Origin: Verrucomicrobiota bacterium
GTDB taxonomy: Bacteria > Verrucomicrobiota > Verrucomicrobiia > Limisphaerales > PALSA-1396
DNA length: 64,000 nucleotides
NCBI GenBank assembly: GCA_016200005.1
Contig: JACQFP010000069.1
Span: 1 to 64,000, forward strand
Direction of reading: 5' to 3'
Under the pieces are notes generated by a model that worked only from the letters and a program-made list of their open reading frames with translations, was not told where the DNA came from and ran no database searches. The position numbers and the translations under genes are program-made. Numbering within the stretch: position 1 is the stretch's first letter; every line of letters begins with the position of its first letter. Positions 1 through 64,000 of the stretch are shown piece by piece.

Positions 1-3000
1 CAGACTCACGTTGCCCGCGTCCCCGCCCAGCTCGCCGCTCAACACCACGTTGTTCGAGTTGATCGTCGCCCCCGTGTTGCCGTCATACACCTTGTTGTTG
101 GCCGCCAGACCCGACACCACCGTCACGCTCTTGCCCGTGATGTCGGCCAGCGTCGTGGGTTGCGTCAGCGTGTAGTTGCCCGCATCCGCGCCGCTCAACC
201 CCAGCCCCGCCACCTGCACCGTCTTGTTGGTGCCCACGTTCTTAGTGTCAAAGCTCCCGCTCGCGTTGCTCAACACCAGGCTCACGTCGGGCGAACCAAC
301 CACGCCTACAAGTGTCGCGCCATTGGTGTCAATGGTGGCGGTATTTGTCCCGTCGTAAGCTTTGTTGGCGGCGGTAATACCAGCGACGGTTAGCTCACCT
401 TGCTCGACCGTCAGTACGAAGCTGTCATTTGTCGTCAACACTCCATCGCTTACGGTTATGGTGATGGTCGCCGAACCGATCTTATTCGAAGCGGGAGTAA
501 TAGTCACCGTGCGGTTTGAATCCGAGCCGCCGAAGACAACGTTGTTCGTCGGAACCACAGTTGGATCCGATGAACCGGCCGTCAGCACCAGATTCGACGC
601 CGCTGTTTCCAAGTCACCGATCACGAACGGAATCGCGGCGGTTGGCACATTTACGGTGGTGGTTTGATTGGATATATCGCTGATCGTCGGTGGTGTGCCT
701 TGCGTGTCGGTCGTAATTGCCAGGCTCCAGCCACCGCTAATCGAGCCCGCTCCGCTGCCCGTGGGATCATTGAACACATACAACAGCCAGTCGCCGTTGG
801 GCGACACCCCGTTGAACGCCGCATTGGTCGTCCCATAGGGCCCGCCCGGTGCCGGCGACGGAAAGGCATCGTGCCCAGCATCCAGCGGCCGATAGGTGCC
901 GGTCAGAATCGCAAAGGGACTGGGCGGCAGCACGTACTCGGCGGCATCGTCCAGCGTCACCGTAATGTTGCTGACAGTTCCTCCACCGACATGAGCGAAA
1001 AGCACCGCCTTCTGGCCAGCCGGTGAAACTAACAACATTTCCAAGTCATGGGGCGCCGAGTGATTCATACCCTTGAGCGTGAGGGTCAGGTTCGTGATCA
1101 CCCCCGCCAGCCCAGACACGTGGTTCGTGGAGGGATACGGGCTCGCCGCAACCGCGGTGGGTATCGCGAGGGCATTTGTGTTGTCGAAAATCGCCGTGCC
1201 AGGACCAGGCAGACTCACCGTGAGGTTGAAATTAGTGCTGGTGGTGTTCACCGTGTCGCTCACCGATATCGTGAGCGTAGCAGTCCCCGTCTGCCCATCC
1301 ACCGGCGTCACTGTCAGCGTCCGGGTGGTGCCGTTGATGTTGAAAAACACGATGTTGGTGTTCGGCACCAGGTTGGTGTTCGACGAACTCCCGCTCAGCG
1401 TCAGGTTGTTCACCGGGGTATCGGTGTCGCCAACGGTGATATTAAATGGCCCCACTGACCTCCCCACCAACGTCGCCTTGTCCGCAATCGCCGAAATCGT
1501 CGGTGGCGCGCTCGCCAAAACCGTCAATGTCCCTGAATCCGTCGAGGTCAATACTCCCGAGGTCACATGAACCATTGCACTTCCCCCAACGTGGCCCGTA
1601 AAGGTTGCACTCTTGCTGTTGCCAGCCACCACCAAATCGCTATTGATCACACCACCCGTGACATTTGTCAGTGACCAGGAATCCGCCGCTACATTCGCTA
1701 CGAAGTTGTTGGAAGCATCTCGCGTAATGGCATAGACTGTTATTGAACTGTTCGGACTGATGTTCTGCGCCGGCACCACTGTGCCACTGCCGTTGGCTGC
1801 CGTCTCCACCCGAACCTGGGTCGGCGGCGCGTTGACCGTCAGCACGAACGTGTCCGTCGCGCTGTCCACGCCGTCGCTGACCGTCACCGTGATGGTCGCT
1901 GTGCCCGTCAATCCTGACGCCGGCGTCACCGTCACCGTCCGGTTCGCCCCGCTGCCTCCCAAAACAATGTTGCTTAACGGTACTAGCAAGGTATTCGATG
2001 AATTAGTGGTGAACGTCAGGCTGTTCAGATCCGTGTCCGGGTCACTGACTGTGAACGAAATCGGCCCCGTGCTGGTGTCCATAAAGATCGTTTGATTAGG
2101 GATGTCGCTGATCGTGGGCCCGGTTCCGACTATATCGGTCGTAATTGCCAGGCTCCAGCCTCCGCTAATCGAGCCCGCTCCGTTCCCAGCGGGGTCATTG
2201 AACACATACAACAGCCAGTCGCCGTTGGGCGACACCCCGTTGAACGCCGCATTGGTCGTCCCATACGGCCCGCCCGGTGCCGGCGACGGAAAGGCGTCGT
2301 GCCCAGCATCCAGCGGCCGGTAGGTGCCGGTCAGAATCGCAAAGGGACTGGGCGGCAGCGCGTACTCGGCGGCATCGTCCAGCGTCACCGTAATGTTGCT
2401 GACGGTTCCTCCACCCACATGAGCGAAAAGCACCGCCTTCTGGCCAGCCGGTGAAACCAACAACATTTCCAGGTCATGCGGCGCCGAGTGATTCATTCCT
2501 TTGAGCGTGAGGGTCAGGTTCGTGATCACCCCCGCCAGCCCGGACGCGTGGTTTGTGGAGGGATAAGGACTCGCCGCAGCCTGGTTGGCAATCGTGATGG
2601 CATTGGTGTTGTCGAAAATCGCCGTGCCAGGACCGGGCAGACTCACCGTGAGGTTGAAATTGGTGCTGGTGATGTTCACCCCGTCGCTCACATTTACCGT
2701 GATTGTAGAAGTCCCCGTCTGCCCATCCACCGGCGTCACTGTCAGCGTCCGGGTGGTGCCGTTGATGTTGAAAAACACGATGTTGGTGTTCGGCACCAGG
2801 TTGGTGTTCGACGAACTCCCGCTCAATGTCAAACTCCCTGCCGCCGACTCCGCGTCGCCAACGGTGATATTAAATGGCCCCACTGACCTCCCCACTAACG
2901 TCGTCTTATCCGCAATCGAGGAAATCGTCGGTGGCGTGTTTCCGGGCGCCGCGCTGACCGTCAGCAGGAATGTGTCCGTCGCGCTGTCCACACCGTCGCT

Positions 3001-4140
3001 CACCGTTACCGTGATCGTCGATTGGCCTGTCAATCCGAACGTCGGCGTAACCGTCACCGTTCGATTGGCCCCGCTGCCTCCCAACACAATGTTGCTTAAT
3101 GGTACCAGCGCTGTATTCGATGAATTCGTGGTGAACGTCAGGGTGTTCAGATCCGTGTCCGGATCGCTGACGCTGAACGAAATCGGCCCCGTGCTGGTGT
3201 CCAACGGGATCGTTTGATCGGGGATGTCGCTTATCGTCGGCGCCGTGCTGGTTGCGACCATCAGACTCCATCCCCCCACGATGGATCCGGTGTTCACCGC
3301 CTGATCGTCATATACATACAATGACCATGTGCCGTTGGCTGACTGGCCGTTGAAGGTGGAAAGCGCCACCCCATCATACGGTACGGCGGGTGCAGGTAGT
3401 GGAAACGAGCCAGCGCCGGGGTCGTAGTCAGCCGGCCTAAGTGGTTCGGACCAGAGATCGAAATCTGCCGGGAGCGGAAAAAATGAAGCATCCGTCAAAG
3501 TCACTGTAACGCTGTTGTTACAGCTTCGCTCATTACCGCTGATTTCCCTGAAAATGACCGCACTGACACCAGTAGGCCCAACCAAAAGCATGTTCACGTC
3601 CTGCACCCGCCCGTGGCTGAATTTGCTGAACGTTAAAGTCAGGTTGGTGATTGCGCCTACCGTCCCGGAGACGTTGATCGTGGACGGATATGGGCTTGCG
3701 TTTCCCGAGTCCGGAATCGTGATGGACGATGTATTAACGAATCTTGCAAATCCGGGAGGAGGAGGATTGACCGTGAGTACGAAACTTGTGTTGGTGCTGT
3801 CCCCTGTTTCAGTGTTGGTCACCGTGATCGTCGCTGTCCCGGTCTGCCCAAACGCTGGCGTCACCGTGATGTACCGCTGGTTCAATCCCGCGACCCCGAA
3901 GAAGATGTTTTCAACGGGAACCAGTGTCGTGTCAGACGAGGCGGCGCTCAACACCCCGCCCGGCGTCGTCAGATCCACATTCGTGATTTCAAGCGCCAGC
4001 GTCGGCTGATCCTCAATCAGGCTCTGATTGGGTATGGGGGCCAGCGCCGGCAACGCGAGCGTCTGCGCCACGCCGAGTACGGCGAATGCAGTCACGAACA
4101 GGAAAGCAGTAAGGGTAGTTCTTGTTGGTTTCATAGGCAT
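1..4140 (-). CDS. Giant repetitive secreted surface protein (3' end beyond window)
   Basis: The frame is open from the ATG at 4138-4140 to the window edge, giving at least 1380 residues with no stop. The start gives MPMKPTRTTL followed by a hydrophobic stretch, a likely signal peptide of about 30 residues. Then come about 95-residue cadherin/VCBS-like repeats (typical ending TITVTVSDGVDSATDTF), three P-domain-like modules ending in GGWSL (near nt 3260, 2165 and 735), one invasin-like Ig module (nt 1530-1830), and at the visible end at least two YDG modules (KAYDGTNTATI, KVYDGNTGATI). All are adhesin or surface-layer type domains; no enzyme motif is seen. It lies downstream of the polysaccharide locus on the same strand, and its upstream region carries the element also found before the first locus gene. 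Cell attachment is inferred. The C-terminal anchor is not visible. Confidence 0.9.
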   Translation of the reverse strand, partial: MPMKPTRTTLTAFLFVTAFAVLGVAQTLALPALAPIPNQSLIEDQPTLALEITNVDLTTPGGVLSAASSDTTLVPVENIFFGVAGLNQRYITVTPAFGQTGTATITVTNTETGDSTNTSFVLTVNPPPPGFARFVNTSSITIPDSGNASPYPSTINVSGTVGAITNLTLTFSKFSHGRVQDVNMLLVGPTGVSAVIFREISGNERSCNNSVTVTLTDASFFPLPADFDLWSEPLRPADYDPGAGSFPLPAPAVPYDGVALSTFNGQSANGTWSLYVYDDQAVNTGSIVGGWSLMVATSTAPTISDIPDQTIPLDTSTGPISFSVSDPDTDLNTLTFTTNSSNTALVPLSNIVLGGSGANRTVTVTPTFGLTGQSTITVTVSDGVDSATDTFLLTVSAAPGNTPPTISSIADKTTLVGRSVGPFNITVGDAESAAGSLTLSGSSSNTNLVPNTNIVFFNINGTTRTLTVTPVDGQTGTSTITVNVSDGVNITSTNFNLTVSLPGPGTAIFDNTNAITIANQAAASPYPSTNHASGLAGVITNLTLTLKGMNHSAPHDLEMLLVSPAGQKAVLFAHVGGGTVSNITVTLDDAAEYALPPSPFAILTGTYRPLDAGHDAFPSPAPGGPYGTTNAAFNGVSPNGDWLLYVFNDPAGNGAGSISGGWSLAITTDIVGTGPTISDIPNQTIFMDTSTGPISFTVSDPDTDLNSLTFTTNSSNTLLVPLSNIVLGGSGANRTVTVTPASGLTGTATITVTVSDGVDSATDTFVLTVNAPPTQVRVETAANGSGTVVPAQNISPNSSITVYAITRDASNNFVANVAADSWSLTNVTGGVINSDLVVAGNSKSATFTGHVGGSAMVHVTSGVLTSTDSGTLTVLASAPPTISAIADKATLVGRSVGPFNITVGDTDTPVNNLTLSGSSSNTNLVPNTNIVFFNINGTTRTLTVTPVDGQTGTATLTISVSDTVNTTSTNFNLTVSLPGPGTAIFDNTNALAIPTAVAASPYPSTNHVSGLAGVITNLTLTLKGMNHSAPHDLEMLLVSPAGQKAVLFAHVGGGTVSNITVTLDDAAEYVLPPSPFAILTGTYRPLDAGHDAFPSPAPGGPYGTTNAAFNGVSPNGDWLLYVFNDPTGSGAGSISGGWSLAITTDTQGTPPTISDISNQTTTVNVPTAAIPFVIGDLETAASNLVLTAGSSDPTVVPTNNVVFGGSDSNRTVTITPASNKIGSATITITVSDGVLTTNDSFVLTVEQGELTVAGITAANKAYDGTNTATIDTNGATLVGVVGSPDVSLVLSNASGSFDTKNVGTNKTVQVAGLGLSGADAGNYTLTQPTTLADITGKSVTVVSGLAANNKVYDGNTGATINSNNVVLSGELGGDAGNVSL
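710..1510 (-). repeat. Large near-identical coding repeat, copy A
   Basis: About 800 bp inside the surface-protein gene match 2138-2938 almost base for base at a constant offset of 1428 bp (476 codons). It encodes one P-domain-like module (NGDWLLYVFNDP, GGWSLAITTD) and the next cadherin-like repeat. Few differences, many of them third-position, suggest a recent duplication or gene conversion. Confidence 0.9.
2138..2938 (-). repeat. Large near-identical coding repeat, copy B
   Basis: Partner of the repeat at 710-1510. A third, much more diverged P-domain module (nt 3240-3770) is nearer the N terminus. Similarity resumes at a different offset (about 1120 bp) between 1830-2090 and 2950-3210, because only copy A is separated from its neighbour by an extra invasin-like module of about 300 bp. 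Confidence 0.9.
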
Positions 4141-4256
4141 AAAATTCTGAGATAATTCCGCAATCTACCGAACGCTGAGATTTATCATTAAGACAGGTCT
4201 GCGACAAAGCACTGCTCGAAGACAGCACCTACCACGTCGAGAGCACACTGCGACCC

Positions 4257-4336
4257 GAATACGGCGAATCTCACGTTATTGAATCTACACGATGTCACAA
4301 GGTTGTCTGTCGTGGCTGTCCCTCATTCGGTTGTAG
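4257..4336 (-). promoter_or_regulatory. Conserved upstream element, copy 1 (before surface protein)
   Basis: The only recognisable item in the 411-bp gap 4141-4551. On the minus strand its blocks are CTACAA, GAATGAGGG, GCCACGACAGACA, GTGTAGATTCA and GTGAGATTC, separated by short variable spacers. The same blocks in the same order and nearly the same spacing occur at 37849-37930. It lies 116 bp before the surface-protein start codon. TAGATT inside the fourth block could be a -10 hexamer, but no convincing -35 is at the right spacing. It is interpreted as a promoter with activator site or a leader element. Confidence 0.65.
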
Positions 4337-4551
4337 TGGAAACCGTGGTCGGTTGTCATGGTAAACGCCACAAGCCGGGAATCTGAACGTTAATAGGCCC
4401 GAATCGAAGCTCAGATTCATTCCGCGGCGACCGGAGGTAACCAGGACACATTCATTTTCAAAGATTCTGTTAGCTCATGAAGCAATTTCATTTTTTCGAC
4501 TGCTTGGGTGGGAGTCCGGTGCGTGAATGGAAGTTCCCCGAGCGAACGGCT

Positions 4552-5577
4552 TCACTCCCGCCAAAAGAATTGTTCGTCGATCTGCTGGGTGCGGATCAGG
4601 TATTCAAGTTGCTTGAGGCGTGTGAAGGTCCGATGTTTGAAAACCTCTGTCGGCATGTCGATTCTTTTGAATAAATCGTAAAGCTGTTGCGCGCCGCGCC
4701 GCGCGTCCCAAGCGCACTTGAAACCCGGCAGATGCTTCCGAATTTTCTCAAACGAAACCCGGTAGCTGCGATTGTCAGTGCTGGCCGGGCCGAAGGTAAC
4801 GCGGCAGCCGACGAACACCTCAGACACAATTTCGGCAATCTCCTTGACCCGATAGTTGTGCGCCGTATCACCAACGTTAAAAACCTGATTGTGAACCGAT
4901 TCCCGCGGAGCCTCCAGCGCTGCAATAATGGCGCGACCAATATCCAAGCCGTGAACCAGGGGTCGCCACGGTGTGCCGTCGCTGGTCATGGCGATTTCCT
5001 TCTCCGTCCACGCCAGCCCGGCGAGATTATTCAACACGATGTCGAAGCGCATCCGCGGTGAGGCTCCATAGGCGGTGGCGTTGCGCATGAACGTGGGCGA
5101 GAACCGGTCATCGGCCATTGGCTTCACGTCGCGCTCGACGAGCGTTTTGCATTCTGCGTAAGCCGTCTGCGGTTTCACGGGCGATTCTTCGTCCACAAAT
5201 TCCTGATCGGACACTCCGTAAACACTGCAGGAAGACATGTACACGAAGCGTTGCACGCCAACCGAGCGAGCCAACTCAGCCAGCCGGACTGAACCCTTGT
5301 GGTTGATCTCATAAGTGATGTGTGGCGCCAACTGACCAGCGGGATCATTGGAGAGTTCGGCCATGTGGACGATCGCATCAACTCCTTGCAAATCCTTTGC
5401 CTCCACCTGCCGGAGGTCCTTGACCAGCGTTTGCGCCGTCACCGGTCCGCTCCGGTACAACGTACCCTCCTTGTAGAAGCCGGTGTCGAGCCCGATCACT
5501 TCATGACCGCGCTTCAACAATTCCGGCGCGAGTAAAGACCCCAGATAGCCATCATTACCAGTTACACAGACACGCAT
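4552..5577 (-). CDS. NAD-dependent sugar epimerase/dehydratase (extended SDR)
   Basis: 341 residues, about the usual length for an extended SDR acting on nucleotide sugars. The N terminus MRVCVTGNDGYLGSLL carries a GxxGxxG-type Rossmann loop with Asn-Asp in the middle. SSCSVYG at about 115 supplies the catalytic Ser, and YAECK holds the Tyr-x3-Lys pair. It would bind NAD(P) and epimerise or dehydrate a nucleotide-linked hexose in the cytoplasm; the exact substrate cannot be read from sequence. It is the last gene of the polysaccharide locus, 106 bp after rmlB, so it probably makes a further sugar donor. Confidence 0.88.
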   Translation of the reverse strand: MRVCVTGNDGYLGSLLAPELLKRGHEVIGLDTGFYKEGTLYRSGPVTAQTLVKDLRQVEAKDLQGVDAIVHMAELSNDPAGQLAPHITYEINHKGSVRLAELARSVGVQRFVYMSSCSVYGVSDQEFVDEESPVKPQTAYAECKTLVERDVKPMADDRFSPTFMRNATAYGASPRMRFDIVLNNLAGLAWTEKEIAMTSDGTPWRPLVHGLDIGRAIIAALEAPRESVHNQVFNVGDTAHNYRVKEIAEIVSEVFVGCRVTFGPASTDNRSYRVSFEKIRKHLPGFKCAWDARRGAQQLYDLFKRIDMPTEVFKHRTFTRLKQLEYLIRTQQIDEQFFWRE

Positions 5578-5683
5578 ATTGTTTCATCGAGTTACTTTTG
5601 TTTCTCCAAATGTTTTCAGGTTTTCCAGGCATTCCATGAAGTACTCAGTCGGTTATTCCGCGGCCTCAGCGCCAGATTCGGGT

Positions 5684-6754
5684 TCAACGACGTTCGACAA
5701 TCACCGGCTCTGTCACACGCGGCCCCTCTGGTTGCCCTCCATTAAGTTTACCCGTCACGCGGCCGACCCAATCCGAATGCTCCACATACCAGGCAACCGT
5801 CAGTCGAAGTCCCGCAGCGAAATCATGCCGGGGTTCCCAGCCCAGTTCACTGCTGACCTTGCCGGCATCGATGGCATAACGACGATCATGACCGAGGCGG
5901 TCTTTCACAAACGTGATGAGCTGTCTTGAATTCCCACCCAACCCTGGCCGCAATTCATCAACCAGATCGCAAATCTGTTCCACAATCCTCAGGTTCGGCC
6001 ATTCATTGTTCCCGCCGATGTTGTAAGTCTGGCCGGAGCCGCCGCGTCGCAGAACGGTCCACAGAGCTTCTGCATGGTCCAGAACAAATAACCAATCTCG
6101 AACGTTCATGCCATCGCCGTACACCGGGATCGGACGGCGATTGAGCGCACTTTGAATGACCACAGGGATGAGTTTCTCCGGATACTGGAAGGGACCATAG
6201 TTGTTTGAGCAATTAGTAACGACCGTCGGCAAGCCATAGGTGTGATGGTAGGCACGCACAAGCATGTCGGACGCGGCTTTGCTCGCGGAGTAAGGAGAAT
6301 TGGGCGCATACGGAGTTTCCTCGGTGAACTTCCCGGTCGCGCCAAGGCTTCCGTACACCTCATCCGTGGAGACGTGATGGAAGCGCCGCGCTTCACAGTT
6401 GCCAGACCAGAACGCGCGACAGGCCTCAAGCAGATTGAACGTGCCGATCACATTAGTTTGGATGAAATCGTCCGGGCCGGCAATGGACCGATCAACGTGC
6501 GATTCAGCAGCAAGATGCGACACGTGCGTGATCTTGTGGCGTCGCACGACGTTCTCGACGCCGGCTTTGTCGCGCAGATCAACCTTCTCGAAAACGTACT
6601 TGGGATGCCCTTCGACATCACTCAAATTTTCCAAGTGGCCAGCGTAGGTCAGGCAATCTAAATTGACGAGCCGGTCAATCTCCGGTTGGTCGATGATGTG
6701 CCGGATCAGATTTGATCCGATGAATCCCGCGCCGCCTGTCACTATTAGGTTCAT
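5684..6754 (-). CDS. rmlB: dTDP-glucose 4,6-dehydratase
   Basis: 356 residues, normal length for Rml[16 protein letters not shown] is the NAD-binding loop. [12 protein letters not shown] and VSTDEVYG are RmlB signatures, the latter holding the catalytic Thr-Asp-Glu; YSASKA supplies Tyr-x3-Lys and RDWLFV is also typical. It converts dTDP-glucose to dTDP-4-keto-6-deoxyglucose. Its ATG overlaps the stop of the upstream epimerase/reductase-like gene by 4 bp, so the two are translationally coupled and probably act in sequence, with RmlA providing the substrate. Confidence 0.97.
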
Positions 6755-7731
6755 ATTGCTTTAGTGGCTTTGCTGTCCTGGCTCGCCTCGGGCTGCCAGG
6801 TTGCGAGCGCTTCCCTGAGCGCCTCCTGCACCGGCCGCACCCGGACTCCAGTCGCCAAGAGCTTGCTGACATCCAGAAGGCAGTTGGAACGCGGTGCCCT
6901 TGCGCCCAAGCGGTAAAACTCTTCATCATCGGACCAGAACGCGAACTCGCGCTGCGGGCGCAATATCTCCTGGATCAGCTTGATGGCGTCGGTGGCCGAC
7001 ACTGCCCCCGGATTCGTGACGTTGTACGTACCGGTTGGCGCCTGGCGCTGCCAAAGGTCCAGGCAGGCCCTCGCGAAATCTCCACGATGCGAAAGCGAAT
7101 TGATGTTGTCGTAGATTCGAGGGTAGCGCAACAGTTTGGAAATGTAGTTTCGCGAGTTGTCGAATTCGTCGAAGGGAATCCGCAAACGCCAGATATATCC
7201 ACCCTCCAGGGACGCCAGCGCTTCTTCAGCCAGCGCTTTGGTCCCGCTATAGAAGCTGCACGGCGGACTGCGGAACGAAAAGTTGGATGGATCGGTTTCG
7301 ACAAATCCGCGAAAGCGATCAGGTTCGTTTCTGAACAGTTCACGAAGGTGAGGTTGGTTCAGGTTGCGCTCAACAACCCACTCGCCATCTCTCAAGACCT
7401 TGCCGCCCGAATAAATACAGCCCGACGAAATATGCGCCCACGGCACGCCCGCCGCCACGCAGGCTTGCGCGACCGTCACTGGAAGCAGCGTGTTTCCCTG
7501 GAGGGTATCTGCCTTTTGGTCCTCGCAGGCATCCACATTGGGACGTCCGGTGTGGCCCGCGGCATTGATGACGAACGTTGGCTTGCGCGATTGCAGGAAT
7601 TCCAGCAAAACGCTGAACTTCGTATAATCGAGTTCCGCACGGGACAACGGCAGCAGCCAGAACTTGCGCAGCTTCAATTCGTTTGCAAAGGCCTGACCGA
7701 TGTATCCGCTGGCTCCTAAAAGAAGTACCAT
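6751..7731 (-). CDS. NRS/ER-like bifunctional 3,5-epimerase/4-reductase (in place of RmlC+RmlD)
   Basis: 326-residue SDR with GASGYIG at 6-12 and a Tyr161-x3-Lys165 pair (FYSGTKA). An automatic call would be RmlD, but the motifs fit the plant/giant-virus nucleotide-rhamnose synthase family better: [15 protein letters not shown] (56-70), SSGCIYSGG (102-110), [10 protein letters not shown] (194-203), NVTNPGAVS (237-245) and APRSNCLLD (279-287). In that family a Cys and a Lys outside the SDR triad are assigned to epimerisation; Cys105 and Lys199 sit at the equivalent motifs. No rmlC is seen anywhere in the locus, which fits one enzyme doing both steps to dTDP-L-rhamnose. It lies 16 bp after rmlA and overlaps rmlB by 4 bp. 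The family assignment is by motif memory, not by alignment. Confidence 0.8.
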
Positions 7732-7747
7732 AAACCTAAATCCATCT

Positions 7748-8620
7748 TCAAACCGCCGCCGATTCCGTCACCACGCCTTGCAAGTAAGCCCGATATTCGC
7801 AGTCGGGCATGGTCTTCACCAAGGTTTCAAAATCCAGCCGAGAAATGAATCCGCGCCGGAACGCCGCTTCCTCCGGACAACCGATCTTGACACCGGCGCG
7901 TTTCTCAATGGTTTGCACAAAGGCCGACGCGTCGTGCAAACTGCTGCTCGTGCCCGCGTCCAGCCAGGCGAAACCCCGGTTCAACTTGAAAACGCGCAAC
8001 TGCTTTCTCCGTAGATACTCCACGTTGACATCAGTGATCTCCAACTCGCCGCGGGCTGAGGGTTTGAGCGCCTTGGTGATGGAAACGACTGCGTTGTCGT
8101 AGAGATACAATCCCGGCACCGCGTAGTTGCCTTTCGGCTGCTTGGGCTTCTCCTCGATCGAGATCGCGCGGCCCCGCTCGTCGAATTCCACCACGCCGTA
8201 GCGTTCCGGATCGTTCACATGGTAGCCAAAAATAATTGCGCCATCCCGAAACTCCGCGAAGGCTTTTTGAAAAACATCTCCGCCGTAGAACAAGTTGTCG
8301 CCCAAGATCAACGCAACTGGATCGTCACCGATGAAACTTTCTGCCACCAGAAAAGCCTGCGCAATGCCCTGCGGCTTGGGCTGCTCGCGATACTCAATCG
8401 TCAGTCCCCATTTTCGGCCATTGCCCAGTAACATCTCGAAGCGGGGCAAATCATGCGGGGTCGAAATCAGGCAAAGCTCGCGCACGCCACCCTCGATCAG
8501 CGTGGTCGGCGGATAATACACCATCGGTTTGTCATAAACCGGCTGGAGCTGTTTGCTGGCAACGAGTGTCAGCGGAAATAACCGGGTTCCGGCACCGCCC
8601 GCGAGAATTATGCCCTTCAT
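7748..8620 (-). CDS. rmlA: Glucose-1-phosphate thymidylyltransferase
   Basis: 290 residues from the ATG at 8618-8620, exactly the usual RmlA length. The open frame runs 270 bp further upstream, but the protein should begin MKGIILAGGAGTRLFPLT, the nucleotidyltransferase signature. LILGDNLFYGG carries the metal-binding Asp, and LEITDVN and FAWLDAGT are RmlA motifs. It makes dTDP-glucose from glucose-1-phosphate and dTTP, the first step toward dTDP-rhamnose. It precedes the epimerase/reductase and rmlB in one short operon segment. Confidence 0.97.
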   Translation of the reverse strand: MKGIILAGGAGTRLFPLTLVASKQLQPVYDKPMVYYPPTTLIEGGVRELCLISTPHDLPRFEMLLGNGRKWGLTIEYREQPKPQGIAQAFLVAESFIGDDPVALILGDNLFYGGDVFQKAFAEFRDGAIIFGYHVNDPERYGVVEFDERGRAISIEEKPKQPKGNYAVPGLYLYDNAVVSITKALKPSARGELEITDVNVEYLRRKQLRVFKLNRGFAWLDAGTSSSLHDASAFVQTIEKRAGVKIGCPEEAAFRRGFISRLDFETLVKTMPDCEYRAYLQGVVTESAAV

Positions 8621-8729
8621 GATTTTTGAAATTTGAACATCCGGCTTCCTCGATCGAAGTATTCGTGAAATCCGAAAGGATGCTTCGCGTCTTCGACGAA
8701 TGCAGCGTGCGAAGGTTTTGGTGAGAAGA

Positions 8730-9827
8730 TTATTGACCTGAAGACGTTTTAATGGTCGGCACCCTATTGTCCGTGCCGGTTTCGTTGACTCTTTCAAGCC
8801 AGATCTCTCGCCAGTACGAATCGATGCTCCGAGGACAGAACATTCTGCAAGCACTGTAACGAGCCTGACAATAAACTCCTTCCAACACAATCGATTCAGT
8901 CTTCATCTTGACGAGCTTTCCCGTCCTCTCATCTAGAATCTTGCTGACACGCCTGGCAACGCGGTAGGTGCCCCCGCAATAGGGGACAGCCTCGGCATCA
9001 AAATATAGGCCGCGATTCTTGCTGGCTGTGTCAAGGGTTGCCAAGATCTTCTTATGTGATTTCACACGAACCAGTTCCCCGGGTTGCAGGTTGAGCGTGC
9101 CGCCAGGTGTCCGCTGGCCGGCGGGTATACTGCCGCTCTTCCTGGGAAATGGTGTGCCGCGCCAAAGCGGATGGAATTTATCATAGAACCAACGCATTAT
9201 CCGGCCCAGCCCAAGACCGGCGATGCTCAAATTGTAGTAGCGCGAATAAATCAGTCCTTTCACAACCCGCCAAATCCCGACATTGCCGGAGCTGTAATCT
9301 TCGGCGTATTGCCGGAGATCCCACCAGGATAGCGGCGTGGTCGCATACGGCAATCGCGTTGCCTGACATACGTAAGCAGGGTCTTGCTCATCTTGCCTCC
9401 CGGGCACGCGGGTCCCAGCCCACACATTTTGTTCTGTACAGCCTCCATTTTCATCAAGCGCGACATGCTCAGTCGCTCCTGTGGAAGTTGGCGGTTCTTG
9501 CTCGGTTACGTCGGCGTTGACCCGCTTCAACCAGGCCTCCTTCCAGAAGATAAGACAACCGGCCTGGCAGCCACCGTAAGCCTGGCCATCGCACCGAGTT
9601 TCCAAATGGACTGCTGCCGCCATTCTTCGACCGCGTACGGGAAAGACGGTATCGCAGGTTTTGTGCGCTCGTTTAAAAACTCTGAATCGCCGGCCGCAGT
9701 ACTGGAACATTTGCGGCATGAACGGCAATCCCTCCAACTGCCCACGCCGGTCAAGCGTCTGCAAGATTTCTTCCTTGCTGCGAACTTCGACCCATTCCCC
9801 AACGTGCAATTGTAAACTTTTTGGCAT
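8730..9827 (-). CDS. Uncharacterised protein with two copies of a Cys-motif domain
   Basis: 365 residues, no known function. Two related domains of about 100 residues occur at 7-103 and 248-347. Each begins with a GE-[WL]-V-x-V-[RK]-S segment, has YCG at 43-45 and 283-285, and ends with WxExWLxRV. Each keeps a four-Cys set: Cys44/79/87/91 and Cys284/320/327/331, almost identically spaced, suggesting a metal site per domain. Only the first copy has the AHKTCDT motif. A linker of about 145 residues contains two more Cys. No signal peptide or clear membrane helix. I remember single-domain relatives in polysaccharide and natural-product clusters, always hypothetical. It lies between a glycosyltransferase (11 bp) and rmlA. 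Confidence 0.8.
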   Translation of the reverse strand: MPKSLQLHVGEWVEVRSKEEILQTLDRRGQLEGLPFMPQMFQYCGRRFRVFKRAHKTCDTVFPVRGRRMAAAVHLETRCDGQAYGGCQAGCLIFWKEAWLKRVNADVTEQEPPTSTGATEHVALDENGGCTEQNVWAGTRVPGRQDEQDPAYVCQATRLPYATTPLSWWDLRQYAEDYSSGNVGIWRVVKGLIYSRYYNLSIAGLGLGRIMRWFYDKFHPLWRGTPFPRKSGSIPAGQRTPGGTLNLQPGELVRVKSHKKILATLDTASKNRGLYFDAEAVPYCGGTYRVARRVSKILDERTGKLVKMKTESIVLEGVYCQARYSACRMFCPRSIDSYWREIWLERVNETGTDNRVPTIKTSSGQ

Positions 9828-9838
9828 TTATTTTTGTT

Positions 9839-10786
9839 TCAAGAAAGATCCAAAGAATTACGCGACGCTCCCACGACGCACTCCTTCAACCTGGTTCTGA
9901 GCGCGAGTTTGTTTCTAAAATTGGCGGCCGCCCGGCGACCTTCACGCGAATACCAGACGGCGAAACAAGTCAAGTAGCACAAGAGTCGTTCACTCTGGGG
10001 CATTGAACTCCGACTGATGGAGCGTGCAAATTCAATTCCGAGGTGGAGTCGTGGTGAAAGAAATCGCCTGTGCGTCCTCCGCGATGGATCAATCCATGCC
10101 TGAAAGTCCGTCAAGTTTTTGTTGGCTTTAATGGATATTCCCAAATGAAATCGTTTTTGAAAGAGTACCTCAGGGATTTGCAGGATTTCACCACGCAACG
10201 CGATTTCCGCAAGCAATACGTAATCCGATGCAATAAATGCGTCGATCAGACGCGTTTTTTTCAGGACATCCCTGCGGAACAGACCATTCTGAGCCGGCGC
10301 CCATTCGACCGTCCGCAGCACATCAGCCAGGCGCTGGTGCGGTCGCGGACGGCGCGTGTTAAGCTCTTCAACCACGTAATTTGTTTTCTTTCCTTCCCCG
10401 TCGATGACCTCAGTCCTCGGCGCCACCAATACCACTGATGACGGCGCCTGATCGAAAACCTCAACACATTTCCTCAGGAATCCTGGCAAACAGACGTCAT
10501 CATGAAATTGCCATTTGAAATAAGTTCCTTTGGCCTGCTGGAAAACCGCCTTGATATTATGTGCGGCGCCAAGATTCACATCAACTCGGGAGTAACGGAC
10601 GCGCTCATCGCTTTCGGCATACCGCCGGCAGATCTCCGCTGTGGCATCCGACGAAGCGTTGTCCGAGATGATTAATTCAAAGTCCCTGTAGTCCTGCTGC
10701 AGGATGGAATCCACGGCGAATCGAAGATATTTTTCTCCGTTATACACGGGCAATCCGATACTGACCCTTGGAACATGCAGGCCCAT
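9839..10786 (-). CDS. Family 2 glycosyltransferase
   Basis: 315 residues, GT-A fold. The N terminus VSIGLPVYNGEKYL and IISDNASSDAT are classical GT2 nucleotide-binding motifs; FHDDVCLPGF supplies the metal-binding acidic pair. The C-terminal third is basic with no clear membrane helix, so it is probably a peripheral inner-membrane enzyme. It would add one sugar to a lipid-linked repeat unit; donor and acceptor are unknown. It starts 1 bp after the flippase stop, so the two are tightly co-translated. Confidence 0.9.
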   Translation of the reverse strand: MGLHVPRVSIGLPVYNGEKYLRFAVDSILQQDYRDFELIISDNASSDATAEICRRYAESDERVRYSRVDVNLGAAHNIKAVFQQAKGTYFKWQFHDDVCLPGFLRKCVEVFDQAPSSVVLVAPRTEVIDGEGKKTNYVVEELNTRRPRPHQRLADVLRTVEWAPAQNGLFRRDVLKKTRLIDAFIASDYVLLAEIALRGEILQIPEVLFQKRFHLGISIKANKNLTDFQAWIDPSRRTHRRFLSPRLHLGIEFARSISRSSMPQSERLLCYLTCFAVWYSREGRRAAANFRNKLALRTRLKECVVGASRNSLDLS

Positions 10787-10787
10787 T

Positions 10788-12377
10788 CTAAACAGGTTTT
10801 GTCTCCTTACCCAGAGTGCGCTGAAAGATCTGATTTATTAAATCCCGGTATAACCCCGCTTGCTTCATAACGACCAAGAGAACTCCCAAATAAACCGAAA
10901 AGACAATTCCAAGCCCTAATATCAGGCGCGGGATAGCCGGCAAAAGAGCCCCAAAGGCCATCTTGAACGCCAAACCGCACGCCGCTGCGAATAGCCCGGC
11001 CAAAAGCGGTTTTCTCGAGGCTTGCCAATAAGTTCTTGCGGTAATTCCCGTGTCGTGGATTGCCCAAGCCAAAATCGGCACCAACAAAGTACACATGGCC
11101 GCAGAGTATCCCACGGCGACCCCTTTCGGTCCATACCGCATTCCCAATGCGATCCCTAGGATCACCGTCGGGCTTATCACTAGGGCCATTTTCAGGCTTC
11201 GGCCCGCCCGGCCGGTCGCAATCAGAAACCATCCGAATGGATTAATCATCGCGAATACGATTATGGCGGGTGTGAGCAGCCACAGGATCGGACCCGTTTC
11301 CACCCATTTCGGTCCAAGCAGGATCTTGATGAGTTCATCTGAAAAAAGGGCGGAGACCAATGTGACCGGAATGCTTAAGGATAGCAGCACGGAATACCCT
11401 TTCAGAAAGGAGCGACAAAGGCGTTCGGTGTCGGATTGGATCCGCGAGAGCGCGGGGAAAGCAACAGAGTGCATAGAATTGTACAATTGCTGAAGCGGCA
11501 GGTTGAGCAACTGATAGGCTCTTCCATACAGGCCCAGCGCCGCCGCCCCCCAAAAACGGCCCAGCAGGACCTTCTCCGCATTGTAGCCCACATAGACGAC
11601 CAATTGATTGAGGGTAACGGTTCCTCCAAAGTGGAGCATGGAGCGAACACCGCATCCGCGGCTTGGTTTGCCGGGACGCCAGGGAACGGCAAACCACAGG
11701 CCAAAACTCTGGATGCAGGGACTGCAGAGGGCCATCATTACTAACGACCAATAACCAAACCCGCGCGCGGCCATCGCAATGCCCAATGCGGAACTGAAAA
11801 CCACCGAGGAAATGTTAATCTTTGCTATCGTGCCATAGCGCATATCCCGCACAAGCAAGGCCCCATGCTGCATCGAGACGCTGTTGAGAAGAAATGCCGA
11901 CGCCGAAAAAATGGTGATCCAAAACAAGCGAGGCTCTCCGTAAAAAACGACCAGAGCCGGCGCCAACGCCATCCCAAGCGTCGTCAATCCCACCCCAACG
12001 GCGACATTGATCCAGAAAAGAGTCGAGAGTTGCTTGTGCGTGATCTCCTCACGTTGGATGGTTGCCGCGCCGAGACCAAGATCTCTGAAAAGTCCTAAAA
12101 CTCCGGTCATGGCAATCACCATTCCCTGCAGACCAAAATCTTTGGGAGACAACAACCGGGCGAGAACCACGGTGGACACGGTCTGGAGCACAAAACTCAC
12201 CGCTTGGTTGATCAGGGTGAGCATTCCGCCTCGAACGGATTTTCCCTTCAATTGATCGGGGTTGATGCGCGCAAATGTCGCTTCAGGTATGGTGCGACTC
12301 AGCCTGTCGCCCAGGAGAGCATTCGTGGTACCTGGCTGCCCGTCGTCATTGTCGTTAACCAGTTGATTGGTCATCAT
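10788..12377 (-). CDS. Wzx-type polysaccharide flippase (MOP superfamily)
   Basis: 529 residues, about a dozen hydrophobic segments beginning with GGMLTLINQAVSFVLQTVST. The segment VVLARLLSPKDFGLQGMV is typical of the WzxC/polysaccharide-synthase branch of the MOP superfamily. A hydrophilic N-terminal tail of about 45 residues precedes the first helix. It is expected to move undecaprenyl-linked repeat units across the inner membrane for the Wzy polymerase encoded at 18.7-20.0 kb. Two adjacent ATGs could start it (12377 or 12374). Which repeat unit it carries is inferred only from the neighbours. Confidence 0.92.
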   Translation of the reverse strand: MMTNQLVNDNDDGQPGTTNALLGDRLSRTIPEATFARINPDQLKGKSVRGGMLTLINQAVSFVLQTVSTVVLARLLSPKDFGLQGMVIAMTGVLGLFRDLGLGAATIQREEITHKQLSTLFWINVAVGVGLTTLGMALAPALVVFYGEPRLFWITIFSASAFLLNSVSMQHGALLVRDMRYGTIAKINISSVVFSSALGIAMAARGFGYWSLVMMALCSPCIQSFGLWFAVPWRPGKPSRGCGVRSMLHFGGTVTLNQLVVYVGYNAEKVLLGRFWGAAALGLYGRAYQLLNLPLQQLYNSMHSVAFPALSRIQSDTERLCRSFLKGYSVLLSLSIPVTLVSALFSDELIKILLGPKWVETGPILWLLTPAIIVFAMINPFGWFLIATGRAGRSLKMALVISPTVILGIALGMRYGPKGVAVGYSAAMCTLLVPILAWAIHDTGITARTYWQASRKPLLAGLFAAACGLAFKMAFGALLPAIPRLILGLGIVFSVYLGVLLVVMKQAGLYRDLINQIFQRTLGKETKPV

Positions 12378-12714
12378 ACTTTCCCTCAGGCCACCGACGG
12401 CATTCCAAAGTCATCGTGAAACAGCATTTCTTCCGTGCGTTGAGGATTCGTGCCGTGTCAGAGTGTTGCCCCGATCTGTTTCTGCATTCGAAGGGCGAAC
12501 CGTCCCGGTTGCCAGCAATCTGGTAACGCCCAAATGCATGGGGATCCAGTACTGTTGGAATGGCCACTACTGCATCGGACGGAGACAGTCCACGCTCCGA
12601 AACTCATCAGTTCTTTTTGGAAATACGCCCTCAAAAGTGCCAAATCAATGAACGACTTCCTTGGCACGGCAACAAAGGGAGACGCGAGCTCGACATGGAT
12701 GAACTTGACCTGTT
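12378..12714. other. 337-bp gap without a convincing gene
   Basis: Lies between the flippase start and the stop of the upstream glycosyltransferase. Short frames exist on both strands, but none has a recognisable motif or a good start. It breaks the otherwise tight spacing of this part of the locus, so it could hold an internal promoter or a gene remnant; neither is visible. Confidence 0.4.
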
Positions 12715-13665
12715 TTACGAGCAGCATTTTGTCAAGCCCTTGCGTGAGTAATTTCGCGGACGCCGACGTTCAACACAAAAATGCCTGCCCATTTCCATGT
12801 CGAGGACGTAACTCATTTCCCAAGCAGGACATCCTTCGCTATCGAGATCCGCGGGAGGCTGAATAATTCTTCTCAAGTGCAACTTCACCCAGTGCCAAAA
12901 CCATTTCAGCCGCGGATTTCCGATATCCTTATGTTCCCAATGATAGGCTATGTAGGCTTGCGTTCGTCCGTATTTGCCGGCTGCGGCCAGCCATTGCCTG
13001 CGCTTAAGCCGGTCCGCCGCGGGCTGATGAGTCACCGTCGCATTTTCGACATATCCAATCTTGAAACCAGCCTCGACTAATTGCAGGCCGAACAGTGATT
13101 CTTCATTGAGCAGACCAGGAGATCCAGGACCCAACTCCGTGTCGAATGCCGGCACGCGTTCCAGGACCGACCGGCGAAAGCCCATGTTGGCGCCGATCAA
13201 CCCGACCTGCCCATGGAATTGCCGATCAACCACGGCCAAAAAAACTTGATGCCAGGCGGTCAACCACGGCTTTATCAGATTCTGTGCCAGCACTACCTTC
13301 CCCACTACCGCGTCAGTTTGGCCCCGCAGAAGCGGTGACACCATTTTTTCCACCCAATCTTCAGGCACGGATACATCGTCGTCGGTGAACAAGAGAAACT
13401 CCCCGCGGGCTTTCGCCATCGCAGCGTTGAGCGCATTGCTCTTTCCCTTTCTCCCTTCATACAAGTATCGTAATGTCATGTTTAGGAGCGTGACGCTTCG
13501 CGCCACCTTGCCTGTGTCATCCGTTGAAGCATTGTCAACTAGAATGACCTCGACCTGCCAGCCTGCGGGAATCTTAACCTTTCCAAGGCCTTCCAAAGTC
13601 GGCTGCAAGCTGGCTGCGCGGTTGCAGGTGCAAATGATGATGGAAACGGACAAGTCGGATCTCAT
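12715..13665 (-). CDS. Family 2 glycosyltransferase
   Basis: 316 residues from the ATG at 13663-13665. A longer frame to 13803 would overlap the upstream gene by 85 bp and adds residues unlike this family. The start gives MRSDLSVSIIICTCNRA, then VEVILVDNASTD and FTDDDVSVPEDW with the metal-binding DDD. The second half has NEESLFGLQL, a catalytic-base region typical of inverting GT2 enzymes. Predicted to extend the repeat unit in the cytoplasm; sugar unknown. It lies 53 bp downstream of another GT2 gene. Confidence 0.9.
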   Translation of the reverse strand: MRSDLSVSIIICTCNRAASLQPTLEGLGKVKIPAGWQVEVILVDNASTDDTGKVARSVTLLNMTLRYLYEGRKGKSNALNAAMAKARGEFLLFTDDDVSVPEDWVEKMVSPLLRGQTDAVVGKVVLAQNLIKPWLTAWHQVFLAVVDRQFHGQVGLIGANMGFRRSVLERVPAFDTELGPGSPGLLNEESLFGLQLVEAGFKIGYVENATVTHQPAADRLKRRQWLAAAGKYGRTQAYIAYHWEHKDIGNPRLKWFWHWVKLHLRRIIQPPADLDSEGCPAWEMSYVLDMEMGRHFCVERRRPRNYSRKGLTKCCS

Positions 13666-13718
13666 GATGAAATGCTCGGAATCGGATCGGTGTTGCCCCG
13701 GCTGGACTCCAGTCTCAA

Positions 13719-14690
13719 TCATATCTGAGATTTTGAGAATTTGGTGCGATAAACGGATTGCGCGTTCCAATATGATGGAAGAAATCGAATCAAATTGAAC
13801 CATCGCGCCACAACCAAGGTGATACCTACAATGAAAAGATCCGGTCTAAAAGGTTTGAGCAGGTACTTACAGCATGACTTTGCCCATTGAAGTTGACCAA
13901 CAACAAATACTTTCCAGTAGATGGTCCACCATGGTGAGGGGCTTTTCACATACTTTCGATACTTTTCCGGGCTCTTGTGATAGAGCAGGAATTCGCTTTC
14001 AAGACCGCGAACCCAACGTGCGCGTTTCATGAGTTTGTCACGCCGGGGCGGGTGAATGATGTGTACTTCTGGTACGAAAACCATTTTACCGAGATCCTCG
14101 ACACGCCAGGCCAAATCTGCATCTTCGTCATGCGCGAATTTGAATGACTCGTCGAAGCCTCCGACCTTATCAAACGCGCTCTTGAGATAGGCCGCATTAC
14201 AGGTCGGCATTGAGGTAAGACAAGGCTTGAGGATTTCAATCTGATGAGTTAGTGGTGTTCGGGCCAGCCGATCGGTTGTCGTTTGGCCCTGTAACCCAAC
14301 CGCTCCAGTACACTCGAACGCTCGGACCAATTGTTCCAGCCAGTCAGGAGCAGCGAGGCAGTCATCATCCGTAAAGGCCAGGTATTTCCCGCGCGCCAGA
14401 CGAGCGCCGGCATTTCGCGCCGCACCTGGGCCGCGGTTCTTCAGATCCAGGATTTCCAGATTCCGAAAACCACCCTTGAGTTCACGGAGCATGTCCACTG
14501 TCCAGTCCGTTGAGCCGTCGCTGACCACGATTACTTCAAACTGATCCGCAGAAAAAGTCTGCTTTGCGAGCGACTCAAGGAGCCGGCGGAGCGATTCCCG
14601 CCGGTTAAAAGTAGCCACCACCACTGAAATCGTCGGACCACTCGAGTCTGACAAAGCGCCGTGATTCTCTGCGTCTCTGACGTTGTTCAT
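13719..14690 (-). CDS. Family 2 glycosyltransferase
   Basis: 323 residues from the ATG at 14688-14690 (MNNVRDAENHG). The frame is open to 14780, but that start would overlap the methyltransferase gene by 41 bp. Motifs are TISVVVATFNRRESL, VIVVSDGSTD, GPGAARNAGARLARG and FTDDDCLAAPDWL, all typical GT2. AHDEDADLAWRV is the downstream acidic motif. Near 240-300 there is a hydrophobic stretch that may dip into the membrane. The acceptor is probably the lipid-linked oligosaccharide; specificity cannot be read. Confidence 0.9.
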   Translation of the reverse strand: MNNVRDAENHGALSDSSGPTISVVVATFNRRESLRRLLESLAKQTFSADQFEVIVVSDGSTDWTVDMLRELKGGFRNLEILDLKNRGPGAARNAGARLARGKYLAFTDDDCLAAPDWLEQLVRAFECTGAVGLQGQTTTDRLARTPLTHQIEILKPCLTSMPTCNAAYLKSAFDKVGGFDESFKFAHDEDADLAWRVEDLGKMVFVPEVHIIHPPRRDKLMKRARWVRGLESEFLLYHKSPEKYRKYVKSPSPWWTIYWKVFVVGQLQWAKSCCKYLLKPFRPDLFIVGITLVVARWFNLIRFLPSYWNAQSVYRTKFSKSQI

Positions 14691-14739
14691 CGTGATCTTC
14701 TGCAACCTCTGAATGTCCCGTTGCGGAGGCACAATTGCT

Positions 14740-15552
14740 TCAATTCCGGGCTGAGGTGTTATTCTGCCCTTCGCCAGCAACTTTTCGCAGGACTTTTCTG
14801 ATCAGGTCACAGCAAACCGATTTGAGGGCTTTCTTGATGAGCCACACCTTGCGTGCCAGTGACATACGATCAAAGTCTGCGTATTGCTCAAGGAATCTCG
14901 GATGCACGATCGAAAGTGGGAATGCATTGTGAAAGTCATCGACTTCGCGATTTTGGAGATGCGCGTACGCACTATACCTATCATGCTTGATAAAGAGCAG
15001 TATATTCTGCGCATACCACCAGCATACACGGTCATTCGACCATACTCTTCTGCGAACATAGTCAAGAACATCGTAGCCGTTTTTGCGAAACAGATTCACC
15101 CAATAATCCGGCCATTGCTCGTTCAAATGGATGTTCTTGATCCAAGCCTGTCCTGGAACTGCTGCGGAGAATACCACGACATCGCCGAGTCCAGTCAGTG
15201 TGCGAACGAACGTTTCAGCGCATGTCGGAGGTAGATGTTCAGCAGTTTCAAGTGACAGGACGAGATCGAACCGTCGAGGCAATCGAAGCGGCTCCGCCAA
15301 GTCATGCGGCATAAACACATCCTTGGGAACGAGAAGCATTCCTCGATCAACGTAATCTCCGTCAATGCCCAGAACATCCGTCATCCCATGTGATAGAAAA
15401 ACCGACAACCAGGTCCCGACTCCGCAACCTACGTCAACGACGCTCCGAGGCCGTAGATGCTGGATAAGATCAGGAACGATTGCTTCCGCTGATCTCAGTG
15501 AGGACGCCGCTTGGTTTTCAAAAAACTCTCGGCCGTAATATGTACTTGGCAT
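14740..15552 (-). CDS. SAM-dependent methyltransferase (class I)
   Basis: 270 residues. VVDVGCGVGTWLSVF (38-52) is the SAM-binding motif I, LGIDGDYV motif II, and FDLVLSLETAEHLPP the region around motif IV. It could methylate a sugar or the chain end, which in some O-antigen systems stops elongation; this is inference. The gene is visibly AT-richer than its surroundings (27 of 60 bases G+C in 15001-15060, against about 70 percent in parts of the 51-kb operon), which hints at transfer. It sits between two groups of glycosyltransferases. Confidence 0.88.
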   Translation of the reverse strand: MPSTYYGREFFENQAASSLRSAEAIVPDLIQHLRPRSVVDVGCGVGTWLSVFLSHGMTDVLGIDGDYVDRGMLLVPKDVFMPHDLAEPLRLPRRFDLVLSLETAEHLPPTCAETFVRTLTGLGDVVVFSAAVPGQAWIKNIHLNEQWPDYWVNLFRKNGYDVLDYVRRRVWSNDRVCWWYAQNILLFIKHDRYSAYAHLQNREVDDFHNAFPLSIVHPRFLEQYADFDRMSLARKVWLIKKALKSVCCDLIRKVLRKVAGEGQNNTSARN

Positions 15553-15634
15553 GTTCTTAATCTCTCCTCATCGAAATATAGTATCCTCAAGCATATCAGT
15601 ACGATGTTTTGTGACATCCGCACGATTATTAACC

Positions 15635-16582
15635 TCAGCACTTTTTTGCCGACCGATAGCACTTAATCACGAGAGTCGGGACGACGGAATAAACGAGCGG
15701 CTTATAATACTCGGGCGTGAGCGGATGCAGGCGCGCACAAGACCACGCGGTTCGGATCGCATTGCTCGCCTTCCTGTCGGCTTTTTGGTCGAGGACGCTT
15801 TCCATGAAGTGCGTCACGACCCCATGTTCCCGCCCATTGAAGGCCTTCTCTTCGCGGGCTTGTAGCAAGGTTGCGCTGCACACGTTGCTTCCTCGCCTGT
15901 TCAAAGCACGCTCCAGCACTATTCCAACCCCTTTTCGCCTTCGCATTGGGTCGGTTCGTGTGTTCGAAGTGGGGCTTATTCGATAGCTGTAAAGGCACTC
16001 CCCGATCACCAGCATTGGGAAGGTTTCCCCCACCCGGAGAATGTGATCCCAGCCTGCCCCTACCTGCAAGGTTTCCTCGAACTCAAAACGCCCGGCCAAT
16101 GACCATCGGAACATCGCTGTGGGATCGTGAGACGGCATCCGGAAATCCTGAATGTCGTTCCTGCATTCCTCGATACTCTTGTGGCGATACCTCGGCGCCA
16201 TGCGTTTTTCGTTTAGTATGATGTCGTAGCCGGTGAACACGGCTGCCAGACTTGAGTCTTCCAGGAACGGCCTCACCTGACGCTCGATTCTTCGCAAATC
16301 ACTCAAATCATCGGCGTCCTGAATGGCGAAGAACTCACCGGATATCTGTTTTAAGGCATAATTCAGAGTCGCCGCTCTCCCGGAATGCTCTTTCCGAAGG
16401 AGACGGATGCGCGAGTCCGTCAAATCCTCAATCTCGCCAAGGCATCCATCCGTGGAGCCGTCATCCACAATGAGGACCTCCAAGTTCGTGTACGTTTGGG
16501 CCAAGACGCTCTTTAGCGCCGGCCTCAAATAACTCCCGGCGTTGTAAACGGGTACGAGGATGCTGACGAGTGGATGATGCAT
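15635..16582 (-). CDS. Family 2 glycosyltransferase
   Basis: 315 residues from the ATG at 16580-16582; a GTG one codon earlier is possible. MHHPLVSILVPVYNAGSY, LIVDDGSTDG and FFAIQDADDLSD give the complete GT2 signature with a DAD metal site. HDPTAMFRWSL is characteristic of the teichoic-acid/capsule branch. The C terminus is rich in basic residues. The reading frame is intact. It lies 70 bp after the predicted glycosyltransferase at 16.7 kb. Confidence 0.9.
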   Translation of the reverse strand: MHHPLVSILVPVYNAGSYLRPALKSVLAQTYTNLEVLIVDDGSTDGCLGEIEDLTDSRIRLLRKEHSGRAATLNYALKQISGEFFAIQDADDLSDLRRIERQVRPFLEDSSLAAVFTGYDIILNEKRMAPRYRHKSIEECRNDIQDFRMPSHDPTAMFRWSLAGRFEFEETLQVGAGWDHILRVGETFPMLVIGECLYSYRISPTSNTRTDPMRRRKGVGIVLERALNRRGSNVCSATLLQAREEKAFNGREHGVVTHFMESVLDQKADRKASNAIRTAWSCARLHPLTPEYYKPLVYSVVPTLVIKCYRSAKKC

Positions 16583-16655
16583 CACATTGGACCAGTTCCG
16601 GTCGCAGAAGTGCTACGCCTCAGTTGCAAAATAGGAACGACATTCATCAACGACT

Positions 16656-17399
16656 TCATTTCCCCAATATTCGTTTGATCGCCCACTTCAATCGAGAATT
16701 GGTCTTAAAATCTGTGCGCCCTCCAAAGTACTCCTTATACCGTTCCATCTGCCCCAGCGTGCTTTCTTGATGTTCCACGATCAGGGCGTTTTCCAGATAA
16801 TACATTGGCGTCTTGGTCTCCAAACAGGCTTCGGCAAACGATTCATCTTCCCGGCCACTATTCTCGTTTAGATCGTATGGACAGTGAATACCCTTGGCGA
16901 TTCTTGCGGGCGCTATTCTCGCCAAACCTCCCGTATGGGGAACGCTGCGAAAAGTATAATACGTGTCGGTTTCGTCAGAGTACTTCACAAAATGCCGCTC
17001 GCCTTTGTCACCGCCAGGATGTCCGATCAGCCCCACCGGATAGGGTGAAAACACCGCGTCTGGAACAAGCTTGTGCACGGCCATGACATGGACAAAAAAG
17101 TCCGGCGACCGAAACATGGCGTCCTCATCCAGCTTCATGATCAACGCGCCTCTCAAAAGCGGAACGATCCGGTTGTTCCCTTCGCCAGTGCCGTAATTCC
17201 GGTCCCAAAAGTGGCAGATGATCCTCTCTGCTCTTTGGCCCGTCCTCAGGAACTTCCTCAGCTCGGTTGACGCCTCAACCCCTTGAAAGCAGATATGGTG
17301 CTCGAAAGGCACCTGGGAGCCGCCAAACTGCTCCATGGACTCCACGAGTCGCCGAACATACAGTTCGCGCCCCCTCGAAAAGGTATAGATGCTGATCAC
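16656..17399 (-). CDS. Predicted glycosyltransferase
   Basis: 247 residues from a GTG at 17397-17399, one base after the stop of the deacetylase gene (TGA-C-GTG). The frame opens further upstream (ATG at 17507), but that region lies inside the deacetylase gene and does not look like a GT start. From the GTG the protein begins ISIYTFSRGRELYVRRLVES. LIMKLDEDAMFRSPDFF carries a DED-type metal-binding site and REDESFAEACLE a downstream acidic motif. The fold is GT-A-like, but the sequence is not a textbook GT2, so the family is uncertain. Confidence 0.75.
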   Translation of the reverse strand: MISIYTFSRGRELYVRRLVESMEQFGGSQVPFEHHICFQGVEASTELRKFLRTGQRAERIICHFWDRNYGTGEGNNRIVPLLRGALIMKLDEDAMFRSPDFFVHVMAVHKLVPDAVFSPYPVGLIGHPGGDKGERHFVKYSDETDTYYTFRSVPHTGGLARIAPARIAKGIHCPYDLNENSGREDESFAEACLETKTPMYYLENALIVEHQESTLGQMERYKEYFGGRTDFKTNSRLKWAIKRILGK

Positions 17400-17400
17400 G

Positions 17401-18630
17401 TCAACAACTTCTTGGCTTAGCCGTCCCACTACGCCCAAACACTGAGTCGGGGAGGGTCCAAATCGAAAGCAGAACTCCCAACCCGACAACTCCGATCGTA
17501 AACTCACGGTAACTCCCGTTCAGATGACGACAGCCGTAAAGCATCGTCAGTAGTACAAGGCTGGTGCACAAAAACATAAAAGTGCGCTTGGTAATTACTC
17601 CACGGAGGGGCCTAGTGCTCAAACAAAGCCTGGCAGTAAGGCGACCACCCGTCGTCACCCCGGCCCCGATAAGCAGATACCACCCTGCTGCCTTAATGAG
17701 ATTCCAGCCATAAATCTTCTTGGTCGCGGCATCTTCCCGATAAAGATGGTTCTCGGGCGCTACCAAAAAGGGCGGCAACAACCGGCAAACAAACCAGTTT
17801 CGCCTGTGGTTCGCAAAAGTCCGCATGCTTAGGTAATCTGCCGCGCTCGTCATCTCGGATATCGTGCGCGTCTTTACATCCGGAAGCCGTGCCAACCACT
17901 CGAAGATCTCCTCTAAGTCCGAATAATCGAGCTTCCCTCTTGCAGCATCAACCTCGACAAAATCGTACGCGTGAAAAATCGCAACCACGATGTTATCTCG
18001 TTCCGGCCGGTTCTGCGCGTACTGGATCACCCTCTTTAATTCTCCAAGCTCACAGGTCGAAGGAAGCACCTTTAAACCAGCGCTGGCGAGCGCTGGAGAA
18101 CGCGTGCCACCAGACAACGACTTGAAGCCCAGCGTCTGCAGTGCGACGATGGTGTTAGTATCGTATCGGTTCCAAGGCGGAATAAACGTCGTGATCGGAA
18201 CCTTGAAGGCGTCCTCCAAATACTTCTTTCCCTTTGCGATTTTCTCAACTTGTTCCCCAACGGGTAGGCCATCGAATTCAGACGTATAGTGCGCATTGCG
18301 AGTCCGATGCGAATATCCGTGTTGCGCGATCTCCACTTTTCCCCTTCGCACAAGGTTTGTCAGAAGGTTCACTTTTTTCTCGCCCAGAGGAATTTCACCT
18401 GTTGTGGCCGGGTTCTCCACATCGCCTTTACTCATGAACGGAACAACTCCAATGGTAACGGGTATGCCGTGGGTCTCACAGGCTTGGATCAGTTTCTGGT
18501 CAAACTCCGTCACAACGTCGCCTCCATAATCATCGAACCTTAGGACCACGAAGATCTCACCGGCGCTAATACGGATCGGCATCAGCGCAAAGGCCACATA
18601 CAGCCCCAATATCAGGAGAGCTTCCTCCAT
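17401..18630 (-). CDS. Membrane-anchored polysaccharide deacetylase (NodB/DUF2334-like)
   Basis: 409 residues from the ATG at 18628-18630; a GTG at 18657 is an alternative. An N-terminal signal-anchor is followed by VVLRFDDYGGD, the Asp-Asp catalytic/zinc motif of carbohydrate esterase family 4, and by QHGYSHRTR with the HxxxH zinc ligands. FIPPWNRYD matches the next conserved block. The last 100 residues hold two or three membrane helices, unusual for a simple deacetylase. It would remove N-acetyl groups from the polymer at the periplasmic face. It is 18 bp after the polymerase gene. Confidence 0.85.
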   Translation of the reverse strand: MEEALLILGLYVAFALMPIRISAGEIFVVLRFDDYGGDVVTEFDQKLIQACETHGIPVTIGVVPFMSKGDVENPATTGEIPLGEKKVNLLTNLVRRGKVEIAQHGYSHRTRNAHYTSEFDGLPVGEQVEKIAKGKKYLEDAFKVPITTFIPPWNRYDTNTIVALQTLGFKSLSGGTRSPALASAGLKVLPSTCELGELKRVIQYAQNRPERDNIVVAIFHAYDFVEVDAARGKLDYSDLEEIFEWLARLPDVKTRTISEMTSAADYLSMRTFANHRRNWFVCRLLPPFLVAPENHLYREDAATKKIYGWNLIKAAGWYLLIGAGVTTGGRLTARLCLSTRPLRGVITKRTFMFLCTSLVLLTMLYGCRHLNGSYREFTIGVVGLGVLLSIWTLPDSVFGRSGTAKPRSC

Positions 18631-18675
18631 AAATAGACTCGATCTCGTCACTTGCACAGGCCATCGCCGTCAACA

Positions 18676-20010
18676 CTACACTGACTGCGGGCGACCTTTG
18701 GCATTCTGGAATGGAGTTGAATCGGCTTCCTCGTTGACGGAGCTTGGTGACACCTTTACCGGGTACCTCTTGCGCCCAGCCACAAGTCCAGGCACGGCGC
18801 CGATCACGAAGAAAAGAAAGACGTAGGTTTGGTCGAAATACGTAATCGAAAAAAAGGTCACACAATGAGCGAACAGCGCAGCCCCGGCGCACCAAAGAAC
18901 GAACTCGGCAGGGTCTCGTTCTCTTCGCATGGCGCTCATGCGCCGGCCCAGCAACTGGAACGCCTTGAACAAGACGGCGATGAAAGCCAGCATCAATGGC
19001 AGACCGCCAATTACACCCATCTGAAGAAAATAGTTGGTGATGTCCACCGCATTCTGGCTCCACGCGATTCCGTAGGGCATCCAATCGCGCGTGTAATCCG
19101 TGCCAACCAGCCACCAGTCGCCCAAGTGATCCACCGCCTGAGTGATCAACTCCGCCCGGTGATATCCGGTGCTGCCACCAGTAAAATCGATTCGCGCAAT
19201 CAGATACCAAATGGGTGCTTTCATGACCAGCGCCAACCCGACGATTCCAAGAACAACGCCTGTCTTGATCTGACGCATCCTCGTACGCCAGCGCCACAGA
19301 GCCGCTGCTGTCAGAGCCGCGAATAAGGTCATGATTGGGCCGCTTGAAGCAGTGGAGAAAACGATGACCATGCAGGCGATACAGCCCGTGATCGCGAGCC
19401 GCCGGTACAGCCGAAGAAGCGGGATGACCAGCGGCAAACAAACTCCACCGATTGTTCCGGCGAGGATGGCGTGGGCGAAAGGTCCTTGGGCACGAACGCG
19501 TCCCAGCCGGACTTCCGGCCCAAAACCGCCCACTACGCCATAGAAATTCCGACCGCTCGCCTGCTCTGCTGCCAGGAAGATCGCCAAGGGAACAGTCACG
19601 ATGGCTACCGATTTGCTGAATCTCAGGAAGTCATCGCGGTCCGTGAGAAAGATCCGGGCATAGAGATAAGCGCCGAATAGGTCACACGCCATTCCCAACC
19701 TGAGCGAAAGTGGATTATGATCCTCAGGGTTGTGGCCAAAGCTGCTTAGAATCACCCAGCAGGCCCAACAAAACATCAAGACGTCCAACGGATTCCGCGG
19801 AGACCTCTTGCCTAGTCTTCCAAACGCACCACGGATCAAACCCGCCAGGATTAAGAGCCGGCAAGGGAAAAAGCTGACCCCCAGGTTTATGACCGTCAGG
19901 TTCGGAAGTTGACTGGCAGCGATCAAGAGTGGCAGGAAAGCGAAGCGCCGAGGGAGGGCAAACTGAGCCAGCAGCAAAGCCAAGGCAATAACAATGAAAA
20001 GCGGAGTCAC
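18676..20010 (-). CDS. Wzy-type O-antigen/exopolysaccharide polymerase
   Basis: 444 residues with about 11 hydrophobic segments, starting at a GTG (20008-20010). RVRAQGPFAHAILAGT is typical of O-antigen polymerase/ligase-like proteins of exopolysaccharide loci, and the long hydrophilic loop near 270-320 (STGYHRAELITQAVD, VGTDYTRDW) is the usual periplasmic loop. It would join flipped repeat units in the periplasm, with chain length set by the Wzz-like protein at 32-34 kb. A WaaL-type ligase has the same fold and cannot be fully excluded. Confidence 0.88.
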   Translation of the reverse strand: MTPLFIVIALALLLAQFALPRRFAFLPLLIAASQLPNLTVINLGVSFFPCRLLILAGLIRGAFGRLGKRSPRNPLDVLMFCWACWVILSSFGHNPEDHNPLSLRLGMACDLFGAYLYARIFLTDRDDFLRFSKSVAIVTVPLAIFLAAEQASGRNFYGVVGGFGPEVRLGRVRAQGPFAHAILAGTIGGVCLPLVIPLLRLYRRLAITGCIACMVIVFSTASSGPIMTLFAALTAAALWRWRTRMRQIKTGVVLGIVGLALVMKAPIWYLIARIDFTGGSTGYHRAELITQAVDHLGDWWLVGTDYTRDWMPYGIAWSQNAVDITNYFLQMGVIGGLPLMLAFIAVLFKAFQLLGRRMSAMRRERDPAEFVLWCAGAALFAHCVTFFSITYFDQTYVFLFFVIGAVPGLVAGRKRYPVKVSPSSVNEEADSTPFQNAKGRPQSV

Positions 20011-20257
20011 AAATCAACGCGGTCAGTACTTCCAAGTCATTACCATCCGAATTTAGAACTGCACCGACGACGCAGACGTAGGCGGTGGCTTGCGGTGCTA
20101 TAGGCTACGAAAAAAAGTACTTCTAAGGTTTCCCTGAGGAGCGAGCCGTTTTCGGTAGGCCCGCAAATTCGTGTGCGCTACTACTGGCTTGAGGCATGAA
20201 GAGCAGTCGATCAGCCAAACGGGTGGAGTTTACCCCGTTCCAAAAAATGCCTATTAA

Positions 20258-22870
20258 TCAGTTCTGAACAAAACGAAGTCCCAATGGGGGTGGCGGACGA
20301 TTCGCGACCGGTGCCGGCGCATAGAGGTACAGCGCCTGAACCTGGGTTGCCGACAATGCGCCCGAATAAACCCGCGCCTCGTCAATCACTCCCTTGGCGA
20401 ATTCACCTGGCAACCCATGCGCTCCAATGTAAAGCGGCTGATCGTAGCTGATGATGCTGCCGCTCTGTGCGGCACTGCCCTGCTCCACTCCGTTGACGTA
20501 AATGCGCACCGCCGACCCGTCAAAGACGCCCACCACATGCACCCATTCGCCATAATTCACGTTAACCGAGGAACTGACGTTCACGCTGTTACCACTCGCG
20601 TTGACCAGTTGAAATTGTGGGGTCCACTGCGTAGTGGAGGAAACATGGCCACTAAAAAGATGCCATGCGAAATAAGGCGACGTGAAGGCGCCGGTTTCCT
20701 TGACTTTGCACATGATCTGCTGCCAGGTGCCTAGGTTCTCGAGCTGCACCCAAGCTGCCACGCTGATAGTATTACCACTGATGTCCAACCCCGAACTATT
20801 CGGAGCGTCGGCACGACCATTCACACCATCAAGCAGAAGTCCGTTGCCGTACTTTCCGGTGCCGGCCCACGACGCGCCGGGCCGCAACGTGAGAGTGTTC
20901 GTGGACACGCTGTCCACCGCCATCGTGCCGGTCCCCTCGTCAAAATTCCAGTAGGCGGCAGGGCTTGGCAACGCCGTTGGCGCGTTGCTAACCGTAATGA
21001 CGTTGGTTCCGCTCCAAGCAGTATTGCCGGCGCCATCATAGGCTTGCGCGTAAATCCTGTACGAACCGTTCGTTACCGTGGTGGAATCCCAGTTTTGGGC
21101 GTAGGGAGAGGCCGTGTCATCGGAAATCTGAGTGCCGCTGACAAAAAATCTAACGCCAACGACGCCAACATTATCGCTTGCAGTGGCGGTTAAATTCACT
21201 GTGTTGCTCACCGTCACTCCATTGGCCGGCGCGGTCAACGTTATCGTGGGCGGTGTTGTCTCGGGGAGAATGACACCAATACCGATCACGGACACAGCCG
21301 CCCCACCACCGCCGGTGAGAGTGACAGTCCGGTTAACAGAGCCGAGTGTTGTGGGATCGAAGCGAACCGTTACAGTCTGACTCTGATTCGCCCCCAGACT
21401 AAAGGTTCCACCGGATATGATCGCATAGGGCGCCGACACAGTTGCGGTTCCCGCAAGAGTTCCAGCGCCTGAGTTCTGCACGGTGAAGCTCATCTCACGG
21501 CCTGTGTTCGTTGTAACCGAACCGAAATCCAACTGGCTCGGCGAGACCGAGATCACCGGATTGGTGCCGCTGCTGAATTCCACCGCACCTCTTGTCCAAG
21601 TCGTGCGAGTGTTCCCATACATGTCTAAGTTGTAGGGTGCGCCCAAGGGCGTGCCCGGCGCGGTGTTGGCGATCAGGCGGAAGTCGAGGGCCGGGTAATT
21701 CACCCATGGCAAGGTTGAGTTGGTGACGCCATGCGCTTCAGGCGTAAAAGATGTGCCGGTGGCAAATGGGGTGATAAAGGTATTGTAATCATGCGAGAAG
21801 CCGCCGAATCCAAGACTTGCATTGTAAAAAAGACAGTTCTTGACCTCCATGACGCCCGTGGATGAACCCCCGGTCTGGAAGGTGGGGGTTCCCGGGCTCG
21901 ACCCGTTGTCATTGAAGTTGATAAACGAACAGTTGTAGATTCTGTAGTCGCTGACGGTATTGTAGTTAATCCACGCCCCAATTAGGCCGTCGGAATAGTC
22001 AAACGTCGAGCCTCCTAGCCGGACAAACACGCAACCATAAACATTCATCGTGCGGCCCTCAAACATCAACCCCCCTGTCCCCTCACACCACGTAAATACG
22101 CAGTAGCGTAATGTCAATCGGTCACGCAGGTTTTGACTGGCCGGAAGCAGGTAGTTGGCGAGAATTTCAGCATGTTGTGCCGAGGTACTCTCGAATCTTC
22201 CTGTATAAACGTATTCGTAAGTCGAATCGCTACCACCCGACCAGAGTGGACATTCGCCAGTATCGTGAATGTATGCATAAGACACCGTGCAGTTGTTGGC
22301 GTTGTCGCCAAAGGTTGTTCCCCGGTTATAGCTGAGATCTCCACCACCATTGCCAACGACCTCAAAATGTTTCAACGTCACATTGGTCGGCCCCCAACTG
22401 TTGACCCAAAAACCGGAACCGTCCGAAGCACCAGTAACATTTATCTTGATGCCAAAATTATTAGTCCAGTAATTCAGTGGCCCACCACCTGTCTGGCCAT
22501 CAACCATCCAATTGCTCGTTTCAAAGGTTGTCTGCCCGGCAATCACCATCTGACCGTCACCCATGCTATCCACCCAACCTGTGTTGGTTCCGTGGTCGCC
22601 AACCGTTGCTTTCTTGATCGTAATGAGCGTGGAGCCGCTGGCGGGAGTGCTGAACGTCTTACCGGAGTAATTACCGTCCACAAGATACCATGTATCACCG
22701 CGAGCCGGGCTGCCACTCCATGCTTTAAGATTGTTCCAGTCTGCCCCGCTGCCGTTGCCAGTGGCCGACGGTCCAACGCAGACGTTCGCCCCACGGGCGG
22801 AAATAGCTCCGAAGCAAACCAGTATAAAGGCGAGAACCGGCCCGTAAACAAATGCGTTTCTGTTCATCAT
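20258..22870 (-). CDS. Exported beta-helix / Ig / LamG protein inside the polysaccharide locus
   Basis: 870 residues from paired ATGs at 22865-22870, chosen because they give a clean signal peptide (MMNRNAFVYGP, then a hydrophobic core ending at ARGA) with AAGAG just upstream. Residues 30-450 look like a right-handed parallel beta-helix, the fold of pectate lyases and polymer-trimming enzymes. Next come an ASPM/HYDIN-like module (SVSPSQLDFGSV), an Ig-like module (APANGVTVSNTVNLTATAS) and a C-terminal LamG/concanavalin domain (AYWNFDEGTGTMAVD, VIDEARVYSGALS). No PEP-CTERM or LPXTG tail. Polymer lyase or polymer-binding roles are both possible. A 412-bp leader precedes it. Confidence 0.85.
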   Translation of the reverse strand: MMNRNAFVYGPVLAFILVCFGAISARGANVCVGPSATGNGSGADWNNLKAWSGSPARGDTWYLVDGNYSGKTFSTPASGSTLITIKKATVGDHGTNTGWVDSMGDGQMVIAGQTTFETSNWMVDGQTGGGPLNYWTNNFGIKINVTGASDGSGFWVNSWGPTNVTLKHFEVVGNGGGDLSYNRGTTFGDNANNCTVSYAYIHDTGECPLWSGGSDSTYEYVYTGRFESTSAQHAEILANYLLPASQNLRDRLTLRYCVFTWCEGTGGLMFEGRTMNVYGCVFVRLGGSTFDYSDGLIGAWINYNTVSDYRIYNCSFINFNDNGSSPGTPTFQTGGSSTGVMEVKNCLFYNASLGFGGFSHDYNTFITPFATGTSFTPEAHGVTNSTLPWVNYPALDFRLIANTAPGTPLGAPYNLDMYGNTRTTWTRGAVEFSSGTNPVISVSPSQLDFGSVTTNTGREMSFTVQNSGAGTLAGTATVSAPYAIISGGTFSLGANQSQTVTVRFDPTTLGSVNRTVTLTGGGGAAVSVIGIGVILPETTPPTITLTAPANGVTVSNTVNLTATASDNVGVVGVRFFVSGTQISDDTASPYAQNWDSTTVTNGSYRIYAQAYDGAGNTAWSGTNVITVSNAPTALPSPAAYWNFDEGTGTMAVDSVSTNTLTLRPGASWAGTGKYGNGLLLDGVNGRADAPNSSGLDISGNTISVAAWVQLENLGTWQQIMCKVKETGAFTSPYFAWHLFSGHVSSTTQWTPQFQLVNASGNSVNVSSSVNVNYGEWVHVVGVFDGSAVRIYVNGVEQGSAAQSGSIISYDQPLYIGAHGLPGEFAKGVIDEARVYSGALSATQVQALYLYAPAPVANRPPPPLGLRFVQN

Positions 22871-23282
22871 GCATCTCTTGTGGGCAGAAACCGGGCCATT
22901 TTTCATCCGGGCGCAAGAGCGATCATTTTTGGCCACTGAGGTCCGGCAGTCCCGCTGGGGCGTTCCGGTCCGTTCCCCATTTAAAAGATTCAATAACATG
23001 CTGAAAACGTGGCCTTTAGCCTGTTGGCTTGCAACGAGGAGCTTCCTTGGTGTTGCTAGGAAATTCCTGGCCTTCACCTCAAATCCAATCGGACGCCCAA
23101 GTTAGCTAGAGTTTCAAACCGCGAACCTCGATTCGTCCAGTGTTTACTTTCGGAACGGTCAGATAACTTTTGAGACAAGGCACTTGGTAACCTGCGGCTT
23201 GTTTGATCACCCGCATACGGCGAGGTTGCGTTGTTCTCCGCGGCCACCTTTCCACTCCACTCTCTTAGACACCAAGGACTGC
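22871..23282. other. 412-bp gap before the beta-helix/LamG gene
   Basis: No gene is convincing here. The length is unusual for this locus and suggests that the exported protein has its own promoter and leader. I could not identify promoter hexamers or a hairpin with confidence. It does not contain the element found at 4257 and 37849. Confidence 0.4.
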
Positions 23283-25208
23283 CTAAAGGCGAAATTCTTT
23301 GTGCCACATCTCAAGCACGAGCAGGCTGAAAATCTCCCGCGAATAATCCAGCGCGTGCTGGGCCTTGCCGCCGTTTCGGTTGTCGGACGAGTTCAGTTGC
23401 TGCTTTTGCAGCATGTCCCGCACGGACGCCTTGTGAAAATATGAATCCAACGCGGAGTTCTGTGCGAGGAGGGTGTCGTTTACAAACTCGCGCAGCTCGG
23501 TCTTAAGCCAGCGATCATACGGCAATGGGAATCCGGCCTTTTTGCGCGTCAGAATTTCGTCCGGGACGGACTCCTGCAAGGCCAGTCTGAGCACCCGCTT
23601 GATGGTCTTGCCGCGGACCTTGAACTCCGACGGCAACGATGCGGCAAATTCCAGCACCTGATGATCGAGTAGCGGTACGCGAAGCTCGACCGATGTAGCC
23701 ATCGTCATTTTGTCCGCCTTGACGAGCAGATCATCCGGCAACCATGACTTGGTATCCACATACAGCATTTTTTGCAGCGGCGCCTTGCCGTCCACTCGCG
23801 AAAAAAGCCGCTGGGTTGGTTGATCCGAGAGGTAATTTCCCAACGAGGCGGTGAAATCATTTTTGTAGAGGGCACCCTTTTGCCGGTTGAACGGCGTTCC
23901 CGGCGTGGCCGCCAGACCGTAGTAATAATCCGGCATCGCGGTGTGGATGCAGTTCCGGTAGTGCCGGTTGTCCTTCCCCGTAAACATTTCAGCCACTTTC
24001 AAGCCGGCTGACAAAAGCCCTCGCGCCGGTCCGAATGCCGATTTCATTCTTTCCAACACGAGAAGGTTCCGATATTTGGGGTAACCCGCGAACGCCTCGT
24101 CGCCGCCTTCGCCGGAAAGCAACACCTTGACCGAAGATTGCCGGGCCAGGCGTGATACGTAGTAAAGGCTGATGGCGGGCGGTTCGCACACCGGCTCCTC
24201 CATGTGCCAGATGTACTTGGGCAGAAAATCCCGGAAATCCTGGGCCGTCACTGTGAGGTCATGATGAATGGTGCGGAACTTATCGGCGGCCATCTTCGCG
24301 TAGGGGCGTTCGTCCGCAAAACTCGCTCCGGAAAATCCGACGGTGAAAGTATTGAGGGGCTTGTCCGCATGTTCCGCCGCGTAACGCAGCACGCCGGTGG
24401 AGTCAACGCCGCCACTCAGCAGCACGCCTACCGGCACATCGCTGATCAGGTGGTCCTTGATGGTGCGCGAAAGCAGCTTTTGCAAGGCCTCGACCGCTTC
24501 TTCGATGTTTGTCCAATGGTTTGAGGTTTGGAAGGAAAGGTCCCAATATTCCCGGTCAACTAACTTACCATTGCTAACCGTCAGGTAATGACCCGGCTCA
24601 AGCTTGTAGATGTCTTTGAAGAGAGTTTCGTTGCCCGGCAGGTAGTAATAGGTCAAAAAGCGATCAATGGCGCGCGGATTGACTTCGCGCCGCGCGGTGG
24701 GGTCAACGAGCAGTGACTTGATTTCCGACGCGAACAGCAGCGCCTTGCCGGTGTTGAGGTAGTAAAGCGGCTTGATGCCGACACGGTCGCGGGCCAGGAA
24801 AAGGAACTTTTTGCGTTCGTCCCAGAGGGCGAACGCGAACATCCCCCGCAGGCGCGTCACACATTCTTCGCCGTATTCTTCGTACAGGTGGACGATGACC
24901 TCGGTATCGGTGGTCGAAGTAAATTTGTGTCCCTTGGCCAGCAATTCCGCGCGCAACTCCAGATAATTGTAAATCTCCCCATTGAAGACGATCCACACGG
25001 TCTTGTCTTCGTTGCACATCGGCTGCGCGCCCGTGGGTCGCAGGTCAATGATGGACAAACGGCGGTGTCCCAGACCCACCGGCCCGGACAAGTGTTTCCC
25101 CGCACCATCCGGGCCGCGATGGGCGATGATGTCCGTCATCCGCTGAATCAATTCGGATTCAACCGGCGTTTGTCCGTCCAAATAAAGCTTTCCTGCAATG
25201 CCGCACAT
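23283..25208 (-). CDS. asnB: Glutamine-dependent amidotransferase, asparagine synthase family (1)
   Basis: 641 residues. MCGIAGKLYL exposes Cys2, the glutaminase nucleophile. AHRGPDGAG, FNGEIYNYLELR and the glutaminase core are complete, and LLSGGVDST (264-271) is the ATP-pyrophosphatase loop of the synthetase domain. In polysaccharide loci such proteins (WbpS type) convert uronic acids to uronamides instead of making asparagine. The WbpB/WbpD/2-epimerase set upstream makes that reading likely here. It lies 12 bp after a glycosyltransferase. Confidence 0.93.
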   Translation of the reverse strand: MCGIAGKLYLDGQTPVESELIQRMTDIIAHRGPDGAGKHLSGPVGLGHRRLSIIDLRPTGAQPMCNEDKTVWIVFNGEIYNYLELRAELLAKGHKFTSTTDTEVIVHLYEEYGEECVTRLRGMFAFALWDERKKFLFLARDRVGIKPLYYLNTGKALLFASEIKSLLVDPTARREVNPRAIDRFLTYYYLPGNETLFKDIYKLEPGHYLTVSNGKLVDREYWDLSFQTSNHWTNIEEAVEALQKLLSRTIKDHLISDVPVGVLLSGGVDSTGVLRYAAEHADKPLNTFTVGFSGASFADERPYAKMAADKFRTIHHDLTVTAQDFRDFLPKYIWHMEEPVCEPPAISLYYVSRLARQSSVKVLLSGEGGDEAFAGYPKYRNLLVLERMKSAFGPARGLLSAGLKVAEMFTGKDNRHYRNCIHTAMPDYYYGLAATPGTPFNRQKGALYKNDFTASLGNYLSDQPTQRLFSRVDGKAPLQKMLYVDTKSWLPDDLLVKADKMTMATSVELRVPLLDHQVLEFAASLPSEFKVRGKTIKRVLRLALQESVPDEILTRKKAGFPLPYDRWLKTELREFVNDTLLAQNSALDSYFHKASVRDMLQKQQLNSSDNRNGGKAQHALDYSREIFSLLVLEMWHKEFRL

Positions 25209-25220
25209 ACGTTGAGAACT

Positions 25221-26210
25221 TCAACAAGCCGCTGACCGTGGACTATCAAGTTTCCGGTATTGTTTTGTCCAACGCGACAAACCAAGTCCCCAGTTAAAGA
25301 CCGCAAACCACTTGCTGCAGGATGCCCGCCACCGGGTTGCGTCGCTTTGGAACAGCAAGATGGGTGACAGAATCAACAGCAAGGCCACCCGGATCAACGC
25401 CGCCACGCTCAAAACCAGCCGGTAACACAAGCCGTAGAAGCCACCGCGCCATTTCCGGAGGAACTGCAGGATGGATTCCATCATCATGATATTCGAGAAA
25501 TTGCTGCGCGCCTGCTGAGTGCTTCCGCCTCCGTGATGGACGACCGCCGCCTCGCCGAAATAATAGTTCGTCAAACCCAACTTGCGGGCTTTGTAGCAAA
25601 GGTCCGCGTCTTCGGCGTACATGAAGTAATCCGTGCTGAAGCGCCCGATCTGCTCAAAAACAGCGCGGCGCATCAGCAGGCAAGCACCCGAAATCATTTC
25701 CACCGGCGAAGGTTTCCCGCCGTTTTCGAAGATGGCGCGCATACCCCACAGCCGGGCGCGCGGTGCCAACCGGCGCAGCGCCTCGGCACTCAGGAGTTGA
25801 TTGAGGATCGTGGGAAACGCCTGCACGCAACTGGTCTGAAGCGTTCCGTCAGTATTCAATAGTTTGCACCCGACGGCCCCCGCATCGGGCAGACTTTTTG
25901 TGAGTGAATGTAGCGCCTGGATCGCCGGGCCGACCACTTCCGTATCGGGATTTAGAAATAACAGATATTCACCGCTGGAAGCCTCGAAAGCCCGATTGTT
26001 CGATTTGGAGAAGCCGAGATTTTCCCGGCTCAGGATGAAGTTTACCTGCGGGAATTCCTTGCGCACCATGTCTTCGCTGCCGTCGAACGACGCGGCATCA
26101 ATGACGATGATCTCGTACGTTAGATCGCGCGCCTCCGCCAACACCGAAGCCAGGCACTTCCGGAGGTGGTCTCTTGAATTCCAATTAACGATGATGATTG
26201 AGAGATCCAT
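25221..26210 (-). CDS. Family 2 glycosyltransferase (rhamnosyltransferase-like)
   Basis: 329 residues from the ATG at 26208-26210; a TTG one codon earlier is also open. MDLSIIIVNWNSRDHLR, NLGFSKSNNRAF and FLNPDTEVV are the WbbL/rhamnosyltransferase-type GT2 motifs, and MYAEDADLCYKARK is the second acidic motif. A hydrophobic segment near residues 265-290 probably anchors it to the membrane. dTDP-rhamnose is a reasonable donor because the locus encodes rmlA, rmlB and an epimerase/reductase; this is inference. It sits between the two amidotransferase genes. Confidence 0.9.
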   Translation of the reverse strand: MDLSIIIVNWNSRDHLRKCLASVLAEARDLTYEIIVIDAASFDGSEDMVRKEFPQVNFILSRENLGFSKSNNRAFEASSGEYLLFLNPDTEVVGPAIQALHSLTKSLPDAGAVGCKLLNTDGTLQTSCVQAFPTILNQLLSAEALRRLAPRARLWGMRAIFENGGKPSPVEMISGACLLMRRAVFEQIGRFSTDYFMYAEDADLCYKARKLGLTNYYFGEAAVVHHGGGSTQQARSNFSNIMMMESILQFLRKWRGGFYGLCYRLVLSVAALIRVALLLILSPILLFQSDATRWRASCSKWFAVFNWGLGLSRWTKQYRKLDSPRSAAC

Positions 26211-26263
26211 CAAAAAAACTTGGGTTGGCGCCGTTCGCGCCGGTCAAAACTCGCCGCCAGCGT

Positions 26264-28159
26264 TCAGGATGCGGCGAACGGTTGCGGGCGCATGAAGGTG
26301 CGATGCCATAACTCCAGCGACACGAGCAGGTAGATGTGCCGCCGGTACTGCTCCTTGCCTTCGCGATCCAGTTCCAGAATCCGCCGGATGAAGTTTTGGT
26401 CGAAATAGCGGCCCATCGAGGAATCCGGTCCAAGCAGGCAGTCTTCGACGAACGATCGCATTCGGACCCGAAACCATTTTTCGACGGGGTTGGCAAAGCC
26501 CTTCTTTTTCCGGTGAACCACTTTCTTGGAGAGCCATTTTTCGCACGCTTTCTTGTGCAGATATTTGCCGGTGAACCCCTTCAACTTTAGATGCGTAGGC
26601 AGACTTTCGATGAATTCAACCAGGCGATAATCCAGGAAGGGCACGCGCACTTCCAGCGAGTTGGCCATGGCGGTCTTGTCGCCGACCATCAACAGGTCGT
26701 CCGGGAGATTGGCGCGTGTGTCGATGTAAAGCATCTGCGTTAGCGGATCGAGACCCTGAACATCGGATTGCAGCCGCGCCAAGGCGTGCCGCGGGCCGTA
26801 AGGGTCGGCATCGAATTGCTGCTTCAAAACGCCTTTGTAAAGCTGTGCCTTCATGTCCGCGTTGAAGAAGGAGTAGATTTTCGTGAACCGCGTGAGCATG
26901 TCCGGCTCGGCCAGCGAGGTCAGGCCGCGTTTTAGACGCTCCATTCGGCCCGGCGTTTTGCCGATGAGATGGGCGAGATCGTTCGTGACGAATTTTGGCA
27001 GGCGGCTGTAAATGCCCGAGAGCTTCACCCCTTTGTGACGATCGTAACCCGCCCACGGTTCATCTGCGCCCTGACCCGTCAACGCTACTTTCACGTGTTT
27101 GCTCGTGATGTTGGAGACGAAGTGAAACGCGGGGGCCGCCTCATGGCCGACGGGTTCTTCGAGGTCCATCATGTAACGCTCGTAGTAATGAACGTAATTC
27201 TCCGGCGTCACCGTCATGCTGTAGTGGTCCGCACCGAACCGGCGCGCCACCTCGCGGGCATCATCAATCTCATTGGTCTTTTCGCCTTCCTCGAAACCGA
27301 TGGTGAAGGTCTGCACTGGACCGGACGCGTATTGGCTCATGATGGCGAGCAACACCCCGGAATCCACGCCAGAACTGAGAAACAATCCCAGCGGCACATC
27401 GCTGCGCAATTGCAGGCGGACGGCATCCTCGAGCAGCGTCTGGTATTCCTCCATCAGTGCGCCTTCGCTCGCTTGCTTGCGCTGCCCCGGCACCCAGTTC
27501 CAAAAGCGGCTGATCTGAAGCCCATTCCGCGTGGCCCGCATGAGATGGCCGGGCGGTAACTTGAAAATGCGCTTGAACAGTGTCTGGGGCGAAGGCACAC
27601 AGCGGAACGTAAAAAGTTCGGCCAACGCCTCCAGATCAACTTCACGCGGGCATTCCGGGTCCTGCAACAGCGCCTTGATTTCAGATGAAAACAGCAGGCG
27701 GTTACCAATCTGAACGTAATACAGCGGCTTGATGCCGAGATGATCCCGCCCCAGAAAAACCTCCCGCTTGCGTGCGTCCCAGATGGCAAAGGCGAACATT
27801 CCGTTGAAGCGTTTGACACAATCAGCGCCCCACTGCTCGTAAGCATGAAGGATCACTTCGGTGTCCGACTTGGTTTTGAATATGTGTCCGAACTCCTCCA
27901 ATTCCTCGCGCAGCTCGATGAAATTGTAAATCTCGCCGTTGAAGACAATTTGCAGTTTGCCATCCTCGTTTCCGATTGGTTGAGCCCCGCCGCCCACGTC
28001 AATGATGCTCAGCCGGCGATGCCCTAGGCCGACTTCGCGATCCACATAACGCCCGTCACCATCAGGGCCGCGATGGTGGATGATCGAGGTCATCCGTTCC
28101 AACAGACCCGGATTGATCGGGTTGCCGGACAGGTCAAATATGCCGCTTATGCCACACAT
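26264..28159 (-). CDS. asnB: Glutamine-dependent amidotransferase, asparagine synthase family (2)
   Basis: 631 residues, a paralogue of the gene at 23.3-25.2 kb, not a recent copy. MCGISGIFDL provides Cys2, HHRGPDGDGR and FNGEIYNFIELR the glutaminase motifs. The pyrophosphatase loop reads LSSGVDSG (261-268) where the other copy has the standard SGG; this variant also occurs in capsule-associated members. A uronic-acid or other sugar-carboxylate acceptor is more likely than aspartate, judged from context. The next gene begins 53 bp downstream. Confidence 0.92.
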   Translation of the reverse strand: MCGISGIFDLSGNPINPGLLERMTSIIHHRGPDGDGRYVDREVGLGHRRLSIIDVGGGAQPIGNEDGKLQIVFNGEIYNFIELREELEEFGHIFKTKSDTEVILHAYEQWGADCVKRFNGMFAFAIWDARKREVFLGRDHLGIKPLYYVQIGNRLLFSSEIKALLQDPECPREVDLEALAELFTFRCVPSPQTLFKRIFKLPPGHLMRATRNGLQISRFWNWVPGQRKQASEGALMEEYQTLLEDAVRLQLRSDVPLGLFLSSGVDSGVLLAIMSQYASGPVQTFTIGFEEGEKTNEIDDAREVARRFGADHYSMTVTPENYVHYYERYMMDLEEPVGHEAAPAFHFVSNITSKHVKVALTGQGADEPWAGYDRHKGVKLSGIYSRLPKFVTNDLAHLIGKTPGRMERLKRGLTSLAEPDMLTRFTKIYSFFNADMKAQLYKGVLKQQFDADPYGPRHALARLQSDVQGLDPLTQMLYIDTRANLPDDLLMVGDKTAMANSLEVRVPFLDYRLVEFIESLPTHLKLKGFTGKYLHKKACEKWLSKKVVHRKKKGFANPVEKWFRVRMRSFVEDCLLGPDSSMGRYFDQNFIRRILELDREGKEQYRRHIYLLVSLELWHRTFMRPQPFAAS

Positions 28160-28208
28160 GGCGTTGTATTTTGAAATTGATTCAGCGAGCCAATCCCGGC
28201 AGGTGCAA

Positions 28209-29087
28209 CTACGAGGAAGCGGACGGCAAGTGGAAGAGGCGCTTAAGCTTCGCGCGATGTTCCGCGCGCAGGTAACGGACAGCCTCTGGTGGCAGGGCGA
28301 TCGGCTCGCCGCCGAACTTGCTGGCGAGGAATCCCCAAAACGCGGCGCAACTGCCCACTACTTTGGGTTGCTCCTTCGCGCGATGCAGACAGCGGAGGAA
28401 AAAGAACACCGCACCGTAACCCAGCGTTTGCAACCGGCGACCTTCCTTTACCCGGGACGCCAGCGGACGCGCCGTGGCGGAGCCGGTTCGGCGATGCTCA
28501 AGCACGTGAAATTCGGGAAAGGTGCGAACTTTCCAACCCTTCATTCGCGCCGTGACCTCGGCGGCAGTATCTATCCCGCCATAAGGCAGCACCATGTAAC
28601 CGCCAACCTGTTCGAAGCACGCGCGCCGGAACAACTGCACAGCGCCGGCCACGCTGTCCAAGGCCACTTCCTGTGAGACGTATCCATCTCCCAACCGGGT
28701 ATGAATCATTCCGCCGGCGATCCCCAGTTTTGGATCCCTTGCAAACTCGCGAAGAATGTTTTCAAAATAATCCGGCGCAAAAGATACATCCGCGTCCAGA
28801 TTGCCGACGTAATCGAAATACAAGTCGCAAACCTGCTCCAGGCCCTGATTGAATGCACGCACCTTGTTGCCAAAATGCCGCCCCACCGACCGCTCAATGT
28901 TCACCAGCTCGATAAAGCGGTGCCGTTGCGTGTAACCCTCAACAATCTCTCTTGTTCGATCCGTTGATGCGTCATTCACTATCACCCATTTGAGTGGACG
29001 AATGGTCTGGGCGATCACCGACGTTATCGTCTTCTCGATGAACGTTTCCTCGTTGTGCGCCGGAGTAATGACAACGTAACTAGTCAC
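28209..29087 (-). CDS. Family 2 glycosyltransferase
   Basis: 292 residues, GTG start at 29085-29087, 3 bp after the 2-epimerase stop. VVITPAHNEETFIEKTI, WVIVNDASTDRTREI and VGNLDADVSFAPDYF (DAD) are the GT2 signature; GIDTAAEVTARMKGWK is the later acidic region. The C-terminal 70 residues contain a hydrophobic helix and a basic tail, typical of inner-membrane-associated exopolysaccharide transferases. Tight spacing suggests it uses the sugar made by the preceding epimerase. Confidence 0.9.
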   Translation of the reverse strand: MTSYVVITPAHNEETFIEKTITSVIAQTIRPLKWVIVNDASTDRTREIVEGYTQRHRFIELVNIERSVGRHFGNKVRAFNQGLEQVCDLYFDYVGNLDADVSFAPDYFENILREFARDPKLGIAGGMIHTRLGDGYVSQEVALDSVAGAVQLFRRACFEQVGGYMVLPYGGIDTAAEVTARMKGWKVRTFPEFHVLEHRRTGSATARPLASRVKEGRRLQTLGYGAVFFFLRCLHRAKEQPKVVGSCAAFWGFLASKFGGEPIALPPEAVRYLRAEHRAKLKRLFHLPSASS

Positions 29088-29090
29088 TCT

Positions 29091-30287
29091 CTATTCAATT
29101 ATGCCCGTGAGCATGTCGGCCCTTTGAACGTCAACACGGGGCAAAGTTGAATTCATCCGGGGGGCGCCCCATTGACGCTGCACCAGAAGTGCATTGATGA
29201 TCCGCTCTGCCGCGCGACCGTCCCACAAGGGGGGGATGGTGCCGAACTTGGTTTCGCGCGCGAGAACTTCATCAAGATCCGCAGACAGACGTTCCCGGTC
29301 CGTGAGTCTGTTGCTACCCAGGGTGACGGTCACAGGCCGTTCGGTGTTCGGACGCAGCGTCAGACACGGCGTTCGAAAGTATGTGCTTTCTTCCTGTAAA
29401 CCGCCGGAGTCGGTCAACACCAAGCGCGCGTTCTCGGTCAGGTTCAGTGAATCTAGGTACCCGATTGGATCCAAAACCTTAAGGCCATTCTGGTTATCGA
29501 GTGAAATCCCAAACTGACCACACATCTTCCGGGTGCGCGGATGCATGGGGAACACAACCGGTATTTGCCGGGCAAGCTGGTCGAGTTCCGCCATGATTGT
29601 AGTCAGACTCAGTTGATTATCTACGTTCGATGGGCGATGCAATGTGACGTAGGCAAAACCGCTGCGCTTCAGCCGGAGTGTGTTCAGCAGATGACTCGCG
29701 CGCGCCTTCTCAAGATTGGCCACCAAGGTGTCTATCATGACATTACCAACGAGCCTTATTTTTGCATCAGGAACACCTTCCCGTTTAAGATTTTCGTTGG
29801 CATCGGGCGAAGGTGTCAGCAGCAGGTCGGCCAGCGAATCGGTCACGATGCGGTTCACTTCTTCGGGCATCGTTCGGTCGAAACTTCGCAACCCCGCCTC
29901 TACATGCGCAACTTTTATCCCCATCTTGGCGCAAACGAGGGTGCAGGCCATGGTGGAATTCACGTCCCCCACCACAACCACCCAATCGGGCTTTTCCTGT
30001 TCACAAACGGTTTCAAATCCAGTCATGACCTTGGCCGTCTGCACCGCGTGTGAGCCAGACCCGACGCCCAGATTGAGGTCTGGGGCCGGGATGCCCAGTT
30101 CATCAAAGAACACCTTGGACATCTTCTCGTCGTAATGCTGGCCAGTATGAACCAGGCGGTATTCAAGCGACACACCATTTTGCTTTCCGTCGGTACCACG
30201 GCTGCGAATGCATTTGATCACGGGCGCCACTTTCATGAAGTTGGGCCGCGCGCCGGCAATGATGAGGAGTTTGAGTTTTCGGGTCAT
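29091..30287 (-). CDS. wecB: UDP-N-acetylglucosamine 2-epimerase (WecB/WbpI type)
   Basis: 398 residues. LLIIAGARPNFMKVAPVI is the family N terminus, and HVEAGLRSFDRTMPEE, VLTDSGGLQEES and GSNRLTDRERL are conserved active-site segments. It interconverts UDP-GlcNAc and UDP-ManNAc or, in the WbpI branch, the diacetamido-uronate derivatives. The nearby WbpB- and WbpD-like genes favour the WbpI role, but sequence alone does not separate them for me. Almost the whole 65 bp before the start codon is a perfect hairpin of 7-bp repeats. Confidence 0.93.
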   Translation of the reverse strand: MTRKLKLLIIAGARPNFMKVAPVIKCIRSRGTDGKQNGVSLEYRLVHTGQHYDEKMSKVFFDELGIPAPDLNLGVGSGSHAVQTAKVMTGFETVCEQEKPDWVVVVGDVNSTMACTLVCAKMGIKVAHVEAGLRSFDRTMPEEVNRIVTDSLADLLLTPSPDANENLKREGVPDAKIRLVGNVMIDTLVANLEKARASHLLNTLRLKRSGFAYVTLHRPSNVDNQLSLTTIMAELDQLARQIPVVFPMHPRTRKMCGQFGISLDNQNGLKVLDPIGYLDSLNLTENARLVLTDSGGLQEESTYFRTPCLTLRPNTERPVTVTLGSNRLTDRERLSADLDEVLARETKFGTIPPLWDGRAAERIINALLVQRQWGAPRMNSTLPRVDVQRADMLTGIIE

Positions 30288-30296
30288 GCATCCAAT

Positions 30297-30348
30297 AGTT
30301 GATAGTTGAGAGTTGATAGTTGAGAGTTAGAACTCTCAACTATCAACT
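30297..30348 (-). repeat. Heptanucleotide repeats forming an 18-bp perfect hairpin
   Basis: On the plus strand four 7-mers in a row alternate AGTTGAT/AGTTGAG (30297-30324) and run into AGTT, a 2-base loop (30329-30330), and the exact reverse complement of the last 18 bases (30331-30348). It lies between the stop of the DUF354 gene and the start of wecB within one transcription unit. There is no T-tract after the stem, so it is not a standard terminator. Confidence 0.9.
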
Positions 30349-30352
30349 GTCC

Positions 30353-31576
30353 TCAGCAGCAGTCCAGCTTGATGATGTCCTCAACTTGTTCCACAATCTC
30401 ACGAAGAGCTTCCCGCGGCCTGGAGTCTGGCAAACCGTTTCTTGTGCGTGGTTTGAGTAGAATCTTATTCTGCACGTCCGCGATGCTCTCAATCAAAGTC
30501 ATCTTCCCCTGGCTCTGCAGGTGACGATCTACCGCGCCGCTTTTGCCCCGGAAAATGCTGTAGACTGGGACGCCCAACGCCGCCGCTTCGCGGTTCATCG
30601 TCCCGCCTCCACTCACGACCAGATCCGAATGCCAAAGCAGGTTCAGTCCATCTACCGCCTCCTTGGGGATGATCACCTTGGAATCGCCGAACCACTGCGG
30701 CCAACCCGCCTTTAACTGAGTTTCCTGGGTCTTGTTGCGTGGCAAAAGCACGGCCTTCACTCCCGGAGAGTTACAAACGCGATTCATGAATTGCACGAAG
30801 AATAGTTCGCTTTCCGGGTTGTGATAATGGGCCTCTGTAGCTGGCGGGCGAACGGTCACGACAATTTTGCCGTTACCCAATTGGAGTTGCTGGCAAAGCG
30901 TTGGGTCCGGTTTGAACTCGGGCGCATAGACATCTTCCTTTATGCCTTTGTACTTTCGAATTCGTTCCCTTGCCTGGCAGTGCAAGTTCTCCTTGAACAG
31001 CACGTCGGGGACAATTTCCCACCGTGGACGCAGGAGTAGCGGTGTCTGGGCATGTTCATAATCCATTATCATAATGGTTGGGATACGGAGGAGATTGCAC
31101 AGGAGGATCTGGGATCGCGAACCATGCGATAATCCCAGCGCGGGGCGCTCCCGCATCACGAATGGAAGCAGTTGCAAGCTGCGCCACACGAGACCCCATA
31201 CTTTCAGGAAACTATTCTTGCCGTAATGGCGACCGACTTTGGTGTAGGCAAGGTCAAATCGTGTCGCCAGCTCACAGGTCTGAAAAGCGTCGCGCGCCGT
31301 CAACACCACGATGTAGCCACGTTTCTCAAGTTCCCTGATGATCGGCTTGAAAAATGGGATGTGCGGGGTGTTGTCGAGATCAATCCAGATTTTCTTGCCG
31401 GAGCCGACACCGGCAGCGGCGGACCGAAGTTCACACGAGGTGAAGTCGCTCCGGGTTTGCCCGAATTTGCTTGATGTGATGAGAAGTGGATTAGCCACAG
31501 CTTGGTTGTTCTCGTGTGCAATAAGCGCCTTCAAAATCTGAAGCGCCTTGAAAGTCCTCTTGTTTTGCCAGACCAA
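30353..31576 (-). CDS. DUF354 family protein (GT-B-like, polysaccharide-associated)
   Basis: Up to 407 residues. The family hallmark is IWIDLDNTPHIPFFKPIIRE (64-83), followed by VVLTARDAFQTCELA and GRHYGKNSFLKV. VVSGGGTMNREAAALGVPVY near the C terminus resembles the nucleotide-sugar site of GT-B glycosyltransferases. DUF354 proteins occur in archaeal and bacterial polysaccharide loci and are thought to be glycosyltransferase-like; the activity is unproven. The start is unclear: the frame opens at a TTG, a GTG at 31498 is possible, and there is no ATG before the conserved domain. Confidence 0.82.
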   Translation of the reverse strand: MVWQNKRTFKALQILKALIAHENNQAVANPLLITSSKFGQTRSDFTSCELRSAAAGVGSGKKIWIDLDNTPHIPFFKPIIRELEKRGYIVVLTARDAFQTCELATRFDLAYTKVGRHYGKNSFLKVWGLVWRSLQLLPFVMRERPALGLSHGSRSQILLCNLLRIPTIMIMDYEHAQTPLLLRPRWEIVPDVLFKENLHCQARERIRKYKGIKEDVYAPEFKPDPTLCQQLQLGNGKIVVTVRPPATEAHYHNPESELFFVQFMNRVCNSPGVKAVLLPRNKTQETQLKAGWPQWFGDSKVIIPKEAVDGLNLLWHSDLVVSGGGTMNREAAALGVPVYSIFRGKSGAVDRHLQSQGKMTLIESIADVQNKILLKPRTRNGLPDSRPREALREIVEQVEDIIKLDCC

Positions 31577-31660
31577 ACCACCGGCCCATTAACCTACGAA
31601 CGCAGGCGGCAAGCCTCAAGTGCGGTTGCCAAAATAACTTTCCGGATAGAAACGCACAGA

Positions 31661-31726
31661 CCCCTCACCCGGTCCGGTCTTCGACCACCCTCTCCCCATC
31701 GGATGGGGAGAGGGAAGGGTGAGGGG
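31661..31726. repeat. Nested REP-like palindrome
   Basis: The main feature of the 363-bp gap 31577-31939. Inner arms CCCTCTCCCCATC (31688-31700) and GATGGGGAGAGGG (31702-31714) pair perfectly over 13 bp with a 1-base loop. Outer arms CCCCTCACCC (31661-31670) and GGGTGAGGGG (31717-31726) pair over 10 bp. This resembles the widespread CCCTCACCC/CCCTCTCCC intergenic palindromes of many bacteria. It lies between the co-polymerase and DUF354 genes; no gene was seen in the rest of the gap. Confidence 0.85.
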
Positions 31727-31939
31727 CAATTCGGAAATCAATTCTGGCAGTATAATTTCGAAATCCGTCAGCGCCGGACCAGGTTGGCGGACCCGTAGCT
31801 GTTACCTCGTCGCTGCCCGCGACCTGTCAGGCACAGATGCGTTTTCCACGGCCAAAACCTTCCCTGCACTTGACCTGTGATTCTCTGTTCAACCTTGCGT
31901 CGCTCGTCAGTATTGGACGTGAATTCGAAACCGGCATTG

Positions 31940-34207
31940 TCAGGTGTCGTCCAGAAATTCCTGATGCAATCGAGCGGGAATATAACTGCGGGTCTTGTTG
32001 AGCACCGCGCACACATTTGCTTTCGATTCTGCCAGTAATGCGCTCGCGTGTTTGACGACTTCCTGGCGGGTCTTCTCCGATTCGATGATGAGCACCGTCA
32101 TATCCATGAAACCGGCAAGACGCGCCGTCGCACTGGTCTGGCTGACCTGGGGCATGTCAAAGATGATGTAATCGTAGTCGCTGGCCCTGAGTTTGGGCAT
32201 CAAACTCGCAAAGCGCCGGGGCAGGGCGGCCGGGAGTTTGTCGTTGTCCGTCCGTTCAGTGGCGAAGTAAAGGTTAGCCTGAACCATTGCGCTTTCCATC
32301 GTCTCACTTCGCAAGGCCTCCTCCAACCCACAGTCAGGTGTGCCCTTGAAGAACTGCTGCGCCGCCGCCTGCTCGAGATTCATATCGACCAACAGAACTT
32401 TTCCGCCTCCCGTTTCCGATAGGGATGCGGCCAGACCGCCCGCAACGCTGGAAACGCCAGCGCCTTTGCCACAGCTTGTCACCGCGACGAGCTTCGGTTT
32501 GTGGTTAAGATTCCGAACCTCAAAGTAAACCAGCAGCCGGTCTCGCAACCCTTCAAAAAAACAGCGCAGGGGGTGGCGCTGATCCCAAGCAGCGACTTGC
32601 GTCGTGCCAGCTTTTCCGGACGGCATCATTTTGCCGGCAAGCTCAAGCGCGGCGCCTCTTACATCGCTCAAACGCAGGCGTGCCTTCCCCGTAGCTCGTG
32701 GAAGCAGGCGGTTTCCATTTCGGCGCAGGTCGGGAATGGAAATAAACAAGGGCAGTTGCAACTTTGTCTCGACTTCGCCCGGTCGCTTCACGGAACGATC
32801 CAGAAACAGCTCGATCAGAAAGGCCAGAGCAACCCCGCAAACTGCGGGGATTACCGCCAGCATCGTCACCTTTTTTTTGAAGGGTTTTGACCACCCCATA
32901 ACCGGAGGCGAGGGCGATTGAAGAATGCCGATGTTCGGGGCTTTTCCAGATCCCAAGGCGTCCTCAATCCGGGACTGATCCAGATTGGCCGAAAAGTATT
33001 TGAGGTCGGCTTCCTGAAGCTCTTTCTTCCGTTGTAGTTCCTGGATGGGTCCTTCCAGCTCTTCGAGCTTGGTCGCTTCCGCCTGAATCTTGGCCAATTG
33101 CGAATTCAGAACCTCGATTTTCAATTTGAGCGCCTTTACCTGAACCAAGTCAGAGGACGGATCAACCGAAATCCCTCCCGATGGCCCCCCAAACCTCGGG
33201 GAGGAATTGGCCAAACTTGCAAGCCGCGGGTGCATTTCCTCAAGCTCCTGCTTGCGCCTCTCTGTTCCCGCGATCTGCTCCCGCACCTCACGGACTAAAC
33301 TGGTGTTCTCCGTGAATTGAACCAAAAGCTCCTGCTCTTTTTGTGTTAACCGATCGAGACGCGCGCAGATTGTTTTATATTCCTTAACCTGTTCCGAGGG
33401 AATTTGCGGCTCCGTATTGGTCGCTTCTAAACTGGCAGGCACGAGCCCGGTCGTTTCCTCCAACCTGGCCTGACGCTCTGCCAATTCGGCTTGAGCGCTA
33501 AAGAGATCTCCGCGGACCCTCGAAATTTGCTCCGTCCAGGCCCTCTTCGCATCCTCCAGGGAGGTGACTCCGGCCTTGCTCTTGGCTGCCCTAAGCTCCT
33601 TTTCCGTTTGGGCCAGATCGGTACGCAGCCGTTCGGTCTCCTGGCTCACGAAGTCACCAAATATCCCAGCCGTTTGATGCATTTCCTTATGCTTCTTAAC
33701 ATAGGCGACGATGACTTTGCGAAGTACCTCTCGAGTGACTTCAGGATCCGGATGCTCATAGAAAACCGAAATCACACTGCCGTCGGGAGACGGTACGACC
33801 TCCATCATACCCAGCACCCGGCCAGCGGCCTGGTCGCGGTTCGTGTTCCCCCCCCCTTCACCCAGGATCTTGTCCGCCCCAACCGTCTCAACCACTTGTT
33901 GCGCCACATCCAGGCTCTTCAAAATCTGGGCTTCAGTCTTGAGAATGCTCGCTCCCTCCCCTTCGGGTGATCTCGTGGGCGCGTCACTTCCCGGCGGCGT
34001 CAGCGCCTTGGCTTGCGCGACGTAGCGGATGTACAACTTGGCCTCGGAACGGTAACGTGGCGGCTTGATCGCGAATACGGCAACCGCCCCCAACACGCCG
34101 ATTGCAGAAAACAGAATGATAGTCCACTTCTGCCGAAACAACACAAAGTAGATATCGTCCAAAGCCATCCCATGGGGCTTATCATCTTGTTCTCTATCAT
34201 CTTTCAT
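31940..34207 (-). CDS. Wzz/Wzc-like chain-length regulator with degenerate tyrosine-kinase domain
   Basis: 755 residues from the ATG at 34205-34207; the frame opens 20 codons earlier. A Wzz domain is bounded by two membrane helices (about 28-46 and 447-467) with a long periplasmic coiled-coil region (about 185-410) and a PQ-type SPSPPVMGWSKP segment before the second helix. The cytoplasmic part resembles a BY-kinase/MinD-like ATPase: KVLLVDMNLE (Walker A') and YDYIIFDMPQ (Walker B). The P-loop reads SCGKGAGVSS (about 578-587), lacking the usual Lys before Ser/Thr, and there is no C-terminal Tyr cluster. It probably sets chain length; autokinase activity is doubtful. Confidence 0.9.
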   Translation of the reverse strand: MKDDREQDDKPHGMALDDIYFVLFRQKWTIILFSAIGVLGAVAVFAIKPPRYRSEAKLYIRYVAQAKALTPPGSDAPTRSPEGEGASILKTEAQILKSLDVAQQVVETVGADKILGEGGGNTNRDQAAGRVLGMMEVVPSPDGSVISVFYEHPDPEVTREVLRKVIVAYVKKHKEMHQTAGIFGDFVSQETERLRTDLAQTEKELRAAKSKAGVTSLEDAKRAWTEQISRVRGDLFSAQAELAERQARLEETTGLVPASLEATNTEPQIPSEQVKEYKTICARLDRLTQKEQELLVQFTENTSLVREVREQIAGTERRKQELEEMHPRLASLANSSPRFGGPSGGISVDPSSDLVQVKALKLKIEVLNSQLAKIQAEATKLEELEGPIQELQRKKELQEADLKYFSANLDQSRIEDALGSGKAPNIGILQSPSPPVMGWSKPFKKKVTMLAVIPAVCGVALAFLIELFLDRSVKRPGEVETKLQLPLFISIPDLRRNGNRLLPRATGKARLRLSDVRGAALELAGKMMPSGKAGTTQVAAWDQRHPLRCFFEGLRDRLLVYFEVRNLNHKPKLVAVTSCGKGAGVSSVAGGLAASLSETGGGKVLLVDMNLEQAAAQQFFKGTPDCGLEEALRSETMESAMVQANLYFATERTDNDKLPAALPRRFASLMPKLRASDYDYIIFDMPQVSQTSATARLAGFMDMTVLIIESEKTRQEVVKHASALLAESKANVCAVLNKTRSYIPARLHQEFLDDT

Positions 34208-34424
34208 GTTGCTTCGTCTGCTTTCATCAAGCAAAGGAGAATTACGAAGAATCCTCCTATGTCTCAACGTTGGGCTTTGTCGTAATTACTTGCGCCAGCC
34301 AAGGCTGAGCATCTCATGTCCATTACCGATAGCAAGGCTCATCAGACTTCCATTGGGGCTGGCAGGAAGGGTTCCAGAACCAAGGCCAAACGGGCGTAGC
34401 TGCCAATCGGATTCCGACAAACTC

Positions 34425-34958
34425 CTACACGCTTTGCGCGGGTGCGAAATTTCGACGTGCTGGAACTCTGAGTGGAATCGATTTCAGCACTCGGGCCGGA
34501 TTGCCGGCCACCACGGCGCCTGCCGGCACATCTTTGGTGACCACACTGCCAGCGCCGACCAGGGCATTCTCGCCGATGGTGATGCCACACAGCAACGTGG
34601 CGCCGGACCCGATTGAGGCGCATCGCTTGACCAAGGTCGGGATGCACTTCCAATTCGACTCGGTTTGCAGTTTGCCCGTCACATCGGTGGCGCGGGGGTA
34701 AAGGTCGTTGACAAACGTAACGTTGTGCCCAACAAAAACCTCGTCTTCCAAAGTCACACCCTCACAAATGAACGTATGGCTGGAGATTTTGCAGCGGTCA
34801 CCAACTTTGACCCCTTTTTGAATTTCCACGAACGTCCCGATCTTCACGTCGTTTCCGATTTCACAGCCGTACAGGTTGGTGAAGTCGTAGATGCGAACGT
34901 TCTTGCCAAGCTTCACATTGGAAGCGATTCGCTGCAGGGGTTGTGGTGGTAAATTCAT
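34425..34958 (-). CDS. Left-handed beta-helix N-acetyltransferase (WbpD-like)
   Basis: 177 residues made largely of hexapeptide repeats (GTFVEIQKGVKVGD, GSGATLLCGITIGENALVGA). HTFICEGVTLEDEVFVGHNV and the C-terminal VVAGNPARVL fit the WbpD/WlbB acetyltransferases, which acetylate the 3-amino group of UDP-2-acetamido-3-amino-glucuronate with acetyl-CoA as trimers. It is 24 bp from the oxidoreductase gene upstream, and WbpB and WbpD act in the same pathway. An aminotransferase (WbpE) and the 6-dehydrogenase (WbpA) are not in this window. Confidence 0.9.
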   Translation of the reverse strand: MNLPPQPLQRIASNVKLGKNVRIYDFTNLYGCEIGNDVKIGTFVEIQKGVKVGDRCKISSHTFICEGVTLEDEVFVGHNVTFVNDLYPRATDVTGKLQTESNWKCIPTLVKRCASIGSGATLLCGITIGENALVGAGSVVTKDVPAGAVVAGNPARVLKSIPLRVPARRNFAPAQSV

Positions 34959-34982
34959 GAGTCAATACAACTCATCCTATGT

Positions 34983-36146
34983 TCATACACTCACCGGCAG
35001 TCTTTGATCAGTTTGAAGCGACCGTGTTGCCCTCCTTGCCGGTTCAGGCACCGATGGCTGTGGCACGGTTCCGACCGTCACCTTCACGGAGATGTCTCCG
35101 TTTGGATGGACATCGCCGTTGGGTCGGTGTGACAGATCAATTGGAGCGCCGCCTCGTTTCAGAGATTCCGAGGATGCCTCAAGAATCTGAACCAGTTCCA
35201 GCCCCCGCTTGCCGCTCGTCAGCGGGATGGTGCCTTGCTTGATGCAATCGAGAAAGTGCTGACATTCGACCTTCAGCGGTTCCTCCTGTTTGATATAGGG
35301 AATATGCACGTCACCATAATGGTAGGCGTAATGGAATTCACCAAACGTATCGTAGTGCGGCGGCCTTTCGACTCGGGCGTCGAAAATCCGGATCTTTTCC
35401 ATCGGCGCAATGTCGTCATACACGATCATTCGCTTGCTGCCAACAATCGTCATCTCCCTCACCTTGCGCGGGTCGAGCCAACTGCTGTGAATGATGGCCG
35501 TTCGTTGCTTGGGAAAGCTGAGGCACATGGTGGTCACGTCTTCCACGCCCGGCGTGATGTGAGCACTGCCGCGGCAGTTTATCGTGACGGGTTGTTCCCC
35601 CATGATGTATTGAATGATCGAGATATCATGCGGGGCCAAGTCCCACGCTACATTGATGTCCTTCTGGAAAAGGCCCAGGTTAAGTCGTCGGGCTGAAATG
35701 TACCGGATTTCACCAATGTCACCGGCATCGACGGTTTCCTTGATCTTTCTCACGGCGGGTGAATAAAGGAAGGTATGGCCGACCATCAACACCAAACCCT
35801 GCTTTCGCGCAATTTCAATCAATTCTTCACATTCATGAGAGGAGGTGGTGATCGGTTTTTCGATGAACGTGTGTTTCCCCGCCAGCAGGCTCGCTTTCGC
35901 CATCGGGTAATGCGTCCTGACCGCGGTGGCTATGACCACGGCATCCAAGCCACTGCCGTTCAACATGTGGCTGTAATCTGTCGCACCCTCGACTTCTGGG
36001 TACAACGACTTAAGATGTGTGAGGCGCGCCTGGCTGATGTCGCACATCATTTTCAGATTGCAATCGGGTAAAGATCGGAAGTTGCGTACCAGATTTGGCC
36101 CCCAGTATCCGCAACCTACTACACCGATATTTATTGGGTTTTTCAT
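34983..36146 (-). CDS. Gfo/Idh/MocA oxidoreductase (WbpB-like)
   Basis: 387 residues from the ATG at 36144-36146, where the Rossmann motif begins at once (MKNPINIGVVGCGYWGPNLV). The frame extends 369 bp upstream but only as non-family sequence running into the sugar-transferase gene. FIEKPITTS contains the conserved EKP, and AWDLAPHDISIIQYI the catalytic His region. WbpB oxidises the 3-OH of UDP-GlcNAc-uronate. Context with the acetyltransferase (24 bp downstream) and a 2-epimerase supports this, though the family has many substrates. Confidence 0.88.
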   Translation of the reverse strand: MKNPINIGVVGCGYWGPNLVRNFRSLPDCNLKMMCDISQARLTHLKSLYPEVEGATDYSHMLNGSGLDAVVIATAVRTHYPMAKASLLAGKHTFIEKPITTSSHECEELIEIARKQGLVLMVGHTFLYSPAVRKIKETVDAGDIGEIRYISARRLNLGLFQKDINVAWDLAPHDISIIQYIMGEQPVTINCRGSAHITPGVEDVTTMCLSFPKQRTAIIHSSWLDPRKVREMTIVGSKRMIVYDDIAPMEKIRIFDARVERPPHYDTFGEFHYAYHYGDVHIPYIKQEEPLKVECQHFLDCIKQGTIPLTSGKRGLELVQILEASSESLKRGGAPIDLSHRPNGDVHPNGDISVKVTVGTVPQPSVPEPARRATRSLQTDQRLPVSV

Positions 36147-36235
36147 ATTACGACTCCTTGTTACGACTCCGTTTTCTATGTTTCCTTCTGTGTTCAAACG
36201 TCTCTCCTGTTCATCCCGGTAACTGCATGGAAAGA

Positions 36236-37030
36236 TTATTGTGGCATGGACTGCTGATTGACATCCCTGGTTGGAAGTATGATTCCCGACCGGCCACGAC
36301 CAGCGAATGAACTTCCTTTGTGCCGCGTCTCCTGTAGTTGCATTATCAGGGCCGGGATGGTTCTGAGAATGATTTTGAAGTCCAGCCACAGATTCTTGTT
36401 TCTCACGTAGTTGATGTCCAACTGGATCATTTCCACGAAAGTGGTTCGGTTCTTGCCACTGACCTGCCACAGTCCGGTCAGCCCGGGCAATGTATTGAAT
36501 CGTTCTCGCTGCCACGGAAGATATTTGTCATACTCGTAGGGCAGACAGGGACGTGGACCTACCAGGCTCATGTCCCCTAGCAGCACATTGATTATTTGAG
36601 GCAGTTCATCCAGCCCGGAGGAACGAAGCAGCAAACCCAAGGGGATGAGCCGCGGGTCGCCTTGCGTATCCATTTTGACCATGGGCACATCCGAACTCAT
36701 CAGGTGATTTAGATGGCCTTGGTGTACTGTCGTGTCAGCACCAACAACCATGGTGCGAAACTTGAAGCACGTAAATCGTCTGCCCAGGTAACCGACGCGC
36801 TCCTGCCTGAACAAAACCGGCCCGGCGGAAACAGCCCGAATCAACAAAGCGATGAACAACATCAACGGAAACAGCAAGGGCAGGGCCACCAGAATTGCAG
36901 CCATGTCGAGCACTCGCTTCCAACGTGGAATTTTCATGCAAAGCTCCGCACTTGCAGGTTGGGACGAATCCTCGCCCGACCCACTCTCACGCTCCGGACG
37001 CACCCCCGGAGTTTTATTTCTTGCCCCCAT
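36236..37030 (-). CDS. Initiating undecaprenyl-phosphate sugar-1-phosphate transferase
   Basis: 264 residues. A basic, disordered 30-residue N terminus is followed by one hydrophobic hairpin (KRVLDMAAILVALPLLFPLM), then the PNPT catalytic domain: FRQERVGYLGRRF, FKFRTMV, SGLDELPQIINVLLGDMSLV, GPRP and LPGLTGLWQVSGKN. This is the short (single-anchor) WbaP/PglC-type enzyme that transfers a sugar-phosphate to undecaprenyl-phosphate to begin each repeat unit. It is the second gene of the locus, 6 bp after the antiterminator gene. The sugar is unknown. Confidence 0.95.
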   Translation of the reverse strand: MGARNKTPGVRPERESGSGEDSSQPASAELCMKIPRWKRVLDMAAILVALPLLFPLMLFIALLIRAVSAGPVLFRQERVGYLGRRFTCFKFRTMVVGADTTVHQGHLNHLMSSDVPMVKMDTQGDPRLIPLGLLLRSSGLDELPQIINVLLGDMSLVGPRPCLPYEYDKYLPWQRERFNTLPGLTGLWQVSGKNRTTFVEMIQLDINYVRNKNLWLDFKIILRTIPALIMQLQETRHKGSSFAGRGRSGIILPTRDVNQQSMPQ

Positions 37031-37036
37031 CTCAAC

Positions 37037-37609
37037 TTAATCCTGCAACACCGCTCGCTGCGGTGCTGCCAAAAACGGCACCCGGTCCGCCACGCTGTTT
37101 TTCTCCAGCACGACCAAACCCCGATCGACCTCCACCGCAGTGGGGCGGCCCAGAACGTCGAGTAAAACCTGAACGCGCTGTCTTGCGGGCATCACCCGCA
37201 GAACAAAAGCACGCATACCGACAAAAGCCCCATCGGCGACGAGCACCTCCGCCCCAGGTGAGAGAAGGTCATCAACCGTGATGGGATCTTGCGTCTCGAA
37301 ACACTCCTGTAACTCCTCGATGACCGAATCCGGAATTGCCGGAATCCGGTCCGCGAAGTGAACGATATTGCTTACCCCGTACGTGTATTTGATCTCGTCC
37401 AGCCGCTCTCCAATCACGCAACGGACAAAAAGATAACAAGGGAACAGCGGTTCGATGACCCGCACCACGCCACGGCGGGTCGCCCTTTCAACCCGCAGAC
37501 GGGGATGGAAAACTTCCAATTTCAGGTGCTTGCGCAGATTCGCCGCGGCAATGTGTTCATGCTTCGGCTTTGTGCGCGCGCAATACCAGGCTGGGGCGTT
37601 GGTTTGCAT
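37037..37609 (-). CDS. NusG/RfaH-like specialised antiterminator
   Basis: 190 residues from the ATG at 37607-37609 (MQTNAPAWYCARTKPKHEHI); the frame is open to 37774, but those residues do not belong to the fold. The NGN domain has the W-Y-x-A-R-T-K-P-K-E/H start and FPCYLFVRCVI. The C-terminal KOW part (GAEVLVADGAFVGMRAFVLR) is complete. NusG paralogues of this kind (RfaH, UpxY, LoaP) head long polysaccharide operons and let RNA polymerase read through 30 kb or more. Its place as first gene fits exactly. No ops-like pause sequence was identified. Confidence 0.93.
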   Translation of the reverse strand: MQTNAPAWYCARTKPKHEHIAAANLRKHLKLEVFHPRLRVERATRRGVVRVIEPLFPCYLFVRCVIGERLDEIKYTYGVSNIVHFADRIPAIPDSVIEELQECFETQDPITVDDLLSPGAEVLVADGAFVGMRAFVLRVMPARQRVQVLLDVLGRPTAVEVDRGLVVLEKNSVADRVPFLAAPQRAVLQD

Positions 37610-37848
37610 TTTCAGCGTTGAAAGGTGGCGCAGGGACCGCGGTAATTCGTCGGAGTGGCTTGCCGACACTGAGCATTCGAGATTCTTGGCGCCAATCCTT
37701 CCAAGAACAATGCCCATGACAGGCGCAGGAGGCAGATTACACCGGAACCCATAACACAATACCTTGTCGCCCACGGAAAAACCGAATTCTGGAACAACCT
37801 CGCGACAGGAGCACGATCGGATGTCCGGCCAAGAACTTCCCGCATGTT

Positions 37849-37930
37849 GAATATAGTGAATCTCACCGGCATGAATCTACACACCATCCGCAGCAAATGT
37901 CTGTCGTGGCCTACCCTCATTCTTTTGTAG
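37849..37930 (-). promoter_or_regulatory. Conserved upstream element, copy 2 (before the polysaccharide locus)
   Basis: Found in the 447-bp gap 37610-38056 between the antiterminator and the response regulator. It shares with 4257-4336 the blocks GAATGAGGG, GCCACGACAGACA, GTGTAGATTCA and GTGAGATTC in the same order and orientation relative to the downstream gene. It ends 239 bp before the antiterminator ATG, leaving room for a leader RNA. It is probably a promoter/activator region for the whole locus. The LuxR-type regulator encoded next to it is a candidate binder; this is inference. Confidence 0.65.
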
Positions 37931-38056
37931 CGGCGGCCGGGACAAACCTTCATGACTGCTGCTTCACCACGCCGATTAGGAGAGGTCGGAATCGATCAAA
38001 CCATCCAAGGTGTTGAAGCGGCGGCGGCGCGCCGGGTTGGAGAATGCGTCGTGACC

Positions 38057-38758
38057 TCAGGGATTCGGACTACTAGCCTGCGAGGCGACATGCCAGCGGA
38101 TGGCGTATTGAAGCAGATCGAGGGCGTCTTTGAGATTCAGCTTTTCCTTGATGCGCGCGCGATAAGTTTCCACCGTGCTGACATCAATGTGCAGTTCTGC
38201 GGCAATCTGACGGGTGCTGCGCCCTGCCCCGATGAATTCGAAAACTTGCAACTCCCGATCCGTCAAACAATCCAAGGGGAAACCCGTAGTGGGGCGGGAA
38301 CGACCGGCGATCCGGGAGGCCACGCGCGCGGCCGCCTTTTCACTCCAATAAATCTCGCCATTCAAAATCTGCCGGATGGCCACGAGAATCTTTGTGGCGG
38401 CTTCCTGTTTGGTAATGTACCCGCGCGCGCCGGCGCGGATCGCCCGTTCTGCGTGAAGATCCTCGTCGTGCGCGGAGAGCACCAGAATTTGTACTTTTGG
38501 ATAACGGGTGCGAAGGTCTTTGATGAGTTCCATCCCGTCGGAGTTTTTCAAAGTCAGATCTATAATGGCCAGTTGCGGTTTCGAGGCCGCCACCGCCAAC
38601 AAAGCCTGCTCACGATCTTCCGCTTCGCCGCAAACCATCAAATCACGTTCGCGTTCGATAACCCCCTTCAACGACAAGCGCACCAGCGGATGGTCATCAA
38701 TGATCAGAATGCGGGTATGGCTGTGATTACCCGTCTGATTGTGTTTGGCATCTTTCAT
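38057..38758 (-). CDS. NarL/LuxR-family response regulator
   Basis: 233 residues. Receiver domain: ILIIDDHPLVR with the acidic pair, LAIIDLTLKNSDG with the phospho-acceptor Asp, LVLSAHDE and GYITKQEA with the conserved Lys. It is intact. C-terminal LuxR HTH: LTDRELQVFEFIGAGRST and IDVSTVETYRARIKEKL. It should dimerise and bind DNA after phosphorylation by a sensor kinase, which is not in the window. It is transcribed on the same strand as the polysaccharide locus, directly upstream of the element at 37849, and may control it. Confidence 0.93.
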   Translation of the reverse strand: MKDAKHNQTGNHSHTRILIIDDHPLVRLSLKGVIERERDLMVCGEAEDREQALLAVAASKPQLAIIDLTLKNSDGMELIKDLRTRYPKVQILVLSAHDEDLHAERAIRAGARGYITKQEAATKILVAIRQILNGEIYWSEKAAARVASRIAGRSRPTTGFPLDCLTDRELQVFEFIGAGRSTRQIAAELHIDVSTVETYRARIKEKLNLKDALDLLQYAIRWHVASQASSPNP

Positions 38759-39130
38759 CTGCGTCTTTAAGATTCAATCTGGAAACCCATTCGCCGCCAC
38801 CAAAAATCCTGATTCGATTCATCGCTGTTAACCCACTTTTACAGACATTACTTATGCCGCCACGAGTCTCGAATTGCAAGCCAGAAGAAATTATTTGCGC
38901 TGACTCGCACGCGCACCACTTTGTACAGAGTGCACACGGCCAGTCCTGGGCGGTTGAATGGCGCTTGGCGCTTTCCAGGAATATTCACGCTGGGCCTCAG
39001 CCAAATCTTCACACCGAGGATGGCACACCCGTCGCAACAGCGCCAACGTCAGCCAGCACCGCGCCAGCGCGGATTGCTTGCCCCACCGCGAAGGCACTGG
39101 CAACCAAACTCGCGTCTCACGCCTGGCCGC
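38759..39130. other. 372-bp gap, no gene recognised
   Basis: Upstream of the response regulator and downstream of the oxidoreductase stop. Open frames on the plus strand (for example 38854-39153) have no family motif and no clear ribosome-binding site. The region probably holds the response-regulator promoter, but no hexamers stand out. Confidence 0.4.
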
Positions 39131-40303
39131 TCAACTCACAATCGGCCATTTGAAAGTGGACGTCAGCGCGATGCGTCTGCCGGTTTCCTGTGACGCGCGT
39201 GCGGCAGTGATGATTTCCAAGACGTGCAGCGCCTGCTCCGGCGTCACCAGCAACTCCTTTCCAGTGACGAGACACTCGGCAGCCAACGCCGCGCCTTGCT
39301 GCCAGATGTAACCTTCCGCGTCCGTCACATGGCGCTCGAGTTTCGGTTGTTGCTTCGTCGCCAGATCGACGCCTTGCGGTGCCCAATCGTAACCCACCAA
39401 ACCCATAAACCCGCCCGAACCGACAATCGTAATGGTGTGCCGCTGTTCGCCGCGTCCGTCGTGGCCATGCGGGTTGAAGTAATTGAAGCCCGACTGCACG
39501 TGCGAAATGACGCCCTTGCCGTGGTCGAGCAACACCATCGCGTTGTCTTCCTCGGTCACCTTGATCTTACCCTTCTCCGTGATGTCCCGCTCCGCCGTGA
39601 CGATGCTCAACATTGCCGTGACGTGTTTCACCGGGCCGAGCAATCCGGTCAGCGACGTGATGTTGTAAACCATCAGGTCCGGCATGCTGCCACCACCCTT
39701 TTCGTAAAAGAAGGAAGACCAGTTCGGCCCTTCGTGTCCATAGTCCGCGTGCGCCGCCGCGACGCGTCCGAGAGCGCCTTGCGCCAGTGTACGCGCCATG
39801 AATGCGAACTGCGGACTTTGCACCGTGATCGGCGCGCCCCACAGTCGCCGGTTCTTTTTCCTGGCCAAGGCCAGAAGTGCTTGGCCGGCGGCGAGTGAGT
39901 TGGCGATGGGCTTTTCGCTCCAAACATGTTTGCCCGCTTCGAGCGCCTGCCGGTTCAAATGCTCATGCTCCTGCATGTCCGTAAGATCGATGAGAAAGTC
40001 GAACGGCTCGCCCGCCAGCATCTTGTCGATGTGCGGATAGTGATGCGCCACTTTGAATTCTTCCGCCCGCTTGCGCGCGCGCTCCGGTCGGATGTCGCAC
40101 AAACTCACGACCTCGACATAAGGACATTTCGTGAGCACCGGCAGATAAGAACCCGACACGCTGCCGCACCCGATTATGCCGGTACGGATGCGCTTGGTGT
40201 CATCGGCCACTGCGGTCACGGCGCCAGACGCCACGGCGGCACCGGCGAGTAAAGTTGTCTTCGCGAATTCACGACGGGTTATTTGATGGGCTTGCGTCTT
40301 CAT
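39131..40303 (-). CDS. Tat-exported Gfo/Idh/MocA oxidoreductase
   Basis: 390 residues from the ATG at 40301-40303, preceded by AAGGAA at a good distance. A twin-arginine signal (TRREFAKTTLLAGAAVASG) is followed by the Rossmann fold IRTGIIGCGSVSGSYLP and the conserved EKP (VWSEKPIAN). GKFYEK-type catalytic residues are not obvious; YNITSLTGLLG lies in the central domain. Tat-exported members are common in Verrucomicrobia and Planctomycetes and act on sugars or sugar acids in the periplasm with a tightly bound cofactor. It is divergent from a secreted GH16, so a link to glucan breakdown is plausible. Confidence 0.9.
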   Translation of the reverse strand: MKTQAHQITRREFAKTTLLAGAAVASGAVTAVADDTKRIRTGIIGCGSVSGSYLPVLTKCPYVEVVSLCDIRPERARKRAEEFKVAHHYPHIDKMLAGEPFDFLIDLTDMQEHEHLNRQALEAGKHVWSEKPIANSLAAGQALLALARKKNRRLWGAPITVQSPQFAFMARTLAQGALGRVAAAHADYGHEGPNWSSFFYEKGGGSMPDLMVYNITSLTGLLGPVKHVTAMLSIVTAERDITEKGKIKVTEEDNAMVLLDHGKGVISHVQSGFNYFNPHGHDGRGEQRHTITIVGSGGFMGLVGYDWAPQGVDLATKQQPKLERHVTDAEGYIWQQGAALAAECLVTGKELLVTPEQALHVLEIITAARASQETGRRIALTSTFKWPIVS

Positions 40304-40448
40304 CGATTTGGTTCCTTTATTCTGTACCCTTGTCAGGGCCTTGGCGGTGTTGAAATTGCGACTCGCTTCGCGGCGCGCATGGGCACCAACGCGCGTTCGG
40401 AAGGCCTCGCGATTGACAAAAAGCTCTGCGCACGCTCCCCTTGCCTTC

Positions 40449-41294
40449 ATGAAGCAGGTTGCCACGCGAATCCTCCGCCTCTGCCTCGTGGTCGCCGCGG
40501 CTTGCGTACTGGCAGCGCCTGCGCAAACAGCCGGTGACTGGCGGTTGGTGTGGGCGGATGAATTCCAACAGGCCGACGGCAGTGCGCCCGACCCGGCAAA
40601 ATGGGTTTATGATCTGGGCGGCGGGCTCTGGGGCAACAACGAATTGCAAATCTACACCGACCGCCGGGTCAATTCCCGGATTGAGGGCGGCAAACTCATC
40701 ATTGAGGCCCGCCGGGAAACCTTGACCGGCGCCGACGGCGTCAAGCGCAATTACACTTCCGCGCGGCTTAAGACCCTGGGCAAAGTGTCGTGGACGTTTG
40801 GTCGAATGGAGGCGCGTATAAAGGTGCCAAGAGGTCAGGGAATCTGGCCCGCGTTCTGGATGCTCGGCACAAACATCACCACCGTCGATTGGCCGGCGTG
40901 TGGCGAGATTGACATTATGGAAAACATCGGGCGCGAACCTCTCACGATTCATGGCACCATCCACGGGCCGGGCTACTCTGGTGGTGGCGGCATCGGCGGC
41001 GCGATTACCAACCGGGTTTCGGTTGCCGGTGACTTTCATCTCTTCGCCATCGAGTGGGAGCCGGCGCTGATACGGTGGTTTCTTGACAACAAGCTCTATT
41101 TCACAGTCACAACCACGAACCTTCCTGCCGGGGCGAAATGGGTTTTCGATCACAACCATTTTCTGCTCCTCAACGTCGCCGTGGGCGGCGACTGGCCGGG
41201 AAACCCGGACGCTTCGACCTCGTTTCCGCAACGGATGGAGGTTGATTACGTCCGTGTTTACGCGCCCACCAACGCGGTGCCGCGGCGGTTTTAG
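40449..41294 (+). CDS. Secreted glycoside hydrolase family 16 (beta-glucanase)
   Basis: 281 residues from the ATG at 40449, which gives a signal peptide (MKQVATRILRLCLVVAAAC, cleavage near AQTAG). The earlier frame start lacks one. The GH16 active site is CGEIDIMENIG, with the E-x-D-x-x-E catalytic residues in place. WVYDLGGGLWGNNELQIYT, GIWPAFWMLG and VGGDWPGNPD are laminarinase-type GH16 motifs. It should cleave beta-1,3- or mixed-linkage glucans such as laminarin outside the cell. It shares a 145-bp divergent intergenic region with the Tat oxidoreductase. Confidence 0.95.
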   Translation: MKQVATRILRLCLVVAAACVLAAPAQTAGDWRLVWADEFQQADGSAPDPAKWVYDLGGGLWGNNELQIYTDRRVNSRIEGGKLIIEARRETLTGADGVKRNYTSARLKTLGKVSWTFGRMEARIKVPRGQGIWPAFWMLGTNITTVDWPACGEIDIMENIGREPLTIHGTIHGPGYSGGGGIGGAITNRVSVAGDFHLFAIEWEPALIRWFLDNKLYFTVTTTNLPAGAKWVFDHNHFLLLNVAVGGDWPGNPDASTSFPQRMEVDYVRVYAPTNAVPRRF

Positions 41295-41317
41295 CAGGGC
41301 CGGACCAGAGAGCGTTT

Positions 41318-44300
41318 TTATGGAGTTTTCGGGCGATAGAATTTCTTGACTTCCAATGGGGCTGGCACGGTGTAGGGACTGGTGGCGCCGACCAAATCGC
41401 TCCACGGGCCGCCGATGTTGTCGGCGCTTTGCAACGGCACACCGCCCGTCCAGCGGATGACGATATCGCTGCCTTCCAGCCGTACGGTGATGCATCCTGG
41501 AATTTTGCCGGCACTCGGACCGCCCAACGAAGCGATGGAAGCATCGGATCTCCGCCCACTGCTGAACTGGACACTGCTGACATAGGCATCGTTGTTGTAG
41601 CCGTTGTTTTCGGCGAACAGCAACGCGAAAGAAGTTTGCAGCGAGAACCGGCCATCCACCACATCGAGCCCTTCCGTCTGTTCTCCCACCTTGACGCCAT
41701 CAACAAACTTGGCAACGACCGGGTGAATTCCGGGGCCGGACATATCCACCGCCAGGGCGATCCGATGCCAGACATCCGGCGTGATATTGCCGTGATAAAT
41801 GCCGTTGATCCCGATGCCATTGGCGAAATCGTCGATATAGAATTCGCTGTCATCGCCACCGTTGGTGGCAGTCGTGCTGGCCTGCAGCAAGGCGCGCCAC
41901 GCCAGGTCTGAGCTGCTGGGATAAAGGATGTCATAGATAATGGTGTACTGATTGACATTGGCGCCGCCACCATTTGGCAACGCGCCGTGGAACATTTTGT
42001 AGCCGCCCCAAGCGTCAGTACTGGGATTCTCGCCGGGGCTGACGTTACTGCCACTGGCCGGAGTGAACTTCATAACCGTGGCCGGCTGGCCATTGATGCT
42101 GGCGATGGCGAAATTGGCAGTCGTATTGAACGTGGTGGTGGCCTGCACCGAGGCGTCAAAATATTGCAGGTCCTGGCCGCAACTTGCGGCAAGGTTGCCG
42201 TTGAAGTCCCATTGGCCGGTGACAACGGCACCGGGGTTAATGACCGTCACCAATGCAGGCACGCTGCTCGTCACTGAGCCGCCGGCATTGCTCACGATCA
42301 CATCATAACTGCCAGCGTCGGAAACTTGCGCATTTTGGATATTAAAAACAGACAGAATCGCGCCCGGAAGATTCGTGCCGTCGTGACGCCATTGATATTG
42401 CAAGCCGTAGCCTACCGCGCTGACCGTCAGCACTTCGGCCGCGTTGCCGATCGCGACTGTTTGATTCACCGGAGCGGGGCCGGCGGCGATCAAAGGCGGA
42501 CTGAAGGCCGACGGAGAGAGGCTGTAGAGGCCAAAGTCATCCACGCCGAAATACCAGCTATCGCTCGCGACCTGCGCAAATCGAAACCGTACCGCAGGCT
42601 GGTTGTCCGCCGCGGTCAAACGAATGACTTCGACGCGCTTGGATTCCGCATCGTCATCGTTCAGCCGGGCGCTGAGGTAGGGGCCGAGGGTGGACCATTG
42701 GCTTTGGCCCACGCCAATGAAAGCGCCGTAATTGCCCGGCGGAGGCACGTCTCCGTGCGCAACCGCAAAGGTGTTTGACGCATCCACACTGTGCGCGTTG
42801 TTGAAGGCGATGTCCGGGCCGTCGAGCAGGTAAAGTGCAGGCAACCAGGTGGCGCCACCATTGATGGAGTACTCGACCGAACCGAGACTGTCCTGGTTTT
42901 GCTTGTAAATGTTGTGGAACGAGAGATGGACATTGGAATGGCCGGTCAGATTGTAATCCCTTGTGAATAGATACTGGATCTGATTGCCTGCCGAGCGATG
43001 AGCCGACACAGCGAAGATGAAGTTTGTGTCGATCAGGTTTGTGACCGGCGCACCGTTAATGAATTGATTGGGTGCGACACTGAAAGCGCTCAAGTAATCC
43101 CGCCCCAAGTCGTTCGGCACCGTAGTCAGATTGGACAGGGTGCTGCGACTGATCACCACCCAGTTCGTAAAGGAGTCCGAACGGAAGTCGTTAAGATCAT
43201 TTCCAGGAATGACATCAAGGTCGGTCGAGTTTGCGACCGACCACCCGGCAGGCAAGGTCTCTTCCGCCAAGGCATCAAAGTTTTCCAGATAAATGGGCGG
43301 GCCAAGATTGAGGTTCACGTAAGACCCGACCGTGAATTGAAATTGATTGGTCTTTGTGGTGACCGGGAGGCCGTTGTCGCTCCAGACAATTCTGTAAGTG
43401 TGGGTCGAAAGCGCCGTCAGGAGCCCGGGAGGATCGTATTGAATCGTCGTCAGATCGGCGGACTTCTGAATGGTCGGCGTCACGGGCGAGCCATCGAAAG
43501 AAAACTGGAGGGAGTTGGTGTTCACCGTCTTGGCGACATCTCTCAAGCCGACATTAATGAGAACCGCCGGGCTGACGCCGGGCTGATTGTCGGTTGGCGA
43601 CGCGGTTTCGAGAAGGGTTGTCTCATTGGTATTGATCACGTCGAGCTTCACGAGATCGACATAGGTGTCGGGGCTGCCGCTGACACCCGCATTGGGGCTG
43701 CGTGTGATATACACGGTCGCTTTACGCGCTCCCGTTGGCACTGGCGCCCTTGTGGAATATTTTATCCATTCATGATTACCTGCAAGATTCCCGGGGAAGT
43801 TGGAAGTGCCGTCGGCGAATATGACGGCATGGGTGCCGTCCGTGCGATCAAAGATGACGTTGGTGCCAATCTGGTTGGTGCCGGTCGCATCGAAAAATCG
43901 AAGATTCAGAAAGGGCTGTTCCGGATTTGAGTGGGGTTTGCCATAGGAAGCGAGCCAGGCGCTGAACGTGTATTGACCGCGGTTAGCGTCAATGTCCGTC
44001 CCGCTCAACGCATTGGTAAGATTCACCGTTTGCTTGAGCGCGTATTTCAAATTGTATTGCAGATGGTCGGTCAGGTTGGTCGGAGTGACAAAGAGTGCAT
44101 ACGCATCCACCGCACTTTGGTGCCGCCAGGCATAATGGCTGCCGGGATTCTCGGCGGCAGGAATCGTCACCCCGTCATAGTATGCGACCGACCAGGAGTG
44201 CGAGATGGAACTGACGATGCCGTCCCAACCCGCTTCCATCCCGTCCCGGCGTCCACCGTACGCACTTGCGCCTCCGATCAAGGTATCGAAGCTACCGTTC

Positions 44301-44386
44301 TGGATCAGGTCGATGGCATTGACGTTGCCGATGAAGGCCATCCCCCCAGCGAGGATGGAAGCGCCCATTCGGAATTTTGTTTTCAT
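41318..44386 (-). CDS. Large secreted LamG/Ig-like domain protein
   Basis: 1022 residues from the ATG at 44384-44386, which gives MKTKFRMGASILAGGMAFIG and cleavage near VNAID. N-terminal part: a DUF642-like/jelly-roll domain starting DLIQNGSFDTLIGG. Middle: a choice-of-anchor-type domain (YLENFDALAEETLPAGW). Then an Ig-like repeat (NQTVAIGNAAEVLTVSA, YQWRHDGTNLPGAI) and a concanavalin-like domain (TGQWDFNGNLAASCG). The last 50 residues (PLQSADNIGGPWSDLVG ... FYRP) match a C-terminal module I associate with many verrucomicrobial secreted proteins. No catalytic motif was found. Carbohydrate binding or a surface role is inferred. It is convergent with the GH16 gene. Confidence 0.87.
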   Translation of the reverse strand: MKTKFRMGASILAGGMAFIGNVNAIDLIQNGSFDTLIGGASAYGGRRDGMEAGWDGIVSSISHSWSVAYYDGVTIPAAENPGSHYAWRHQSAVDAYALFVTPTNLTDHLQYNLKYALKQTVNLTNALSGTDIDANRGQYTFSAWLASYGKPHSNPEQPFLNLRFFDATGTNQIGTNVIFDRTDGTHAVIFADGTSNFPGNLAGNHEWIKYSTRAPVPTGARKATVYITRSPNAGVSGSPDTYVDLVKLDVINTNETTLLETASPTDNQPGVSPAVLINVGLRDVAKTVNTNSLQFSFDGSPVTPTIQKSADLTTIQYDPPGLLTALSTHTYRIVWSDNGLPVTTKTNQFQFTVGSYVNLNLGPPIYLENFDALAEETLPAGWSVANSTDLDVIPGNDLNDFRSDSFTNWVVISRSTLSNLTTVPNDLGRDYLSAFSVAPNQFINGAPVTNLIDTNFIFAVSAHRSAGNQIQYLFTRDYNLTGHSNVHLSFHNIYKQNQDSLGSVEYSINGGATWLPALYLLDGPDIAFNNAHSVDASNTFAVAHGDVPPPGNYGAFIGVGQSQWSTLGPYLSARLNDDDAESKRVEVIRLTAADNQPAVRFRFAQVASDSWYFGVDDFGLYSLSPSAFSPPLIAAGPAPVNQTVAIGNAAEVLTVSAVGYGLQYQWRHDGTNLPGAILSVFNIQNAQVSDAGSYDVIVSNAGGSVTSSVPALVTVINPGAVVTGQWDFNGNLAASCGQDLQYFDASVQATTTFNTTANFAIASINGQPATVMKFTPASGSNVSPGENPSTDAWGGYKMFHGALPNGGGANVNQYTIIYDILYPSSSDLAWRALLQASTTATNGGDDSEFYIDDFANGIGINGIYHGNITPDVWHRIALAVDMSGPGIHPVVAKFVDGVKVGEQTEGLDVVDGRFSLQTSFALLFAENNGYNNDAYVSSVQFSSGRRSDASIASLGGPSAGKIPGCITVRLEGSDIVIRWTGGVPLQSADNIGGPWSDLVGATSPYTVPAPLEVKKFYRPKTP

Positions 44387-44526
44387 GGTTTTCGCTTTTG
44401 TTCGTGGATGTTTACGGTTGACTGAAATGATTCGCCAAATCGGTGTGGACCTGGCTTTGTTCTTATGGCTGTGCTCACAATACGCTGATTGTAGTTTTTT
44501 CCACCGTCGGGTTACCTCAAGTTGTC

Positions 44527-44928
44527 TCAATTCTTCATCGCGCCCCACGTTTTCAGATCTTTCTCGCGCGGCAACCGCATCGCGCTTAGGGCCGCCCGGC
44601 ACTTTTCGCAAGTCGGTCCGCCGCGGTCATTATTTCTGCGCATCAACGTCAGGTGGTTGTCCTTGTCGCAATAATATCCCACGACTTCCACGAGTCCGTC
44701 GTCCTTGCATTTTGGGCAAGTGACCCCGAGAAACTGAGAGCGACTCGTGTAAAACTTGCCGCCGCATTTGGTGCACATATAACCGTTCGCGTCGGAATCG
44801 CTGGCCTCTTCGGCGATGTTTTTCCGGCAACCGCTCCCGATCAGCAGTGCTGCAGCCATGCCAAAGACCAGTGAAACCCGAAAGTGCAGGTGCCAGGCTC
44901 CGACGCAATTTGTTTTTCGTAGCGGCAT
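44527..44928 (-). CDS. Small Cys-rich lipoprotein with zinc-ribbon-like knuckles
   Basis: 133 residues. A signal peptide ends in a lipobox (ALLIGSGC, Cys at about 34). The mature part has CTKCGG, CPKC, a lone YYCDKD and CEKC, giving up to two four-Cys metal or redox sites. It starts 8 bp after the pseudopilin stop, so the two are one operon. An outer-membrane or periplasmic zinc-ribbon protein is unusual because such sites are mostly cytoplasmic. No function is known to me; it may take part in pseudopilus assembly or metal binding. Confidence 0.8.
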   Translation of the reverse strand: MPLRKTNCVGAWHLHFRVSLVFGMAAALLIGSGCRKNIAEEASDSDANGYMCTKCGGKFYTSRSQFLGVTCPKCKDDGLVEVVGYYCDKDNHLTLMRRNNDRGGPTCEKCRAALSAMRLPREKDLKTWGAMKN

Positions 44929-44936
44929 GGTTCAGG

Positions 44937-45713
44937 TCAAGGATCAGAATCGCAACCGAGGTACAAACTCAAAATGTATCTCTTTTCTGGACGATCTGAG
45001 ACAAATTCAACGTGGCCGTCACAAAAGGAAATATTCCCGCCATCGGCGCCGTGATTATCGATCGGGTCGGGAATGTTGTTGCGCGTGCCTTGATAGCCAC
45101 CGTCGCCATCCAAAAACAGCCAGGCCTGCGAAGGGCTGGCCTTCGTGCCCTTGAAGGAAAATCCGTACGAAGACGAAAAATGATAGATCCAGTTTTGGAC
45201 GTTGGACGAAGTTTTTCGGGCATTCAGGCCGTAGGCACCTGAACTGTAGCCCCACCAGCCGAAAAGTTCATAACTGGAACCCGGATGCTTCTTGCTAAGG
45301 GCAAATTGTGTCAGGTCCAGGAGAACCAGGTCTGTCGCTGAAGTTGAACGTCGGATGTAATTGGTGCTGCGAATGAAGTTTTGAGTCGCCGGACAAACAA
45401 AAACCTTCAGGTTGGAAATATAATTCGAATACAACCAACTCTGGTCATCATCCCCATCCCCAAGGACGTTGGAGAAGTTTCCTTTCGGATCATCTTCCGA
45501 ATACATCTGGCTGCCCAATTGCATCTGTTTCAAATTGTTCGCGCACGAGATCTGCAGTCCCTTCTTCTTGGCCTTGGCCAGGGCGGGCAACAGCAAACCG
45601 GCGAGAATCGCTATAATGGCGATGACAACCAACAACTCGATCAAAGTGAAACCAGACACTTCCTGTTTCAAAAAGCTTGTGTAGAACAGTCGTGGTTTGC
45701 GGCTGGGTTTCAT
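44937..45713 (-). CDS. Type II secretion-like pseudopilin
   Basis: 258 residues from the ATG at 45711-45713 ([10 protein letters not shown]); an upstream ATG at 45761 is possible. The prepilin cleavage site is [20 protein letters not shown] with the conserved Glu5, followed by [14 protein letters not shown] and [12 protein letters not shown]. The C terminus has [15 protein letters not shown], the H-x-G-type ending seen in planctomycete and verrucomicrobial pseudopilins. Such organisms encode dozens of these, and most have no demonstrated role. It lies in an operon with the Cys-rich lipoprotein. Confidence 0.92.
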
Positions 45714-46152
45714 TTTGGCAGTCGTTGTGAGAAAGTCGCCAAACCTGTTAGGGAAAGGCACCGAAGGAATTGCTGTTTTGACGTCGTTGGCCGGTGGTTG
45801 ACGTTCTATGCTGCTGGCAGATGACGTTCGCGTCCTTCATGATTTGTGCTGGTGCAGACAATTTACAGTGAAATCTAAAGTGAACAATAGCCTGTTTTGG
45901 GGGCAAACGGTTGTCGGTTGGCTGAAAGCTCCGTGAACCCCGCTGCCCACAAAATCGGCCCGCAATTCGCCGTGTGCCTCGCTCGCAGAAGCAATCCTAT
46001 TAAAAAGCTGATCGGCTTGAATCGGTTCACCTGTTCGTGCTGCGTCTGGAGTCAGGCCATCCTTTGGATGAGTGAAAGCCGAATCGGTTTCTCGCGAGCG
46101 TCGTGGATGTTGACACCCTCGGTGAAACGGATTCTGTTGTTGGCAATACAGA
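45714..46152. other. 439-bp divergent intergenic region
   Basis: Between the pseudopilin (minus) and the atypical regulator (plus), so it should carry promoters for both. On the minus strand TTGTTC and TAAATT occur with 16 bp between them (within about 45850-45895), a possible sigma-70 promoter for the pseudopilin operon. The long minus-strand frame 45837-46271 overlaps the regulator start and has no family motif. Confidence 0.35.
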
Positions 46153-47487
46153 ATGGCCAAGCAACGTCCAAGCAAATCTCCTGGCCACGCTTCCCCGGCA
46201 TGGGCGGCCAATTGTGCTTCGCTTAAGCCCGCGAGTTTCTGGCGCAAACGGGTTTTCAAGAGCACGTTCACCCGCGGCGGTCAGAGCATTGTCGTCAAAG
46301 GATGGGCAATCCGAATCCAATACCAAGGAAAACGCCGAACCTTTTCCCTGGGCCCGAGCAACCGACTCGCAGCCGCGTTGAAGGCGGGGCAAATCTACCA
46401 AACCATTCTGAGAAAAGGCTGGGACATTGCCGCTCAACTCTACGCCAGAAAAAAGCTTGCCCGTGCACAGCCAGCGGTGGAAGTCAGGCCGCCGCAATCA
46501 CTGAAAACCAGTATTCGTTATTGGAAACTTCGTTTGCTTCGACGCCGGCACTCCCGTCTCTCCATGACTGGCCCGGGCGAGGAATTCGCCGTCAGAATCG
46601 AACATGGAGGAATCAGTCACTTTTTTCCGTTGGGCGCACTGGCCGAGGAAGCCGCGGCAACGAAAGCGTTGGAGATTTACCGGACGGTTGTGAGCAAAGG
46701 ATGGGACACGGCCAACCGCTGGTTTTCCCGCGAACTGACCTTGGGTTTCCACTGGGCCACCAACCCCGTGGCCTGGACTTACACAACGATTCACACACGG
46801 ATTCAAAAGCCCGAGACGCCACCGCAGGAGGCCAAGGACAAGTCGCCTTTGAGCATTGTCATTGTTGAAGGCGACGCCGGCGTTCAGAAAGCCATCGCCT
46901 GGCACCTCCGCCGCTTTCAGCCTGCCAGCAACGCTGTGGGCATCGCCCGCGGAACAGACGCACTGCGGGAAGTTCCCCGCCATTCGTACCAACTGATGCT
47001 CGCCAATCACAGTTTGCCCGACATGTCGGGCGACGGGCTTCTGCAAAGAATGAAGAGTGTCGCGCCGCAGTTGCCGGTTCTGATTTATTCCGTTTACGAA
47101 GATAGCGACGAGTTGTTCAAGGCCACGCCGGGCGGTGCGGCGGGCTATATGTTAAAGCGCACTCTGCCGGAACAGATGCTGGAGCCGATCGCCGGATTGC
47201 TGCCGCATGGACCGATTAAACCGCAATTGATGGTTCAGCAGGTCAGGCAATACTTTCAGAACGTCACCACGCTGCTCCAATCCGGCGGCGAATTCCATGA
47301 GATCGGCAGGCTCACACCGCGCGAAAAGGAAATCCTTGGCCATTTGAGCAAAGGCTATCTGGACAAGGAGATCGCACAGTCGCTCGGAATCAGCGTCTGG
47401 ACGGTGCACGGGCACTTGAAGAATATTTTTGAGAAACTCCAGGTCCACTCCCGCACCGAAGCCGTGGTGAAGTTCCTCCAAAAATGA
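46153..47487 (+). CDS. Atypical LuxR-type regulator: two integrase-Arm-like repeats + pseudo-receiver + HTH
   Basis: 444 residues. Two related N-terminal units: WAIRIQYQGKRRTFSLG (51-67) with AGQIYQTILRKGWDIA (78-93), and FAVRIEHGGISHFFPLG (145-161) with ALEIYRTVVSKGWDTA. These resemble the Arm/AP2-like DNA-binding segment at the start of tyrosine recombinases. A receiver domain follows (232-350): VIVEGDAG, YSVYED and MLKRT are kept, but the phospho-acceptor position reads LMLANHSLPD, with Asn285 for Asp. The C-terminal LuxR HTH is intact (LTPREKEILGHLSKGY, ISVWTVHGHLKNIFEKL). It probably works without phosphorylation. It is convergent with the sulfotransferase gene (12-bp gap). Confidence 0.85.
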   Translation: MAKQRPSKSPGHASPAWAANCASLKPASFWRKRVFKSTFTRGGQSIVVKGWAIRIQYQGKRRTFSLGPSNRLAAALKAGQIYQTILRKGWDIAAQLYARKKLARAQPAVEVRPPQSLKTSIRYWKLRLLRRRHSRLSMTGPGEEFAVRIEHGGISHFFPLGALAEEAAATKALEIYRTVVSKGWDTANRWFSRELTLGFHWATNPVAWTYTTIHTRIQKPETPPQEAKDKSPLSIVIVEGDAGVQKAIAWHLRRFQPASNAVGIARGTDALREVPRHSYQLMLANHSLPDMSGDGLLQRMKSVAPQLPVLIYSVYEDSDELFKATPGGAAGYMLKRTLPEQMLEPIAGLLPHGPIKPQLMVQQVRQYFQNVTTLLQSGGEFHEIGRLTPREKEILGHLSKGYLDKEIAQSLGISVWTVHGHLKNIFEKLQVHSRTEAVVKFLQK

Positions 47488-47499
47488 TACCAACGAGTG

Positions 47500-49080
47500 T
47501 CAATAACCGAAGGCCTCGATGGATGGTTGGAGAATTTCCAGGCACGGCTCCAATTGCCTCGCGTAATTGTTCCAACGGCCAATTGAACTGGTGTAAAGCG
47601 GCCGGCTGACGGCCTCGTAGGTGGGCGAGGCAACGGCCTTTTGCTTGAGCCGCTCGCGATAGTTCATCACGTGCGCTTCCCAGGGCAATTCCAGAAAATC
47701 CAGCGCCCGCCGCGACTCGCGTTCCAGATTGGCGACGCAATCTTCGTAACGGACTTCCAGCCACGGCGAACAGATTATTTCGCGCAACTTTCGCCAGATT
47801 CCCAGGTCATGCGCGTAGCGACGTGCCGTGCGCTCCAATGTCAGAAAGCAAACGCTGTTCGTATTGAGCGGCAGGTATTGCATGAAACAACTCAGCACCA
47901 CGTCGCGTGGATCGCGCAGCGAAATGAGCAGCTTCGTTTCCGGAAAGAGACGCAGCACCGCGGGCAGGACAAGTGTGAGCGAAGGATTCTTGTCGAGGTG
48001 GATGCGGTCACCGATGGGCTCGTTCAACGCGGCCGCCATGTAACTAAAATAACGCGCGCGCTGAGCGGCCAATCGCTCCAGGGGAATGGCGTCCAGCGCA
48101 GCCGCCGTTGGCAGCCGGGTCTTGTCGCTCAGCCACATGGCCGGAAAGATGTCGCGCGCGAAGGCCTCGCGTTCATCAGAACTCACCAGCCCGGAATGAC
48201 TGTCCAACACCTGCTCCAACAACGTCGTGCCAGAACGGGGAAAGCTGGTGAGCGCGGCCGTTTTTTGACGGGTGAACGCACGTCCCGCCTCCGCCCAATT
48301 CTGGAAATGTTTTGCCGTAAGTGAATTCGTCAGGTCGGACAAGTGTCGTTGCAGGTTCTCCGACTCGCGGTGAAGCGGCGCGGCCTCTCGAAGCAGAATC
48401 TCCTTGCAGCGCTGCATGGCCTGCATCGCCTCCTCGAATTCCGCGCGGCCGTCGAGCATCTGCGCAACCTCCGCCCAGGCCTGGGCGCGGACCTGTGGGT
48501 GGGCGTGATCGTTGCTGGCGAGTGCCCGAAAGAGAGACTCCGATGCAGTTTCCTCCTTCATCCGGCGAAGCAGGCGAGCCTTGAACAGTTTTGCCTCCAG
48601 ATAGTCCGGCTCAGCTTTGAGGCAATCTTCGATCAGCGCATAAGCCTCTTCCAGTCGGTGCCGACGCTCGTAGAGAATGGCCAGCTCCAATTGAGCGTCC
48701 GGAATTTGTTTTGTGAGTGCTAGGACGCGTCGAAAGCAGTCGATCGCCTTGTCCGGTCGAAAAAACATGCGGTAGCTTTGGCCAGCCAGGTGAAGAATAT
48801 CCGGGCGTTGCGCGCCCAGCTTCATCAGCCGGTCGAGCATCGCTTCGGCCCGCATGATTTCAAAGCGAGCGCCCAACGCCCGGCTGGCGTCAATCAGTGC
48901 CACAAGGTTTTGTGGATGCGTCCGGACGGCTTTTTCGAACAATTGCAGTGACTCATCAAAGCGGTTGAGTTGCCAAAGCGCCCGCGCCTGCTGCAATTCT
49001 GAAAGGTCAACTCCGAGCCCGGGAATGATCGTGGGCTGTTGCTGGGCGGGGCCATAATTTCTGTTGGTGCGCTTGGCCAT
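47500..49080 (-). CDS. TPR-sulfotransferase fusion protein
   Basis: 526 residues. Residues 25-240 are tetratricopeptide-like helices (WQLNRFDESLQLFEKAVRTH; PDAQLELAILYERRHRLEEA). Residues 270-520 are a sulfotransferase: TSFPRSGTTLLEQVLDSH is the PAPS 5'-phosphosulfate loop, LDKNPSLTLVLPAVLRLFP and LISLRDPRDVVLS the 3'-phosphate site. It transfers sulfate from PAPS to a hydroxyl or Tyr, or may act on a protein bound by the TPRs. There is no signal peptide. Substrate unknown; sulfation of exported polymer is possible. Confidence 0.9.
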   Translation of the reverse strand: MAKRTNRNYGPAQQQPTIIPGLGVDLSELQQARALWQLNRFDESLQLFEKAVRTHPQNLVALIDASRALGARFEIMRAEAMLDRLMKLGAQRPDILHLAGQSYRMFFRPDKAIDCFRRVLALTKQIPDAQLELAILYERRHRLEEAYALIEDCLKAEPDYLEAKLFKARLLRRMKEETASESLFRALASNDHAHPQVRAQAWAEVAQMLDGRAEFEEAMQAMQRCKEILLREAAPLHRESENLQRHLSDLTNSLTAKHFQNWAEAGRAFTRQKTAALTSFPRSGTTLLEQVLDSHSGLVSSDEREAFARDIFPAMWLSDKTRLPTAAALDAIPLERLAAQRARYFSYMAAALNEPIGDRIHLDKNPSLTLVLPAVLRLFPETKLLISLRDPRDVVLSCFMQYLPLNTNSVCFLTLERTARRYAHDLGIWRKLREIICSPWLEVRYEDCVANLERESRRALDFLELPWEAHVMNYRERLKQKAVASPTYEAVSRPLYTSSIGRWNNYARQLEPCLEILQPSIEAFGY

Positions 49081-49293
49081 GTTGTCGGCGGTGGGTGGAA
49101 GCGAATCACAAAGTGCCTGGTTGCCGAAAGCAAAAAAGCCACCTCAGAACGTGTTCAATTACAAAATCAACCCGGCGTGGCTGAATTCACCGGCCATCCC
49201 CCCAAAACTGGCCATTGTGAATCTCATCATTCAAAGTATGCTCGCACAAAACCCATGCGGTCCCGAACCTCAAAAATATCCAGGCGCGCAACA

Positions 49294-50577
49294 ATGTCGC
49301 ACCGCCTGACAATCCTAAGCCGCCACGATAATCGTTCCGACCGGGCGCAATTGATCGACACTCGGATCGCGCGCTGCCAGCCCGGCTGGTCCTTGCCGCG
49401 AGAGTTTTATTGCGACGAACCTGTTTACCGCGCTGACGTTGACCGCATCTGGCGGCGCGGCTGGCTTTTTGCGGGCCATTCCTGCGAGATTCCGAAATCG
49501 GGTGATTACTTCACGTTGGCGGTGGATACGGATTCGCTCGTCATCATTCGCGGCGACGACGGCCTCGTGCGCGGATTGCACAACGTCTGTCGCCATCGCG
49601 GCTCGCTGATTTGCACCGAGCCGACCGGTCATGCGGCCAGGCTGGTCTGTCCTTACCACCAATGGACGTACAGCCGCGATGGGCGATTGCTCGCGTGCCG
49701 TGGCATGCAGGAGGATTTGGACAAGTCACAGTTCGGCTTGCGTCCCGTCCACGCGCGCGAAGTTGAAGGATTGATCTACATCAGCCTTGCGGACGAACCG
49801 CCCAGCTTTGATCCCGCCGCGCAACGGCTCGCCTCGCTGGCGCGGCCTCAAGGCTTGCAAAAGGCGAAGGTCGCAAAGGCCGTTGATTACCTCGTGAAGG
49901 CAAACTGGAAACTCGTCTGGGAAAACAATCGCGAATGTTTCCATTGCAACTTCGGCCATCCGCAATACATCAAGGCCAACTTCGATCATTACAACGCGGA
50001 TGACACCACGCCCGGCCTCAGGAAGAAAATCGCCGCCGCGGTGGCGCACAGCGAACAGAAGTGGGCCGCTGCCGGTCTGGCCGCCACCCACAAGCAAACC
50101 GGGATGACGGTTTTTCCCGCCGCCGAAAACAACATCTGGTTTTCCGCCAACCGCACCGCATTGGTGGATGGCTACGTGAGCGAAACGATGGACGGCAAAC
50201 AAGTCGCCCCCCTCATGGGCGATTATCGCGAAGCCGATGTCGGCACGTTGCGGATGCGGTCTCTGCCGAACTTTTGGAACCATTCCAGTTGCGACCACGC
50301 CGTCAGCACGCGCTTGCTGCCCGCCGGACCCCAGCAAACCGCCGTCCGGGTTTACTGGCTTGTCAAGGCCGGGGCTGTGGAAGGCAGCGACTATCAACTG
50401 GAAAAGGTGATGTCCTTCTGGCAACTGACTTCCGAACAGGATTGGGAAATTTGCGATCGCCAGCAACGCGGGGTCAATTCCAGCGCTTACACTCCCGGCC
50501 CCTATTCCACCTACAAGGAATACAACGTGGACGGCTTTGTGCGGTGGTATTTGCAAACAATGAAACGTGAGGCGTGA
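49294..50577 (+). CDS. Rieske oxygenase, quaternary-ammonium type (GbcA/stachydrine demethylase/CntA-like)
   Basis: 427 residues from the ATG at 49294; the longer frame back to 49039 overlaps the divergent gene. Rieske cluster: Cys99-x-His101 (CRHRG) and Cys119-x2-His122 (CPYHQW). Mononuclear iron site: NNRECFHCNFGHP, with His217 and His222 as ligands. The bridging position before the first His is Glu214, as in carnitine and betaine oxygenases, where most Rieske enzymes have Asp. QDWEICDRQQRG supplies the third ligand region. It should demethylate a betaine-type substrate with O2 and electrons from a reductase that is not in the window. First gene of a six-gene operon. Confidence 0.92.
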   Translation: MSHRLTILSRHDNRSDRAQLIDTRIARCQPGWSLPREFYCDEPVYRADVDRIWRRGWLFAGHSCEIPKSGDYFTLAVDTDSLVIIRGDDGLVRGLHNVCRHRGSLICTEPTGHAARLVCPYHQWTYSRDGRLLACRGMQEDLDKSQFGLRPVHAREVEGLIYISLADEPPSFDPAAQRLASLARPQGLQKAKVAKAVDYLVKANWKLVWENNRECFHCNFGHPQYIKANFDHYNADDTTPGLRKKIAAAVAHSEQKWAAAGLAATHKQTGMTVFPAAENNIWFSANRTALVDGYVSETMDGKQVAPLMGDYREADVGTLRMRSLPNFWNHSSCDHAVSTRLLPAGPQQTAVRVYWLVKAGAVEGSDYQLEKVMSFWQLTSEQDWEICDRQQRGVNSSAYTPGPYSTYKEYNVDGFVRWYLQTMKREA

Positions 50578-50635
50578 AAGTGAAGTGAACCATGGCCCCA
50601 CGCTCACCCACCCATTCATGCATCACGCATCACGT
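50565..50635 (+). repeat. Imperfect hairpin with CATCACG 7-mers at the oxygenase/MttB junction
   Basis: Arms 50565-50577 and 50623-50635 pair over 12 of 13 bases and span the oxygenase stop codon. The right arm contains two exact CATCACG 7-mers (50621-50634), preceded by a degenerate one. Similar in kind to the 7-mer tracts at 30297 and 56745. Confidence 0.65.
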
Positions 50636-50704
50636 CTCAACCACTCCCCAGTCATTCGACTCGAAATTCGTCCCCATAAGCGAGAGCAACCTCAGCCGCA
50701 GCCC

Positions 50705-52234
50705 ATGAGCTTTCCTCAATTCGCCCAGTTGTTGACGGAAGCGCAAGTGCAGCGCACGCACGAGGCGTCGCTGGAAATTCTTCAACAGGTCGGCTTCGAG
50801 GTTCAAAACGGGAAGGCCCGCGAGATTTTCAAGCGGCACGGATGCGCAGTCGGCGAAAACTCCCGCGTGACGTTTCCGCCGCAGTTGGTCGAAGAATCGC
50901 TCAAGTCCATCCCGCCTCAGTTTACTTTCCGCGCGCACCAACCGGAGTTCGATCGAACCATTCCCGACGATGCCCCGCTGACGATGACGGCGAGTTCCGC
51001 GCCGAACCTCATTGATCCGGTGACACAGGGACATCGCCTTGCGACGAGCGAAGACCTCGCACGCATCGCGCACCTGATTGATCAGTTGCCCGGCATTGAT
51101 CTCTTGTCCGTGCCGACGCTCGCCGCCGACGCGCCCCCCGGCCAGGAGAGCCTCACGCGCTTCTACACCGCGCTCAGGTATTGCCGCAAACCGATCCGGG
51201 GCAGCGCGGCGCCCGGCGACGACGCGGCGGCCATCCTTCAACTCGCCTACGAAATTGCCGGCAGCGAGGCGGCCTACCGCGAGCGTCCGTTCATTACCCA
51301 TCACCATTGTCCGGTGATCGCCCCGTTGCGGATGGACGAACACTCCACGGGGTTGATGATCTTTTATACGGAGCAAGGATTGCCCAATCACCCGACCATC
51401 GTGCCCAACGCAGGCCTGACTTCACCGATGACGCTGGCCGGAACGCTGGCGCAGGGCAACGCCGAGTTTCTCGCCTGCGCCACGCTCACCCAATTGGTCC
51501 GCCCCGGCACGCCGATGATTTACAGCACGCTCTCCACGGTCGCCGACGTGCGGACAGGTGCCTACGCGCCCGGCGGCATCGAGTGCGGCATGTTGAACAT
51601 GGCTCATGCGCAAATGGCTCGGTTTTACCGCGTGCCTTGCGCCGGCTACATCGGGCTGACGAATTCCAAGCTTGTGGATGCGCAAGCCGGCTACGAGAAA
51701 GCGCTGTCTTGCATGGGCGGCCTGCTGGCGGGGATGCACGTCCTGCAATTTGCCGGCTTGCTCGAAGCGCTGCTGACGTTCGATTTCGGGATGGCCGTCG
51801 TGGACAACGAGATTTCCTTGATACTCAAGCGCGTTGCTCGCGGCATGGAGTGGAGCGAAGCCAGCCTGGCGCTCGATGAAATCAAAGCCGTCGGCCCGTC
51901 CGGCATGTTCGTTGACACTGAACTGACCCTCGAACGCATGAAGGCCACGGCGTTCCTCCCTGACGTTGCCGACCGTGAGAGTCGGGAGACCTGGTCAAAG
52001 AAAGGCGGTTTGGACACCGCGGACAAAGCGCTGCTGAAGGCCAGGAAAATTCTGGAGTCGGATTGTCCGTCGCTGTTCTCACCGGAAGTCGAGACCCGGA
52101 TTCGCCAGCGGTTCCAGGGCATGGTCGCCGGTGACTTTAAGGTGATTGAGGGCCGGATGCCGGCGAGCTGTGCGCCAACGGCAGCGGCGACAAGAGCCGC
52201 AATGGTGAAGAGAAACGAAGGAGTCGCCGCTTGA
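50705..52234 (+). CDS. MttB-family methyltransferase (non-pyrrolysine)
   Basis: 509 residues from the ATG at 50705; the frame is open from 50567, and starts at 50618 or 50705 are possible. RTHEASLEILQQVGFEV is the usual family N terminus, and FITHHHCPVIAPLRMDEHS, LAGTLAQGNAEFLACATL and GAYAPGGIECGMLNMAHAQM belong to the TIM-barrel core. There is no in-frame amber codon, so this is the pyrrolysine-free branch, which includes glycine-betaine, proline-betaine and carnitine methyltransferases. These pass a methyl group to a corrinoid protein; none is encoded in the window. It lies right after the Rieske oxygenase, suggesting a shared substrate. Confidence 0.88.
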   Translation: MSFPQFAQLLTEAQVQRTHEASLEILQQVGFEVQNGKAREIFKRHGCAVGENSRVTFPPQLVEESLKSIPPQFTFRAHQPEFDRTIPDDAPLTMTASSAPNLIDPVTQGHRLATSEDLARIAHLIDQLPGIDLLSVPTLAADAPPGQESLTRFYTALRYCRKPIRGSAAPGDDAAAILQLAYEIAGSEAAYRERPFITHHHCPVIAPLRMDEHSTGLMIFYTEQGLPNHPTIVPNAGLTSPMTLAGTLAQGNAEFLACATLTQLVRPGTPMIYSTLSTVADVRTGAYAPGGIECGMLNMAHAQMARFYRVPCAGYIGLTNSKLVDAQAGYEKALSCMGGLLAGMHVLQFAGLLEALLTFDFGMAVVDNEISLILKRVARGMEWSEASLALDEIKAVGPSGMFVDTELTLERMKATAFLPDVADRESRETWSKKGGLDTADKALLKARKILESDCPSLFSPEVETRIRQRFQGMVAGDFKVIEGRMPASCAPTAAATRAAMVKRNEGVAA

Positions 52235-52301
52235 TCACATAAAGAATCGCGAGGCCAGAACATTTGCATCGCATCACCGCTTTGGATACAAAAGGAAAAC
52301 T

Positions 52302-53570
52302 GTGGACCCAACCAGCAAGACAGCCGACGCCATCATCATCGGTGGCGGCGTAGCCGGTTTGAGCATCGCCATGCAATTGGCCATGCGCCGCCAGCGCGTC
52401 GTTGTCCTCGAACGCCAGCGCCTTGGCTGCGGCTCCAGCGGTCGCGCCGCCGGATTGCTCGGCCAGTTGCGCGGCACGGCCGAACACACGCGCATGTTGG
52501 CCGATGGCTTGGAGATCGTCAAAGACCTCGAGCAACGCGCGAGCGTCGAGATTTATGTGAAGACCGGTTCGCTGCGCATCGCCGAAACTCCGGAACGCGC
52601 CCAGGAAATCAAGGACCTGGTCGCGATGGGCAAATCCATCGGATTTAACATTGACCACATCTCGATCGCGGAAACCGCGCGGCGGTTGCCGTACATGAAG
52701 ACCTACGATCTGATCGAGGCTTGTTTCTCTCCCACGGACGGTCACCTGCAGCCCGCGGAACTTGTGAGCGCCTACCACAAAGCTGGCAAGGGTCTCGGCG
52801 TTCGCTATGAGATCAATTGCCCGGTTGAACAGGTCATCATCCGGGGCGGCCAGGTCAAAGGAGTCAAAACTCCGCGCGGAGAATTTCACGCTCCTGTCGT
52901 CGTCAACGCCGCGGGCCCGTGGTCGTATCTCGTTGCCGATCTGGCCAAGGAGACGCTGCCCACCGCCGCCATTGGCCACTACTATTTAACCACGCGACCC
53001 GACCCCAATCATCCCGTGGATCGGCTCAGCCCGGCCGTGCGCAATCGTCATCACCGCCTCTACACGCGACCCGAAAGCGGGGGCCTCATCGTGGGCATCT
53101 ACGAAGCCGAGCCGGTCGAGTATGACATGGAGAAACTGCCGAAAGATTTCGACATGAGCGCCATGAAAGCAGCGCGCGATAGCATGAATGTCGCCTTGCT
53201 GATCCACCTCGCCCAACAACGGTTTCCCTGGATCAACGAGCGCACGCCCATGACCATCAGCACGGGCATCATGACCTTCACGCCCGACGGCAAAGGGCTG
53301 TGCGGACCGCTGCCCGAGGTGACGGGTTTGTTCCATTGCTCCTGTTGTTCCGGACACGGCATCATGCAAAGCCCGATCGTCGGCAAGCTCATGGCCGATT
53401 TGATCCTCGACGGGAAAACCAAATACGACCTGGATTTCATGGCGGCCGACCGTTTCCATGACCTCCCGGGATTCCAGAAGCGCGCCGACATCAAGCGCAA
53501 GTGCTACGACATGTACGCCAGCTACTATGGTCAGGTGGAAAAACCACATGCCGTTACTTCGAAGCCGTGA
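52302..53570 (+). CDS. FAD-dependent oxidoreductase, DAO family (demethylating dehydrogenase-like) 1
   Basis: 422 residues, GTG start with AAGGAAA upstream. AIIIGGGVAGLSIAMQLA is the FAD dinucleotide-binding motif, VVVLERQRLGCGSSG the second block, and PTDGHLQPAELVSAY and VVVNAAGPWS fit dimethylglycine/sarcosine dehydrogenase-like proteins. The C-terminal folate (GcvT-like) domain of dimethylglycine dehydrogenase is absent. It would oxidise an N-methyl group to formaldehyde and pass electrons to ETF, encoded next. It is a paralogue of the gene at 55475. Confidence 0.9.
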   Translation: MDPTSKTADAIIIGGGVAGLSIAMQLAMRRQRVVVLERQRLGCGSSGRAAGLLGQLRGTAEHTRMLADGLEIVKDLEQRASVEIYVKTGSLRIAETPERAQEIKDLVAMGKSIGFNIDHISIAETARRLPYMKTYDLIEACFSPTDGHLQPAELVSAYHKAGKGLGVRYEINCPVEQVIIRGGQVKGVKTPRGEFHAPVVVNAAGPWSYLVADLAKETLPTAAIGHYYLTTRPDPNHPVDRLSPAVRNRHHRLYTRPESGGLIVGIYEAEPVEYDMEKLPKDFDMSAMKAARDSMNVALLIHLAQQRFPWINERTPMTISTGIMTFTPDGKGLCGPLPEVTGLFHCSCCSGHGIMQSPIVGKLMADLILDGKTKYDLDFMAADRFHDLPGFQKRADIKRKCYDMYASYYGQVEKPHAVTSKP

Positions 53571-53605
53571 CACAACATCTGATATGGCTCCTCCTCATAA
53601 ACCTC

Positions 53606-53675
53606 GTAGCAGCGGACGTGAGTCTGCTCCATCTGAATTCCCAAAAAGTCAGAGCCGACTCACGTCAGCTGCTAC
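53606..53675. repeat. Long REP-like inverted repeat
   Basis: Arms 53606-53629 and 53652-53675 are reverse complements over 24 bp with two mismatches (left arm begins GTAGCAGCGGACGTGAG). The loop is 22 bp. It lies between the first DAO gene and etfB inside the operon, with no T-tract after the stem. It has the size of a REP/BIME-type palindromic unit. Confidence 0.88.
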
Positions 53676-53729
53676 GGTTCAGAAAGGTGCGACGACGCTG
53701 AATCGAGGCGGCCAAAGTTATCGCACGTT

Positions 53730-54482
53730 GTGAAAATTCTCGTCCCCATCAAACGTGTCCCCGACACTGACCAGAAGATTCAGGTCAAACCCGATGGCTC
53801 GGGCATCGTGACCGACGGATTGCCTTTCGTGATCAATCCTTTTGATGCGATCGCCGTCGAAGAGGCGTTGCGGATTCGCGAGAGATCCACCGACGCGGCC
53901 GAAGTGCTGGCCGTCAGCGTCGGCACAGAAGCCTGCAAAGCCCAACTCCGCACCGCGCTGGCTATGGGCGCGGACAACGCCACGTTGATCCTGTGCGATG
54001 CGCCGCTCGACCCGTGGAATGTTGCCTGTGTCCTCAAGGCGTTCGCCCAGCGCTATCAGCCCGACTTGATTCTCATGGGCAAGCAAGGTGTGGACGATGA
54101 CCACGGTCAGACCGGCCAGATGCTCGCCGCGCTCCTCGACTGGCCACAAGCGACCTTCGCCTCGAAAACCGAGTTTATCACCGGCGGCCTGCGCGTGACC
54201 CGCGAAACCGACGCCGGGCTGGAAATTGTTCGCGTCTCCTTGCCCGCTGTCGTCACCGCTGACCTTCGCTTGAATGAACCTCGTTACGCCTCGATGACGA
54301 GCATCATGAAAGCGCGCAAGAAAACCATCGAGCGCATCACGATGGCGGACCTCGGCGTAAACATTGAGCCGCGTGTGGAAGTGCTCGGCCTCGAAGCCGT
54401 CCCTTCGCGGCGCAAAACCGTGCGCGTCGGCAGCCTGGATGAATTGCTCGTCAAACTGCGCGACGAGGAAAAAGTGCTGTGA
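53730..54482 (+). CDS. etfB: Electron transfer flavoprotein beta subunit
   Basis: 250 residues, GTG start. KILVPIKRVPDTDQKIQV is the EtfB/FixA N terminus; NPFDAIAVEEALRI and GKQGVDDDHGQTGQMLA are AMP/interdomain motifs, and SLPAVVTADLRLNEPRYASM is the subunit signature. With EtfA it accepts electrons from the flanking flavoprotein dehydrogenases and delivers them to the quinone pool through ETF:quinone oxidoreductase (not in the window). It lies 10 bp upstream of etfA. Confidence 0.96.
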   Translation: MKILVPIKRVPDTDQKIQVKPDGSGIVTDGLPFVINPFDAIAVEEALRIRERSTDAAEVLAVSVGTEACKAQLRTALAMGADNATLILCDAPLDPWNVACVLKAFAQRYQPDLILMGKQGVDDDHGQTGQMLAALLDWPQATFASKTEFITGGLRVTRETDAGLEIVRVSLPAVVTADLRLNEPRYASMTSIMKARKKTIERITMADLGVNIEPRVEVLGLEAVPSRRKTVRVGSLDELLVKLRDEEKVL

Positions 54483-54492
54483 AGGCAAAACC

Positions 54493-55458
54493 ATGCGCGT
54501 CCTGATCCTCTGCGAACACGATGGTAAAGGCATCCGGCTCGGCAGTCGGTCCGCCGTTGCTTTCGCCAACGCGGTCGAGGAGCAGACGCGCGGCAGCGTC
54601 GAATGTCTCCTGCTCGGCCACTCGCTCGCAACGGTCGCGCAGGACGCGGCGGCGTACGCTCCGGTGCTGGTCGCCGACCATCCCGCGCTCGCGAACCCCG
54701 TGGCAGATCGTTACGCGAAAGTCATCACCGACTTGGTGAAGGAGCGCGGTTTCGACCTGGTCGTCGCCGCGGCGACGACCTTTGCCAAAGACATTTTGCC
54801 GCGCGCCGCGGGCGTTCTTGGCGGCGCGATGGCCAGCGAGGTGATCGGGCATGAATTCCGCGAAGGCCGGCTTTGTTTCCGACGACCACTCTTCGCCGGA
54901 GCGGTTGTCGCGACGGTCGCGCTGCATGGCAAACCGCAAATCGTCACCGTCCGCCCCTCGGCTTACGCGCCCGCCAGCGCGCGCGCCGAATACTCAGCCA
55001 TCACGAACGTGACCATTGATGAAGCAAGCCTGCCGAAGAAAACTGAATTCGAGGCGCTGCAATCCAAACTTTCCAACCGCCCCGACGTGACCGAAGCGCG
55101 CATCGTCATCTCCGGCGGGCGCGCCATCAAGAACAGCGAAGACTTCGAGCGTCTGGTCGGCGGGCTGGCCGACAAACTACACGCGGCGACGGGCAGCTCG
55201 CGGGCCTTGGTGGACGCCGGCATTACTCCAAACGCTTTTCAAGTGGGCCAAACGGGCAAGGTGGTAGCGCCTGAACTGTACATTGCCCTGGGGATTTCAG
55301 GCGCGGTGCAGCACCTGGCGGGGATGAAGAACTCCAAGACCATCGTCGCCATCAACAGCGATCCGGAAGCGCCGATTTTCGAAGTGGCCGACTATTGTCT
55401 CGTCGGAGATGTGTATGAAATCGTCCCGCAGTGGATTGCCGGACTCAATGGAAAATGA
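54493..55458 (+). CDS. etfA: Electron transfer flavoprotein alpha subunit
   Basis: 321 residues from the ATG at 54493; the frame opens 129 bp earlier inside etf[21 protein letters not shown] is the N terminus. The C-terminal FAD domain is complete: [78 protein letters not shown]. It holds the FAD of the heterodimer. It lies between etfB and the second DAO gene, confirming that the operon's dehydrogenases use ETF. Confidence 0.97.
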
Positions 55459-55474
55459 CGGCCGACGAACCATC

Positions 55475-56698
55475 ATGAGCAAACTCAAAGACGCAAAGAT
55501 CGTCATCATCGGCGGCGGCGCGGTTGGTTGCGGAACGGCTTATCAACTGGCGCTGGCGGGCGAGACCGATATCCTCGTCATCGAAAAAGAGCCGTCGGTC
55601 GCCGCCGTAACCTCAGCCCAAGCGGCCGGACTGGTCGGCCAGGTGCGCACCACCATCGAGCGCACGCAACTCGCCATGTGGTCGGTGAAGACCTTTTCGG
55701 ATTTGCAGAAGGACACCAAAACCAATCCGACCTGGCGGCAGGTAGGATCGTTGCGCGTAGCGTTAAACGCCGCACGGGTGGCAGAATTCAAACGGATGAA
55801 GGCGATCGCCGACCGCGCGGGATTGGAAGCGGAATTCATCACGCCGAAGGTCGCGGAAGAGAAATGGCCGGGGATGAACTTTTCGATGGCCAAGGCGATT
55901 CTTTGGTGTCCAACCGACGGCTATTTGCAGCCGTATGATTTGACCGCGAGTTACTGCTCGCAAAGCGGGCGGCGCGGCGTGCGATTCAGCGTCAACACAG
56001 CGGCGGAACAAATCCTGATGCATGAGGGCCGCGTCACGGGCGTGGTAACCAACAAAGGAACGATCCGATGCGACGTCGTCATCAACGCCGCCGGAGCGCA
56101 CGCGTTTCACATCGCCAAACTCGTCGGGCTGCAGTTGCCGATCGTGCCCGTGCGCCACGAATATTTTGTCAGCGTCCCATGCGATGGGCTGACGCCAACT
56201 TTGCCTGTCATCCGCGTTCCTGACCTCAGCCTTTACATCCGCACCGACGTCAATGCTTTGCTCGTCGGTGGTTGGGAGCCGAATCCGCTTCACACCGACC
56301 CGCAGAAGTATGCGCTGAACGGAAATCCGCCCGGCATCGAACCGGATTGGGATGTCCTGGCGAAGTTTGCGCAAGACCTCGTGCCGCAATTCCCGAAAGT
56401 CGCCGACCTCGGCATCCGGAGTGTTTTCAAGGGCTGGCCAACGTTCACGCCGGATGGCCGCTTCATCATTGGGCCAACCGCGAAAATCAAAGGCTTCGTC
56501 ATGGCCGGCGGCTGCAACGCCCACGGGGTTTCGGGTTCGGCCGGCATTGGCCGCCACGTTGTCGAATCCCTGCTGGAATCCCAGCCCTCACCCTACGTCC
56601 AAAGCCTCGGCCCGGATCGATTCACGGAAACCAGTTGGAACTGGGACCAAGCTCAAACTCAAGCCGCGCACGTTTATGAAACTTACTATGGCCTTTAA
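55475..56698 (+). CDS. FAD-dependent oxidoreductase, DAO family (demethylating dehydrogenase-like) 2
   Basis: 407 residues from the ATG at 55475, 16 bp after etfA; an earlier frame start overlaps etfA. IVIIGGGAVGCGTAYQLA is the FAD motif; SAQAAGLVGQVRTTIE, PTDGYLQPYDLTASY and MAGGCNAHGVSGSAGIG are shared with the first DAO gene and with dimethylglycine/sarcosine dehydrogenases. No folate domain is attached. Two related dehydrogenases beside one oxygenase suggest three successive demethylations, for example betaine to dimethylglycine to sarcosine to glycine; the order is inference. Confidence 0.9.
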   Translation: MSKLKDAKIVIIGGGAVGCGTAYQLALAGETDILVIEKEPSVAAVTSAQAAGLVGQVRTTIERTQLAMWSVKTFSDLQKDTKTNPTWRQVGSLRVALNAARVAEFKRMKAIADRAGLEAEFITPKVAEEKWPGMNFSMAKAILWCPTDGYLQPYDLTASYCSQSGRRGVRFSVNTAAEQILMHEGRVTGVVTNKGTIRCDVVINAAGAHAFHIAKLVGLQLPIVPVRHEYFVSVPCDGLTPTLPVIRVPDLSLYIRTDVNALLVGGWEPNPLHTDPQKYALNGNPPGIEPDWDVLAKFAQDLVPQFPKVADLGIRSVFKGWPTFTPDGRFIIGPTAKIKGFVMAGGCNAHGVSGSAGIGRHVVESLLESQPSPYVQSLGPDRFTETSWNWDQAQTQAAHVYETYYGL

Positions 56699-57938
56699 CT
56701 CGCAACCCCTTCACCTTGGCCGAAGCAACGAATCTCCGCGCCCGTTCGGATTTCGGATTTCGGATTTCGGATTTCCCGGTCGGCGTCTCGTCATCCCGGC
56801 TGCCCCAAGATGCCTTGTGCTCGCCGCGTTGCTCCTGCTCACCGGCCCATCACTCAACGCGACTTCCACCAAAACGGAGAATGTCTTTCTGATCACTGTC
56901 GACGGCTTGCGTTGGCAGGAAGTTTTTGGCGGCGCCGAGGCTTTGCTGATGGACAACCAAAACGGCGGGGTGGCTGATACCAACCGCCTGCGCCAGATGT
57001 TCGGGCGCGAAACACCGGTAGAACGCCGGGCGGCGCTCCTCCCCTTCTTCTGGTCCGTGATTGCGCAGCAGGGACAGCTCCACGGCAACCAGAACAAAGG
57101 CAGTACCGCCGTCCTGACGAACGGAAAAAAATTCACCTACCCCGGCTTCAATGAAATCTTCACCGGGTTTGCCGACGACCGCATCGACAAAAACGAAAAG
57201 CGGAACAACCCCAACGTGAGCGTACTGGAATGGCTGCACCGCAAGCCCGCCTTCACCAACCGCGTCGCCGGCTTTGCCAATTGGGATGTCCATCCCTACA
57301 TTCTCAATGCCGGCCGCAGCGGCATCCCCGTCTGGACCGGCTACGAAAAAACTCCCACCGCCAAACGCGGCTCGCGCCTGGAACTGGTGGAAAAACTTTT
57401 CCGCGACACGACACCACTGTGGCCGGACATGAACTTTGATTCCTTTTACCTCCACGCCGCGGTCGAATACGTCACGGAAAAGAGGCCGCGGTTGGTTTGG
57501 ATCGCCTTCAGCGAAACCGACGAGTGGGCCCATGAGAGTCGCTACGACCGTTACCTGGTTGCCGCTCGCAAAATGGACGACTACGTGAAAACTTTATGGC
57601 TGACCGTTCAATCGCTGCGTGGATATCGCGGCAAAACCACCTTCATTCTCACTTGCGATCATGGCCGTGGCAGCGGTCCGAGCGAGTGGAAAAACCACGG
57701 CGCTAACGTTGCCGGCGCCGAAAACATCTGGCTGGCGGTGCTCGGCCCGGACACACCACCGCTGGGAGAGAGAACCAACGTGGCGCCGATTGGTCAAAAC
57801 CAGATCGCCGCCACCCTGGCCGCTTTGGTCGGGGAGGATTATCACGCCGCCGTGCCCAGGTCAGGCCCGCCCATCGCTGATTTACTGCCGGTCGCTGGCC
57901 GGACTTTGAAGAACAATCCCGCCGCTCGTCCTCGCTAG
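56688..57938 (+). CDS. Exported alkaline-phosphatase-superfamily protein
   Basis: About 416 residues. The start is uncertain: ATG 56688 overlaps the previous stop, but the first 30 codons run through a 7-mer repeat, so a start near the hydrophobic signal (GTG 56817) is possible. FLITVDGLRWQEVFGG carries the metal-binding Asp, FILTCDHGRGS and NHGANVAG the later Asp/His ligands of the phosphatase/sulfatase fold, and IAFSETDEWAHESRYD the middle Asp/His pair. It probably hydrolyses a phosphate or sulfate ester outside the cytoplasm. It may be read through from the quaternary-amine operon. Confidence 0.8.
   Translation: MAFNSQPLHLGRSNESPRPFGFRISDFGFPGRRLVIPAAPRCLVLAALLLLTGPSLNATSTKTENVFLITVDGLRWQEVFGGAEALLMDNQNGGVADTNRLRQMFGRETPVERRAALLPFFWSVIAQQGQLHGNQNKGSTAVLTNGKKFTYPGFNEIFTGFADDRIDKNEKRNNPNVSVLEWLHRKPAFTNRVAGFANWDVHPYILNAGRSGIPVWTGYEKTPTAKRGSRLELVEKLFRDTTPLWPDMNFDSFYLHAAVEYVTEKRPRLVWIAFSETDEWAHESRYDRYLVAARKMDDYVKTLWLTVQSLRGYRGKTTFILTCDHGRGSGPSEWKNHGANVAGAENIWLAVLGPDTPPLGERTNVAPIGQNQIAATLAALVGEDYHAAVPRSGPPIADLLPVAGRTLKNNPAARPR
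56745..56772 (+). repeat. Four exact TTCGGAT heptanucleotide repeats
   Basis: Four consecutive TTCGGAT units (28 bp). The length is not a multiple of three, which argues against this stretch being coding and favours a downstream start for the phosphatase-like gene. Confidence 0.9.
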
Positions 57939-57981
57939 TTGCTTGCGACATAAAACAAAGAATCATGTATCCACCTGTTCG

Positions 57982-58398
57982 CTATGCCATCACGAAACAA
58001 CCCAGCGCAACCAGCGAACCAAGCCAGAGCACGATGAAAACAAAATTCTCCAAGGCTTCCTCTGCACGCCGTTCTCTCACCAAGTAACCTTGAACAAAGT
58101 CCAGACGCGGCGCTTCGACAATCACTTCGCGGCGCGCCAATGTCGCGAGGCGCACCACCTTGCTGTTCCCTTCGGTCACGGAATTACGTGGCGTTTCCTG
58201 GCAGCCGAAATCTTCGCCCGCAGCCGGCGCAGCGATTGCAGTGCACTGTGCCAGCGACCGTCCGTCGGGAGCATCCGTTGGCCCAGACGGTACAACCTCC
58301 TCCTCGCGCAAGCCGAAATTGTCGCCCGTTCGCAGAAATCTCACCAATGGCGCACCGGCAATCTTTACCGCTTCATCAACCATGTTCATTGTTTTCAT
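57982..58398 (-). CDS. Small protein with C-terminal membrane helix, unknown
   Basis: 138 residues. It begins MKTMNMVDEAVKIAGAPLVR with AGGA about 8 bp before the ATG. The central part is hydrophilic. The C-terminal 20 residues (ENFVFIVLWLGSLVALG) form one membrane helix, so it would be a tail-anchored protein. I do not recognise a family. It lies between the phosphatase-like gene (convergent) and the MocR-type gene (divergent, 150 bp apart). Confidence 0.6.
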   Translation of the reverse strand: MKTMNMVDEAVKIAGAPLVRFLRTGDNFGLREEEVVPSGPTDAPDGRSLAQCTAIAAPAAGEDFGCQETPRNSVTEGNSKVVRLATLARREVIVEAPRLDFVQGYLVRERRAEEALENFVFIVLWLGSLVALGCFVMA

Positions 58399-58548
58399 AT
58401 CCCAATCCTAAATCAAGCCGCTGACCTGCACAGATGCAGACCTCGAAATAAATAACCGGAACAGTTCCAAACATCACCGAAACTGTGCTGGCTCTCTTTC
58501 TCCCGAAGTGTCACTATCTGCCGAGCGGATAACACGTATCATCGCCCT

Positions 58549-60000
58549 ATGGTTACAGAAAGTTTGTCTCCCAGCTTTTCCGCGTCGCATCGTTTGTACA
58601 AGCAGGTTGCCGAACGCATCGTTCAACTCATCGATCACGGCACATTGCGGCCGGGCGAACGCATTCCTTCCGTCCGCAAACTCAGCACGCAGCAGGACGT
58701 CAGCATCGCCACGGTCATGCAAGCCTATCGTCTGTTGGAAAGCCGCAGCGTGATCGAAGCGCGCCCTCAATCCGGTTATTACGTCCGCGCGCGGAGTTGG
58801 ACACAACCCGCTGAGCCGGAGATGACCAAGCCAGCGCCCAGCCCGACCAAAATCCGCGGCAGCGAGTTGACCATGCAGGTCATTCAGGCCATCCGCGATC
58901 CAGCGTTGGTCCGGCTTGGAGCGACGCTGCCCGCTCCCGATTTATTTCCCAACAAGGAACTCAATCGCACGATGGCTTCCGTGGGCCGTCGTCATCCGAC
59001 ACTTGCCAACAGTTACGATCCGGCGCCCGGCAATAGTGGATTACGCCTGCAAATCGCGCGTCGTGCGTTGGATGCGGGCTGCGCATTGTCGCCCGATGAT
59101 CTGGTCATCACTTGTGGTGCGACGGAGGCGCTCAACCTCTGTTTGCGCGCCGTCGCCAAGCCCGGCGACACCATCGCCATCGAAACCCCGACGTTTTTCG
59201 GCATCTTGCAGATCATTGAATCCCTCGGCATGCGCGCCTGCGAAATCCCCACCTATCCGCGCGAAGGGGTTTGCCTCGATGAACTCGCAAAGCGACTCAA
59301 ATGCTGCCGCGTCAAGGCCTGCGTGTTCACGCTCAACTTCAGCAACCCGCTCGGCAGTTGCATGCCGGATGAAAAGAAAAAGCAACTCGTCGAACTGCTG
59401 GCCGAACGCGAAATCCCGCTCATCGAAGACGACATATACGGCAATCTCCCCTTCGCGCCGCTGCGTCCGAAAGTAGCGAAGGCGTTCGACAAGAAAGGAC
59501 TCGTGCTGCTCTGCGATTCGTTCACGAAGACTCTTGCGCCGGGCTATCGCATCGGCTGGACCGCGCCGGGCCGCTTCAAAGCGCAGGTCGAATACTTGAA
59601 ATTCGTGAGCACGAGCGCCACCGCTACGTTGCCGCAAATGGCCGTCGCTGATTTTCTGGCCAACGGCAGCTTCGATCATCACGTGCGCAAGATCCGCCGT
59701 TATTACGCCGAACAAACCCAGCGCATGACCGCGGCCATCAGCCGTTATTTTCCCGCCGGCACCAAAGTCACGCGCCCGACGGGCGGACTGGTGTTGTGGT
59801 TGGAACTGCCGCCGGCCATCAACTCAATGGAACTGTATCGCCAGGCGCTGCGGGAAAAAATCAGTATCGCTCCCGGCCCGATGTTTTCGCCGAAACAAAA
59901 ATATCAAAATTTCATCCGGTTGAGTTGCGGCAATCCGTGGTCGGAAAAAATCGAACAAGCCATGGTCAAGCTGGGCCAGATGATGGCGCGGAGGATGTGA
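58549..60000 (+). CDS. MocR-type GntR/aminotransferase-like regulator
   Basis: 483 residues. Residues 10-85 are a GntR winged helix (ERIVQLIDHGTLRPGERIPS, SIATVMQAYRLLESRSVIE). Residues 110-480 are a fold-type I PLP domain: ITCGATEALNLCLRA, NFSNPLGSCMP, LIEDDIYGNL, and CDSFTKTLAPGYRIGW with the PLP Lys. MocR proteins bind PLP and a small amine or amino acid to switch transcription. The quaternary-amine operon upstream is a possible target, as is the P450 gene that follows by 63 bp; neither link is proven. Confidence 0.93.
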   Translation: MVTESLSPSFSASHRLYKQVAERIVQLIDHGTLRPGERIPSVRKLSTQQDVSIATVMQAYRLLESRSVIEARPQSGYYVRARSWTQPAEPEMTKPAPSPTKIRGSELTMQVIQAIRDPALVRLGATLPAPDLFPNKELNRTMASVGRRHPTLANSYDPAPGNSGLRLQIARRALDAGCALSPDDLVITCGATEALNLCLRAVAKPGDTIAIETPTFFGILQIIESLGMRACEIPTYPREGVCLDELAKRLKCCRVKACVFTLNFSNPLGSCMPDEKKKQLVELLAEREIPLIEDDIYGNLPFAPLRPKVAKAFDKKGLVLLCDSFTKTLAPGYRIGWTAPGRFKAQVEYLKFVSTSATATLPQMAVADFLANGSFDHHVRKIRRYYAEQTQRMTAAISRYFPAGTKVTRPTGGLVLWLELPPAINSMELYRQALREKISIAPGPMFSPKQKYQNFIRLSCGNPWSEKIEQAMVKLGQMMARRM

Positions 60001-60063
60001 TGGGCAACTGTCGAAGAATTCTAATTTCTTGCCAACTTCGTCTCATCAGTCAATCTATTGACG

Positions 60064-61449
60064 ATGACCGTGGCCGCTTCACCATCTCGTCCCAAAGGCT
60101 GGTTTTGGTTGGGCAACATGCCAGATTTTCGGCGCGATCCGCTCGAATTCCTTGAACGTTGCGCGCGTGATCATGGCGATTTCGTTCCGCTGCGCTTCGT
60201 CAATCGGCGGGTCTGTTTGGTGAACGCGCCGGAGGACATCGAGTATGTGCTGGCGACCAACAGCCGCAACTTCCGCAAGACCCTCGGCTACCGCACACCG
60301 TTCATGCGGCGGCTCTTCGGCGAGGGATTGTTGACGAGTGAAGGCGACTTCTGGCTGCGTCAACGGCGTTTGGCACAGCCAGCATTTCACCGGGAACGAA
60401 TCGCGACTTACGCCAATATCATCGTCGAGTTTGCAGAGCGGATGCTGGCGGCGTGGAAGCCGGACGAAACCCGCGAGATTCATCGCGACATGATGCGGAT
60501 CACAACCGAGGTGGTTGTCAAAACCCTGTTCAATTCCACCGTGACCCGCGCAGTTGAAGAAATCAGCGACACGACCGCGGTGCTGGAACAGTTCACCACG
60601 CAATGGAGTGTCTGGCGATTTCTCGGCAGCTACCTGCCGACGCCGAACGCGCGACGTTTTGAAGGAGTCGTGCGTCGCCTCGATGAATTTATTTACGGCC
60701 TCATTGCGGAACGGCGCGCCAGCGGCAAGGACGCGGGCGATCTGCTGTCGATGCTCCTGATGGCGCAGGACGACGACGGAAATCGGATGAGCGATCGGCA
60801 GGTCCGCGATGAACTCACGACGTTCATGGTGGCCGGCCTGGACACGACGGCGCTCGCGTTGTCGTGGGCGTTTTATCTTCTATCCAAGAATCCGCAAGCC
60901 GACGACGAACTGGCGGTGGAACTGGATGCCGTGCTCGGCGGACGCGCGCCGCGCTTTGCCGACCTGCCGCAATTGCGTTACGCCGAAAAAGTGGTGAAGG
61001 AGTCGATGCGATTATTTCCGCCAGCGTGGGTGATCGGACGTGAGGCGATCAACGATTGCGAAATCAGCGGTCATCGGATCGCAGCCGGCACATCGCTGAT
61101 CATCAGTCAGTGGTTGAAACACCGTGACGCGCGTTATTTTGAGAATCCCGAAACGTTTCGACCGGAACGCTGGAGTGACGAATTCGTCAAACAGTTGCCC
61201 AAGTACGCTTACTTCCCGTTCGGCGGCGGACCACGCATTTGCATCGGCAATTCATTCGCCATGATGGAAGCAACGTTGGTGTTGGCAACCGTGCGGCAAA
61301 AATTCCGGCTGACTTCATCGCCGGGCTACGCCGTGACACCCTGGCCGACGATTACGTTGCAACCGAAGGAGGGAATTTATTTGAAGGTCGAGAGCCGCGA
61401 GAATAAACCACAAAAGTCGAAGAAAGACGCAGCCAAGTGCGTGGTTTGA
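60064..61449 (+). CDS. Cytochrome P450
   Basis: 461 residues from the ATG at 60064; a TTG two codons earlier also opens the frame. All P450 marks are present: I-helix FMVAGLDTTALALSW, K-helix ESMR (ExxR), PERF-like FRPERW and the heme loop FPFGGGPRICIGN with the Cys ligand. Sequence style (GEGLLTSEGDFWLRQRRL) matches the CYP4/CYP102-like fatty-acid hydroxylase group. Soluble, no membrane anchor, so electrons must come from a separate ferredoxin or reductase, not found here. Probably co-transcribed with the MocR-type gene. Confidence 0.96.
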   Translation: MTVAASPSRPKGWFWLGNMPDFRRDPLEFLERCARDHGDFVPLRFVNRRVCLVNAPEDIEYVLATNSRNFRKTLGYRTPFMRRLFGEGLLTSEGDFWLRQRRLAQPAFHRERIATYANIIVEFAERMLAAWKPDETREIHRDMMRITTEVVVKTLFNSTVTRAVEEISDTTAVLEQFTTQWSVWRFLGSYLPTPNARRFEGVVRRLDEFIYGLIAERRASGKDAGDLLSMLLMAQDDDGNRMSDRQVRDELTTFMVAGLDTTALALSWAFYLLSKNPQADDELAVELDAVLGGRAPRFADLPQLRYAEKVVKESMRLFPPAWVIGREAINDCEISGHRIAAGTSLIISQWLKHRDARYFENPETFRPERWSDEFVKQLPKYAYFPFGGGPRICIGNSFAMMEATLVLATVRQKFRLTSSPGYAVTPWPTITLQPKEGIYLKVESRENKPQKSKKDAAKCVV

Positions 61450-61520
61450 ACTTCAGAATGCCGATCCGACCTGATGCAGTCGGAGTTGGGAGCGAGCGCG
61501 CTCATCGCACCTGAATCGTT

Positions 61521-62567
61521 CTAACGAGCCGTCGTCAGTTCTTTAAGCTTCGCGTAAACGACCGGGTCGTCTGCCGCGCCTTGAAAGGAGAATGGAAAAG
61601 TTTGATTCACCTTGAGCAGCATCAAACCCCAGGACGCGCCGTTGGCGATGGACAACTCGGCGGCTTGCGCAGCGATTATGCCGACTTTGTCGTCCTCGTT
61701 GCAAACAATCGGCTTCTTGAATTTTTTCAAAGCCGCGATCCGTTCCGGAATAGTCTTGAGCGAAACGCCGTTAAAGTGAATCAACAAAAAGTCGCTCGCC
61801 TGCGCGACACTGTCGGGCAAACGACCATCGCCAATTCCGCTGGTGGAGACGAGCAATTCAGGCGCCGTCCGTTTGGCGAGACGCATCAACTCCACTTCGC
61901 CTTCAGGCGTTTTCAGGAGCCGATGGTCGAATCCTTTGTGCGGAAATTCATTGACGATTTCCAGACCGACGTTCGACAATTTACGTTTCTTGATCCAGTT
62001 CACGACGTTGACCACGCCCGCTCGCACGGCTTCCTCGTTCTTTAGGATTTGGTCCTGCCGCTGATAGTAACAACCGAGGATCACCACGACGCCGTTGCGA
62101 TCACACGTTTCAATAACGCGGCGCACGCGCTGCAAATATGAAGCGCGCAGCGAGCCATCCAAATTGAACGCCGAGTTCACCGCGCCTTCGTAACCCGGCG
62201 TGCCGCCTTGCAGACAAATCGTGAACGCGCGAACGCCATGCGCCGCGTAGTCAGGGATGTGAGCGATGAATCTGTCGGTGTTGGCTTCGGAGTCGAAGTC
62301 CGGCCGCTTGCGATCCTCGAACACCGCGTTGACCATGCGGACATTCATGAGCAGTCCTTCGGCTTTCGCGCCGCGATAAGTCACTTCGCCGTTGATATGC
62401 CACTGGCCATTGGTGATTGAAACCCGTGTGCGCGGTGTGAATTCAGGACGCTTGGATGCCGCACCTTCACCAAACAACTGGAAAGCCAAAGGCAGCAGCG
62501 TGAGAAAAACAAATGCGGTTACAGCGCGCTTTTTGTTCAACTCTGACAGTACAACCTTTTGTCTCAT
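61521..62567 (-). CDS. Secreted GH5-like glycosidase (clan GH-A)
   Basis: 348 residues from the ATG at 62565-62567, or 339 from a TTG at 62538-62540 that gives a cleaner signal peptide (NKKRAVTAFVFLTLLPLAF). LEIVNEFPHKGF has the Asn-Glu acid/base pair and KPIVCNEDDKVG the probable nucleophile Glu, as in GH5 cellulase-like enzymes. HGVRAFTICLQGG and VVVILGCYYQRQDQ are TIM-barrel strands. Its substrate cannot be told. The ATG lies inside a 46-bp palindrome, which favours the TTG start. It follows the sulfatase gene on the same strand. Confidence 0.82.
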   Translation of the reverse strand: MRQKVVLSELNKKRAVTAFVFLTLLPLAFQLFGEGAASKRPEFTPRTRVSITNGQWHINGEVTYRGAKAEGLLMNVRMVNAVFEDRKRPDFDSEANTDRFIAHIPDYAAHGVRAFTICLQGGTPGYEGAVNSAFNLDGSLRASYLQRVRRVIETCDRNGVVVILGCYYQRQDQILKNEEAVRAGVVNVVNWIKKRKLSNVGLEIVNEFPHKGFDHRLLKTPEGEVELMRLAKRTAPELLVSTSGIGDGRLPDSVAQASDFLLIHFNGVSLKTIPERIAALKKFKKPIVCNEDDKVGIIAAQAAELSIANGASWGLMLLKVNQTFPFSFQGAADDPVVYAKLKELTTAR

Positions 62568-62590
62568 ATGAGAGAAAAGGTTGTACTGTC
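62545..62590. repeat. 46-bp near-perfect palindrome
   Basis: Arms GACAGTACAACCTTTT (62545-62560) and AAAAGGTTGTACTGTC (62575-62590) pair perfectly over 16 bp, and the centre TCTCATATGAGA is itself a palindrome; only one base pair of the whole unit mismatches. It separates the sulfatase and glycosidase genes and includes the ATG that could start the glycosidase. An operator, attenuator or small mobile element are all possible. Confidence 0.92.
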
Positions 62591-62650
62591 GTTGACACCG
62601 ACGGATGAGCAATGAACCTGCCAGGCGACACCTTTGCCGTCGCGCGTGTT

Positions 62651-63931
62651 TCATGGCGTGTGTTTTGCAGTCCACCATTTGTCCAAGACCGTGCGGAGAT
62701 GCAGAACACGCGTTGATTCCTGCAGCACTAGATTCCGTTCTTCCTCAGGATCGTTCGCCAGATTGTAAAGCTCCGGCCCGACGTTTTTATCGGTGAAGGT
62801 GATCAGCTTCCAATCGCCTTCCCGCACCCAAAGATGCGTCAAGTTCAACGACGGCTTGTTGATGTCCACGGCGGTGTGCAGATAAATTTCGCCGAACACC
62901 GCGTTGCGTTTGAGTTTGGATTTCCCGGCGGCTACGTCGAGCAGGTTCAGACCCGGCATCGCTTTGGGCGGTTTCATTCCGCAAGCAGTGAGCATCGTCG
63001 GCGCGAGATCGATCGTCGAAACCAGATCGTTGTAGCGACCGGCCTTGGTGTGACCGGGCCAACGAAGCATCACGGGCGTGCGCACTCCGCCGTCGTACGG
63101 CGACAACTTGCTCTTCGGGGCGAACGAACCGCGCGTGGTGCGGACGCCGCCCGTTTCCTGAATCCAACCATTGTCCACGACGAACACCACCAGAGTATTT
63201 TCGCGCAATCCTTTCTTGTCGATATAATCGAGCAACTCGCCGCAGGTTTCGTCGAACCACTCACACATCGCCCAGTAGCGGGCGACTTTATCGTTGCGTC
63301 CTTCGACGAGATATTTCTTGAGAATTCGTTCCGGCGGGTTGTGGGGTTCGTGCGGCATCATCGGGGCATACCAGAGAAAGAACGGTTTGCCCCGCGCTGT
63401 TTCAACGAAATCGTAAATTGGTCGCAGGGTTTCTCGCCCGATTTTCAAACCCGCGTCGCCGTGACGACCCTTCTCCGTCATGCCTTCGGTGAAACCGCCG
63501 TTCGAGTAATGGCCCTCCCAGAATTTTCCCGTCTGCAAACTGCGATAGCCGGCTTGCTGGAGCAATCGCGGCACGGTTGGCGCATTCTTAATGAACGGAT
63601 GCATCGAGGTGCGATCAACGCCATCCGGCGGATCGTTGCAACAAATCTTATGCTGGCTGGCGTAAAGACCGGTCAGCAACGTCGCGAGACTGGCGCGGCA
63701 GAGCGACGTGGGCACGTAACCGTTCGGAAACACCGCGCTGTCGGTGGCGAGCTTGTCCAGATGCGGCGTCTTGATGACGGGATGCTCCATGAAGCCGAAG
63801 TCTGTCCAGCCTTGATCGTCAGAGATGATCATCACGACGTTGGGTTTGGTTTGTGTTGCGGAAGTCGCAGTGGCGTTGACCACCAGACCCAATCCGGCAA
63901 TCAAAACGAGGATGAGCAAGCGTTTGTTCAT
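62651..63931 (-). CDS. Secreted sulfatase with variant active-site motif
   Basis: 426 residues with a signal peptide (MNKRLLILVLIAGLGLVV, cleavage near ATA). PNVVMIISDDQGWTDFG supplies the metal-binding Asp pair, TGKFWEGHY and VVFVVDNGW further ligands, and GGVRTPVMLRWPG the substrate region. The formylglycine motif normally reads C-x-P/A-x-R; here TSLCRASLATLLTG keeps Cys but has Leu where Arg is expected. I recall CRPSL in a planctomycete/verrucomicrobial sulfatase subfamily, so this may be a family trait. It would desulfate polysaccharides in the periplasm, with the neighbouring glycosidase. Confidence 0.9.
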   Translation of the reverse strand: MNKRLLILVLIAGLGLVVNATATSATQTKPNVVMIISDDQGWTDFGFMEHPVIKTPHLDKLATDSAVFPNGYVPTSLCRASLATLLTGLYASQHKICCNDPPDGVDRTSMHPFIKNAPTVPRLLQQAGYRSLQTGKFWEGHYSNGGFTEGMTEKGRHGDAGLKIGRETLRPIYDFVETARGKPFFLWYAPMMPHEPHNPPERILKKYLVEGRNDKVARYWAMCEWFDETCGELLDYIDKKGLRENTLVVFVVDNGWIQETGGVRTTRGSFAPKSKLSPYDGGVRTPVMLRWPGHTKAGRYNDLVSTIDLAPTMLTACGMKPPKAMPGLNLLDVAAGKSKLKRNAVFGEIYLHTAVDINKPSLNLTHLWVREGDWKLITFTDKNVGPELYNLANDPEEERNLVLQESTRVLHLRTVLDKWWTAKHTP

Positions 63932-64000
63932 GGATGGCTTTGTTTGTTGAACACGATGGCAACTTTCTCATCCAAATCAATCCGCGTGTTTGGAAGAATT

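Follow-up and report, generated by a model that had tools for sequence, protein, structure and literature searches.

The window, a stretch of 64,000 nucleotides from a bacterium of the order Limisphaerales (Verrucomicrobiota; contig JACQFP010000069.1), carries at 46153-47487 on the plus strand a reading frame of 444 amino acids that is open throughout. The predicted product starts with MAKQRPS, and relatives of the protein open with MSKQRPS, VSKQRPR or MFKQRPS, backing the same start codon. The gene, its parts and the adjoining genes on the opposite strand are as follows:

41318..44611, minus strand: large, probably secreted protein, the true start of which probably lies within this frame
44527..44928, minus strand: small cysteine-rich (zinc-ribbon-like) protein, sub-threshold match to Zn_ribbon_8
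44937..45761, minus strand: divergent pseudopilin gene (N_methyl, PF07963), probable target of the regulator
45762..46152, no strand: divergent intergenic region with three TGACGT copies, likely target
46153..47487, plus strand: whole regulator gene, 444 amino acids
46234..46446, plus strand: arm unit 1 (R1), residues 28-98, strongly basic
46516..46728, plus strand: arm unit 2 (R2), residues 122-192
46720..46800, plus strand: conserved linker RELTLGFHWATNPVAWTYTTIHT, a diagnostic feature of the family
46849..47187, plus strand: pseudo-receiver, residues 233-345
46870..46872, plus strand: Gly240 at the second acidic (Mg-binding) position
47005..47007, plus strand: Asn285 at the phospho-acceptor position
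47311..47484, plus strand: LuxR/GerE HTH, residues 387-444

A Pfam scan recognised Response_reg at residues 235-344 (E = 2e-13) and GerE at residues 387-439 (E = 4e-17), so that the LuxR/GerE HTH follows the receiver in the NarL/FixJ layout, and gave no match for residues 1-230. The NarL model also matched (E = 3e-21), under its equivalog cut-off. Unit 1 reads GWAIRIQYQGKRRTFSLG...IYQTILRKGWD (residues ~28-98) and unit 2 reads FAVRIEHGGISHFFPLG...IYRTVVSKGWD (residues ~122-192). R2 continues directly into the conserved segment RELTLGFHWATNPVAWTYTTIHT, which recombinases lack. The arms are followed by receiver and HTH, with no match to PF00589 and thus no R..HxxR..Y catalytic domain. The two homologous N-terminal units of ~70 residues each, the Asn285 receiver and the intact LuxR HTH, all described in an earlier note on this DNA, were confirmed in the 444-residue frame. 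To judge from its sequence, the protein is an atypical NarL/FixJ-type regulator, in which the architecture is new and the parts are already known.

Comparison of the R1 and R2 family alignments with HHalign gave 99% (E = 1e-18), and 99.4% (E = 6e-21) with larger sets, ruling out that the likeness of the units is a chance repeat. Against integrase arms, the values were 99.8% (E = 1e-30) for R1 and 99.6% (E = 3e-24) for R2. Twenty column shuffles and the receiver/HTH and linker profiles, used as controls, all stayed at or below 1.7%. A repeat profile built on R1 of 15 regulators was searched against 116 genomes of the order. It matched regulators and, with best E values of about 1e-23, the N-termini of open frames of ~370-520 residues. 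These frames encode tyrosine recombinases, in which GLRR or GLRK, HxLR, LRH or LGH, and Y motifs are present; the identification rests also on these motifs, because PF00589 picked up two tested recombinases only weakly. Recombinases such as L149 and L155 fail to reach the Phage_integrase cut-off of Pfam (E = 0.007 and 0.0005), which suggests that this group may be under-annotated. Both profile matches in the window's own genome were the regulator itself, which means that no recombinase with such an arm was found there. On another contig of this genome, 8.3 kb long, four tyrosine recombinase genes lie in a row (L007, L008, L012 and L015; G000:C80:665-4445). The arrangement recalls recombinase-in-trio elements; these genes are without the arm type of the regulator.

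One direct Pfam match was to Arm-DNA-bind_3 (E = 0.006, under the cut-off). The Pfam Arm-DNA-bind gathering score was missed (PF13356, 17.1 bits versus a cut-off of 27), and recombinase arms also fell short in the same test. The AP2 profile matched one of 18 arm sequences (E = 0.05). A sequence search of the PDB found no credible relative of the repeats, and PHROGs gave no consistent family. Neither the regulator nor two of the recombinases had a relative on viral contigs at the sensitivity used. The resemblance to the Arm segment of tyrosine recombinases proposed in the earlier note is supported by the profile search, which recovered recombinase N-termini, by HHalign with its shuffles, by the weak Arm-DNA-bind_3 match and by the predicted fold. 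On the strength of these comparisons, both units at the N-terminus are homologues of the arm-binding domain found in tyrosine recombinases.

Structure models were built on three and four sequences. For R1, AlphaFold2 (four sequences, pLDDT 73.8) predicted strands at 7-17, 20-33 and 36-43 and a helix at 47-64, that is, a beta-beta-beta-alpha fold. In a comparison with 998 aligned chains, the best matches of this model were the arm domain of the HAI7 integrase (3ju0; Z 5.3, rmsd 3.1, 63 aligned residues), the arm of a P4-like integrase (3rmp; Z 5.2, rmsd 2.4, 52 aligned) and SIP2 with its tandem AP2 domains (6sy0; Z 4.8, rmsd 2.8, 56 aligned). An Arm-like fold of the repeat, as the earlier note had anticipated, is thus predicted, with modest Z values and a small margin, since unrelated chains start at Z 4.2. 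Foldseek alone gave no significant match for the R1 model. Given the small margin and the Foldseek result, we regard the fold as supporting evidence and sequence homology as the main argument. The model of the whole protein is weak (pLDDT 56), and mainly residues 232-444 were probed in its fold search; the HTH part of the model matches LuxR-type DNA-binding domains (Z 12.8).

We found 42 relatives with the diagnostic linker, all in Limisphaerales, with many families of the order represented. Two arms precede receiver and HTH in 28 of them, and 13 have one arm, which is R2 in nearly all cases and R1 in one. The remaining gene (L165, G015:C419) is split by an in-frame TGA between the two arms and the receiver-HTH half, with both halves otherwise well conserved; it may reflect an assembly error, a pseudogene or a split regulator. 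Fragments of a second regulator copy, an R1-like piece and a receiver/HTH piece, lie at the far end of the contig of the closest relative (L157:13000-13510, minus strand), and may be a decayed paralogue or an assembly artefact. In a wider sample of 387 genomes of the phylum and 286 of the class, no regulator was seen outside the order. Matches there were recombinase-sized frames in which the similarity ends with the arm or just after it, before the WTYTT of the linker. The architecture, sought in other Verrucomicrobia as the earlier note had suggested, recurs in many genomes, which among those sampled all belong to one order. In a tree on 73 columns, the R1 arms formed one clade (99/98) and the R2 arms another (100/98), which makes a single fixation of each arm position probable. 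The pair may have arisen by internal duplication or by two captures; all integrase arms fell on one side of a branch in only 17% of the bootstrap trees.

Selection on the regulator was estimated by the Nei-Gojobori method from five pairs of relatives, in some of which dS was high. For arms and receiver, the dN/dS ratios were 0.13-0.29 and 0.12-0.32, respectively, and the HTH had ratios of 0.02-0.09; a sixth pair with very low dS (0.09) contributed little. Every part of the regulator is under purifying selection in close relatives, and ratios well below 1 rule out a decaying gene for these. The mean net charge was +9.6 for R1 arms, +5.9 for integrase arms and +2.7 for R2 arms, and the copies in the window carry +13 (R1) and +5 (R2). 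The charge of R1, above that of integrase arms, fits DNA binding by this unit, while R2 is only mildly basic and may not bind DNA. The low charge of R2, together with its retention in nearly all of the 13 single-arm relatives, would suit arms that descend from integrases but now serve protein-protein contact, either for dimerisation or with a partner, leaving the LuxR HTH alone to touch DNA. We consider such a change of function unlikely, because R1 is more basic than the recombinase arms and because both units are under purifying selection.

The receiver pocket was surveyed in the window protein and 41 relatives (42 proteins) and, for comparison, in nine ordinary regulators of the NarL type whose genomes belong to the same order. 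In the window protein, the phospho-acceptor aspartate is replaced by Asn285, the second acidic residue by Gly240 and the threonine by serine; the loss at position 240 was absent from the earlier description. Across the 42 proteins, the phospho-acceptor position is Asn in 38 and Thr, Asp, Arg and His in one each. Position 240 is Pro in 27, Gly in four, Ser in four, Ala in three, Thr in two and Asp in two. Gly (20) and Ser (16) prevail at the Thr position (others 6), and Arg (24) at the Lys position (Lys 9, others 9). All nine ordinary regulators have Asp240, the phospho-Asp, the Thr and the Lys. The frequency of Asn in the family excludes that Asn285 is a sequencing error, and the absence of the phospho-acceptor aspartate reported earlier stands, Asp occurring in a single divergent one-arm relative. 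That relative (L247:297-1295, minus strand) has Gly in the Thr position and, in place of the first acidic residue, Lys. By the definition given in PMC12632262, the predicted receiver of the window protein is a pseudo-receiver of the aspartate-less kind.

Conceivably, acetyl phosphate or phosphorylation at a different residue still switches such a receiver, and the regulator stays in a two-component system. The window protein does retain Glu239, Asp241, Ser313 and Lys335. We nevertheless regard this as highly improbable: most members of the family have lost the phospho-acceptor and the second metal ligand, there is drift at the Thr and Lys positions, ordinary regulators retain all of these residues, and no sensor kinase gene was recognised next to the regulator in the window.

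Gene neighbourhoods were compared between 38 regulator loci and 20 control loci that surround ordinary regulators of that order; the relatives are not independent samples, but come from many families of the order. A pseudopilin gene lay within 3 kb in 22 of the 38 regulator loci versus none of the 20 controls. It was at most 600 bp from the regulator in 19 of the 38 and divergent upstream in 15 of these, and in several loci a similar small gene comes after the pseudopilin. Homologues of the large secreted protein were present within 3 kb in 28/38 versus 2/20 loci, a looser count because the queries were drawn from regulator loci. The control loci matter, as pseudopilins are abundant: the window genome (6.5 Mb) has 122 prepilin-type signals (TIGR02532), a very large set. 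This abundance would also fit a global or distant regulator for which the adjoining pseudopilin operon is not the main target. Some regulator loci, including that of the closest relative in the stretch examined, likewise have no pseudopilin beside the regulator. The contrast in linkage between regulator and control loci argues against this alternative, which we consider improbable. On the other side of the regulator, a Rieske/ring-hydroxylating oxygenase and an MttB-type methyltransferase come after it at 49039-52234 of the window, and members of such oxygenase or MttB-type clusters recur near relatives (L157, L158, L170, L174 and L176).

In the divergent intergenic region, TGACGT occurs three times in direct orientation, at 45779, 45799 and 45822 (spacing 20 and 23 bp; about 45778-45829). 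The nearest relative has the word in both orientations, 36 bp apart. These copies may be arm-type or HTH sites and serve as a lead only. A comparison across loci found no shared operator motif. ATCGTCA-like words are enriched upstream of the regulators, but close relatives drive part of this enrichment and we claim no motif from it. A scan for the sigma-70 consensus found no match, nor did Rfam nearby.

Taken together, we think it fairly probable that the protein is a NarL/FixJ-type regulator with exapted integrase arms that acts independently of phosphorylation and controls the adjoining operon for the pseudopilin and the secreted protein. The basic R1, and perhaps R2 as well, would grip specific DNA, the HTH would bind as a dimer to promoter DNA close by, and the pseudo-receiver would act as a dimerisation or signal hub that does not need phosphorylation. 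Combined, these parts would govern the pseudopilin operon next door, which in the window is divergent, and probably the regulator's own promoter too. DNA binding through two modules and independence of phosphorylation, both suggested in the earlier note, are plausible. In support of this reading are the arm homology, the fold, the loss of phosphorylation residues, purifying selection, the basic R1, the linkage, the intact HTH and the lack of a recognised adjacent kinase. Against it stand the mildly basic R2, a model from four sequences with Z of ~5, the lack of an operator motif and the closest relative without a pseudopilin. More tentatively, and with clearly less confidence, the regulator may be a heterobivalent DNA bridge comparable to a non-catalytic integrase, with the arms on distal sites, the HTH on the promoter, looping of the DNA in between and the pseudo-receiver as a phosphorylation-free hub. 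If so, a DNA-binding domain from mobile elements would have been domesticated in bacteria to form a regulator of pilin-like surface structures that is specific to one lineage.

No description of an arm-receiver-HTH architecture was found in the open-access literature searched. This agrees with the earlier statement that the domain order is without described precedent. The same arrangement of domains recurs in many genomes of one order. The recruitment of integrase arms into a response-regulator-type transcription factor appears to be undescribed in bacteria. The regulator is conserved in many families of this single order, has a candidate target operon alongside and offers a testable case of regulator function after loss of phospho-control. 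IntS suggests how an integrase arm might become a regulator in a simple way: it represses its own promoter, and this promoter overlaps the arm-type sites of IntS (PMC2951348).

Among known systems, the NarL/FixJ regulators of the same order share receiver and LuxR HTH with the regulator (about 35-42% identity there) and motifs such as EDSD and GYLLKRT, but retain the full set of Asp, Asp, Thr and Lys and lack arm units. RitR resembles the regulator in joining a DNA-binding output to a receiver with the same Asp-to-Asn change (PMC4395418, PMC12632262). However, it is without N-terminal arm units, whereas the regulator has two (or one) before the receiver and an output of the LuxR type. The arm domains of tyrosine recombinases (Arm-DNA-bind; 3ju0, 3rmp) have homologous sequence in common with R1 and R2, and the predicted beta-beta-beta-alpha fold in common with R1. 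Unlike tyrosine recombinases, the regulator has no core-binding or catalytic domain, its arm is duplicated and no mobile-element setting was seen. Recombinase-type DNA-binding domains that serve transcription control are also found in ALOG, where such a domain was turned into a plant regulator (PMC3537659), and in SIP2, the tandem AP2 domains of which read a bipartite motif (PMC11927625). Both are eukaryotic and have neither receiver nor LuxR HTH, and the origin of ALOG lies in another recombinase DNA-binding domain; even so, the plant ALOG regulators appear to be the nearest parallel.
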